The notes under the pieces are model-generated. The model ran no database searches. It was not told the origin of the DNA and saw only the letters and a program-made list of their open reading frames with translations. From an uncultured Pelagibacteraceae bacterium (GTDB lineage: Bacteria; Pseudomonadota; Alphaproteobacteria; Pelagibacterales; Pelagibacteraceae), in NCBI GenBank assembly GCA_902529715.1, contig CABZXL010000001.1:65162-115694 (forward strand): 50,533 bases of DNA, in the 5' to 3' direction. The translations under genes were made by a program, and so were the position numbers. Shown here piece by piece: positions 1 to 50,533 of this stretch (position 1 is the first letter of the stretch; every line of letters starts with the position of its first letter).

Positions 1-5
1 TATAT

Positions 6-3000
6 TTAGATAGCAATATTAATTTTATCTTTGATAGTTATTGGATTATCAATTTTATCTAACATCTCTTTTGGACACACTTGATAGAAGTGATTTATCT
101 CATTTTTATAATCAAAAATAATTCTTTCAGCTATCTTTGATTTTGTTTCCTCAAAATGTTTCTGGACTAAATTTTTTAATAAATTTCTCCAGTATTCAGT
201 TTCTAATCTTTGCCAAACAACTGTTTCAGGATTAACTTTTTTTTCAAATTCATTCTTTTCATCATAAATAAATGCCATTCCACCTGTCATGCCTGCTGCA
301 AAATTATCTCCCACATGACCAAGAATAACAACTGTTCCACCTGTCATATATTCGCAGCCATTTGAATCACAGCCTTCGATTACTGTGATTGCCCCTGAGT
401 TTCTTACAGCAAATCTTTCACCAGCTTTTCCTGAAGCAAATAAACTTCCTGATGTTGCACCATATAATACTGTATTTCCAATAATTGTATTTTCACTAGA
501 AATTAAATTACTATCTTTTGGTAATTTAATTGAAATCGAAGCCCCAGACAAACCTTTGGCCACGTAATCGTTTGCATCACCTTCAAGTAAAAGTTTTAAA
601 CCTTTAATTCCAAATGCACCAAAAGATTGTCCAGCTGAACCTTTAAACTTTAGAGTTAGAAAATCTTCTTTGAGTTTTTCATGACCATATTTTTTTAATA
701 AATAGTAAGAGATTCTTGTACCAACTGCCCTATGAGTATTTTTTATTTTAAACTCTTTATCGATTATATTTATTTTTCCAATTTTATCTTCGATTTGAGG
801 TAATATTTCTTGGTCCAGAGTGTTGGGAATTTTATTAATATCTTTTTTTTCACAATATCTTTTGAAATTCCCAGGATCAGGCAAAATAAAAAGAGGGTGC
901 AAATCTAAATCATCTAAATTTGAAGATCCGGTACTGACTTGTTTTAATAAATCTGTTCTTCCAATAATTTCATTTAATGTTTTAAAGCCTAATTCAGCTA
1001 ATATTTCTCTTACTTCTTCTGCAATAAATTTAAATAAATTTACAACTTTTTCTGGAGTACCGCTAAATTTTTCTCTTAATTTTTCATCTTGTGTACAAAC
1101 TCCAACTGGGCAGGTATTAGAGTGACACTGTCTAACCATAATACATCCCATTGCAACTAAAGCTGTAGTTGCTACTCCATATTCTTCAGCTCCCATCATC
1201 GCAGCAATAACAACATCTCTTCCTGTTTTTATTCCACCATCAGTTTTTAAAGTAACGCTATGTCTCAAATTATTTAAAATCAAAACCTGATTAACTTCTG
1301 TTAATCCCATCTCCCAAGGTATTCCTACATACTTTACACTTGTTTGTGGAGTAGCGCCTGTTCCTCCGTTATGCCCTGAAATTAAAATTATATCTGCTTT
1401 AGCTTTTGCAACTCCCGCTGCAATTGTTCCTATTCCTGATGATGCAACTAACTTAACTGCTACTCTGGCTTTTGGGTTTACCTGTTTTAAATCATAAATT
1501 AATTGAGCTAAATCTTCTATTGAATAGATATCATGGTGTGGAGGTGGTGATATAAGTGTTACCCCTGGTGTAGAATGTCTTAGTTTAGCAATTTCATCTG
1601 TTACTTTAAAACCTGGCAGTTGTCCTCCCTCACCAGGCTTTGCTCCCTGAGCAATTTTAATTTCTATCTCATTACAATTATTTAAATAATTAATTGTTAC
1701 ACCAAATCTTGCTGACGCAATTTGTTTAACTCTAGAATTTGCATTATCATTATTTTTTAATAGAGTGAATCTTTTTTCATCTTCTCCACCTTCGCCACTG
1801 CATGAAGCGCCTTTAATTCTATTCATTCCTATAGCTAAGGTTTCATGAGCTTCTTTTGATAAAGCACCATGAGACATGCTACCACTTCCAAACCTTTTTA
1901 ATATTTCTGCTACTGGCTCAACTTCAGAAATATCAATTGAAGATTTTAAATATCTTTTTCTAAAATCAATTAAATCTCTTAAATTGATTGGCGGAAGATC
2001 ATAAATTCCTTTTGTATATTTTTTATAAGTATCAAATGAATTATTAGTTACAGCGCTTTGAAGTAAATGAATTAATTTACCTTGATATTGATGCGTTTCT
2101 CCATTTTTTCTGTATTTATAAATTCCTCCAATTGGTAAAATATTGTCATTGTTTTGAAATGCTTCCTTGTGAATATTTTTTATCTTCTTTTCTATCCCAA
2201 CTAATCCAATACCTGAAATTTTTGAGGTTACTCCATGAAAATATTCTGATACGATAGTCCGACTTAATCCAAGAGCTTCAAAATTACACCCACCTCTATA
2301 AGAACTTAAAACTGAAATTCCCATTTTAGACATTATCTTCAAAAGTCCAGAGTTTACTGATTTAATATATCTTTCAATGCACTCCTCATACCTAAACTTT
2401 CCAAAAAGTTTTTTTTCATATCTTTGATATAAACTATCTAAAGCTAAATATGGGTTAATAGTTGTTGCACCAACTCCTAAAATTGTTGCAAATGAATGTG
2501 TATCTAAAGCTTCTCCAGTTTGTACATTTATAGAAACATATCCTCTTAACTTTTTTTTAATTAAATGCTTATTAATAGCGCCTACACACAAAAGCATTGG
2601 AATCGCAATTTTTTCTTCTGATACGTCCATATCAGTCAATACTAATTGTGTTGCACCTTGTCTTACTGCAATTTCAGATTCCTTTATAATTTTATCCAAA
2701 GACTCAACTAAAGAACTATCTTGCAAAAAAGTACAATCAATGGTTTTTGAATTTTGTCCAAAAAATTTAACAAATTTTGTAAATTGTGAATTTGATAAAA
2801 TAGGGCTTTCTAAAACATAAATATTATCTTTTGTTAATTTATCAAAATTCAATATGTTTCCTAAATTACCAAATCTGGTTTTTAAACTCATAACTTTATT
2901 TTCTCTTAAGGAGTCAATTGGGGGATTTGTAACTTGACTAAAATTTTGTCTAAAAAAATGATACAATGGCCTATATCTATCAGATAGAACTGCAAGTGGA

Positions 3001-4514
3001 GTATCATCACCCATAGAACCAACTGCTTCTTTAGCATCCTCAGCCATTGGATGTAAAATCATTTCCAAGTCTTCTATGCTTATTCCAAATGCATGTTGTC
3101 TTTTTCTTAAATCTGCTCCAGAAAAAATAAATTTTTCCTTATCAATTGTAATTTTTTTATCTAAATCTACTATTTGACTATTAAAATGTTTAAATTCTTT
3201 TGCTAAATAATTTTTAATTTCGTTATTGTTAAAAACCTTACCCTTGTTTATTCTTATTCCAATAATTTCACCAGGGCCTAGTCTTCCTTTAGAAATAATT
3301 TTTTTTTCATCTAATTCGATCATTCCAGTTTCAGATCCTGCAAAAAGAAGTTTATCTTTTGTTATAGTATATCTTAAAGGACGAAGACCATTTCTATCAT
3401 TTGCTGCTATTGCCCATTCATTATCTGTAGCAGCTATTGCTGCTGGACCATCCCAAGGTTCCATTGTGCTATTTAAAAAATTAAATAATCTTTGATGATC
3501 TCTTGGTAAAATTTTACTTTTTTTAGACCATGCATCTGGAATCAGCATTAATTTTGCCAAAGGTGCAGATTGGCCTGATATATTTAGTAATTCAAAAACA
3601 TTATCTAAGGCTGCTGAATCAGAAGCTCCTGGTTGTATTACTGGTTTTAAATTCTCTATATTTTCAAATAATGGGCTTTCCATTTCATCTTCATGAACTT
3701 TCATCCAGTTACAATTTCCTCTAAAAGTATTTATTTCTCCATTATGAGCAATAGCTCTAAATGGTTGTGCTAAATCCCAACTTGGAAATGTATTGGTAGA
3801 AAATCTTTGATGAAAAATTGCATATCTTGATATAAATCTTTCATCCTTTAGATCGGGGTAAAAATCAGATAATGCCTCTGCTAAAAACATTCCTTTGTAA
3901 ATTATCGATTTTGAACTTAAAGAACATATATAAAAACCCTCTATGTTGCTTTTTATAATTTGATTTTCAATTTTTCTTCTAATCTCATAAAGTTTTCTTT
4001 CTAAATCTTTATCTGCTAATTTTTTATCATTATGTTTAAAGAGTATTTGAGTAATTTCTGGTCTGTTGCTGTTTGCTTTATCACCTAAAACTTTTGTGTT
4101 TATTGGAACTTGTCTCCAGCCATAAATTTTAAAATTTGATTTGGTAAGCTCTTTTTCAACAATGGTCTTGCAGTCTTCTTGAACACTAAAATTATCTCTA
4201 GGCAAAAAGATCATTCCAACACATATCTCAGAATTATCGTGTTTATGTCCTTTAGTTTCTATCTTTTCTGAGAAAAAATCGTATGGAATTTCAACATGAA
4301 TTCCTGCTCCATCCCCTGTTTTGCCATCAGCATCAACAGCACCTCTGTGCCATACAGCTTTAAGAGCTTCAATTCCATACTCTACAATCTTTCTTAATTT
4401 TTTTCCTTCTGTGGAAGCGACTAACCCAACCCCGCATGCATCATGTTCCATATCTTTTGAATAAACATGATTATTTTTCAAAATTTTAAGATTTTTTTTA
4501 TAATTTGTTATCAT
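6..4514 (-). CDS. gltB: Glutamate synthase large subunit
   Basis: 1502 aa ORF; N-terminal class II glutamine amidotransferase (DACGVGLVAS, Cys after maturation), FMN/FeS synthase domain (GHNGGTGATPQTSVKYVGIPWEMGL), C-terminal GXGXG domain. Confidence 0.98.
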   Translation of the reverse strand: MITNYKKNLKILKNNHVYSKDMEHDACGVGLVASTEGKKLRKIVEYGIEALKAVWHRGAVDADGKTGDGAGIHVEIPYDFFSEKIETKGHKHDNSEICVGMIFLPRDNFSVQEDCKTIVEKELTKSNFKIYGWRQVPINTKVLGDKANSNRPEITQILFKHNDKKLADKDLERKLYEIRRKIENQIIKSNIEGFYICSLSSKSIIYKGMFLAEALSDFYPDLKDERFISRYAIFHQRFSTNTFPSWDLAQPFRAIAHNGEINTFRGNCNWMKVHEDEMESPLFENIENLKPVIQPGASDSAALDNVFELLNISGQSAPLAKLMLIPDAWSKKSKILPRDHQRLFNFLNSTMEPWDGPAAIAATDNEWAIAANDRNGLRPLRYTITKDKLLFAGSETGMIELDEKKIISKGRLGPGEIIGIRINKGKVFNNNEIKNYLAKEFKHFNSQIVDLDKKITIDKEKFIFSGADLRKRQHAFGISIEDLEMILHPMAEDAKEAVGSMGDDTPLAVLSDRYRPLYHFFRQNFSQVTNPPIDSLRENKVMSLKTRFGNLGNILNFDKLTKDNIYVLESPILSNSQFTKFVKFFGQNSKTIDCTFLQDSSLVESLDKIIKESEIAVRQGATQLVLTDMDVSEEKIAIPMLLCVGAINKHLIKKKLRGYVSINVQTGEALDTHSFATILGVGATTINPYLALDSLYQRYEKKLFGKFRYEECIERYIKSVNSGLLKIMSKMGISVLSSYRGGCNFEALGLSRTIVSEYFHGVTSKISGIGLVGIEKKIKNIHKEAFQNNDNILPIGGIYKYRKNGETHQYQGKLIHLLQSAVTNNSFDTYKKYTKGIYDLPPINLRDLIDFRKRYLKSSIDISEVEPVAEILKRFGSGSMSHGALSKEAHETLAIGMNRIKGASCSGEGGEDEKRFTLLKNNDNANSRVKQIASARFGVTINYLNNCNEIEIKIAQGAKPGEGGQLPGFKVTDEIAKLRHSTPGVTLISPPPHHDIYSIEDLAQLIYDLKQVNPKARVAVKLVASSGIGTIAAGVAKAKADIILISGHNGGTGATPQTSVKYVGIPWEMGLTEVNQVLILNNLRHSVTLKTDGGIKTGRDVVIAAMMGAEEYGVATTALVAMGCIMVRQCHSNTCPVGVCTQDEKLREKFSGTPEKVVNLFKFIAEEVREILAELGFKTLNEIIGRTDLLKQVSTGSSNLDDLDLHPLFILPDPGNFKRYCEKKDINKIPNTLDQEILPQIEDKIGKINIIDKEFKIKNTHRAVGTRISYYLLKKYGHEKLKEDFLTLKFKGSAGQSFGAFGIKGLKLLLEGDANDYVAKGLSGASISIKLPKDSNLISSENTIIGNTVLYGATSGSLFASGKAGERFAVRNSGAITVIEGCDSNGCEYMTGGTVVILGHVGDNFAAGMTGGMAFIYDEKNEFEKKVNPETVVWQRLETEYWRNLLKNLVQKHFEETKSKIAERIIFDYKNEINHFYQVCPKEMLDKIDNPITIKDKINIAI

Positions 4515-5971
4515 GCAACTTTAGCTTTTTTACTTTCTTTCTTTTCTAAATAGTTTTTAATAGAAGTTGCTGCTTCTCTTCCATCTCTAATGGCCCAAAC
4601 AACTAAAGAAGCACCTCTTATAATATCTCCTGCTGCAAATACTCCTGGTAAGTTTGTCTCCATAGTATCAAAATCAACTTTAATTGTTCCCCATGTACTT
4701 ACTTTTAAATCTTTTTCTTTAAATAGATTTGGAAGATTTTCTGGATCAAATCCAAGAGCTTTAATTATAATATCTGCTTTTAATATAAATTCTGAATTAT
4801 TTTCAACAAGTGGTTTTCTTCTTCCGCTTTCATCAGGATCACCTAATTTCATTTTATCCACAAGTACATTTTCAATTTTAGTTGTTCCATTAAATTTTTT
4901 TGGGTTTGACAGCCAAATAAATTCAACACCCTCTTCCTCTGCATTAGAAACTTCTCTTGCAGAACCTGGCATATTTTCTCTATCTCTTCTATATAAACAT
5001 TTTACTGATTTTGCATTTTGCCTAACCGAAGTTCTAACACAATCCATTGCTGTATCTCCGCCACCAATAACAATTACATCTTTTCCTTCTACATTGAGTT
5101 TGCCATTATCGAATTCTTCAACTTTATCACCTAAACCTTTTCTATTTGATGCAGTTAAAAAATCCATTGCAGGAAAAATATTTTCTAAACTATTACCTGG
5201 GATTTCTATTTCTCGAGCTTTATAAACACCAGTAGCAATAAGAATAGCGTCATGTTTTTCTTTTAATTCATTTAGTGTTGCATCCTTTCCAACTTCAAAA
5301 TTTTGAATAAATTTAATACCTCCTTTTTTTAAAAGATTTGTTCTTCTCTCAACTACAAATTTTTCTAATTTAAAATTTGGAATGCCGTATATAAGAAGAC
5401 CTCCTGCACGATCATATCTATCATAAATTGTTACTTGATAACCTTGTTTTCTTAATTGTTCAGCACAAGCAAGACCTGCTGGTCCTGCACCTATTATTCC
5501 TATTGATTGTTTTTTTTCTATTCTAACCTTTATAGGTTCAACCCATTTATTCTCCCATGCGTTTTCTGTAATAAATTTTTCTACAGATCCTATTGTAACT
5601 GTTCCGTGTCCTGATTGCTCAATTACACAATTTCCTTCACATAATCTATCTTGTGGGCAAATTCTTCCACAAACTTCGGGCATATTATTTGTGCTTTGAG
5701 CCAATTCATAAGCATCTTTAAGCCTTCCTTCAGCAGTAAGTTTTAACCAGTCAGGTATATTGTTGCTTAAAGGACAATGTACTTGGCAAAAAGGAACTCC
5801 ACATTGGGAACATCTACTGGATTGTTCTTTTGCTTTTTCATTAATAAATTCCCTATAAATCTCATTAAAATCTTCTTTACGATCTAAAACCTCCCTTTTA
5901 GGAGGATTTTGCTGTTCTAATTTTACAAATTTAAGCATTTTATCTGTCATATAATAGGCAGCATATAGCAT
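4511..5971 (-). CDS. gltD: Glutamate synthase small subunit
   Basis: 486 aa; CxxCxxxxC FeS motifs and GIIGAGPAGLACAEQL nucleotide-binding motif; overlaps gltB by 4 nt. Confidence 0.97.
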   Translation of the reverse strand: MLYAAYYMTDKMLKFVKLEQQNPPKREVLDRKEDFNEIYREFINEKAKEQSSRCSQCGVPFCQVHCPLSNNIPDWLKLTAEGRLKDAYELAQSTNNMPEVCGRICPQDRLCEGNCVIEQSGHGTVTIGSVEKFITENAWENKWVEPIKVRIEKKQSIGIIGAGPAGLACAEQLRKQGYQVTIYDRYDRAGGLLIYGIPNFKLEKFVVERRTNLLKKGGIKFIQNFEVGKDATLNELKEKHDAILIATGVYKAREIEIPGNSLENIFPAMDFLTASNRKGLGDKVEEFDNGKLNVEGKDVIVIGGGDTAMDCVRTSVRQNAKSVKCLYRRDRENMPGSAREVSNAEEEGVEFIWLSNPKKFNGTTKIENVLVDKMKLGDPDESGRRKPLVENNSEFILKADIIIKALGFDPENLPNLFKEKDLKVSTWGTIKVDFDTMETNLPGVFAAGDIIRGASLVVWAIRDGREAATSIKNYLEKKESKKAKVA

Positions 5972-6129
5972 AATTTATAAGGATAAATAGAGAAAAGGGT
6001 AATAAGTACTGACTATAAATCTTGTTATTTGTTATATTTTATAAGGTTTTAGATAAACTCGCATGACTGTTATGCTTTCACGTAATTGCTTCAATTTACG
6101 GTTATATTGTTTTTTAGAAATAAATCAAA

Positions 6130-6897
6130 ATGATTTCAAACTACTTAGAAATTCTTATTTTATCAATTGTTCAAGGAATTTCAGAATTTATACCAGTTAG
6201 TTCCTCTGCTCATTTAATAATATTTTCAAATATTATTAATTTTTCAAATAAATCACTTATATTTGATGTTGGATTACATTTAGGATCATTACTTGCAATA
6301 GTATATTATTTTAAAAAAGAATTACTAAATATTTCAAATGATAAAAAATTATTCAATTTACTTTTAATTGGTTCAATTCCGTTAATATTGGTTGGATATA
6401 TTTTTTATTCAACAGGTATAATTAATTCTTTTAGAAATCTTAAAGTAATTGCATGGACCACTTTAATTTTTGGTATTTTAATGTATTTTGCAGATACTTT
6501 TAAAATTAAAAAAAATATAAAAAAAGATTTAACAATTAAGAATATTTTAATCATTGGAATACTGCAAATTCTCGCAATTATACCTGGTGTAAGTAGAGCT
6601 GGAATAACAATTACTGCTGGCAGATTTTTAAATTTTGATAGACATGACTCAACAAAAATATCTTTTTATTTATCTATACCAGCTTTAATGGGAGCAAGCG
6701 TACTTTCTTTAAAAGATGCAGTAAATGAAAGTTTGGAAATTAATTTTTTTCTTATTATTTCAATAATTTTATCTTTTATTTTTTCATATCTGACAATTAA
6801 GTATTTTTTAATTTATACTAAAAAGTTTTCTTTAAAATTTTTTGTAGTTTATAGAATTATTTTATCTATAATAATTTTTTCAATTATCTATTATTAG
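6130..6897 (+). CDS. uppP: Undecaprenyl-diphosphatase (BacA/UppP family)
   Basis: 255 aa membrane protein with SIVQGISEFIPVSSSAHL and PGVSRAGITI motifs. Confidence 0.95.
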   Translation: MISNYLEILILSIVQGISEFIPVSSSAHLIIFSNIINFSNKSLIFDVGLHLGSLLAIVYYFKKELLNISNDKKLFNLLLIGSIPLILVGYIFYSTGIINSFRNLKVIAWTTLIFGILMYFADTFKIKKNIKKDLTIKNILIIGILQILAIIPGVSRAGITITAGRFLNFDRHDSTKISFYLSIPALMGASVLSLKDAVNESLEINFFLIISIILSFIFSYLTIKYFLIYTKKFSLKFFVVYRIILSIIIFSIIYY

Positions 6898-7780
6898 TTT
6901 TTTTTAATTCGGGTAATATTTGCGAAAAAATGACACCAGCAAGAATAAATGTACAACCTATTATATTATCGATCTCTAAATATTGATTTAAAATTATCCA
7001 GGCGGCTATAGCTGCAAATACACTCTCTAAAGAAAAAATAATTGCTGATGGGGATGGTGCAATATTCTTTTGAGCATATATTTGTAATGTAAAAGCAATC
7101 CCACCTGATAATACGCCTGCATATATTATCGATACTGATTCATTTAAAATATTTGCTAAAGATATATTTTCAAAGAAAAAACCAAACAAGAATGAAAATG
7201 AAGCTACAACGAGTGCCTGAAGGGCTCCAAAAAATAATGGTATATCAAAAATTTTAATAAATTTACCAATAAAAATTATATGAAGAGCCCAAAAAAATGC
7301 ACACAATATAACCAAACTATCACCAAATCTTACTGTTGCATTAGAAAAGTCACTCAATAAATAAACTCCTCCAACACATAAAATTGCAGAGGGCCATATA
7401 CTCCAGTGTATTTTTTTTTTATAAAATATATAAAGTATTATTGGAACCATTGGTACGTAAAAAACAGTGAAAAATGCTGCATTAGCAATGTCTGTATAAA
7501 GTAGCGCAGCTTGCTGAACAAATGTACCTAAAAATAAAAATAAGCCAATCCAGAAAAGTAATTTAAAAAATTCATTTCTATTATTATTTATTTGCTTAAT
7601 AATTTTTGAATTTTCATAAATTAATGCAATCGGAATTATAGATAGAAAACCTATAAAAAATCTTGCTCCATTAAATGTAAGAGGTCCTATTTTATCCATT
7701 CCAGTATCTTGGGCAATAAATGTTGTTCCCCAAATAAATGTGCAAAGTAATGCACTAATTAATGATAAGGATTTAGACAT
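6884..7780 (-). CDS. DMT/EamA-family transporter
   Basis: 298 aa, about 10 TM segments, EamA-like repeats (TFIWGTTFIAQ; ALESVFAAIAAWIILNQ-type second half). Confidence 0.85.
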   Translation of the reverse strand: MSKSLSLISALLCTFIWGTTFIAQDTGMDKIGPLTFNGARFFIGFLSIIPIALIYENSKIIKQINNNRNEFFKLLFWIGLFLFLGTFVQQAALLYTDIANAAFFTVFYVPMVPIILYIFYKKKIHWSIWPSAILCVGGVYLLSDFSNATVRFGDSLVILCAFFWALHIIFIGKFIKIFDIPLFFGALQALVVASFSFLFGFFFENISLANILNESVSIIYAGVLSGGIAFTLQIYAQKNIAPSPSAIIFSLESVFAAIAAWIILNQYLEIDNIIGCTFILAGVIFSQILPELKKTNNR

Positions 7781-7788
7781 AGACTGAA

Positions 7789-8700
7789 TTAAAAAGCCAA
7801 ATTATAGGCGAAGTTCTTTCCTAAATTTTCTTTTAATGAATTACAAAACTTAGCCGCTTCTGCTCCATCTATAATTCTATGGTCATATGAAAGTGATATT
7901 GGCAATACTGTTCTTGCAAGAAACTTATCCTTAATAAAAATTTGTTTTTTATAGGATCTACCAACACCAAGGATTGCAACTTCAGGATAATTTATTATTG
8001 GTGTAAAATAGGTACCACCAATACCTCCAAGACTTGTTATAGTTATTGACCCTCCAAAAAATTCCTTTTTATTTATTTTTAAATTTTTACTAAGCTCACT
8101 CACATTTTTTAATTCTTCTGCTATTTCTTTTACTTTCATTTGATCTACATTTCTAATTTTTGGAACCATTAAACCGTGAGGAGTATCAACTGCAATACCT
8201 ATATGAAAATATTTTTTTAAAGTAATTTTTCCATCTTTAACATTGTCAATTGAAGAATTAAATGTAGGAAATTTTTTTAAATTATTAGTTAATGCTTTTG
8301 CTATAAATGCAAGAGGTGTAATTTTAATTTTATTTCCAGAAACTGTATCAATTAATTTTGTTCTGAAGTCCTCAAGCTCTGTTATGTCGACTTCATCATG
8401 ATGAGTAACATGTGGAATTGTATTCCAAGAATTTGAAAGATGAGGAGCTGCCAATCTTTTTACTCTAGGCATATCAATTATTTCTATATTTCCAAAATCA
8501 GAATGGTTAAATTCAGATTTAAATTGAGTCTCTACTTTTGCTTGAGATTTATTTAAATTTTTATTTACAAAATTTTTTACGTCTTCCTCAGTTATTCTAC
8601 CTTCTCTTGCAGATCCTTCAATTTCTGAAATATTTGCACCAAGCTCTCTTGCAAATTTTCTTATTTTTGGAGTAGTAAATATTTTTTTATTTTCTGACAT
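7789..8700 (-). CDS. aceF: Pyruvate dehydrogenase E2 (dihydrolipoamide acetyltransferase) lacking a lipoyl domain
   Basis: 303 aa; begins directly with a peripheral-subunit-binding domain (TTPKIRKFARELGANISEIEGSAREGRITEEDV) followed by the catalytic domain with LSYDHRIIDGAEAAKF; no N-terminal DKxx lipoyl domain. Confidence 0.93.
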   Translation of the reverse strand: MSENKKIFTTPKIRKFARELGANISEIEGSAREGRITEEDVKNFVNKNLNKSQAKVETQFKSEFNHSDFGNIEIIDMPRVKRLAAPHLSNSWNTIPHVTHHDEVDITELEDFRTKLIDTVSGNKIKITPLAFIAKALTNNLKKFPTFNSSIDNVKDGKITLKKYFHIGIAVDTPHGLMVPKIRNVDQMKVKEIAEELKNVSELSKNLKINKKEFFGGSITITSLGGIGGTYFTPIINYPEVAILGVGRSYKKQIFIKDKFLARTVLPISLSYDHRIIDGAEAAKFCNSLKENLGKNFAYNLAF

Positions 8701-8703
8701 AAT

Positions 8704-11700
8704 TTAAAGTTTTGTAGGAATTGTTTTATTCGGGTCAATATTATATTTTTTTATGGCTTCGTTAGCATATTTTGATGGTATTAATTGTTCTTTGGCTAAA
8801 ACACTCAGTGAATAAGCTACAATATGCTCTTTATCAACTTCAAAAAACTTTCTTAAATTTTTTCTAGTATCACTTCTTCCATAGCCATCTGTACCAAATG
8901 AGTAAAAACTTTTTTTAGTAAAAGGCCTAATTTGATCTGAATTCAATCTTATGTAGTCTGAAGCTGAAACTATTGGCCCTTCAGTTGAAGAAAGACATTT
9001 TTCTATATGGCTTTTTTTATTTGTTTTATCTGGATTAAGTAAATTATATCTTTCTACCTCTATAGCTTCTTTTCTAAGCTCGTTATAACTTGTAACACTC
9101 CATACATCACTATCTATTTTATAATCTTTTTCTAATATTTCTGCTGCAGCAATAATTTCTCTTAGAATGGTCCCAGATCCTAATAATTGTATTTTAGTTT
9201 TTTTATTTTTATTAAATTCTTTAAATTTATACATACCTTTTAAGATATCTTCCTCTATATTTTTTTCTTTTGGTATTTCAGGATGAGGATAATTTTCATT
9301 CATTGTAGTAATATAATAAAAAATATTTTCTCTCTTTTCATACATTCTTCTTAGACCTTCTCTAAAAATTACAGCTAACTCGTAAGAAAAAGTTGGATCA
9401 TATGAAATACAATTTGGTACTACAGAAGACAATATATGGCTATGTCCATCACCATGTTGAAGACCTTCTCCCGACAGTGTTGTGCGTCCTGCAGTCGCTC
9501 CAATTAAAAATCCTCTTGTTTGATTATCTCCTGCAGCCCAAACAAAGTCGCCAGTTCTTTGAAAGCCAAACATAGAATAAAATATATATATTGGTATCAT
9601 CGAGATATCATGATTTACATATGATGTGCCGGCTGCAATCCAGGATGAAATAGCACCAGCTTCTGTTATTCCTTCTTCTAAAACCTGACCTTTTATATCC
9701 TCACGATAAGAGCTTAATTGTTCTGAGTCAACTGGTTCATATTTTTGACCTTCATGAGCATATATTCCTATTTTTTGAAACAAACCCTCCATACCAAAAG
9801 TTCTAGCTTCATCTGGAATTATTGGAACTAGTCTTGGAGCTACATTTTTATCCCTCATAAGATTTGTCAACATTCTAACTAATACCATTGTTGTAGACAT
9901 TTCTTTTTCTCCTGTAGATTCTTTCATTTTTGCAAATATATCTTTTGGTGGAGTTTTTATAGCTTTAGCAAATGATGACCTTTCTGGTAAGTTTCCACCT
10001 AATTTAATTCTACATTCTTTTAAGTATTTTATTTCTGGTGAATTATCATCGGGTCTATAATATTGAATATTTCTTACTTGCTCATCTGTTAAAGGCACAT
10101 CAAATCTATCTCTATAATACAACAAATCTTCTTCATCTAATTTTTTTTGTTGGTGAGTTGTATTCATACTTTCACCCGACTTGCCCATTCCATAGCCTTT
10201 TATAGTTTTAGCTAGAATTATAGTTGGTGTACCTTTATTCTGCATAGCAGCGTGATAAGCGGCATAAACTTTGTGTGGATCATGTCCACCCCTGTTAAGT
10301 TTCCATATATCTTTATCTGTCATTTGAGAAACCATATCTAAAAGTTCTTTATACTTTCCAAAAAATTTCTCTCTTACATATTTTCCTCCTTTTGCTTTGA
10401 ATGCTTGATATTCTCCATCAACTGCTTCTCCCATTCTTTTAATTAACAATCCAGATTTGTCTTTGGCTAACAATTGGTCCCAGTAAGAACCCCAAATAAC
10501 TTTAATTACATTCCAACCAGCTCCTCGAAATATTCCTTCAAGTTCTTGAATTATTTTTCCATTGCCTCTTACTGGACCATCCAACCTTTGTAGGTTACAA
10601 TTTACTACAAAAATTAAGTTATCTAGTTTTTCTCTAGCTGCTAATCCTATGGCTCCTAAAGATTCTGGTTCGTCAGTTTCGCCATCTCCCAAAAAGCACC
10701 AAATTTTTCTTCCTTCATCTTTTAACAATCCTCTATTGATTAAATATTTATTAAATCTAGCTTGATAGATTGACATTATTGGGCCAAGACCCATTGACAC
10801 TGTAGGAAATTGCCAAAATTTTGGCATTAACCAAGGATGAGGATAGGAAGATAGCCCACCTGGTTTAACTTCTTGTCTAAAACGGTCTAATTCTTTTTCA
10901 TTAATTCTACCTTCAAGAAAAGCTCTTGCATACATTCCAGGTGCACTATGGCCTTGAAAGTAAATTAAATCTCCACCAAATTTATTATTTTTTGCTCTCC
11001 AAAAATGATTCATACCAATATCATATAGAGTAGCAGCTGAGGCAAATGTTCCAATATGACCTCCAAGTTCTGGATTTTTTTTATTTGCTCTAACAACCAT
11101 TGCTGCTGCATTCCATCTAATCAGAGATCTTATTTTTCTTTCTAAATTTTGATCTCCAGGAGATTTTACCTCTTCCTCTGGTTTTATAGTATTAATATAA
11201 GGAGTGTTTCTTGATAATATTAAATCTGAACCTTCCTTATAAGAATGTTCAATAAGTTGCTTAATTAAAAATTGAGCTCTATTTTTTCCATCTTTTTCTA
11301 AAACTGCGGAAAGAGACTCTAGCCATTCTTTTGTTTCTATTGGATCTATATCTCCATCTTTAGAGACTTGAATAATTGATTCATTCTTTTTATCAACTTT
11401 ACTTTTATCAACTTTTTTTTCTTTTTCTAAAGTCTTTTCTGCTTGTTGGATAATTTTTTCTGTATCTACAGGTAATTTATCTTGATTTGATTTTTCTTTT
11501 TCTTCTTTACCTTCAATTTGGTCTCCAGAAACTTCGATAAGCACGTCACCTTTTGAAACTTTATCTCCAATTTTCACATTGATATTTTCAACAACACCTT
11601 CAATTGTAGAAGGAACCTCAACACTAGATTTATCACTTTCAAGAGTTACGATAGAATCGTTTTTTTTTATTTTATCCCCAGATTTTATTAAAATTTCTAT

Positions 11701-11754
11701 AATTTCAACATTCTCAAAATCACCGATATCAGGAACTATTACCTTATTAGACAT
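8704..11754 (-). CDS. aceE: Pyruvate dehydrogenase E1 (homodimeric type) with N-terminal lipoyl domain fusion
   Basis: 1016 aa; residues about 1-78 are a biotinyl/lipoyl domain (VIVPDIGDFENVEIIEILIKSGDKI..LESDKSSVEVPS), then a charged linker, then homodimeric E1 (DPIETKEWLESLSAVLEKDG..GDGETDEPESLGAI). Confidence 0.95.
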   Translation of the reverse strand: MSNKVIVPDIGDFENVEIIEILIKSGDKIKKNDSIVTLESDKSSVEVPSTIEGVVENINVKIGDKVSKGDVLIEVSGDQIEGKEEKEKSNQDKLPVDTEKIIQQAEKTLEKEKKVDKSKVDKKNESIIQVSKDGDIDPIETKEWLESLSAVLEKDGKNRAQFLIKQLIEHSYKEGSDLILSRNTPYINTIKPEEEVKSPGDQNLERKIRSLIRWNAAAMVVRANKKNPELGGHIGTFASAATLYDIGMNHFWRAKNNKFGGDLIYFQGHSAPGMYARAFLEGRINEKELDRFRQEVKPGGLSSYPHPWLMPKFWQFPTVSMGLGPIMSIYQARFNKYLINRGLLKDEGRKIWCFLGDGETDEPESLGAIGLAAREKLDNLIFVVNCNLQRLDGPVRGNGKIIQELEGIFRGAGWNVIKVIWGSYWDQLLAKDKSGLLIKRMGEAVDGEYQAFKAKGGKYVREKFFGKYKELLDMVSQMTDKDIWKLNRGGHDPHKVYAAYHAAMQNKGTPTIILAKTIKGYGMGKSGESMNTTHQQKKLDEEDLLYYRDRFDVPLTDEQVRNIQYYRPDDNSPEIKYLKECRIKLGGNLPERSSFAKAIKTPPKDIFAKMKESTGEKEMSTTMVLVRMLTNLMRDKNVAPRLVPIIPDEARTFGMEGLFQKIGIYAHEGQKYEPVDSEQLSSYREDIKGQVLEEGITEAGAISSWIAAGTSYVNHDISMIPIYIFYSMFGFQRTGDFVWAAGDNQTRGFLIGATAGRTTLSGEGLQHGDGHSHILSSVVPNCISYDPTFSYELAVIFREGLRRMYEKRENIFYYITTMNENYPHPEIPKEKNIEEDILKGMYKFKEFNKNKKTKIQLLGSGTILREIIAAAEILEKDYKIDSDVWSVTSYNELRKEAIEVERYNLLNPDKTNKKSHIEKCLSSTEGPIVSASDYIRLNSDQIRPFTKKSFYSFGTDGYGRSDTRKNLRKFFEVDKEHIVAYSLSVLAKEQLIPSKYANEAIKKYNIDPNKTIPTKL

Positions 11755-11846
11755 ATAAATATTTATTTAAAAAAACTTATTAAAAGTTTCATTTTAGACA
11801 TATTTATATCTTTTTTTAGTCATTCTTAAATGTGTAAATTGAGCTA

Positions 11847-11863
11847 TGTTAACAAAGTTAACA
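11847..11863. promoter_or_regulatory. Perfect palindrome TGTTAAC-AAA-GTTAACA, candidate operator upstream of aceE
   Basis: Exact 7-3-7 inverted repeat read in the aceE/tRNA-Arg intergenic region, 93 bp upstream of the aceE ATG. Confidence 0.5.
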
Positions 11864-12018
11864 CATATTATTAATAAATTTAGCCTTTCTTATAAAAACA
11901 AAAATATAGATAGTAGATTTTGGATACAAAAAATATTGCTTAAAAAAAGGTACAGAATTAATTAAATATTAAATATTTATTGTTTAAATTTTTACTTATT
12001 CATCTATATTGTTATTAA

Positions 12019-12095
12019 GGGCTGCTAGCTCAATTGGATAGAGCGCAGAGCTACGGACTCTGAGGTTGAGGGTTCAAGTCCTTCGCGGCCCACCA
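12019..12095 (+). tRNA. tRNA-Arg (ACG)
   Basis: Cloverleaf: acceptor GGGCTGC/GCGGCCC, anticodon stem CAGAG-CTACGGA-CTCTG, T-loop GGTTCAAGTCC, encoded CCA. Confidence 0.95.
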
Positions 12096-12100
12096 AAATT

Positions 12101-12184
12101 ATGAAAGTATCTTTACAAAAATCTGTTATATTTTTTTTTATAATTATTTTTATATTTTTAATTTCAGTTACATTATTAATTTAA
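12101..12184 (+). CDS. Putative 27-aa single-TM mini-protein immediately downstream of tRNA-Arg
   Basis: Read by eye: MKVSLQKSVIFFFIIIFIFLISVTLLI*; ATG 5 nt after the tRNA CCA; not in ORF track (too short). Confidence 0.35.
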   Translation: MKVSLQKSVIFFFIIIFIFLISVTLLI

Positions 12185-12188
12185 AAAT

Positions 12189-14147
12189 TTAATATTTTAA
12201 TTCATTTAAATTTATAAATTCATTAAGTATTTCTGGATTAGCTAATGCTTCTTTATTTTTTACAGTATTACCTTCAATAATATTTTTTACTGATAGTTCT
12301 GCTATTTTTCCATTTTTTGTCCTAGGAATATCTTTAACTTTAAGAATTTTATTGGGAGTGTGTCTAGGAGAAGCATTAATTCTAATTTGTGATTTTATTC
12401 TTATAATCAAATCTTCATTAAGTGGATAGTTATGATTCATTACAACAAAAAGAATAATTCTAATATCGTTATCCCATGCTTGGCCTATAACTAAGGACTC
12501 TTTTATTTCTTTAAATTTTTCTACTTCGGAATAAATTTCTGATGTTCCAAGTCTTACTCCACCTGGATTTAAAGTTGTGTCAGATCTACCATATATTATA
12601 AAACCTCCTGAATTTTTAATTTCAGCATAATCACCATGATGCCAAATATTTTTAAATTTATTAAAATATGCCTCTTTAAACTTTATATTTTTTTTATCAT
12701 TCCAAAATTTTAAAGGTATTGTTGGAAAAGCATTTTTACAAACTAATTCTCCTTTTTTATTTTTGATAGATTTACCAGCATCGTTAAATATATCGACATC
12801 CATACCTAAACCTTTATTCTGAATCTGGCCAGCAATAACTGGATCATAAATATTTCCAAGTACAAAACATGAAACAATATCAGTTCCTCCAGATATTGAG
12901 GCTAAATGTACATTTGATTTAATTTTCTTATATACAAATCTAAAACTATCTTTAGATAAAGGTGAACCGGTAGAACAAATTGTTCTTAATTTTTTTAGTT
13001 TATATTTTTTTTTATTTAAAACATTAGATTTATTGAGTGTATCTATATATTTTGCGCTAACTCCAAATAAAGTTATTTTTTCTTCATCAGCTAATTTAAT
13101 TAATAAATCATCTCTTTTGTACATAGGAAAACCTTCAAATAGAACTATTGATGCCTTCGATGCTAAAGCACTTATTAACCAATTCCACATCATCCAGCCA
13201 CATGTAGTAAAATAAAAAACATTATCGTTTTCTTTAATTTCACTGTGTAACTGATGTTCTTTAAGATGCTGTAACAAAACACCTCCAGATCTGTGACAAA
13301 TACATTTTGGTTTTCCAGTGGTACCACTTGAGTATAATATTGACAGTTCATGTTCAAAATCAAATTTTTTAAATTCAAATTTTTCTAAATTTACTTTCAT
13401 AATTGAATCCCAGGTAATGGATTTTATATTTTTTGGTTTATTTTTTTTTAATAGTGGTTTACCTGGATAACTTATTATTATTACATTTTTTATTGATTTA
13501 ATTTTATTTAATATTAATGGTAATCTTTCAATAACATTGATCTCTTTTCCATTATAAAAATATCTATCACATATAATTAATACCTTTGGTCCTATTTGAG
13601 AAAATCTTTCAATCACACCATTTGTTCCGAAATCAGGAGAGCAAGAAGACCAGATTGACCCTATGGCTGATGTAGCTATAAATGACTCTACGGTTTCAAT
13701 TATATTTGGCAAATATGCTACTACTCTATCTTTTTCTTTAACTTTAATTGATTTTAAAAAGGTAATTAATTTATATACATTATTATTTAACTCTCTCCAG
13801 GTTCTAACCTTCCTTGTACCATTTTCACTTATAAAAGTTATTGCTTTGCTGTCATCATTCTTTGAAAGTAAATTTTCTGCAAAATTAAGCTTAGAATTTT
13901 TAAGAAATTTATTTTTAAAAAAAATATTTGATTTTTCAAATTTTTGACTTTTAACTCCTTTAACTTTAGCAAAGTCCCATATGGAATTCCAAAATTTTTT
14001 TGGATTATTAATGCTCCATTTAAGTAGATTAGAATATTTTTGATTTGCTTTAAAATTGTATTTTGAAAATAAAAATTTTTCATATCTAAATAAATTAGAT
14101 GTATTTTTTTGAGATCGTTTAGCTTTCCATAATATTTTTGTTTTCAT
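12189..14147 (-). CDS. aacS: Acetoacetyl-CoA synthetase
   Basis: 652 aa AMP-forming acyl-CoA synthetase; ILYSSGTTGKPKCICHRSGGVLLQHLKEHQLHSEI and SGGTDIVSCF typical of the acetoacetyl-CoA ligase subfamily. Confidence 0.88.
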   Translation of the reverse strand: MKTKILWKAKRSQKNTSNLFRYEKFLFSKYNFKANQKYSNLLKWSINNPKKFWNSIWDFAKVKGVKSQKFEKSNIFFKNKFLKNSKLNFAENLLSKNDDSKAITFISENGTRKVRTWRELNNNVYKLITFLKSIKVKEKDRVVAYLPNIIETVESFIATSAIGSIWSSCSPDFGTNGVIERFSQIGPKVLIICDRYFYNGKEINVIERLPLILNKIKSIKNVIIISYPGKPLLKKNKPKNIKSITWDSIMKVNLEKFEFKKFDFEHELSILYSSGTTGKPKCICHRSGGVLLQHLKEHQLHSEIKENDNVFYFTTCGWMMWNWLISALASKASIVLFEGFPMYKRDDLLIKLADEEKITLFGVSAKYIDTLNKSNVLNKKKYKLKKLRTICSTGSPLSKDSFRFVYKKIKSNVHLASISGGTDIVSCFVLGNIYDPVIAGQIQNKGLGMDVDIFNDAGKSIKNKKGELVCKNAFPTIPLKFWNDKKNIKFKEAYFNKFKNIWHHGDYAEIKNSGGFIIYGRSDTTLNPGGVRLGTSEIYSEVEKFKEIKESLVIGQAWDNDIRIILFVVMNHNYPLNEDLIIRIKSQIRINASPRHTPNKILKVKDIPRTKNGKIAELSVKNIIEGNTVKNKEALANPEILNEFINLNELKY

Positions 14148-14312
14148 TATTAAAATATATATTTAAATATTTTGAATTATGTTACTGTCTTTTTATAAAA
14201 AAATTAAAATGAGAACTTTTTCCTCAATGATTCGGTCATGTTTTATACTATTTTTGTTCTTCATCATTTACAACATATGGTAGTTTAAAAAAAAAATATA
14301 CTAATTATTGAA

Positions 14313-16796
14313 ATGCAAAAAGATAAAATTACTGCTGTTTTGGGTCCCACAAATACTGGGAAAACCTTTCAAGCTATTGAGACTATGCTTTCATTTGACA
14401 CAGGAATGATCGGTTTTCCACTTAGACTGTTGGCTAGGGAGGTTTATGATAAAGTTATTCAAAAAATTGATCCAAAAAAAGTTGCACTTATAACAGGTGA
14501 AGAAAAAATAATACCATCTAACGCAAAATATTTCTTATGTACAGTCGAGTCTATGCCAATAGATAAAAATCTAGACTTTGTAGGAATTGATGAAATTCAA
14601 ATGTGTTCTGATCATGAAAGAGGTCATATCTTTACAGATAGACTGCTTAACCTTAGGGGAGAAAAACTAACAATGTTTATGGGTTCAAATACAATTAAAA
14701 ATATTATATCTAAACTAGAAGGTGATATAGAATTTATAAACAAAGACCGATTATCAAAACTTATTTATACCGGACACAAAAAAATTTCTCGAATAGAAAC
14801 AAAAAGCGCAATAATTGCATTTTCAACTGAGGAAGTATACGCGATAGCAGAATTAATTCGAAGACAAAAAGGTGGTGCTGCTATAGTTATGGGATCCCTA
14901 AGTCCAAAAACTAGAAATGCCCAGGTTAATTTATATCAATCAGGAGATGTTGATTATTTAGTTGCAACTGATGCAATCGGCATGGGTATTAATATGGATT
15001 TAGATAATGTTTATTTTTCAAACTTAAAAAAATTTGATGGAAAAAAAATTAGAAGATTAAATTTATCTGAGATTGGACAAATTGCTGGAAGAGCAGGAAG
15101 ATATCTAAATGATGGATCATTTGGAATTACAGGTGATGTTACAGAAATAAATTCTGAAGAAATAGATTTAATTGAAAATCATAAATTTGAAGAAATTAGA
15201 ACACTTTATTGGAGAAATACCAAACTTAATTTTACTAGCCATTTAAGTTTATTAAAATCATTGGAAGAAAAACCAAATCATGAATGGCTTAGAAGAATTC
15301 ATGAATGTGAAGATGAAAAAGTTTTAAAATACTTTATTAAAGAAAATAGTCATCAGGTTAATAGTCAAAATGAAAATCAAATAAAATTATTATGGGAATG
15401 CTGCCAAATTCCTGATTTTGTTAAAAAAAACTATGGTCATCATTTAGAGATTGTAAGCAAAATTTTTGAATTTTTAAATGAAAAAGAAGGAAAAGTTACA
15501 AATCAATATATGAAAAAACAATTAAAACAGTTAGATAAACTTGAAGGAAATGTAGATTCTATATCAAATAGGATAGCGAATGTTAGAACTTGGTCATATG
15601 TTTCAAATAAAGTTAATTGGGTAGAAAACCAAGATTATTGGATAGAAAGAACAAAAAATTTAGAAGATAAATTATCTGATAGATTACATGAGGAACTTAC
15701 TAAAAGTTTTATAGATAAAAGGGCTAGCGTTTTGGCACGAGGACTTAAACAAGATGTAAACTTTAAAACAGAAATATTAGAGAATAGGAATGTATTAATA
15801 AATAATCAATTTATTGGTCAACTTAATGGTTTAAAGTTAGAACTTGATCTAAAAGCAGGGGCTTTAGATACTGATATAAAATCTTTAAAAAAAGCAGCAA
15901 AACAAAACGTAGAACCAGAAATATTAAATAGAATAGAACAAATAAAAAAAACGGGTTTGATTGAGTTAAAAGATAATTTTAAGATTTACTGGGGAGAATT
16001 TCCAGTTGCTAGTTTATCTCCTGGAAAAGATTATTTAAAACCTGAAATTAATCTAATAGTTGATGACATGGTAGAGAATGTTGAAAAAATAAATTTTAAA
16101 AAATTTTTACGAGATTGGATTAATAATAAAATAAATTTAGACCTTAAAAGTCTTGATGATTTAAAAAATATTAATAATACAAATACTTCAATTAGAGCAT
16201 TAGCATATCAATTGTACGAAAATAATGGAGTGGTAAAAAGGGAAAATATTAGGACATTCCTAAAAAATATAAATCAAGATGAAAGGAAAATTTTAAGAGA
16301 CCTAGGTGTTAAATTTGGTAGATATCATATTTTTTTATTTAAGTTATTTAAACCCAGCGCTGTATCTTTAAGAGTTGCTCTTTGGAAAAATTTTAATCAG
16401 AAGTATTTTAATCTAAAACCACCAACTTTTGGATTAAATTTTTTAAAAGAAAAAAAGGAATATGCTAAAGATTTTATGTTGTTATGTGGTTTTGAAAAAT
16501 TTGATAATTTTTATGTTAGAATTGATATATTAGAAAGATTATTTATTCTAATAATGAATAGTAGCAAGGATAACAATAAAGAAATTAAATTAATACCTGA
16601 AATGTTAAATTTGCTAGGATGTAGCAAAGAAGATTTTTTAAAACTAATAAAAAAGATGAATTACTCTTCTTTTACAAAAAATAATGAAACTTATTTTAAA
16701 TACACTCCTATAAAAAATAATAAAAAAGATTTTTTAATAAAAACACAAAAAAAAGAAAATCCATTTAGTGTTTTAAAAAATATGAATTTTAAATAA
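14313..16796 (+). CDS. Suv3-like superfamily 2 RNA/DNA helicase
   Basis: 827 aa; GPTNTGKT Walker A, DEIQM box, QIAGRAGRY motif VI; first gene of the helicase/ferredoxin/CarD cluster familiar in alphaproteobacteria. Confidence 0.88.
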   Translation: MQKDKITAVLGPTNTGKTFQAIETMLSFDTGMIGFPLRLLAREVYDKVIQKIDPKKVALITGEEKIIPSNAKYFLCTVESMPIDKNLDFVGIDEIQMCSDHERGHIFTDRLLNLRGEKLTMFMGSNTIKNIISKLEGDIEFINKDRLSKLIYTGHKKISRIETKSAIIAFSTEEVYAIAELIRRQKGGAAIVMGSLSPKTRNAQVNLYQSGDVDYLVATDAIGMGINMDLDNVYFSNLKKFDGKKIRRLNLSEIGQIAGRAGRYLNDGSFGITGDVTEINSEEIDLIENHKFEEIRTLYWRNTKLNFTSHLSLLKSLEEKPNHEWLRRIHECEDEKVLKYFIKENSHQVNSQNENQIKLLWECCQIPDFVKKNYGHHLEIVSKIFEFLNEKEGKVTNQYMKKQLKQLDKLEGNVDSISNRIANVRTWSYVSNKVNWVENQDYWIERTKNLEDKLSDRLHEELTKSFIDKRASVLARGLKQDVNFKTEILENRNVLINNQFIGQLNGLKLELDLKAGALDTDIKSLKKAAKQNVEPEILNRIEQIKKTGLIELKDNFKIYWGEFPVASLSPGKDYLKPEINLIVDDMVENVEKINFKKFLRDWINNKINLDLKSLDDLKNINNTNTSIRALAYQLYENNGVVKRENIRTFLKNINQDERKILRDLGVKFGRYHIFLFKLFKPSAVSLRVALWKNFNQKYFNLKPPTFGLNFLKEKKEYAKDFMLLCGFEKFDNFYVRIDILERLFILIMNSSKDNNKEIKLIPEMLNLLGCSKEDFLKLIKKMNYSSFTKNNETYFKYTPIKNNKKDFLIKTQKKENPFSVLKNMNFK

Positions 16797-17215
16797 TGTA
16801 TAATTTTTTTAAAAAAAAAGATAAAAGTGAAATTGAAAACCCCTTAGTTAAAATTGCAGCTTTATTAGTTCATGTTGCCAGAATCGATGAAAATTATACT
16901 AAAAAAGAAAAAGAAATAGTAAGAAAAGCAATGATTGAATTAAGCTCAAAAAATGAAAAAATAGAAGAAATTTTGAGTAAAGCAGAAGAAATTGAAAAAA
17001 ATTCAAATCAAATTTTAGATTTTACAAAAGAAGTAAAGAATATGAAGGAAGATTCAAAAATAAAAATTGTTGAAATTTTATGGAATATTATTTATTCGGA
17101 TGGCAATCCTGATATGTATGAAAATAGTATAATGAGAAGATTAACAGGATTACTTTATTTGGATCCTAAGATTGTGGGTGACATAAAAGAAAAAACAATA
17201 AATAATTTAAAATAA
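16796..17215 (+). CDS. TerB-like (tellurite resistance TerB family) protein
   Basis: 139 aa; helical [49 protein letters not shown] resembles TerB/DjlA-N folds. Confidence 0.7.
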
Positions 17216-17541
17216 TGACATATATAGTAAACGAAAAATGTATCAAATGTAAGTTGATGGATTGCGTAGAAGTTTGTCCAGTGGATTGCTTTTACGAAGG
17301 AAAAAATATGCTTGTAATAAAACCAGATGAGTGTATAGATTGTGGCGTTTGTGAACCTGAGTGTCCAATAGATGCTATTGAGCCAGATACAAATAAAGGT
17401 ACTGAAAAATGGTTAGATATAAACAAAAAATATTCAGAAATTTGGCCAAATATTTCAGAAAAAAAAGAACCCCCAACAGATAACGAAAAATTTAAAAATG
17501 AAGAAAATAAATTTGAAAAGTATTTTAAAGAAAACCTTTAA
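17215..17541 (+). CDS. fdxA: Ferredoxin (7Fe/FdxA type)
   Basis: 108 aa with [18 protein letters not shown] and [16 protein letters not shown]. Confidence 0.93.
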
Positions 17542-18337
17542 AGGTAAAAAAAATTCAAAAAAAATAAAAAAGAGTAAACCTTTAAAAAGGAAAGTAAAAA
17601 AGAAAGTTATTAAAGTAAAAAAGAAAACAAAAGTTTTTAAAAAAAAAAGTAAAACAAAATTATTAGAAAAAAATAAAACTACTGAAAGTTCTGTTGTTAA
17701 ACAAGATGTTAATAGACCTGTTAAAGGAGCCGATCAAAAGCCTGAAATAAAAAAAATAAAAGTTCAAGGTACTGAAAAAAAAGAGTACAAAATAAAAGAT
17801 TATGTTGTATATCCAAAACATGGAGTTGGGCAAATAACAGAATTTAAAAAAATAAATATTGGTGGAATAGAAGTTGAGACCTATGTTCTTAAATTTGAAA
17901 AAGATAAAGCAAACGGAATGGTTCCGGTAAACAAACAATTTAACTTAAGACCTTTGGCAACAATAAATCAGGTAAATAAATGTGTAAGCATTCTAAAAAG
18001 TAAGCCTAAAATTAAAAGATCTATGTGGAGTAGAAGAGCGCAAGAGTATGAAGCAAAAATTTCTTCAGGTAAAATATATGATCTTGCAGAAGTAGTCAGA
18101 GATTTAAATAAAGGTGATGATTTGATGGTTGATCAATCTTATAGTGAAAGGCAACTTTTTGAAAAAGCATATGAGAGAATATTATCTGAATTTCAAATTA
18201 TTTTAGGACTAAGTATTGAAGATACTCAAAAAAAACTTGATAAAGCTCTTAAAAGGAATCTAGAAGTACAAAACCCAAAACCTATTTTAAAAACAGAAAC
18301 AAATCCTGGAGAGGACGTTGTAGAGCCTATAGAATAA
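17498..18337 (+). CDS. carD: CarD/CdnL-family RNA polymerase-binding regulator with long Lys-rich N-terminal extension
   Basis: CarD domain starts at [23 protein letters not shown]; preceded by about 95 residues rich in Lys; start codon overlaps fdxA by 44 nt (start site uncertain). Confidence 0.88.
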
Positions 18338-18341
18338 AAAA

Positions 18342-18373
18342 ACGCTTCTCACAACATTTGTCATGAGAAGCGT
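18342..18373 (-). terminator. Intrinsic terminator of the minus-strand small basic ORF
   Basis: ACGCTTCTC / GAGAAGCGT 9-bp stem; on the minus strand followed by a T-run (CGTTTTTTTATTC). Confidence 0.75.
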
Positions 18374-18396
18374 AATTTATTAAAAAGAATACTAAT

Positions 18397-18480
18397 TTAT
18401 CTTCTTCTTCTTCTTTTTTTAGCTTTTTTAGCTTTTTTCTTAGTTTTCTTTTTAGCAGCTTTTTTTCTTCTTTTAGCCAT
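18397..18480 (-). CDS. 27-aa highly basic histone H1/protamine-like peptide
   Basis: Read on reverse strand: MAKRRKKAAKKKTKKKAKKAKKRRRRR*; preceded by AAGGGAGCTAAAG-ATG (Shine-Dalgarno); not in ORF track. Confidence 0.65.
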   Translation of the reverse strand: MAKRRKKAAKKKTKKKAKKAKKRRRRR

Positions 18481-18500
18481 CTTTAGCTCCCTTTTTTTTT

Positions 18501-18519
18501 ACGAATCTTTATGATTCGT
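18501..18519 (-). promoter_or_regulatory. 5' leader hairpin ACGAATC-ATAAA-GATTCGT upstream of the small basic ORF
   Basis: Perfect 7-bp stem with 5-nt loop just upstream of the Shine-Dalgarno; candidate promoter TTGACA (rc of 18554-18559), 17-nt spacer, TAAAAA (rc of 18531-18536). Confidence 0.5.
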
Positions 18520-18669
18520 TTCTTATCCTTTTTTTATTTTTTTTACTAAGTTATGTCAAATACATAATTTTTTATAAAAAATTAATAATAAAATTTTTTT
18601 TATAATTTTTTTTATACAATGAAAAAAGTTAAGTAAATAGCGATTAATAAACTGTTTTTAAAAATAAAT

Positions 18670-20370
18670 TTAATAAAGTTTTTCTAATTCATTTTTATAT
18701 TTTTGTATAATTTTAAATCTTTTTAACTTTAAAGTTGGAGTTAACATTCCATTTTCAATTGAAAATTTTTCATTTATTATAAAATATTTTTTAATATTTT
18801 CTATTTTTGATAATTTTTTATTAGTTTTTTCTATTTCAACTCTAATTTCTTCCTCAGTAGAAGATTTTTTTTCTTCATTAAGAACCAATATGGCAACAAG
18901 AAATGGTTTATTATCACCATAAACAATTGCTTGTTCAAATAATTCTGAATTAACTAATTCATTTTCAATTTTTATAGGTGAAATGTTATCCCCACCTGGT
19001 GAAATTATAATATCTTTTTTTCTATCAGTTATTTTCAAATAATTATTTTCAAAAACTCCTATATCTCCGGTATGAAGCCATTCATTTTTCAAAACTTTAT
19101 CTGTTTCCTCTTGGTTATTCCAATACCCAAGCATCACATTTTCACCTTTTACAAGTATTTCACCATCTTCAGCAATTTTAACTTCATTTCCTTTAAATGG
19201 CGGGCCTACAGTTTCAACTCGTATATCATTTATAGGATTACAACTAACAACCGGAGAAGTTTCGGTAAGTCCATATCCTTGTAAAGTTGGTAAACCAATA
19301 GCATTTAAAAAAAAACCTACTTCTTTGTCCAAAGCTCCTCCCCCAGAAACAAAGGTTTTTAAAGATCCTCCAAATTGAGCCTTTATTTTTTTTCTAACAA
19401 TTTTATCTAGGGCACTATTCTGTACTTTCTCTAAAAAACTTAGAGGTTCTTTTTTGATTTTTTTAACTCCTAGACTTAGCATTTTTTGAACTAGAATTTT
19501 TTTGATTCCAGTTGCTTTGTTAAAACTAGTATTTATTTTCTGATAAAGATTTTGATAAAATCTTGGAACTGCTGTCATAATTTCTGGACTACAATCATTC
19601 ATATTTTTAATTAATTTATCTATGCTCTCAGCATAAAATACTCTGGCATCAACTGTTATTTGAACGAATTGCACTGTATGTTCATAAGAATGGGATAAAG
19701 GTAACCAAGTCAAAAATCTGGTTTGATCGTTTTTAATTAATGGTTTTAAAATTTCTATTGCTCCTTCGCAATTACTTAAAATTCCACCATGACTTAACAT
19801 TACTCCTTTGGGATTTCCTTGTGTGCCAGATGTATAAATAATACACGCCACATCCTTTCGTGTAATTTTTGTTTTAAAATTATTATTTTTAGTATTTAAA
19901 ATTAAATCATTAATATTTATATATTCATCTTTATTTACTTCATCTAATTTTTCAAAAGAAAATATTTTTTTTATAAAGTCTTTATTCTTTATAATATTTT
20001 TTACTTTTTTAAATTGTTCTGTATTTGAAACAAAAATTACTGATGGCTTACAATCATTTATTATATATTCGTAATCTCTTTCAGCATAAGTTGTATATGC
20101 AGGAACTGTTATTGATTCTGATAGCATTATCGAAAGATCTGAGATAAACCACTCTGGTCTATTTTCAGAAATTAATAGACATCTATCTCCTTTATTTACA
20201 TATTTTTTTAATTCATCTGAAATATTATTTATTGATTCAAATGTTTGTTGCCAACTATAATTTTTTTTAGGCTCTTTTAAAGATGACAAAAATATTTTTT
20301 TTTTATCTTTCTGCTTTTCAAACTGGAAAAAAAATAATTCTGTTAAACTATTTATTTTTGTTAAATCCAT
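18670..20370 (-). CDS. fadD: Long-chain acyl-CoA synthetase (AMP-forming)
   Basis: 566 aa; IIYTSGTQGNPKGVMLSHGG, GYGLTETSPV, HTGDIG..DRKKDIIISPGGDNISP. Confidence 0.85.
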   Translation of the reverse strand: MDLTKINSLTELFFFQFEKQKDKKKIFLSSLKEPKKNYSWQQTFESINNISDELKKYVNKGDRCLLISENRPEWFISDLSIMLSESITVPAYTTYAERDYEYIINDCKPSVIFVSNTEQFKKVKNIIKNKDFIKKIFSFEKLDEVNKDEYININDLILNTKNNNFKTKITRKDVACIIYTSGTQGNPKGVMLSHGGILSNCEGAIEILKPLIKNDQTRFLTWLPLSHSYEHTVQFVQITVDARVFYAESIDKLIKNMNDCSPEIMTAVPRFYQNLYQKINTSFNKATGIKKILVQKMLSLGVKKIKKEPLSFLEKVQNSALDKIVRKKIKAQFGGSLKTFVSGGGALDKEVGFFLNAIGLPTLQGYGLTETSPVVSCNPINDIRVETVGPPFKGNEVKIAEDGEILVKGENVMLGYWNNQEETDKVLKNEWLHTGDIGVFENNYLKITDRKKDIIISPGGDNISPIKIENELVNSELFEQAIVYGDNKPFLVAILVLNEEKKSSTEEEIRVEIEKTNKKLSKIENIKKYFIINEKFSIENGMLTPTLKLKRFKIIQKYKNELEKLY

Positions 20371-20377
20371 AATTTTT

Positions 20378-20464
20378 TGGTGGGCAAAGAGAGAATCGAA
20401 CTCTCACAGTATTACTACTATTGGATTTTGAGTCCAACGCGTCTACCAGTTCCGCCATTCGCCC
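20378..20464 (-). tRNA. tRNA-Leu (CAA)
   Basis: Class II tRNA with variable arm; acceptor GGGCGAA/TTTGCCC, anticodon loop CTCAAAA in stem TTGGA/TCCAA, encoded CCA. Confidence 0.95.
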
Positions 20465-20532
20465 TCATTTCATTGTCATTAATTTGTTTATAAAATAATA
20501 GTATAAGAAGAATTATTGTATTAAAAGAAAAT

Positions 20533-21138
20533 ATGTTCAGAGAACTTTATTTAAAATCAATTAAATTAGCAGGTCATAAAAATTCAAAAATTTTTTTAGG
20601 TTTTATTTCATTTATAGAGAGTTTTATATTTCCTATTCCTCCTGATGTATTAATCATTCCTATGACAATAGCAAAAAGACAGGAATGGATTAGAATTGCT
20701 ATTATTGCTACAGTTGGTTCTGTTCTTGGTGCATGTTTAGGATATTTTATCGGTTACGTTTTTTTTAATGAAATAGGTTTAAAAATTTTTGAATTTTATG
20801 GAGTAGATCCAACTTTTTGGAAAAATAAAGTTTCATCTGAAGGGGGTGTAATTGCATGGATGACTTTACTGGCAATAGCTGGTTTTTCTCCTGTTCCTTT
20901 TAAGCTTCTAACTATTAGCAGTGGTTTTGTTCATTTTAATTTAATATATTTTGTTATTGTTGCTCTATTAACAAGGGGATCAAGATTTTTCTTAATTGCT
21001 TTCTTAATTGGAAACTTTGGTCCGGCAATGAGATTATTGATTGAAAAAAAACTTTTAAAAATATCAATAATTGCTTCTATAGTTGTAATCATTTTTGCTT
21101 ATTTAATTTATAAATTTTTAAATAATTTTTTAATGTAG
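20533..21138 (+). CDS. DedA/YqaA-family membrane protein
   Basis: 201 aa, ESFIFPIPPDVLIIPM and AGFSPVPFKLLTISSGF motifs. Confidence 0.88.
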   Translation: MFRELYLKSIKLAGHKNSKIFLGFISFIESFIFPIPPDVLIIPMTIAKRQEWIRIAIIATVGSVLGACLGYFIGYVFFNEIGLKIFEFYGVDPTFWKNKVSSEGGVIAWMTLLAIAGFSPVPFKLLTISSGFVHFNLIYFVIVALLTRGSRFFLIAFLIGNFGPAMRLLIEKKLLKISIIASIVVIIFAYLIYKFLNNFLM

Positions 21139-21142
21139 TTTA

Positions 21143-21622
21143 ATGATTGATATTTTTGAAATTAAAAAATTTTATATAATTATTTTTGTTACTTCTTTAC
21201 TTTCTTTATTGATAGCTTTGTATATTGAATTTTTTTTAGGCTATCCACCTTGTAAATTATGTATTTATCAAAGAATACCATATTTAATTTCAATTTTTAT
21301 AACCTTCTTAGGAATAAGTTACTCTAAAAAATTAATTTGGTTGTATGCATTATTAATAACTTTTTTTTCAAGCTTTTTACTTTCGGGCTACCATTTTGGC
21401 ATAGAAAAAGAAATTTTTAGTGAATTTTCCGGATGTACTGGTAATTCATTAAATATTACAGATAAAAATGAACTACTAAAATTATTAAGTTCAGAAATAA
21501 ATAGCTGTAAAAATGTTGATTTTAAAATTTTTGGACTATCTCTTGCGTCAATTAACCTTTTGTTATCTTTTTTGATTTTTGTATTAATTTTAAAAGTATT
21601 AAAAAATGAAAAAAACAAATAA
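21143..21622 (+). CDS. dsbB: Disulfide bond formation protein B
   Basis: 159 aa, 4 TM, PPCKLCIYQRIPY plus a periplasmic Cys pair (SGCTGN, NSCKN). Confidence 0.88.
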   Translation: MIDIFEIKKFYIIIFVTSLLSLLIALYIEFFLGYPPCKLCIYQRIPYLISIFITFLGISYSKKLIWLYALLITFFSSFLLSGYHFGIEKEIFSEFSGCTGNSLNITDKNELLKLLSSEINSCKNVDFKIFGLSLASINLLLSFLIFVLILKVLKNEKNK

Positions 21623-22139
21623 AAAAAAAGTAGAAGAGTTTATTAGAGTTGATCATGCTGGAGAAAGAGGAGCTATCAAAATTTATGAAGGACAACTTTT
21701 AGCTCTGAGCACTATAGTAAAAAATGATGAACTAAAAAAAAAAATTAAAGAAATGCAAATTCATGAAAGAGAACATGCAGATTATTTTGAAAAAGAGATT
21801 AAAAAAAGAAATATTAAACCTACTAAGTTTTTACCATTATGGGACTTGTTAGGCATTGGACTTGGTTTTGGGTCTACTTTAATAGGAAAAAAAGCAACCA
21901 TGTTATGTACTGCTTCTGTGGAAGAAGTAATTGATGAACACTATCAAAATCAAATTAATCAATTAAAAAATGATGAAAAAAAACTTAAAAGTAAAATAGT
22001 TAAATTTAGAGATGATGAACTCCACCACAAAGATATTGCATATAGAGAAGGGGCAACAAAGGAAGGTCTTTATTCAATAATGGATAAAATTATTAAAACT
22101 GGATCTAAAATTGCAATAAATATATCTGAAAAAATTTAA
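21606..22139 (+). CDS. coq7: Demethoxyubiquinone hydroxylase
   Basis: 177 aa, RVDHAGERGAIKIYEGQL and E..H diiron motifs (HEREHADYF, DELHHKDIA). Confidence 0.95.
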   Translation: MKKTNKKKVEEFIRVDHAGERGAIKIYEGQLLALSTIVKNDELKKKIKEMQIHEREHADYFEKEIKKRNIKPTKFLPLWDLLGIGLGFGSTLIGKKATMLCTASVEEVIDEHYQNQINQLKNDEKKLKSKIVKFRDDELHHKDIAYREGATKEGLYSIMDKIIKTGSKIAINISEKI

Positions 22140-22709
22140 CTAAGGTTCTAACTCAACATCCCAATATAAATAATCTATCCAACTTTTATGTAAAAAGTTC
22201 GGAGGAAAATTTTTTCCGTTTTTGTGCAAATCTTCTGTCGTTGGTTGATATGGTTTTTGATTTAAAGTCATTCCAGAATATTTAAGTAATCTTCCTCCTT
22301 TTTGCACATTACACGCCGAGCAAGCTGTTACAACATTATCCCAATCAGTTTTTCCACCTTTTGATCTTGGAAGCAAGTGATCAAATGTTAATTCTTTTCT
22401 ATCTCCACAATATTGGCATGAAAATTTATCTCTCAGAAACACGTTAAACCTAGTAAAATTTGGATTTGTTTGTGGCCTAACATAACTTTTTAGAGCAATT
22501 ACACTTGGTAGCTTCATGCTAAAAGAGGGGCTTCTAATTATTCTATCATAATAACTTACTATCGACACTCTTTCTAAAAATACTGATTTTATAGAATCTT
22601 GCCAACTCCATAAAGAAAGTGGATAATAACTTAGCGGTCTGTAGTCTGCATTCAAAACAAGAGCAGGACATTTTTCTAGAGATATAATGGTATCAAAAGA
22701 GTTATTCAT
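22140..22709 (-). CDS. HNH endonuclease
   Basis: 189 aa, CQYCGDRKELTFDHLLPRSKGGKTDWDNVVTACSACN. Confidence 0.92.
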   Translation of the reverse strand: MNNSFDTIISLEKCPALVLNADYRPLSYYPLSLWSWQDSIKSVFLERVSIVSYYDRIIRSPSFSMKLPSVIALKSYVRPQTNPNFTRFNVFLRDKFSCQYCGDRKELTFDHLLPRSKGGKTDWDNVVTACSACNVQKGGRLLKYSGMTLNQKPYQPTTEDLHKNGKNFPPNFLHKSWIDYLYWDVELEP

Positions 22710-22771
22710 AAAATAAGATTAACTTAATTAATTTTATTAATCAATAATACAAAATATTTATTAAAAATTTA

Positions 22772-23425
22772 TTAAATATATAAGTTTTTTTTTATATAAT
22801 TTAATGCAAAACTTGAAGCTTCTATTGGAATATGATGACCACAATTTTCGATCATTTTTGTTTCGATACTTACTTTGTTTCTCATTAAAAAGTCTTTTGC
22901 TTCAAGTAAACGATTTGGTGGCACAACAACGTCTTGATCTCCATGAATCAAAAGCATTTTTGTTTTAGATTTAATTCTTTTAGAAATATTTTCTTTATTA
23001 ATTATTTTTCCTGAAAATCCTACAATACAATTAAAATTTTCTTCCGCTATTAATCCTAAATTTATTGACATCATGCAACCTTGACTAAAACCTGAAATAC
23101 AAATTTCAGAATTATTTAAATTATATTCTGATTTAATTTCGTTGATAAAAAAATTTAATTTTTTTTCTGCTTTAACTGATTCTTCAAGAATATAATCTGG
23201 ATCTTCTTTATCCAAACTAAACCATTGAAAACCATTTGGATTAATTGAACATACTTCGTGGGCATTGGGACACAAAAATATTGTTTCGGGTAGAAATCTT
23301 TTCCAATTTAATGTTACAGCACTTATATCGTTGCCATCTCCTCCATAACCGTGGAGTAAAATTACTGCACTTTTTATACTATTATTTTCTGGTTTTATGA
23401 TTTTTGTTTCTAAGCTAAATTTCAT
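22772..23425 (-). CDS. Alpha/beta hydrolase (phospholipase/carboxylesterase family)
   Basis: 217 aa, ILLHGYGGDGND, nucleophile GFSQGCMMS, HGDQDVVVP, CGHHIP. Confidence 0.9.
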   Translation of the reverse strand: MKFSLETKIIKPENNSIKSAVILLHGYGGDGNDISAVTLNWKRFLPETIFLCPNAHEVCSINPNGFQWFSLDKEDPDYILEESVKAEKKLNFFINEIKSEYNLNNSEICISGFSQGCMMSINLGLIAEENFNCIVGFSGKIINKENISKRIKSKTKMLLIHGDQDVVVPPNRLLEAKDFLMRNKVSIETKMIENCGHHIPIEASSFALNYIKKNLYI

Positions 23426-23439
23426 AAATAAAAAAACTT

Positions 23440-23970
23440 TTAGTCATATTTTTGTAACCATTTGATAATTTTTTTATTATCAAAATTAATAAATCCTATT
23501 ACTCGCGCAAACTCTTCACCTTTTTTATTGATAAAAACTGTGGTGGGCAATCCTCTTAATAAAAATTTGTTAGCTAATTCCACATCTTTATCGAAATATA
23601 TACCTAAGTTATTTATATTTAATTTTTTATAAAAATTCTTAGATTTTTCAACATTATCTCTCCCAACATTAATAGGTATTATTTGTAAATTTTTAAAAAT
23701 AGGATTTGCCTGTAATCTATCTAGAGATGGCATTTCTTCTATACATGGTGCACACCATGTTGCCCAAAAATTTATAATAACCAATGAATTTTCAAACTTA
23801 TTAAGATTAATTATTTCATTATTAATATTTTTAAAATTTATTTTTTCAAGTTTTTTTGGATCTTTGTGTATAACTAAATTCTTCAAATTTGGCTGTTGTA
23901 TTGCATAAGATGAGCTTGATGATATTAGATATATAAAAATTAAAATAAATTTTAATGTTAATAATTTCAT
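23440..23970 (-). CDS. TlpA-like thioredoxin-fold protein
   Basis: 176 aa, signal peptide and INFWATWCAPCIEEMPSLDRL. Confidence 0.9.
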   Translation of the reverse strand: MKLLTLKFILIFIYLISSSSSYAIQQPNLKNLVIHKDPKKLEKINFKNINNEIINLNKFENSLVIINFWATWCAPCIEEMPSLDRLQANPIFKNLQIIPINVGRDNVEKSKNFYKKLNINNLGIYFDKDVELANKFLLRGLPTTVFINKKGEEFARVIGFINFDNKKIIKWLQKYD

Positions 23971-23993
23971 TCTAAAGGGTATAGTTACATAAC

Positions 23994-25388
23994 ATGGTAC
24001 AAAATAAAAACAATAAAGCTATATGGAATACAAGAATAAAGAAGGATACTTCATCAATTTTTAAAAAAGTTGGTAGCTCAATCGATGTAGATAAAAGGCT
24101 ATTTAAAGAAGATATTGAAGGATCAATTGCTCATGTTGAAATGCTATTTAAACAAAAAATTATATCATTTAAAATTAAAAATAAAATAATTTGGGGATTA
24201 AATAGAATAAGAAATGAAATTATAAAAAAAAAATTTAACTTCAATTCTAATCTTGAGGATATTCATATGAATATTGAAAATAGATTATTAGAAATTGTTG
24301 GAGAAGATGCTGGATATATTCACACAGGAAGATCAAGAAATGATCAAGTAATTACTGATTTTAAATTATGGTTAAGAAGTTCAACTGCTGAAATTATTAA
24401 ACAATTAAATGATATAATAAAAATTATTATCAAAAATTCTGAAAAAAATGTTAAAACTATAATGCCAGGATTTACACATTTAAAAAATGCACAACCTATT
24501 TCATTCGCTCATTATTTGTTAGCCTATGTTGAAATGTTTAAAAGAGATAAGAAAAGATTTCAAAATAATTTAGAAAACTTATATGAAAATCCTTTAGGTG
24601 CTGCAGCGTTAGCAGGAACAAGTTTTAATATTGATAGAAACTATACATCAAAAAAATTAAAATTTAAAATTCCAACAAATAATTCTATTGATACTGTTTC
24701 GGATAGAGATTTTGTTTTAGATTTTTTATATTCAGTGTCTGTTTGTTCTATACATATTTCAAGACTAGCTGAAGAGTTTATCATATGGAATTCCGATGCT
24801 TTTAGATTAATTAAACTAAATGACAAAGTGGTTACAGGATCTTCTATAATGCCACAAAAAAAAAATCCTGATCTATTAGAATATTTAAGAGGAAAAACAG
24901 GAAATAGTTTTGGTAACTTATTTGCAATGCTTACTATTTTAAAGGGACTACCACTTTCTTATTTTAAAGACTTGCAAGATGATAAAGAATTAGTATTCAA
25001 TTCTTTTGATCTAATTAAAAATTCAATTTTAATACTTATTGAAATATTAAAAAACTTTACTGCAAATAAAAAGAGAATGTACGAATTGGCTAATATTGGT
25101 TACACAACTTCAACAGATTTAGCCGACCATATTGTTAAATATTACAATTTACCATTTAGAAAAGCATATCAAATAACTTCAAAAATTGTAAATTATACAG
25201 AGTCTAAAAAAATAAAATTAAATCAATTAACTTTAAAAGAGTTAAAAAAAATAGAACCTAAGCTTAATGAAGATGTTTTAAAAGTATTTGATTTAGAAAA
25301 TTCAATAAAATCAAAAAAATCATATGGTGGTACATCTTTTGAAAATGTCAAGAAGATGATAAAAAAGTATAAGAAAGAATCAAAATGA
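23994..25388 (+). CDS. argH: Argininosuccinate lyase
   Basis: 464 aa, HTGRSRNDQV and GSSIMPQKKNPD signatures. Confidence 0.98.
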   Translation: MVQNKNNKAIWNTRIKKDTSSIFKKVGSSIDVDKRLFKEDIEGSIAHVEMLFKQKIISFKIKNKIIWGLNRIRNEIIKKKFNFNSNLEDIHMNIENRLLEIVGEDAGYIHTGRSRNDQVITDFKLWLRSSTAEIIKQLNDIIKIIIKNSEKNVKTIMPGFTHLKNAQPISFAHYLLAYVEMFKRDKKRFQNNLENLYENPLGAAALAGTSFNIDRNYTSKKLKFKIPTNNSIDTVSDRDFVLDFLYSVSVCSIHISRLAEEFIIWNSDAFRLIKLNDKVVTGSSIMPQKKNPDLLEYLRGKTGNSFGNLFAMLTILKGLPLSYFKDLQDDKELVFNSFDLIKNSILILIEILKNFTANKKRMYELANIGYTTSTDLADHIVKYYNLPFRKAYQITSKIVNYTESKKIKLNQLTLKELKKIEPKLNEDVLKVFDLENSIKSKKSYGGTSFENVKKMIKKYKKESK

Positions 25389-25501
25389 TAAAAAAAATTC
25401 TACTAATCTTTATTCTTTTAACTTTTGTTTTTTCATGTGGAAAAAAAGATGATCCAGAATATAAAGAAAGTAAGATAAATATATTAATCAGTAAAATATA
25501 A
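25385..25501 (+). CDS. Small lipoprotein, LptM (YifL)-like
   Basis: Read by eye: MIKKILLIFILLTFVFSCGKKDDPEYKESKINILISKI*; lipobox VFSC-GKK; between argH and lysA; overlaps the argH stop; not in ORF track. Confidence 0.7.
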   Translation: MIKKILLIFILLTFVFSCGKKDDPEYKESKINILISKI

Positions 25502-25505
25502 TTTA

Positions 25506-26720
25506 ATGAAATATAAAAAAGGGCACTTATATATAGAAAAAGTTAGTGCCGATAGGATAGCAAGACAATTTGGCACTCCATCTTATGTTTATTCGTATAA
25601 TAAAATTAAAAACAATATTATTAATTTTAAAAAAAATTTTAAATCCATAAATCCCTTAATTTGTTTTTCAGTAAAATCTAATTCCAATTTAAAAATTCTG
25701 AGTCTGGTAAATAAATTTGGTTTAGGTGCTGATGTAGTTTCAAAAGGCGAGCTACTAAAAGCTTTGAAAGCAAAAATAAAACCAGAAAAAATAGTTTTTT
25801 CTGGTGTTGGTAAAACTATAGATGAACTTAAATTTGCAGTAAGCAAAAAGATTTTATTAATAAATGCTGAATCAGAAAATGAAATAATTGAGATTGAAAA
25901 AATTGCTAAAAAAAATAAAAAAAAAATAAATATTGGTATAAGATTTAATCCAGATACAGATGCTAAAACTTTAAATAAAATTTCTACAGGTAAAAAAGGA
26001 AATAAATTTGGATTAACTACTAAAAATTTTTTAGAACTTATTAAAAAATACAAAAACTCAAGATTTGTTAATATAATTTGTTTAAGTGTACATATCGGTA
26101 GTCAAATTACTAGCAACGCACCATACAATAATATGATCAGAGCAGTTAATAAAATAATTCAACTATCAAAATATAATTTTAAATTTATTGATTTAGGTGG
26201 TGGTATGGGCATACAATATGAAAAAAGTTCAAATAAACTAAATTATTTAAAATATAATAAAATAATAAATTCTTTTTTAAAAAGAAATAACTCTAAGATA
26301 ATTTTTGAACCTGGAAGATCAATTGTTGGTGATGCTGGATATTTAATTTCAAAAATTACATATATTAAGAAAACTAATTCAAAAAATTTTGTTATTATAG
26401 ATGCTGCAATGAACGACTTGATAAGACCAGCCTTATACGGAGCAAAACATCGAATTATACCTTCAAAGCTTAGTAGAAAGAAAATATCAAAAAAACATGA
26501 ATTTGTTGGTCCAATATGTGAAACTACTGACAAATTCTTGACTGTTAACCGGTATCAAAAAATAAATCAAAAAGATATAATTATAATTTGTGATGTTGGA
26601 GCGTATGGAATGGTTTTAAGTTCTAATTATAATTTAAGACCAAAACCAGCAGAAATTTTAGTAAATAAAAATTCAGCAAAAATTATAACCAAGAGACAAA
26701 ATTTAAATAAAATCATTTAA
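25506..26720 (+). CDS. lysA: Diaminopimelate decarboxylase
   Basis: 404 aa, CFSVKSNSNLKIL PLP motif, IDLGGGMGIQY, GPICETTDKF, CDVGAYGMVLSSNYN. Confidence 0.97.
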   Translation: MKYKKGHLYIEKVSADRIARQFGTPSYVYSYNKIKNNIINFKKNFKSINPLICFSVKSNSNLKILSLVNKFGLGADVVSKGELLKALKAKIKPEKIVFSGVGKTIDELKFAVSKKILLINAESENEIIEIEKIAKKNKKKINIGIRFNPDTDAKTLNKISTGKKGNKFGLTTKNFLELIKKYKNSRFVNIICLSVHIGSQITSNAPYNNMIRAVNKIIQLSKYNFKFIDLGGGMGIQYEKSSNKLNYLKYNKIINSFLKRNNSKIIFEPGRSIVGDAGYLISKITYIKKTNSKNFVIIDAAMNDLIRPALYGAKHRIIPSKLSRKKISKKHEFVGPICETTDKFLTVNRYQKINQKDIIIICDVGAYGMVLSSNYNLRPKPAEILVNKNSAKIITKRQNLNKII

Positions 26721-26731
26721 CTTTTAAATTA

Positions 26732-27433
26732 ATGATTAAAAGAACACTTTTTCTAATTTTTTTTTATTTTGGAACTATTTTTGTTTGTATATTTTTTATA
26801 CCAGCTTTAATTTTACCTCAAAAAATAACACTTTATGGTGGTAAAATTCTTGGATTTTGGTCTAAATTTTGTTTAGAAATATTTTTATCAACTAAAGTAG
26901 TAGTTAAAGGAAAAGAAAAAATTTTAAATAATGAAAAATTTTTTATTGCGAGTGCTCACCAATCACAATTTGAAACTTTTTTTCTGCAATCATTATTTAA
27001 TTCACCGATTTTTATTCTAAAAAAAGAATTATTAAGGATACCAATTTTTGGATGGCATTTAAAAAAAATAGGTTCAATTTCAATTGATAGAAATAAGACT
27101 TCTAGGGAAAATTTAAATTTTTCAGACCAAATAAAAAAACATGTAAAAAATTCGGATAGACCAATAATTATCTTTCCACAAGCTACTCGGGTCAACGTTT
27201 TAGATAGATCTCCATTTAAAAAAGGGGTTAAGAGAATTTATGAGGAACTAAATATTTTTTGCCAACCTGTAGCACTTAATTCTGGAATTGTATGGCCAAA
27301 AAATGGATACTTAAAACCAAATAAAACTTTAATTATCTCTATTTTAGATCCTATAGCTCCAGGTATGAATTCAGATGAGTTCTTAAATACACTCCAAAAA
27401 AATATATATCAAGAGATTGATAAAATGATTTAA
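26732..27433 (+). CDS. plsC: 1-acyl-sn-glycerol-3-phosphate acyltransferase
   Basis: 233 aa, variant acyltransferase box ASAHQSQFETF and FPQATR. Confidence 0.88.
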   Translation: MIKRTLFLIFFYFGTIFVCIFFIPALILPQKITLYGGKILGFWSKFCLEIFLSTKVVVKGKEKILNNEKFFIASAHQSQFETFFLQSLFNSPIFILKKELLRIPIFGWHLKKIGSISIDRNKTSRENLNFSDQIKKHVKNSDRPIIIFPQATRVNVLDRSPFKKGVKRIYEELNIFCQPVALNSGIVWPKNGYLKPNKTLIISILDPIAPGMNSDEFLNTLQKNIYQEIDKMI

Positions 27434-28542
27434 CCTTTCATAGGCATCACAACAAAAATACTATCAAAATCACCGGGATCTTTAATCAAAGCTGGTGAAC
27501 CTGTATCTTTAAAATAAATTTCTATATGGTCGCCATCTAGTTGAGAAGCTACATCAATTAAATACCTAGAGTTAAAACTTATATCTAAATCATAATCAAA
27601 TTTAACATTTAAACTTTCTTTTCCGTCTCCACTATTTGTGTTGTTAACAGAAAGATTTAAAATATCTTTTGTTAAACTAAACTTTACACCATCTTTTTTA
27701 TCAAGAGACACAGAAGCGACTCTATCTACAGAATTTAAAAATGATTTTAAATCAACATGAAGTTTTTTTTGATTTTCTTTTGGTATAACTTGAACATAAT
27801 TTGGAAACTTTCCATCGATTAATTTAGAAATTAAAATACTGTTATTTAATTCAAATTTAATTTTAGACTTTATATTTGATACTTTCACATCTCCCTCATA
27901 ATCTTCGAGTAAAGAGCAAAGTTGAAAAATTGTTTTTTTAGGTAGAATTATAGGTTCAAAATCTATTTTTTCTTTTAATCTCACTTTTGAAATAGACATT
28001 CTATGACTATCAGTCGCCGCGGCAGTTAAAAAATATTTATCTTCTATTTGTGTCTGATGAAAAAAAATCCCACTTAAATAGTGTCTTGTTTCATCAGTAG
28101 AAACAGAAAATTTACATTTATTTAATAGTTTAAGAAGATTTTTTGAATTTATAGAAAATTCTTTTTTATTAAAATTTTCATCAGTTAAAGGAAATTCAGA
28201 TGCACTTATACAGTTTAAATTAAAATCTGATTTTTCTGATTCCAAATGTATCTTATTTTCTCCAACACTTGAAAAATTAATTTTTGTTCCTGATGAAAAT
28301 TTTCTTACTATGTCGTACATAATTGAAGAAGAAGTTGTTGTTTTTCCTTGCTCTAATATTTCAACATTCAATATTTGATGAATAAAAATTAAATCTAAAT
28401 CTGTAGCTGTAATAGTTAACTTTGAATCTGATGCATCTAACAATACATTAGATAGTATAGGCAAAGTACTTCTTTTTTCAATTACACCCTGACAATAATT
28501 TAATGATTTTTGAAGATCTTGCTGATTTAAACTAAATTTCAT
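27430..28542 (-). CDS. dnaN: DNA polymerase III beta subunit
   Basis: 370 aa sliding clamp, C-terminal VVMPMKG. Confidence 0.96.
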   Translation of the reverse strand: MKFSLNQQDLQKSLNYCQGVIEKRSTLPILSNVLLDASDSKLTITATDLDLIFIHQILNVEILEQGKTTTSSSIMYDIVRKFSSGTKINFSSVGENKIHLESEKSDFNLNCISASEFPLTDENFNKKEFSINSKNLLKLLNKCKFSVSTDETRHYLSGIFFHQTQIEDKYFLTAAATDSHRMSISKVRLKEKIDFEPIILPKKTIFQLCSLLEDYEGDVKVSNIKSKIKFELNNSILISKLIDGKFPNYVQVIPKENQKKLHVDLKSFLNSVDRVASVSLDKKDGVKFSLTKDILNLSVNNTNSGDGKESLNVKFDYDLDISFNSRYLIDVASQLDGDHIEIYFKDTGSPALIKDPGDFDSIFVVMPMKG

Positions 28543-29950
28543 TTTCCTTATTGTACAAAATTTTATTTTTTAAATTATCAATATTAGAATTTAATTCTTT
28601 ATCTTCCTGTCTTAACCTTTCAATTGTTTTAACCGAGTGAATAACTGTTGTATGATCTCTATTTGAAAATGCTCTACCAATTTCAGGCAAAGACTTTGAG
28701 GTAAGCAATTTTGCTAAATATATAGCTGTTTGCCTTGGCCTAACTAGATATCTAGATCTTCTTGCCGACAGCATTTCACTTTTACTAATTTTAAAGAACT
28801 GACAAACTATTGTTTGTATAGCATCTATTGTTACTTTATTTTCTGAAAGATTTAATAAATCTTTAAGAATTGCTTTAGTTTCTGCAAGTGTTGGCAATTT
28901 ATTATATATTCTTGAAAATGAAATAATTCTATTTAATGCTCCAACTAATTCTCTAATACTTGTTCGGATTTCTGAACTTATAAATTTTTGAATTTCTTCA
29001 GAAAGATTTAATGAAATTGATTGATTTAATTTTAGTTCATCTATTTTCGATTTAATAATCTTATATCTTAATTCATAGTCAGTATTTTGAATATCAACAA
29101 CTAAGCCTCCTGCAAATCTCGACTTTATTCTTTCTTGAATTCTAGATAGCTTATTTGGGGCTCTGTCAGCTGAAACTATTACCTGAGAACCTTTATCGAT
29201 TAGGGCATTAAAAGTATGAAAAAATTCTTCTTGCATTGCTTCTTTACCGTTCATAAATTGAATATCATCTATTAATAGTACGTCTGTGTTTCTAAAATAA
29301 TCTTTAAATTTAACCATTTCATTAGTTTTAATAGATTTTACAAAATGATACATAAATCTTTCTGCTGAGATAAACATAACTTTTTGTTTAGATTTAAGAT
29401 TTAAACCAATGGCATTTAAAAGGTGAGTTTTTCCCATGCCTACACCACCATACAAATATAAAGGGTTATAGTGAGAAACATCTTCTGAAACTTTTTTTGA
29501 TGCTTCGAATGCTAATTTATTACTTGGTCCAATAATAAAATTTTCAAATTTTTTATTTGGGTCAATTCTATTATATTGAAAAAATGAGTCTTTAATAAAA
29601 GAAATGTTCTTAGAATCTTTATTTTTATATTCACTGGTTTCATCTTGTATCTCAGATATTTCTTTTTTCCGTTCATTGATTGTAAATTCAATTCTACTAA
29701 TTTCTTTTTTATGTATTTTTACAATTTGCAAAATTTGATCTAAATATCTGGAAGCTATCCAATCTCTAATAAATCTTGTAGATACTGAAATTAATATATA
29801 GTTGCTAAATTCTTCAATAAAATCAATTTTTTTTAACCATGATTCATAAATATCATTTCCTAGTTTCTCTTTCATATCTAATTGAATTTTATTCCAATTT
29901 ATTTTTTTTAAGGAAAAGTTATCAGTATTTTTTGTTAAAATATTTTTCAT
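28532..29950 (-). CDS. dnaA: Chromosomal replication initiator DnaA
   Basis: GGVGMGKTHLLNAI Walker A, LLIDDIQF, C-terminal RDHTTVIHSVKTI; start placed at MKNIL (ORF track start is 29977). Confidence 0.96.
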   Translation of the reverse strand: MKNILTKNTDNFSLKKINWNKIQLDMKEKLGNDIYESWLKKIDFIEEFSNYILISVSTRFIRDWIASRYLDQILQIVKIHKKEISRIEFTINERKKEISEIQDETSEYKNKDSKNISFIKDSFFQYNRIDPNKKFENFIIGPSNKLAFEASKKVSEDVSHYNPLYLYGGVGMGKTHLLNAIGLNLKSKQKVMFISAERFMYHFVKSIKTNEMVKFKDYFRNTDVLLIDDIQFMNGKEAMQEEFFHTFNALIDKGSQVIVSADRAPNKLSRIQERIKSRFAGGLVVDIQNTDYELRYKIIKSKIDELKLNQSISLNLSEEIQKFISSEIRTSIRELVGALNRIISFSRIYNKLPTLAETKAILKDLLNLSENKVTIDAIQTIVCQFFKISKSEMLSARRSRYLVRPRQTAIYLAKLLTSKSLPEIGRAFSNRDHTTVIHSVKTIERLRQEDKELNSNIDNLKNKILYNKENEI

Positions 29951-30103
29951 GGAAGGAGTCCAATTAAAACCTATCAAGAATTAATGCAATAAATTTATTC
30001 TCTTTTTTGAAAAAAAATAAAATCTGCAATTGTAAAATTTGTAAGTGAATTTGATTAGCGGAAAAATTGTATATAATAAAAATTTTAATTTAATAAAAAT
30101 TTA

Positions 30104-30172
30104 TCTTAAAAATTTTAAGTCTAGATGTGGTGTTATAATTAAATATATTTTTACATTTAGTGTATGTAAAAA
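30104..30172. promoter_or_regulatory. Two perfect inverted repeats in the dnaA/rpsT intergenic region
   Basis: CTTAAAAATTTTAAG (30104-30118) and TTTTTACAT-TTAGTGT-ATGTAAAAA (30148-30172). Confidence 0.4.
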
Positions 30173-30267
30173 TTTTTTATATTAAGAGTTGTAAAATTCT
30201 CCAGGTTTAAAATTTCATTAGAATTAAATAAAAAACTTTTAAACTACTAGAAGTTGATTTGATTCAA

Positions 30268-30528
30268 TTATAAAGAGTTAATTTTTTTTGTTATCCTAGA
30301 AATATTTCTTGAGGCATTTTCCTTTTTAATTACCCCAGTTTTGGCAATTTTCATTAATTCAGAATTTAATTTTGGCAAAAAAGCTAAAGCTTCTTTTTTA
30401 TTTTTTTCTTCTAAAATACTATTCATTTTTTTGATTGCATTTCTAAATCTGCTTTTTCTAGATTTATTAACTGTTGTTTGTCTTGATATTCTTCTAATTC
30501 TTTTAATTGCTGATTTTGTGTTTGCCAT
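30268..30528 (-). CDS. rpsT: 30S ribosomal protein S20
   Basis: MANTKSAIKRIRRISRQT..; start trimmed from the ORF track's 30591 to MANT. Confidence 0.95.
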   Translation of the reverse strand: MANTKSAIKRIRRISRQTTVNKSRKSRFRNAIKKMNSILEEKNKKEALAFLPKLNSELMKIAKTGVIKKENASRNISRITKKINSL

Positions 30529-30578
30529 ACGCGCGATGGTATAGCTTGGTAAACAGAAAGGGTCAATAGCATAATTGT

Positions 30579-31442
30579 CTATTTTTGACATGATTTACAA
30601 AAAAAAGTTGATCTATTTGATATAAAAATCTTAGATATTTTACTTCTACAATTCCTTCTAGGGCAATTTTTTTTTTCTCTATCATAAACTTTGAATTCAT
30701 TTTGAAATGATCCAGAAACACCTTTTGTATTTTTAAAATCTCTTATTGATGAACCTCCATATTTAATTGCTAAATTTAATACTAGCTTTGAATATTTAGA
30801 TAGATTACGAATATTCTTATTATTTATTTTTTTAGCTAATTTAAGTGGATTTATCTTACAATGAAATAAAATTTCGTTTGAATAAATATTTCCAATCCCA
30901 GATACAAAATTTTGGTCTAATAAAAAATTTTTTATATTTTTATTTTTATTTTCTAATTTATTTTTTATATATTTATAATTAAATTGAGAAGAAATTGCCT
31001 CAGGACCTTTTTTTTCAAAATATTTATTTAGTTCATATTTATTTTTAAATACTTTAAAAAAACCAAATCGTCTTGGATCATTATAAACAATCATAAAATT
31101 AGAAAACTTAATTTTAATATGATTGTGTTTTTTTGGTAAAGTTTTAGAATGATAAAAACTTAAATTAGTTATTTTTTTTTGTTTTTTATTATTTATTAAA
31201 TGCAATGTTCCTGACATTCCAAGGTGAATTAAACAAAAGCTAGAATTATCTAATGATAAAATTATATATTTTGAAAATCTTAAAATATCAATTACTACCC
31301 TCCCTTCTAAAATATTCTCAAAATTCTGTGGAACTTTAAACCTTAAATTTCTATTTTTAATAATAATTTTTTTAATTTTTTTATAGTTAATCCTATTTTT
31401 CAGCGACCGTTTTACTATTTCTACTTCTGGCAATTCTGGCAT
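30579..31442 (-). CDS. mutM: Formamidopyrimidine-DNA glycosylase
   Basis: 287 aa, MPELPEVE start, GGSSIRD, C-terminal zinc finger CPRRNCRSKI..FFCKSCQK. Confidence 0.97.
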   Translation of the reverse strand: MPELPEVEIVKRSLKNRINYKKIKKIIIKNRNLRFKVPQNFENILEGRVVIDILRFSKYIILSLDNSSFCLIHLGMSGTLHLINNKKQKKITNLSFYHSKTLPKKHNHIKIKFSNFMIVYNDPRRFGFFKVFKNKYELNKYFEKKGPEAISSQFNYKYIKNKLENKNKNIKNFLLDQNFVSGIGNIYSNEILFHCKINPLKLAKKINNKNIRNLSKYSKLVLNLAIKYGGSSIRDFKNTKGVSGSFQNEFKVYDREKKNCPRRNCRSKISKIFISNRSTFFCKSCQK

Positions 31443-31479
31443 TAAAGATTATATTAATATTTTAAATAAATATTAAACT

Positions 31480-32184
31480 ATGAATCAAGTTCTCCAACAA
31501 AAAAAAGGTCTAATCAAAGATGTTTTTAATAAGGTCTCTAAAAAATACGACATAATGAACGATCTAATGTCTTTGGGAATTCATAGAATTTGGAAAAAAA
31601 ACTTAATTCAAATGATGAATCCTTCTAAAAAGAAAAAACTAATAGATGTAGCATGTGGCACAGGGGATATTACAAAACTATATATTGAAGCTACAAAAAA
31701 TCATGCTTCGGTATTATGCGTGGATTCAAACTCAAATATGATTGATGAGTGCAAGAAAAATTTAAGGCAATATAAAAATATTAATTGGAAAGTCTGCAAT
31801 GCTGAAAAATTAAATATTGAAGATAATAGTTTTGATTTTTACACAATAAGCTTTGGTCTTAGAAATACCAAGGATATAAATAAAACTCTAAAAGAAGCCT
31901 ATAGAGTTTTAAAAAAAGGTGGAAGGTTCTTATGCTTAGAATTCTCTAAAATAGAAAATGATAATCTAGAATTTTTTTATAAAAAATACTCTAAGTTAAT
32001 ACCAAAAATTGGTGAAATAGTTGTGGGAGAAAAAAAACCATACGAATATTTAGTAAAGAGTATTGAAAATTTTATTAGTCAAGAACAGCTTATTGAAAAA
32101 ATGAATAAAAACAATTTCAAGAATTGTAAATATAGAAATTTAAGTGGTGGAATAGTTGCAATTCACTCTGGTTGGAAAATTTAA
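31480..32184 (+). CDS. ubiE: Ubiquinone/menaquinone methyltransferase
   Basis: 234 aa, YDIMNDLMSLGIHRIWK, DVACGTGDIT, FGLRNTKD. Confidence 0.97.
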   Translation: MNQVLQQKKGLIKDVFNKVSKKYDIMNDLMSLGIHRIWKKNLIQMMNPSKKKKLIDVACGTGDITKLYIEATKNHASVLCVDSNSNMIDECKKNLRQYKNINWKVCNAEKLNIEDNSFDFYTISFGLRNTKDINKTLKEAYRVLKKGGRFLCLEFSKIENDNLEFFYKKYSKLIPKIGEIVVGEKKPYEYLVKSIENFISQEQLIEKMNKNNFKNCKYRNLSGGIVAIHSGWKI

Positions 32185-33752
32185 TGATAAAAAAACTATT
32201 TATCTTATTTAGAATTGCAAGAAAATTGGCTTTGTCAGATGCACTAAAAGTTATTTCTAAATTTCATCAACCCCCACTAATAATTAAAATTTTTTTAAAT
32301 TTATTTTCAATTTCTTTTTCTAAAAGCAATGATCAATCAAATAAATTAACTGATGAAGAAAAATTATGTACATCTATACAGGAAATGGGGACAACATTTA
32401 TAAAATTAGGTCAATTTTTATCTACAAGGCCTGATATTATTGGAGAAGAATTATCTTCACAACTTGAAAAGCTACAAGATCGTTTACCTCCATTTTCAAC
32501 TCAAGAGGCTAAGGAAATAGTTAAAAAAAATTTAGGAAACGAAATGTTTGGTTCAATAATCAACTTTGATGAACCTATTGCAGCAGCATCTATAGCTCAA
32601 GTTCATAAAGCTAAAATAAATGATGATGGAGTTATAAAAGATGTAGCTATTAAAATTTTAAGACCAAATATAAAAAAAACTTTTAATGATGAAATCGATG
32701 CTTTGATGTTGTTAGCATTTTTTATTGAAAGTTCAATTTCTAAAACAAAAAGATTAAAACTTGTGGAAGTAGTTTTTTTACTAAAAGAAATTACTAACCA
32801 TGAAATGGACTTGAGATTTGAAGCAGCTGCAGCAAATGAATTTTCTGAAAATACTAAAAATGATGCAGGTTTTTATGTTCCTAAAATTTATTGGAACTTT
32901 ACAAGTGAAGAAGTTCTAACTTTAGATTGGGTTGAAGGAGTTTCAATAAGAGAAAAGGAAATTTTGGAATTAAAAAAAATAAATATAGAAAATCTTTCAA
33001 AAGATATAATTCAACATTTTTTAAGACATGCTGTGAGAGATGGTTTTTTTCATGCAGATATGCATCAAGGAAACCTATTTATAGATGACAATGGGCAAAT
33101 AATACCTATTGATTTTGGAATTATGGGAAGAATGGATAAATTAAATAGACGTCATTTAGCAGAAATACTTTATGGATTTGTCCAGAGGGATTACAAAAAA
33201 GTTGCAGAAGTACATATTATGGCTGGATTAGTTCCTAACAGTGTTCAAGTTGATGAATTAGCTCAAGCTTTGAGATCAATAGGAGAACCTATTTTTGGAC
33301 AATCGGTTAAGGATATTTCGGGTGGTAAATTACTAAAACAACTGTTTGATGTTACTGAAAAATTTAATATGCAAACTCAGCCCCAGTTATTACTTTTACA
33401 AAAAACAATGGTTGTTGTTGAAGGTGTGGCTAGAAAGTTAAACCCAAATACAAATATCTGGGAAACATCAAAACCAGTTTTAGAAAAATGGCTTAAAGAA
33501 AGTAAAGATCCGATTAATAATTTTACTGAAGCTTTGAACAATTCAGCTGAAGTATTAAAAAAACTTCCTGAACTTCCAAAAATAATGGATAAAGCAAACC
33601 AAGCTTTATCATTTATGGCTAGTGGAAAAATACCTCAGGAATCTAATTCTTATTCAGCATTAAATGAAAAAAAATCAGAAATGAAATCGTTTAGAAATCA
33701 AAGTATTATTGGATTATTATTGCTTGTATTTCTCGGAGTCATAGTATTTTAA
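32184..33752 (+). CDS. ubiB: Ubiquinone biosynthesis kinase-like protein
   Basis: ABC1/UbiB family: MGTTFIKLGQFLSTRPDIIG, AAASIAQVHKA, FFHADMHQGNLFI; start set at 32184, overlapping the ubiE stop. Confidence 0.95.
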   Translation: MIKKLFILFRIARKLALSDALKVISKFHQPPLIIKIFLNLFSISFSKSNDQSNKLTDEEKLCTSIQEMGTTFIKLGQFLSTRPDIIGEELSSQLEKLQDRLPPFSTQEAKEIVKKNLGNEMFGSIINFDEPIAAASIAQVHKAKINDDGVIKDVAIKILRPNIKKTFNDEIDALMLLAFFIESSISKTKRLKLVEVVFLLKEITNHEMDLRFEAAAANEFSENTKNDAGFYVPKIYWNFTSEEVLTLDWVEGVSIREKEILELKKINIENLSKDIIQHFLRHAVRDGFFHADMHQGNLFIDDNGQIIPIDFGIMGRMDKLNRRHLAEILYGFVQRDYKKVAEVHIMAGLVPNSVQVDELAQALRSIGEPIFGQSVKDISGGKLLKQLFDVTEKFNMQTQPQLLLLQKTMVVVEGVARKLNPNTNIWETSKPVLEKWLKESKDPINNFTEALNNSAEVLKKLPELPKIMDKANQALSFMASGKIPQESNSYSALNEKKSEMKSFRNQSIIGLLLLVFLGVIVF

Positions 33753-33759
33753 TCTGCCA

Positions 33760-34959
33760 ATGACAAATTTAAATCGAAAAAAAATCCTGTTAATTATATG
33801 TGGCGGTATTGCAGCTTATAAAAGTTTGGAGGTTATTAGACTTTTAAAAAAGAATGGTTCAAATGTAAAAACGATTCTTACTAATAATGCAAAAAATTTT
33901 ATTACTCCACTTTCGGTAGCATCATTATCTAAAGAAAAAGTTTATATGGATTTATTTAATTCAGATAATGAATCCGAAATGGACCATATTTCATTGTCAA
34001 GATGGGCAGACTTAATTTTAATAGCTCCAGCAACCGCAAATACAATTTCTAAAATTAGTTTTGGATTATCAGATGATTTAGCCTCTACAGTCGTTTTTGC
34101 CTCTGATAAAAAAATATTTATTGCTCCTGCAATGAATGTAAGGATGTGGGAAAATCAATCAAACAAAAAGAATTTAAAAAAATTAATTGATTTTGGACAT
34201 GAAATAATTGGACCTGAAATTGGTGAAATGGCATGTGGAGAATATGGCATGGGAAAAATGTCTGAACCAGAGACAATTATAAATTGTATAAATAACTATT
34301 TCAAAAAATTAGAAAATAATAAAAAGTTTAGGGCACTTGTAACCGCTGGACCAACTCACGAATATATTGATCCTGTAAGATTTATATCAAACAAATCTAG
34401 TGGTAAGCAAGGTTATGAAATTGCAAAATCTTTAAGTGAAAATGGTTTTGATACCACTTTAATATCAGGACCAGTAAATTTAAATTCGATTAAAGGTGTA
34501 AATTTAATAAAAGTTAGAACTGCTGATGAAATGTTGCAAGCAACTTTAAATAATCTGCCGACAGATGTTGCAATTTTCTCTGCAGCTGTTGGTGATTTTA
34601 AAGTAAAAAATAAGAAAAAAGAGAAAATTAAAAAAGATAAAATTTCTGAACTTTCTTTAGAAAAAAATGCTGATATCTTAAAACATATTTCAAATCACAA
34701 TTCACTTAGGCCAAAATTAGTAGTTGGTTTTTCAGCTGAAACAAATTCTCTTAAAAATAATTCTTTAAAAAAATTATCTGAAAAAAATTGTGATTGGATA
34801 ATTGGTAATAACATCTCTGAAAATGATATAGGCTTTGAGTCGGATTTCAATAAAGTTTCTATATTCTATAAAAATAATTCTGAAGAAAGTCTTCCAAAAA
34901 TGAAAAAATCAAGTCTTGCGAATGAAATTGTTAATAGAATAATTTCTCATTTGAATTAA
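33760..34959 (+). CDS. coaBC: Phosphopantothenoylcysteine decarboxylase/synthetase
   Basis: 399 aa, ICGGIAAYKSLEVIR, APAMNVRMW, ACGEYGMGKM, TAGPTHEYIDPVRFISNKSSGKQG. Confidence 0.97.
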   Translation: MTNLNRKKILLIICGGIAAYKSLEVIRLLKKNGSNVKTILTNNAKNFITPLSVASLSKEKVYMDLFNSDNESEMDHISLSRWADLILIAPATANTISKISFGLSDDLASTVVFASDKKIFIAPAMNVRMWENQSNKKNLKKLIDFGHEIIGPEIGEMACGEYGMGKMSEPETIINCINNYFKKLENNKKFRALVTAGPTHEYIDPVRFISNKSSGKQGYEIAKSLSENGFDTTLISGPVNLNSIKGVNLIKVRTADEMLQATLNNLPTDVAIFSAAVGDFKVKNKKKEKIKKDKISELSLEKNADILKHISNHNSLRPKLVVGFSAETNSLKNNSLKKLSEKNCDWIIGNNISENDIGFESDFNKVSIFYKNNSEESLPKMKKSSLANEIVNRIISHLN

Positions 34960-35396
34960 TGGTTAAAGTTTTAGTTAAAAGACTTAATTCTAAAGTTAAG
35001 TTACCTGAGTATAAAACCAGTGGATCTTCAGGTATGGATTTGATGGCGGCTATTGAAAGTCCAATAAAAATTGCACCTTCTACTCTAGAATTAATTCCAA
35101 CAGGCTTGTCTATTGCAATACCAGAAGATTTAGAAATACAAATAAGACCTAGATCAGGACTTGCTGCAAAATCTAATATAGGTGTATTAAATTCACCAGG
35201 AACTATTGATAGCGATTATAGAGGTGAATTAAAAATAATATTATTTAATCATGGAAATCAAGATTTTATTGTAAATAACAATGATAGGATAGCTCAAATG
35301 GTATTAACTCCAATCCTAAAAATGGAGCTTGAAGAAGTAGATCAGTTGCCTGAATCTATAAGAGGATCGGGTGGCTTTGGATCGACTGGTAAATGA
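34959..35396 (+). CDS. dut: dUTPase
   Basis: 145 aa, SSGMDLMAA, RPRSGLAAK, GTIDSDYRGE, RGSGGFGSTGK. Confidence 0.98.
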   Translation: MVKVLVKRLNSKVKLPEYKTSGSSGMDLMAAIESPIKIAPSTLELIPTGLSIAIPEDLEIQIRPRSGLAAKSNIGVLNSPGTIDSDYRGELKIILFNHGNQDFIVNNNDRIAQMVLTPILKMELEEVDQLPESIRGSGGFGSTGK

Positions 35397-36151
35397 AAAA
35401 TATTCTTAATAAAAAATTAATAGAGAGGTATTCTAGACAAATAGTTTTAAAAGATGTTGGACCAACAGGACAAAAAAAAATAATAAAATCAAAAGTTTTA
35501 GTAGTTGGGGCAGGAGGATTGGGTTGCCCTGTAATTGATTATTTAAGCAGGGCAGGTGTTGGCAATATTGGGGTTGCCGATAATGATAAAGTAAACATTT
35601 CTAATATTCATAGGCAATCATTATATAGCTGTAAAGATATAGGAAAGTATAAAGTTAATGTTGTAAAACAAAAAATTAAACTGATTAACCCTAAAGTCAA
35701 AATAGATACTTTTAAAGTAAGAATTGAAAAAAAAAATATTGAAAAAATATTTAAAGATTATGATTTTATTGTTGATGGATCTGACAATTTTAAAACTAAA
35801 TTTTTACTGAATAAATACTGCTTAAATCATAAAAAAATTTTGATCGTAGGTGCAATCAGTAAAATGGATGGACACATTTTTACTTTTGATTTTAAAAATA
35901 AAAATGACCCGTGTCTAAAGTGCTTTTATCAATCAGATCCTTCTGATGAAGTATTAAACTGTGAATTTGAAGGTATACTGGGGCCAATAGCTGGAATAGT
36001 TGGCAGTATTCAAGCAATAGAAATTTTAAAGAAAATTTTGAATTTGAGTAAAGAATCAAATAAAAAAATCTTAATTTTGGATTTACTTAATTTAAATTTT
36101 AGAAAAGCAGAGTTTAATAAAAAGAAAAATTGTGTATGCAAAAATTTTTAA
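35393..36151 (+). CDS. ThiF/MoeB-family adenylyltransferase
   Basis: 252 aa, RYSRQIVLKDVGPTGQKKI, GAGGLGCPVIDYLSRAGVG, CLKCFY. Confidence 0.92.
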   Translation: MKNILNKKLIERYSRQIVLKDVGPTGQKKIIKSKVLVVGAGGLGCPVIDYLSRAGVGNIGVADNDKVNISNIHRQSLYSCKDIGKYKVNVVKQKIKLINPKVKIDTFKVRIEKKNIEKIFKDYDFIVDGSDNFKTKFLLNKYCLNHKKILIVGAISKMDGHIFTFDFKNKNDPCLKCFYQSDPSDEVLNCEFEGILGPIAGIVGSIQAIEILKKILNLSKESNKKILILDLLNLNFRKAEFNKKKNCVCKNF

Positions 36152-36579
36152 TAATATTTTTTTTTTTATTAATCAATCCTTCTCTCGTCGTAGCTGAGGA
36201 AACCAATTATTTTGTTTCTTTAAAAAAAAATAAAGTATATGTGAGATATGGCCCAGGAAAAAATTATCCTATCAAATATATTTATAATAAAAAATTCTTA
36301 CCAATTAAAGTGATTGATAAAAAAGATAATTTTAGAAGAATAATAGATCATAAAAAAAATAGTGGTTGGATACATCAAATTATGCTTAGAAAATTAAATT
36401 CGTTGATCGTTCTTGAAGAAAAAATTGTTTTCAAAAAAAATAGTAAATTTTCAAAGCCATTGGTAAAATTAGAAAAGGGCAGATTAGTAATTATAAAAAA
36501 ATGTCTGCCTAATTGGTGCAGAATTGAAACAGAAAATTATTTAGGCTGGATAGAAACAAAAAATGTATGGGGAATTTAA
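36130..36579 (+). CDS. Exported SH3-domain protein
   Basis: 149 aa, signal peptide, two SH3-like repeats (YVRYGPGKNYPIKYIYNKKFLPIKVIDK..SGWIHQIML; WCRIETENYLGWIE); true ATG may be 36136. Confidence 0.8.
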   Translation: MCMQKFLIIFFFLLINPSLVVAEETNYFVSLKKNKVYVRYGPGKNYPIKYIYNKKFLPIKVIDKKDNFRRIIDHKKNSGWIHQIMLRKLNSLIVLEEKIVFKKNSKFSKPLVKLEKGRLVIIKKCLPNWCRIETENYLGWIETKNVWGI

Positions 36580-36585
36580 TTAAAA

Positions 36586-38825
<2,240 letters not shown>

Positions 38826-38889
38826 GTAGTGTCAATATAGCAGAATTGTCCCACTCTAATTTTTTTAAATGATTTTAAAATGTTTGAGA

Positions 38890-39306
38890 CTAGTTATTAT
38901 TTTCAATTTTAACTAATACTTCTATTGATTTAATTTTCTTACCTGGTAAATTTTTTTTAATCTTTATATTATCAACATCTTCGTTATTTAAATCTATGAG
39001 CTCATTAGTATTTACATCAAGAAAATGATGGTGACTTGAAGTATTTGTATCAAAATAACTCTTATCACTGTTCACTGATATTTCTTTTAAATAGCCTTTT
39101 TTTTTAAAAGAATGAACTGTGTTATATATCGTCGCCAAAGATATTTTTTTATATGTTTTATTTTTTAACATTTTGGAAATATCATTAATCGTAAAATGAA
39201 AAGTTTTTTTTCTATTAAACAATAATTTACAAATTTCCAATCTTTGCTTAGTAGGTCTCAACCCCGATGACCTTAGTTTTTCAATAAATATGCTATTATT
39301 ATCCAT
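38890..39306 (-). CDS. irr: Fur-family regulator, Irr-like
   Basis: LRSSGLRPTKQRLEICKLLF, SLATIYNTVHSFKKKGYLKE, YFDTNTSSHHHFLDVNTNELIDL; adjacent to fabA-fabB-fabI; start set at MDNNS (ORF track start is 39327). Confidence 0.85.
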   Translation of the reverse strand: MDNNSIFIEKLRSSGLRPTKQRLEICKLLFNRKKTFHFTINDISKMLKNKTYKKISLATIYNTVHSFKKKGYLKEISVNSDKSYFDTNTSSHHHFLDVNTNELIDLNNEDVDNIKIKKNLPGKKIKSIEVLVKIENNN

Positions 39307-39384
39307 TTTTTGACAAATATATAACAAACCAAAAAAATTTGTATATTGTAATTTTAATAAATAAAGTATTAAAGATCTATATTT

Positions 39385-39888
39385 ATGGAAAAAAAATCAT
39401 CATATAGCTATGAGGAATTAATTAATTGTGGAAATGGTGAGCTTTTTGGTCCAGGAAATGCCAAATTACCACTTCCTCCAATGCTTATGTTTGATAGAAT
39501 AATAGAAGTTAAAGAAGATAATGGTGCTTTCAAAAAAGGCTCTATTACTGCTGAGCTAGATATTAAAGATGACCTTTGGTTTTTCAATTGTCATTTTAAA
39601 GAAGATCCGGTTATGCCTGGATGTCTTGGTTTAGATGCAATGTGGCAGCTGGTAGGTTTTTATCTAGGATGGCTTGGTAATCCTGGCAAGGGAAGAGCCT
39701 TGGGAGTTGGCACTGTAAAATTTACTGGTGAAGTTTTAAAAAGTGTAAAAAAAGCAAAATATATAATTGATATGAAAAAAATTATGTCTCCAAATGGAAC
39801 AACAGTTGGTTTGGCAAATGGAGTTTTATTAGCAGATGAAAAAAAAATTTACTCAGCAGAAAACTTAAAAGTAGGATTGTTTAAATAA
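39385..39888 (+). CDS. fabA: 3-hydroxydecanoyl-ACP dehydratase/isomerase
   Basis: 167 aa, [35 protein letters not shown]. Confidence 0.97.
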
Positions 39889-41099
39889 TGAAAAGAGTAG
39901 TAGTTACCGGTATTGGAATTGTATCTTGTTTAGGTAATAATCAAGAAGAAGTTTATCAATCTTTGTTAAATTCAAAATCTGGAATTACATTTTCTGAAGA
40001 ATATAAAGAATATAACTTAAAAAGTAATGTTCACGGTAAACCAAATATTAAACTTGAAGACCATGTTGATAGAAAATTTATAAGATTTATGGGGCCTGGC
40101 TCAGCGTACAATTATATTTCTATGACTGAAGCAGTTAAAGACTCTGGGCTAGAAGAAAAAGACGTAAGTAATGTTTTAACTGGAATGATTATGGGATCTG
40201 GTGGACCATCAATTGAAAATGTTATTCTAGCAGCTGATAAAACTAGAGAAAAAAATCCAAAAAAAATGGGACCATTTGTTGTTCCAAGAACTATGTCTAG
40301 CACTGCTTCTGCTACTTTGGCAGTACCATTTAAAATTAAAGGAGTTAATTATACAATTAGTTCAGCATGTGCAACCAGTGGTCATTGTATTGGGAATGCA
40401 ATGGAACTAATACAACTTGGAAAGCAAAAAATCGTATTTGCAGGTGGAAGTGATGAAGTTCATTTTGCAATGACAGCAATGTTTGATGCTATGACTGCTC
40501 TTTCTTCAAAATATAATGATACTCCTGATAAAGCATCTAGACCATATGATAAAACTAGGGATGGATTTGTAATATCAGGTGGAGGTGGAGTTTTAGTTTT
40601 AGAAGAGTACGAACATGCAAAAGCAAGAGGTGCAAAAATTTATGCTGAATTAACTGGCTATGGAGCAACTTCTGATGGATATGATATGGTAGCTCCATCT
40701 GGAGAAGGGGCCGTAAGATGTATGCAAATGGCTTTAAATACAAGTAAAAACAAAATTGATTATATAAATACACACGGAACTTCGACACCAGTTGGTGATA
40801 TAACTGAATTAAAAGCTGTGGGAGAAGTCTTTAAAGAAAATATTCCTAAAATAAGTTCTACAAAGTCTCTTTCAGGTCACTCGTTAGGCGCTACTTCAGT
40901 GCATGAGGCTGTTTATAGTTTAATTATGATGAAAAATAACTTTATTTCAGCTTCTATAAACATAACTGATATGGATGATGAGGCAAAAAAATATCCCATA
41001 GTTACAAAAGTTGAAAAAGATGTAATTTTAAATTCTATTATGTCTAATAGTTTTGGATTTGGAGGAACTAACGCAACTTTAGTTTTTGAAAAGGTATAA
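39888..41099 (+). CDS. fabB: 3-oxoacyl-ACP synthase I
   Basis: 403 aa ketosynthase, [35 protein letters not shown]; overlaps fabA by 1 nt. Confidence 0.96.
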
Positions 41100-41102
41100 T
41101 TT

Positions 41103-41888
41103 ATGAGTTTAATGAAAGGTAAAAAAGGGCTAATAATGGGTGTCGCCAATGAGAGATCTATTGCTTGGGGTATTTCTCAAAAATTAGCTGAATCTGGAGC
41201 TGAATTAGCATTTACTTATCTAGGAGATGCCTTAAAAAAAAGAGTAGTTCCTTTAGCGGAAAAATTAAATTCAAATTTAACATTTAGTTGTGATGTAGAA
41301 AGTAAAGAAGAAGTAATTAAACTTTTTGAAGACATAAAATCAAAATGGGGCCAAATTGACTTTGTTGTTCATGCGGTTGCATTTTCTGATAAATCAGAAT
41401 TATCAGGAGAATATTTAAATACAACAAGAGAAAATTTTTTAAGAAGTATGTTAATTTCATGTTTTTCATTTACTGAAGTTGCAAAAGAAGCTTCCAAAAT
41501 AATGAACAAGGGTGCGAGCATGCTTACATTAACTTACGAGTCTAATAAAGCTATCCCAAACTATAATGTAATGGGTGTTTGTAAATCAGCACTTGAGGCA
41601 AGTGTAAAATACTTAGCTAGAGATTTGGGTTCAAAAGGAATTAGAGTAAACGCAATAAGCGCTGGGCCAATTAAAACTTTAGCAGCATCAGCAATTGGTG
41701 ATGCAAAATTTCTGTATAAATGGAACGAGGATCATTCTTTTTTAAAAAGAAATGTAGATATTCACGATGTTGGTAATTCAGCTTTATATTTATTAAGTGA
41801 TCTTGGGGGTGGAGTTACTGGTGAAATTCACTATGTAGATGCCGGATACAACAAAGTAGGAATGCCAGACCCAAAAAATATTAGTTAA
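41103..41888 (+). CDS. fabI: Enoyl-ACP reductase
   Basis: 261 aa SDR, MGVANERSIAWGIS, AISAGPIKTLAASAIGD. Confidence 0.97.
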   Translation: MSLMKGKKGLIMGVANERSIAWGISQKLAESGAELAFTYLGDALKKRVVPLAEKLNSNLTFSCDVESKEEVIKLFEDIKSKWGQIDFVVHAVAFSDKSELSGEYLNTTRENFLRSMLISCFSFTEVAKEASKIMNKGASMLTLTYESNKAIPNYNVMGVCKSALEASVKYLARDLGSKGIRVNAISAGPIKTLAASAIGDAKFLYKWNEDHSFLKRNVDIHDVGNSALYLLSDLGGGVTGEIHYVDAGYNKVGMPDPKNIS

Positions 41889-41893
41889 ATATT

Positions 41894-42007
41894 GTGTCAA
41901 AAAGATATAGCGGTAAATCATTTAAAGATTCAAGTGTAATGAAAAAACCTAAATTATCTCTTAAGGAAAAAAGAAAATTAAAAAAAGAGAAGAAAAAGAA
42001 AAGTTAA
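41894..42007 (+). CDS. Putative 37-aa basic peptide downstream of fabI (GTG start)
   Basis: Read by eye: (V/M)SKRYSGKSFKDSSVMKKPKLSLKEKRKLKKEKKKKS*; 5 nt after the fabI stop. Confidence 0.35.
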   Translation: MSKRYSGKSFKDSSVMKKPKLSLKEKRKLKKEKKKKS

Positions 42008-42008
42008 T

Positions 42009-42233
42009 TTAACAACAACTGCAGCTTTTTTTCTGATTTTTATCTATTTTATCAGTGTTAATTACTTCTTCTAATTCTTTTTTCTTTAATTCAGCTGCAT
42101 TTTTTTCTCTTAAAAGTTTGTCTTCGAAGTAAGCATAAAGAGATGAAAAACCTAATTTGATTGCTTTTTTTTGCTCATAATTTTTTCTCCCTTTAAGATT
42201 ATCAATTATTTTAATAATTTCTTGCTTTTGCAT
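42009..42233 (-). CDS. Small protein of unknown function with C-terminal CSCC
   Basis: 74 aa, charged helical body, tail NQKKSCSCC; starts 9 nt after the pnp stop, same strand. Confidence 0.6.
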   Translation of the reverse strand: MQKQEIIKIIDNLKGRKNYEQKKAIKLGFSSLYAYFEDKLLREKNAAELKKKELEEVINTDKIDKNQKKSCSCC

Positions 42234-42242
42234 ATTAACTTT

Positions 42243-44315
42243 CTAGACAGCAGCTTGTTTAATAGAAAGTTTTACTTTACCTCTATCAAAGCCTATGACT
42301 TTAACTTTAACTGCATCACCTTCTTTGACAACATCAGTTACTTTAGCTACTCTTTTATCAGCTAACTCTGAAATATGAACAAGACCATCTTGTTTTCCAA
42401 GAAAGTTAACAAATGCTCCAAATTCCATAATTTTCATAACTTTACCATTATAAATCTTATTTAATTCAGCTTTAGCGGTAAGATCTTTAATAAATTGTAA
42501 AGCAATGCTTCGAGATTCTTCATCTGGCGCTGCAACCGTTACAACTCCTTCGTCATTAACATCTACTTTGGCACCTGATTTTTCAACTATTTCTCTTATT
42601 GTTGCTCCACCTTTTCCTATAACAGTTGCGATATCTTTTTTATCTACTGTTATTTTTTCCATCTTAGGAGTATACTTACCAACACCATCTCTGGATTTAT
42701 CTAAAGCTTTATTCATTTCTTCCAAGATATGTATTCTTCCATCTTTAGCTTGTTTTAAAGCTTGTTCCATTATTTCAAATGTAATTCCAGTAATCTTAAT
42801 ATCCATTTGAAGAGATGTAATTCCAACTTTAGTTCCAGCAACCTTAAAATCCATATCACCTAAATGATCCTCATCTCCAAGAATGTCTGATAGTACACTA
42901 AAGTCATCACCTTCTTTGATTAATCCCATTGCAATACCTGCAACAGGTTCTTTTATTGGAACGCCAGCATCCATTAATGCTAATGAAGTTCCACAAACTG
43001 TTGCCATTGATGATGATCCATTAGATTCTGTAATCTCTGATACAACTCTAAATGTGTAAGGAAAACTTTCTTTCGATGGTAAAGATGAATTAATTGCTCT
43101 CCATGCAAGTTTTCCATGTCCAATTTCTCTTCTTCCAGTACCAATTCTTCCAGTTTCTCCAACTGAGAATGGTGGAAAATTATAATGAAGCATAAACCTT
43201 TCTCTTTGAAGACCTTCTAAACTTTCAATTCTCTGTTCATCATCTGAAGTTCCAAGTGTAGTTGTAACTATTGCTTGCGTTTCACCTCTTGTAAACAAAG
43301 CAGAACCATGTGTTCTTGGCAAAATTCCAACTTCACACATAATTGGTCTTACATCTGAAAGTCCTCTTCCATCAATTCTATTCTTATTTTTTAAGATATC
43401 TGTTCTAACTATTTTTTTTTCTAAATTTTTAAGTTCAGAACTAACATCTAAGTCTGTAAAGTTTTCATTTTCTTCAAAAAGTTTTTTTGCTTTATCAGTT
43501 ATTTCAGATATTAAATTTGATCTTTCTTGCTTATCTCTTACTGAAAAAGCTTTTTTTAACTCATCAGTAAATTCTTCTTCAATTTTTTTCTTAACTTCAG
43601 AAAGATCTTTTTTCTCTACAATCCAATCTGTTTTTTTACATTCTGCAGCAAGCTCTTCAATCATATTAATTACTGGGATGAAATTTTCATGACCAAATTT
43701 AACTGCGTTTAACATTTCTTCTTCAGTTAATCCGCTTGTTTCTGACTCAACCATTAAAACTGCATCTTTTGTTCCTGCCACAACAAGATCCAATTTTGAA
43801 TTTTCTAATTCTTTTTTTGAAGGATTAAGAACATAATTGCCATCAACAAAACCAACTCTAGATGCTCCAACAGGCCCCATAAATGGCATACCTGAAATGG
43901 CTAAAGCTGCTGATGAGGCAATTATTGACAATATATCTGCTTCATTTTCTTTATCATAAGAAATTACTGTTGGAAGTAATTGTACTTCATTTTTAAATTC
44001 ATCTGGAAACAATGGTCTAATAGGTCTATCAATCAACCTAGAAATTAATGTTTCGCTTTCAGTTGGTCTTGCTTCTCTTTTAAAATAACCACCTGGAATT
44101 TTTCCAGCTGCATAATACTTTTCTTGATAATTTACCGATAGTGGAAAGTAATCTATATCTGGATTTATTTTTTTTGCTCCCACAACAGTTGCTAAAACAA
44201 CTGTTTCTCCACATTTTGCAATTATTGCTCCATCGGCTTGTCTTGCAATTTTTCCTGTTTCTAAACTTAATTTTTTACCGTTTAGCTCGATTTCTTTTTT
44301 AAATACTTTAAACAT
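42243..44315 (-). CDS. pnp: Polyribonucleotide nucleotidyltransferase
   Basis: 690 aa, two RNase PH domains, KH ([12 protein letters not shown]) and S1 domains. Confidence 0.98.
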
Positions 44316-44321
44316 TTTTTT

Positions 44322-44570
44322 CTATTTCCTTAAATTTAATTTTGTTATTACATTCTGATAAGAATCTAGTTTATTTTTTTTTAAATAATCTAGTAATTTT
44401 TTTCTCTTATTTACTGCTTTTAACAAGCCTACTGAGGAATGTTTATCTTTCTTAAACTTTTTTATATGAATTGATAAATTTTTAATTTTACTAGTTAATT
44501 CTGCTATTTGAAACTCTGAAGATCCTGTGTCTTTATCGTGAATAGCAAGTTCTTTACTCTTTTTGTTCAT
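44322..44570 (-). CDS. rpsO: 30S ribosomal protein S15
   Basis: 82 aa, DTGSSEFQIAELT..HIKKFKKDKHSSVGLLKAVNKRKKLLDYL. Confidence 0.96.
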   Translation of the reverse strand: MNKKSKELAIHDKDTGSSEFQIAELTSKIKNLSIHIKKFKKDKHSSVGLLKAVNKRKKLLDYLKKNKLDSYQNVITKLNLRK

Positions 44571-44578
44571 TTTTTTCC

Positions 44579-44944
44579 TTATTTATTTGTTTGTTTTATT
44601 AAGTTTTCAATTTTTTCAGCATAATCAAAAGATTCATCTTTAACAAACAAAAGCTTTGGTAAATACTTCATTGTTATTTTTTTTGATAAAACTTTTCTGA
44701 TTACAAATGAAAATTCTTTTAATTTGTTTACTGACTCTTGAGCATTTTTTCCACCAAGTGGTAAAACAAATGCTTTAGCAATTTTTAGATCTTGGCTCAT
44801 TCTTACTTCAGTAACAGTTATTTCTTTTGTTTCAATATTGGGAAGCTTAGCTTCATCTCTTAGAAAAATCATTCCTAGAGCTTGCTTTACCATCTCTCCC
44901 ACTCTTAATTGTCTTTGCGATACTGGTTTTCCTAGTTTGCTCAT
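44579..44944 (-). CDS. rbfA: Ribosome-binding factor A
   Basis: 121 aa, SQRQLRVGEMVKQALG, VRMSQDLKIAKAFV. Confidence 0.94.
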   Translation of the reverse strand: MSKLGKPVSQRQLRVGEMVKQALGMIFLRDEAKLPNIETKEITVTEVRMSQDLKIAKAFVLPLGGKNAQESVNKLKEFSFVIRKVLSKKITMKYLPKLLFVKDESFDYAEKIENLIKQTNK

Positions 44945-44945
44945 T

Positions 44946-47150
44946 CTATATTGTTCTTTCAGTTACAGTAGAATTATATACTTCAATAATATCTTTTTTT
45001 TGAAAATCATTAAAATTTTTGATTGTAATTCCACATTCTAATCCTGCGGATACCTGTTTTGCTTGATTCTTTTCTCTAAAAATTGATCCAATTTTTCCAC
45101 TAAATACTATTGTGCCATCACGAATTATTCTTACGCTAGAATCTTGCAAAATTTCTCCTTCGATTACTTTTGAACCTGCAACTTTTCCAACTTTTGAAAC
45201 TTTAAATATTTCAAGAATTTCAGCTGATCCAATTACTTTTTCCTCTACATTAGGTGTTAGTAAGCCAGACATTCTTTGTTTAACAAAATCTAATAGTTCA
45301 TAAATAATATTGTATGAATTAATTTTTATTTTTTCTATTTCAGCAACTTTCTTTGCTTCTTTGCTTGGTTTTACATTGAATGCAATTAGAATTGCATTAG
45401 ATGCTTTAGCCAATGAAACATCTGTTTCAGTTATCATTCCTATATCTGATAAAATTATCTTTGGTTTAACTTCTTCATGTTTTATTTGAGAAATTGCATT
45501 TTTTATTGCTTCAGAAGATCCATGAACATCAGATTTAATTATTATATTTAATTCTTCAGATGTTTTATCTTTAAATGCTGAATCTTGAGTTACAAATGTT
45601 AGTGGGTTTTTTCCTTGTTGATTTTCTTGTATTCTAGCTTCGCACAATAATTTAGCTTCTTTCTCATTTTCCAAAACTATAAAATCATCTCCTGCTTTTG
45701 CTGCACCATTGATTCCTAAAACTTCTATTGGTGTTGATGGGTTTGCTTCATTTATATTTAAACCTTGATCATTAATCAATGCTCTTACTTTTCCCCATTT
45801 CATTCCACTAACAAAATAATCTCCTTTTTTTAAAGTTCCCGTAGTCACAATTATATTTACTATTGGACCTCTGCCAATATCAATTTTGGATTCCATAACT
45901 ACTCCATTAGCTTTTATTTCATAATCTGTTTTTAAATCTAACAATTCGGCTTGTAACAAGACTGACTCGATTAATTTATCAAGATTTTTTTTTGTTTTTG
46001 TAGATATTTCTACCATTAAAGTATCTCCTGATAAATCTTCGGCTATTAATTCATGTTCTAATAATTGGTTTTTTATTTTTTGCGGGTCAGCCTCTGGAAG
46101 ATCACATTTATTAATTGCTACTACAATTGGAACTTTTGCTGCTTTAGCATGTTTTATTGACTCTATAGTTTGTGGTTTTACTCCATCATCTGCAGCAACA
46201 ACTAATATAACCAAATCTGTTAATTTAGAACCTCTTGCTCTCATTTCTGTAAATGCTGCATGTCCCGGTGTATCTATAAAAGTAATTTTATTTGAATTAT
46301 AATTTATTTGATAAGCACCTAGGTGTTGTGTAATTCCTCCAAATTCTCCAGATACAACATTTGCCTTTCTCAAAACATCTAATACTGATGTTTTACCATG
46401 ATCTACATGGCCCATAACAGTAACTATTGGAGGTCTACTTTTTAAATTTTCTGACTTTATTTCTTTAATTTTTTTTATTTTTTCTTCTGCTTTTTCTTCT
46501 TTAATTGGATTATGCCCAAATTCTTGAACTAAATATTCTGCTATATCAGAGTTAATACTATGATTAATTGTTGCAGTTACACCCATTGATAAAAGATGTT
46601 TAATAATACTACTAGACTGTTCAGCCATTCTATTAGCCAACTCTCTAATAGTAATTACTTCGGGGATATTAACATCTCTTTTAACAGGTTTTAGATCCTC
46701 AATCTTTTCATCTTTTTTTAGTTCTTTGTTTTCCTTTTTTTTTGCTCTTTTTAGAGAAGCCAAGCTTCTTCCTTTAAATCCAATTTCTTCCTCACTTAAT
46801 GCTCTTGATACAGTTAGTTTTAATTCTCTTCTCTTAGAACCAATTTTTCCTTTTTGAACATTTTCCCCTTTAAGTCTTTTAGTTGCCCTCTGTTCAGCTA
46901 GTTTCCTTTTTTCAAAATCATTTGCAGCAAATGGTTTAGCAAATGTGGTTTCTCTAGGAACAAAATTAGCTTTTGGTTTGTTATATGTACTTTTTTGAGA
47001 CCCAGTTTTTGAAAATGAGCCTTTTAAACCAAATCTATTTTTTTTTCCAATTACTACTGAGTTTTTTCCCTGTGATTTTGCTAATTCTATATTATCTATA
47101 GTTTTTTTTGAACTTCCAGAAATAGTTAACTTTAATTTTTTCTTCTCCAT
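44946..47150 (-). CDS. infB: Translation initiation factor IF-2
   Basis: 734 aa, VTVMGHVDHGKTSVLD, DTPGHAAFTEMRARG, NKCD. Confidence 0.98.
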   Translation of the reverse strand: MEKKKLKLTISGSSKKTIDNIELAKSQGKNSVVIGKKNRFGLKGSFSKTGSQKSTYNKPKANFVPRETTFAKPFAANDFEKRKLAEQRATKRLKGENVQKGKIGSKRRELKLTVSRALSEEEIGFKGRSLASLKRAKKKENKELKKDEKIEDLKPVKRDVNIPEVITIRELANRMAEQSSSIIKHLLSMGVTATINHSINSDIAEYLVQEFGHNPIKEEKAEEKIKKIKEIKSENLKSRPPIVTVMGHVDHGKTSVLDVLRKANVVSGEFGGITQHLGAYQINYNSNKITFIDTPGHAAFTEMRARGSKLTDLVILVVAADDGVKPQTIESIKHAKAAKVPIVVAINKCDLPEADPQKIKNQLLEHELIAEDLSGDTLMVEISTKTKKNLDKLIESVLLQAELLDLKTDYEIKANGVVMESKIDIGRGPIVNIIVTTGTLKKGDYFVSGMKWGKVRALINDQGLNINEANPSTPIEVLGINGAAKAGDDFIVLENEKEAKLLCEARIQENQQGKNPLTFVTQDSAFKDKTSEELNIIIKSDVHGSSEAIKNAISQIKHEEVKPKIILSDIGMITETDVSLAKASNAILIAFNVKPSKEAKKVAEIEKIKINSYNIIYELLDFVKQRMSGLLTPNVEEKVIGSAEILEIFKVSKVGKVAGSKVIEGEILQDSSVRIIRDGTIVFSGKIGSIFREKNQAKQVSAGLECGITIKNFNDFQKKDIIEVYNSTVTERTI

Positions 47151-47160
47151 AAGTCATCTC

Positions 47161-48714
47161 TCAATCTTTATAAACTTTATCTCTTGCAGACATTATTAAA
47201 TCATCAGCTTCTTTTTTGGAAAGAGCAAAATCTTCTAAATATCCTTTAACTTTTATTCTCTCTCCTTTTACAATATCATAAGCACCCGTAAGTTCATCGG
47301 AAGATAAATCAGCAAAATCTAATAATTTTAAAATATTTTGCTCACCTAAAGTTACCAACATACCTGGTGTTAAACCTTCATGCTTAATTAGCTCACTTTC
47401 TAGTCCTAATTCTTTTATTTTATTTTGTATTTCCATCTGATCTTTTTTGTAAAATTCATCCGCTCTCTCAATAAGTTCTTTTGCTGTTTCTTCTTCTATT
47501 CCTTCAATTTTTGTTAATGCTTCAATGGAACTATCTTTTATATCATCAATTGAGGAAAAGCCCTCAGCAACTAATAATTGACCCAAAGTTTCATCTAATT
47601 CTAAATTTTTCACAAAATTTTCAGTTTTTTCTTTAAACTCTATTTGTCTTCTTTCAGAATCCTCCTGGTCCGTCATTATATTTATTTCATAATTTAATAG
47701 TTTAGTTGCCAGCCTAACATTTTGACCTCTTCTTCCTATTGCTTTACTTAAATTTTCTTCACTAAGAATAACATCAAGTTTTTTTAAATCATTATCTACA
47801 TTAACTCTTTGTACTTCAGCAGGAGATAGGGCGTTTGCTACTACAGCTGCTGGGTCTTCAGACCAATTAACTATATCAATTTTTTCACCTTGAAGTTCGT
47901 TTACAACTGCCTGAACTCTACTTCCTCTCATACCAACACACGCACCAACTGGGTCTAGCGATGCATCTATTGCTTTAACACATATTTTTGCTCTACTTCC
48001 TGGATCTCTTGCAGAAGACTTAATTTCAATAAGGCCATCATAAATCTCTGGGACTTCCTGAAAAAAAAGTTTTTCCATAAATTTTGGATGTGCTCTAGAT
48101 AGAAAAATTTGTTGACCTTTTGGTTCTCTTCTTACATCTAAACAATATGCTTTTATTCTGTCTCCTGCTTTTATATTTTCTCTTGGTATAATCTCATTTT
48201 TTTGAATGATTGCTTCTGTTCTACCCAGATCTACAATCACATTTCCAAACTCAATTCTTTTTACTATTCCACTAAGTATTGTATCTTTTTTATCTTTAAA
48301 ATCTTCATATTGCCTTTCTCTTTCTGCTTCTCTTACGTTAAAGCTTATTACCTGCTTAGCAGTTTGGGCAGCAATCCTTCCAAAATCAAAAGATGGCAAA
48401 GGTTGTAAAACTACATCTCCAATGTTTTTACCTTTATTTGTTTCATTAAGTTTAATTGCCTGATCTAGACTTATTTCTAGATTAGAATTTTCTGGTTTTT
48501 CAACAATTATAAGCTTTCTAAATATTCCAATATCTCCATTGTCTCTATCAATTAAAACTTTAATTTCATTTTCTGATCCAAATTTTGATTTAGCAGCTTT
48601 TGCAATACCATTTTCCATAGAATCAATAATTAATTCTTTATCTATAGATTTTTCTAAAGCCACAGCTTCAGCTATTCTTAATAATTCAAGTTTATCTGCT
48701 CTTCTATTCAACAT
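47161..48714 (-). CDS. nusA: Transcription termination/antitermination protein NusA
   Basis: S1/KH domains (DPVGACVGMRGSRVQAVVNELQGEKIDIV) and C-terminal repeats; start trimmed from 48750 to MLNRRADKLELL (SD TTGGAGAAAACAAA-ATG). Confidence 0.96.
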   Translation of the reverse strand: MLNRRADKLELLRIAEAVALEKSIDKELIIDSMENGIAKAAKSKFGSENEIKVLIDRDNGDIGIFRKLIIVEKPENSNLEISLDQAIKLNETNKGKNIGDVVLQPLPSFDFGRIAAQTAKQVISFNVREAERERQYEDFKDKKDTILSGIVKRIEFGNVIVDLGRTEAIIQKNEIIPRENIKAGDRIKAYCLDVRREPKGQQIFLSRAHPKFMEKLFFQEVPEIYDGLIEIKSSARDPGSRAKICVKAIDASLDPVGACVGMRGSRVQAVVNELQGEKIDIVNWSEDPAAVVANALSPAEVQRVNVDNDLKKLDVILSEENLSKAIGRRGQNVRLATKLLNYEINIMTDQEDSERRQIEFKEKTENFVKNLELDETLGQLLVAEGFSSIDDIKDSSIEALTKIEGIEEETAKELIERADEFYKKDQMEIQNKIKELGLESELIKHEGLTPGMLVTLGEQNILKLLDFADLSSDELTGAYDIVKGERIKVKGYLEDFALSKKEADDLIMSARDKVYKD

Positions 48715-48731
48715 TTTGTTTTCTCCAAAAA

Positions 48732-48753
48732 AAAATGGGCCGAAGCCCATTTT
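48732..48753 (-). terminator. UUCG-tetraloop intrinsic terminator immediately upstream of nusA
   Basis: Minus strand AAAATGGGC-TTCG-GCCCATTTT followed by further Ts; about 18 nt before the nusA ATG. Confidence 0.85.
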
Positions 48754-48775
48754 GAAATTTCAACAATGTAAGGTG

Positions 48776-48803
48776 AATATAGGTATTTTTTTTATATTTT
48801 CAA
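48776..48803 (-). promoter_or_regulatory. Candidate promoter between metK and nusA
   Basis: Minus strand TTGAAA (48798-48803), 16-nt spacer, TATATT (48776-48781). Confidence 0.45.
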
Positions 48804-48809
48804 CTTTAA

Positions 48810-49973
48810 TTACTTATTAAAAACATCAGCTTTATCAGTTTTTTCCCATGAAAATGAGCCGTCTGACCCTGGATCTCTTCCAAAATGGCCATATGCAGCT
48901 GTTTTTTCATATATTGCTTTATTTAAACCCAACATTTCTCTTATTCCTCTTGGACTTAAGTCAAAGTTATCATTAATTAATTTTTCTACATGTCTATTTT
49001 TTTCTTCATCATTGTCAAAAAGATCAACATAAATTGATAAAGGTTTTGATACTCCAATTGCATAAGCTAGTTGAATTAAACATTTATCTGCTATCTTTGA
49101 TGCAACTACATTTTTTGCCAAGTATCTTGATGCATATGCTGCTGATCTATCAACTTTTGTAGGATCTTTTCCTGAAAAGGCCCCTCCACCATGAGGAGCT
49201 GCTCCTCCGTAGGTATCTACAATAATTTTTCTTCCTGTTAATCCACTATCTCCGTCTGGTCCACCGATGACAAAATTACCTGTGGGATTTACATAAATTT
49301 CACTTTCGTCCAATCCATTTATAAGATTTTTTGGGATAGATTTTTCTATGTATGGCTTAACTAATTCTCTCACCTGTGATTGATTTACATCTGCAGAATG
49401 TTGAGTTGAAATTACAACTGACTTTACATGAGCAGGTTTTCCATCTTTATACTCAATAGTAATTTGACTTTTTGAGTCAGGCTCAATATTTTTTAACTTT
49501 CCAGACTTTCGATCTTCTGCCATTAATCTTAAAATTTTATGTGAATAATGTATGGGTGCTGGCATAAGCACATCTGTTTCATTACATGCATAACCAAACA
49601 TTATTCCTTGGTCTCCAGCTCCTTCATCTTTATTTCCAGATGAGTCTACACCCATTGCAATATCTGCAGATTGAGAATGAAGATGACTTTCTATTTTAGT
49701 TGCATCCTTCCATGTAAAGCCTTCTTGGTCATAACCAATATCCTTTATACACTCTCTAACTTTTTGAATTAAATCTTCTTTTTTTATTTCTGGTCCTCTT
49801 ACTTCTCCAGCTAAAACCACCTTATTTGTTGTTGTTAAAGTTTCGCAAGCTACTCTTGATTGAGGTTCTGCACCTAAATAACTATCTACAACCATATCTG
49901 ATATTCTATCGCAAACTTTATCCGGATGTCCTTCTGAAACTGACTCGCTAGTAAATAAATAATTTTTTTTCAT
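48810..49973 (-). CDS. metK: S-adenosylmethionine synthetase
   Basis: 387 aa, [44 protein letters not shown]. Confidence 0.98.
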
Positions 49974-49974
49974 C

Positions 49975-50533
49975 TTAACTCCCTTTCTTTTTTAAAAAAA
50001 AAATTAAACTAATATAAAATAATAAAAAATAAAAGAAGATCTTATTGCCAAAAGAACTAAAAAGAGTTTTTTTTGTTTGCTCAAAACTTTTTATTTCAAT
50101 AACTCCCCTCTCAGTTGATTTAATCTGATTAACTATTTGTCCTTTTGGATTAATAAATGCTGAAATTCCATTGTTTGCTGAACGAATTAAATTCTTTCCT
50201 TCTTCTATAGATCTAAATATTGAGTGTGAAAAATGCTGGTATGGTCCTACAGAATTACCAAACCAACCATCTTCAGATATATTAAGTATTAAATTATAAT
50301 TATCATTAGTTTTATTAATTTTTCCTGAATAAATTATTTCGTAGCAAATTAATGGAACAAAATTTAAATTATTTACATTTATTATATCTCTATCATTGCT
50401 GCTGGAGAAAGACCTATAGCCTTGAGTAATCTTTTTTAGACCAAATTTTCTAAAAAAATTTTCAAAAGGTAAAAACTCACCAAAAGGTACTAGTTTATTT
50501 TTGTTATACTTTCCTAATATATTTAAATCTTTA
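49975..50533 (-). CDS. lnt: Apolipoprotein N-acyltransferase, C-terminal part (runs off window)
   Basis: Read on minus strand: ..[54 protein letters not shown].. nitrilase-like Lnt signature; TAA at 49975-49977; not in ORF track. Confidence 0.88.

What the first reader, a model, noticed from the sequence alone, without database searches (positions are those of the whole stretch)
7789..11754. Pyruvate dehydrogenase with the lipoyl swinging arm moved from E2 to the N-terminus of E1
The AceE ORF starts with a complete lipoyl domain (VIVPDIGDFENVEIIEILIKSGDKIKKNDSIVTLESDKSSVEVPSTIEGVVENINVKIGDKVSKGDVLIEV; predicted lipoylated Lys42), then a charged ~50-residue linker and a full homodimeric E1. 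The adjacent E2 begins directly with its E1/E3-binding domain and has only the catalytic domain. In canonical PDH the lipoyl domains sit on E2 (or, in some bacteria, an extra one on E3). Here the acyl carrier would be tethered to E1 and must reach E2 and E3 in trans, changing complex architecture and stoichiometry.
Basis: partly seen in the sequence, partly recalled or inferred. Interest (0 to 1): 0.85.

Follow-up and report, generated by a model that had tools for sequence, protein, structure and literature searches.

The report
Lipoyl arm on E1, not E2
In this marine SAR11 bacterium the swinging lipoyl arm of pyruvate dehydrogenase, a central enzyme of metabolism that normally carries the arm on its E2 core, is found only on the E1 subunit; related SAR11 genomes show that E1 gained an arm once and that E2 then lost its own arm many separate times.

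Summary
Confirmed. AceE (8704-11754, minus strand, 1016 aa) is a full lipoyl domain (LD), a 57-residue linker and a complete homodimeric E1p. AceF (7789-8700, 303 aa) is an E1/E3-binding domain plus acetyltransferase, with no LD. It is not an artefact: the same architecture recurs in dozens of independent SAR11 assemblies. In five near-complete genomes with this architecture (93-99% complete) the only biotinyl/lipoyl domains are on SucB, the acetyl-CoA carboxylase carrier and AceE; the single lpd has none. The AceE LD is therefore the only candidate swinging arm for PDH.

'Moved' is really 'gained, then lost'. Every intact operon-type AceE examined in this Pelagibacterales family has an N-terminal LD (153 with one, 5 with two), and it was not seen in AceE outside the family. 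Most relatives also keep the AceF LD. That LD is missing in 26 of 149 genomes typed and was lost at least about 7 times (9-12 in bootstrap trees). Basal genera show intermediates: two LDs on AceE, or a dead second AceF LD. The lipoyl lysine is intact in all 163 AceE LDs.

Precedents exist (Zymomonas E1-beta LD; Mycoplasma E3 LD), but I found no homodimeric E1 carrying the sole LD. Lipoylation and catalysis are inferred.

The parts
8704..11754 (-). aceE: lipoyl domain + linker + homodimeric pyruvate dehydrogenase E1 (1016 aa)
11533..11745 (-). lipoyl domain of AceE, residues 4-74
   Evidence: Pfam PF00364, 60.7 bits; matches solved lipoyl domains 1gjx, 1qjo, 7b9k; pN/pS 0.14 in the window clade
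11629..11631 (-). codon of Lys42, predicted lipoylation site (ESDKSS)
   Evidence: invariant in the 19-sequence alignment; [ED][STD]DK motif in all 163 AceE LDs examined
11359..11526 (-). charged linker, residues 77-132, weakly constrained (pN/pS 0.60)
11425..11475 (-). conserved predicted helix in the linker (LPVDTEKIIQQAEKTLE, residues 94-110), function unknown
   Evidence: motif P.[TV]E.[IL]I..AE in 71 AceE loci and in no other ORF of the loci scanned; helix 96-110 in the model
8713..11358 (-). E1p catalytic body of AceE, residues 133-1014
   Evidence: TIGR00759, 1415 bits; aligns to E. coli AceE 1l8a along residues 134-1013
7789..8700 (-). aceF: E2p without lipoyl domain (303 aa)
8575..8682 (-). 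peripheral subunit-binding (E1/E3-binding) domain of AceF, residues 7-42
   Evidence: Pfam PF02817, 43.4 bits
7822..8484 (-). acetyltransferase catalytic domain of AceF, residues 73-293, with DHRIIDG
   Evidence: Pfam PF00198, 258 bits

Best explanation
This is a working pyruvate dehydrogenase complex in which the only swinging arm belongs to the homodimeric E1. LipB/LipA would lipoylate Lys42 of the AceE lipoyl domain. The E1 active site reductively acetylates the LD tethered to it by the 57-residue linker. E1 docks on the binding domain of the short AceF, which puts the LD within reach of AceF's catalytic core (acetyl transfer to CoA) and of E3 bound to neighbouring AceF chains (re-oxidation). 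AceF is reduced to binding site plus acetyltransferase. The arrangement arose in two steps: an LD was added to AceE in the ancestor of this Pelagibacterales family, giving redundant arms, and the AceF LD was then deleted repeatedly while the AceE LD was always kept. Shown here: domain content, conservation, the LD census, the pattern of losses. Inferred: lipoylation, docking, catalysis in trans, stoichiometry.
For: Domain scans. In type-A genomes G004, G069, G077, G120 and G162 (93-99% complete) exactly three PF00364 domains exist: SucB, AccB, AceE; the window's own genome adds only one biotin-carrier-like protein. A single lpd of 467-471 aa next to sucB, no room for an LD; lipB present in the window's genome. 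Lipoyl lysine kept in 163 of 163 AceE LDs, whereas a second AceF LD in basal genera g6/g7 has lost it in all 4 scored. LD under purifying selection (pN/pS 0.14 against 0.60 for the linker). AceF LD lost with at least 7 changes forced by well-supported branches, on both the AceE-core and the AceF-core tree; no intact operon-type AceE without LD seen in the family. Losses rather than regains: AceF LDs carry VPNIG in early genera (g5, g6, g7, g9) and in g1, AceE LDs carry [VI]PDIG.
Against: No biochemistry. Lipoylation of AceE and PDH activity without an E2 LD are not demonstrated. The window's own genome is only 72% complete, so the absence of another LD rests on near-complete relatives with the same architecture. 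SucB's LD could in principle serve PDH. The AlphaFold model was too poor beyond the LD to say how the arm reaches the sites.
Confidence: 0.87

Rival explanations
1. The AceE lipoyl domain is not the working arm. The LD of SucB (E2 of 2-oxoglutarate dehydrogenase) serves PDH in a mixed complex that shares the single E3, and the AceE LD is structural, regulatory or unmodified.
For: Only one lpd, next to sucB, so E3 is shared; mixed PDH-ODH complexes sharing one E2 are known in Corynebacterium (PMC7568260).
Against: The lipoylation motif is kept in all 163 AceE LDs and the LD is under purifying selection, while truly idle LDs in this family (AceF LD2 of g6/g7) lose the lysine. The AceE LD groups with PDH-type LDs, far from SucB's. 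From general knowledge, E1p does not readily acetylate E2o lipoyl domains.
Confidence: 0.07
2. The short AceF is the ancestral state in this genus, and relatives with an AceF LD regained it by copying from AceE, so there was one loss and later gains.
For: Several short-AceF lineages branch early in genus g1; the LD tree is poorly resolved and AceE LDs are not one clade in it (p-AU 0.21).
Against: AceF LDs of g1 carry the AceF-specific VPNIG of genera g5, g6, g7 and g9, not the PDIG of AceE LDs. Short AceF also occurs singly in g8, g9 and g10 and next to long forms (L116 beside L062), with different N-termini.
Confidence: 0.06
3. Assembly or annotation error: the 5' part of aceF was joined to aceE.
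For: The window comes from a fragmented genome (51 contigs, 72% complete).
Against: Same intact ORFs in dozens of independent assemblies, including nearly closed genomes; most relatives have LDs on both proteins.
Confidence: 0.005

Closest known systems
Canonical proteobacterial PDH with homodimeric AceE and multi-LD AceF (E. coli)
   Same: Same E1 and E2 families; E2 keeps binding domain and catalytic core; aceE directly followed by aceF.
   Different: E. coli has three LDs on E2 and none on E1 (PMC8421416); here one on E1 and none on E2.
Zymomonas mobilis PDH with an LD on E1-beta (title of the 1999 FEMS paper listed in PMC7873978)
   Same: An LD on an E1 subunit. NCBIfam PRK11892 (PDH E1-beta) weakly matches the AceE N-terminus.
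   Different: That E1 is an alpha2-beta2 enzyme of another type; from my own knowledge, its E2 also keeps an LD.
Mycoplasma hyopneumoniae PDH
   Same: The LD lies on another subunit, PdhD, shown to be lipoylated (PMC7873978). NCBIfam PRK11857, a 308-position E2 model without LD, matches this AceF over its whole length, below its cut-off.
   Different: There the LD is on E3, here on E1.
E3 with N-terminal LD (Neisseria meningitidis, Alcaligenes eutrophus)
   Same: LD on a peripheral enzyme of the complex (PMC7873978).
   Different: On E3; from my own knowledge, E2 keeps its LDs there.
Corynebacterium OdhA (E2 acyltransferase domain fused to E1o, uses AceF in trans)
   Same: Rearranged domain distribution, with arm and E1 acting in trans (PMC7568260).
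   Different: Acyltransferase domain, not LD, fused to E1; the LDs stay on AceF.

Membership tests
Homodimeric pyruvate dehydrogenase E1 (AceE, TIGR00759) | Full-length match above the curated cut-off | tested here: met
   1415 bits against a cut-off of 860, residues 133-1014
Homodimeric pyruvate dehydrogenase E1 (AceE, TIGR00759) | Active-site and ThDP residues of E. coli AceE kept | tested here: met
   GDGE...NCNLQ, LGGH, the loop His (THQ/AHQ), EEGI.E and the GLQHxDGHSH segment align with 1l8a
Lipoyl domain (PF00364), PDH type | Domain match and DK lipoylation motif | tested here: met
   60.7 bits; ESDKSS, Lys42
Lipoyl domain (PF00364), PDH type | Lipoic acid attached to the lysine | not testable with these tools
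   Needs mass spectrometry or blot; lipB is present
Dihydrolipoamide acetyltransferase E2p (AceF) | Binding domain plus acetyltransferase domain with the DHRxxDG motif | tested here: met
   PF02817 and PF00198; DHRIIDG
[quoted passage not shown]
   No LD; the protein starts 6 residues before the binding domain. It scores below the curated cut-offs of the long E2p models TIGR01348 and PRK11854
PDH with the LD on a peripheral subunit (Mycoplasma hyopneumoniae type) | LD-less E2 and LD on E3 | tested here: not met
   E2 is LD-less, but E3 has no LD (467-471 aa) and the LD is on E1

The most novel reading that the evidence does not exclude
A class of pyruvate dehydrogenase complex in which the only swinging arm is on the homodimeric E1 and E2 is a bare docking and acetyltransferase core, reached many times over by a ratchet: one gain of an LD on E1, then repeated loss of the E2 LD, with none of the reverse loss seen. 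E1 alone should be able to acetylate itself.
Probability: 0.8. Interest if true: 0.7.

Novelty: new variant of a known kind. Interest (0 to 1): 0.64.

Why it matters
Textbooks place the swinging arm of PDH on the E2 core, which ties arm number and reach to the core. Here the arm number is tied to E1, so a binding domain occupied by E3 brings no arm. SAR11 is among the most abundant bacterial groups on Earth, and its genomes form a natural series (two arms on E1; arms on both; dead second arm on E2; none on E2) that makes it testable why E2 needs its arm at all and how active sites are coupled when the arm comes in from outside. Drastically simplified complexes may also be useful for engineering small PDHs.

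Tried and rejected
Assembly error: rejected on independent assemblies. Hidden LD elsewhere in the genome: rejected for near-complete type-A genomes. A fifth lipoyl-like protein in type-B G012 is an LD-like + acyltransferase protein of the sugar O-acetyltransferase kind, not a PDH E2. Longer AceE linker as compensation for the lost E2 arm: means differ (64 against 58 residues), but independent pairs on the tree show no support. Second, LD-less AceE paralogue only where AceF keeps its LD: nearly so, but G323 appears to have a paralogue with a short AceF, so not a rule (the G323 paralogue is inferred from match scores). LD tree to date the duplication: too short to resolve, AceE LDs as one clade neither supported nor rejected. 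AlphaFold model of AceE: only LD and linker helix usable (mean pLDDT 47), so no fold search was run. No prior description found in ten full-text searches of open-licence papers; subscription papers are not covered.

Full report
What is there. The window carries, on the minus strand, aceE (8704-11754, 1016 aa) followed 4 bp later by aceF (7789-8700, 303 aa). AceE residues 4-74 are a lipoyl domain (PF00364, E 1.2e-16) and residues 133-1014 a complete homodimeric E1p (TIGR00759, 1415 bits). It aligns end to end with E. coli AceE 1l8a with the thiamine-diphosphate and catalytic segments kept. AceF has the E1/E3-binding domain at 7-42 and the acetyltransferase domain at 73-293 with DHRIIDG, and nothing before them.

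Is it the only arm? The window's genome (918 kb, 72% complete) has four PF00364 matches: SucB, the BCCP of acetyl-CoA carboxylase, AceE, and a 72-aa carrier protein beside urea-carboxylase/allophanate-hydrolase-like genes. It has two 2-oxoacid acyltransferases, SucB and this AceF. Because the genome is incomplete I examined relatives with the same architecture: G004, G069, G077, G120 and G162 (93-99% complete) have exactly three matches each, on SucB (441-448 aa), AccB (138-145 aa) and AceE (1023-1029 aa). The single lpd (467-471 aa) sits beside sucB and has no LD; lipB is present in the window's genome. So in this type of genome the AceE LD is the only PDH-type arm.

How widespread? In a draw of 297 genomes of the order, the listed AceE matches in the window's family (genera g1, g5-g10) run from the start of the LD, and the other family of the order that was sampled has no AceE hit. 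In local domain scans all 158 LD-bearing AceE of the family have one (153) or two (5) LDs; the only AceE there without an LD are a contig-cut copy and a second paralogue. Outside the family, AceE matches in the class (6 other genomes) and phylum (about 155 genomes) start at query residue 105 or later, and none of the outside loci read in full has an LD on AceE. The gene pair also appears in named records of uncultured Pelagibacteraceae.

The relatives show how it arose. Most family members keep an AceF LD as well (AceF ORFs of about 415-455 aa). Among 149 genomes whose AceF could be typed by ORF length, 26 have the short LD-less form; this sample was not random, since it was enriched for genomes with two aceE. 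On the AceE-core tree (65 rows) the AceF state changes 10 times, at least 7 forced by well-supported branches, bootstrap range 9-11; on the AceF-core tree 11, at least 7, range 10-12. Short forms occur in g1 (many times), g8, g9 and g10, sometimes beside a long-AceF sister (L116 and L062), and their N-termini differ (MSENKKIFTTP, MNQIIHASP, MINRILATP, MNEKKRVPASP, MSKKITKKGSASP), as expected for separate deletions. AceF LDs in g1, g5, g6, g7 and g9 carry VPNIG where AceE LDs carry [VI]PDIG, so the AceF LDs of g1 are inherited and the short forms are losses, not the ancestral state. Basal genera show intermediates: g5 and some g7 have two LDs on AceE; g6 and some g7 have a second AceF LD whose lipoyl lysine is gone (TIEDDESS and similar).

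Is the AceE LD working? The lipoylation motif is intact in all 163 AceE LDs. pN/pS in the window clade is 0.14 for the LD, 0.60 for the linker, 0.08 for the E1 body. These are the marks of a used domain. I infer that LipB/LipA lipoylate Lys42, that E1 acetylates its own tethered LD, and that docking of E1 on the AceF binding domain brings the acetyl-LD to the AceF core and then to E3 on neighbouring chains. In E. coli the binding domain can take E1 or E3 and LDs serve many sites redundantly (PMC8421416), so an arm brought by E1 is mechanistically plausible. None of this is shown biochemically.

Comparison. An LD on an E1 subunit is known for E1-beta of Zymomonas mobilis, LDs on E3 for Neisseria and Alcaligenes, and an LD on E3 for Mycoplasma hyopneumoniae, where lipoylation of PdhD was demonstrated (PMC7873978). 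SAR11 papers mention aceE copies but, in the passages read, not this architecture (PMC10030771). In ten searches of the open-licence literature I found no account of a homodimeric E1 carrying the sole LD. I therefore call it a new variant of a known kind.

Limits. Completeness of the window's own genome; no modification data; trees of closely related sequences with some weak forks; typing of AceF from ORF length for genomes not read in full; structure model unusable beyond the LD; literature search limited to open-licence papers.

Noticed in passing
window 11425-11475 (AceE residues 94-110): A conserved amphipathic segment (P.DTE.II.EAE..L) inside the otherwise fast-evolving LD-E1 linker, seen in 71 AceE loci and in no other ORF scanned; weak or absent in g8/g9 and in the two-LD forms. 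Possible docking helix, unexplained.
   Followed up: partly
L197, L198, L199, L200, L203 (AceF of genera g6, g7): The second lipoyl domain of AceF has lost its lipoyl lysine (EDDE / EDEE in place of SDKS): a dead swinging arm caught in decay.
   Followed up: partly
L146, L147, L197, L201, L202 (AceE of genera g5, g7): AceE with two tandem N-terminal lipoyl domains, both with intact lysine.
   Followed up: partly
L036/L208, L154, L204, L205: A second AceE paralogue (52-55% identical, about 885-900 aa, no LD, no aceF next to it) in some genomes; in L208 it lies beside a histone-deacetylase-like gene and a D-2-hydroxyacid-dehydrogenase-like gene. Perhaps an E1 for another 2-oxoacid.
   Followed up: partly
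L207:2225-3445 (-), genome G012: A 407-aa protein with an N-terminal lipoyl-like domain, a possible binding-domain-like stretch and a hexapeptide-repeat acyltransferase (NeuD-like).
   Followed up: no
genomes G079, G110, G139, G009, G186, G197, G209, G214 (g1), G205, G228 (g8): Genomes 89-97% complete in which neither AceE nor AceF was found; either true loss of PDH or a shared assembly gap.
   Followed up: no
AceF C-terminus, window 7789-7850: SAR11 AceF ends in NLGKNFAYKLAV-like sequence, two residues longer than the E. coli E2p end (TLSDIRRLVM), in both short and long forms. From my own knowledge this segment helps join E2 trimers into a cube, so core assembly may differ.
   Followed up: no
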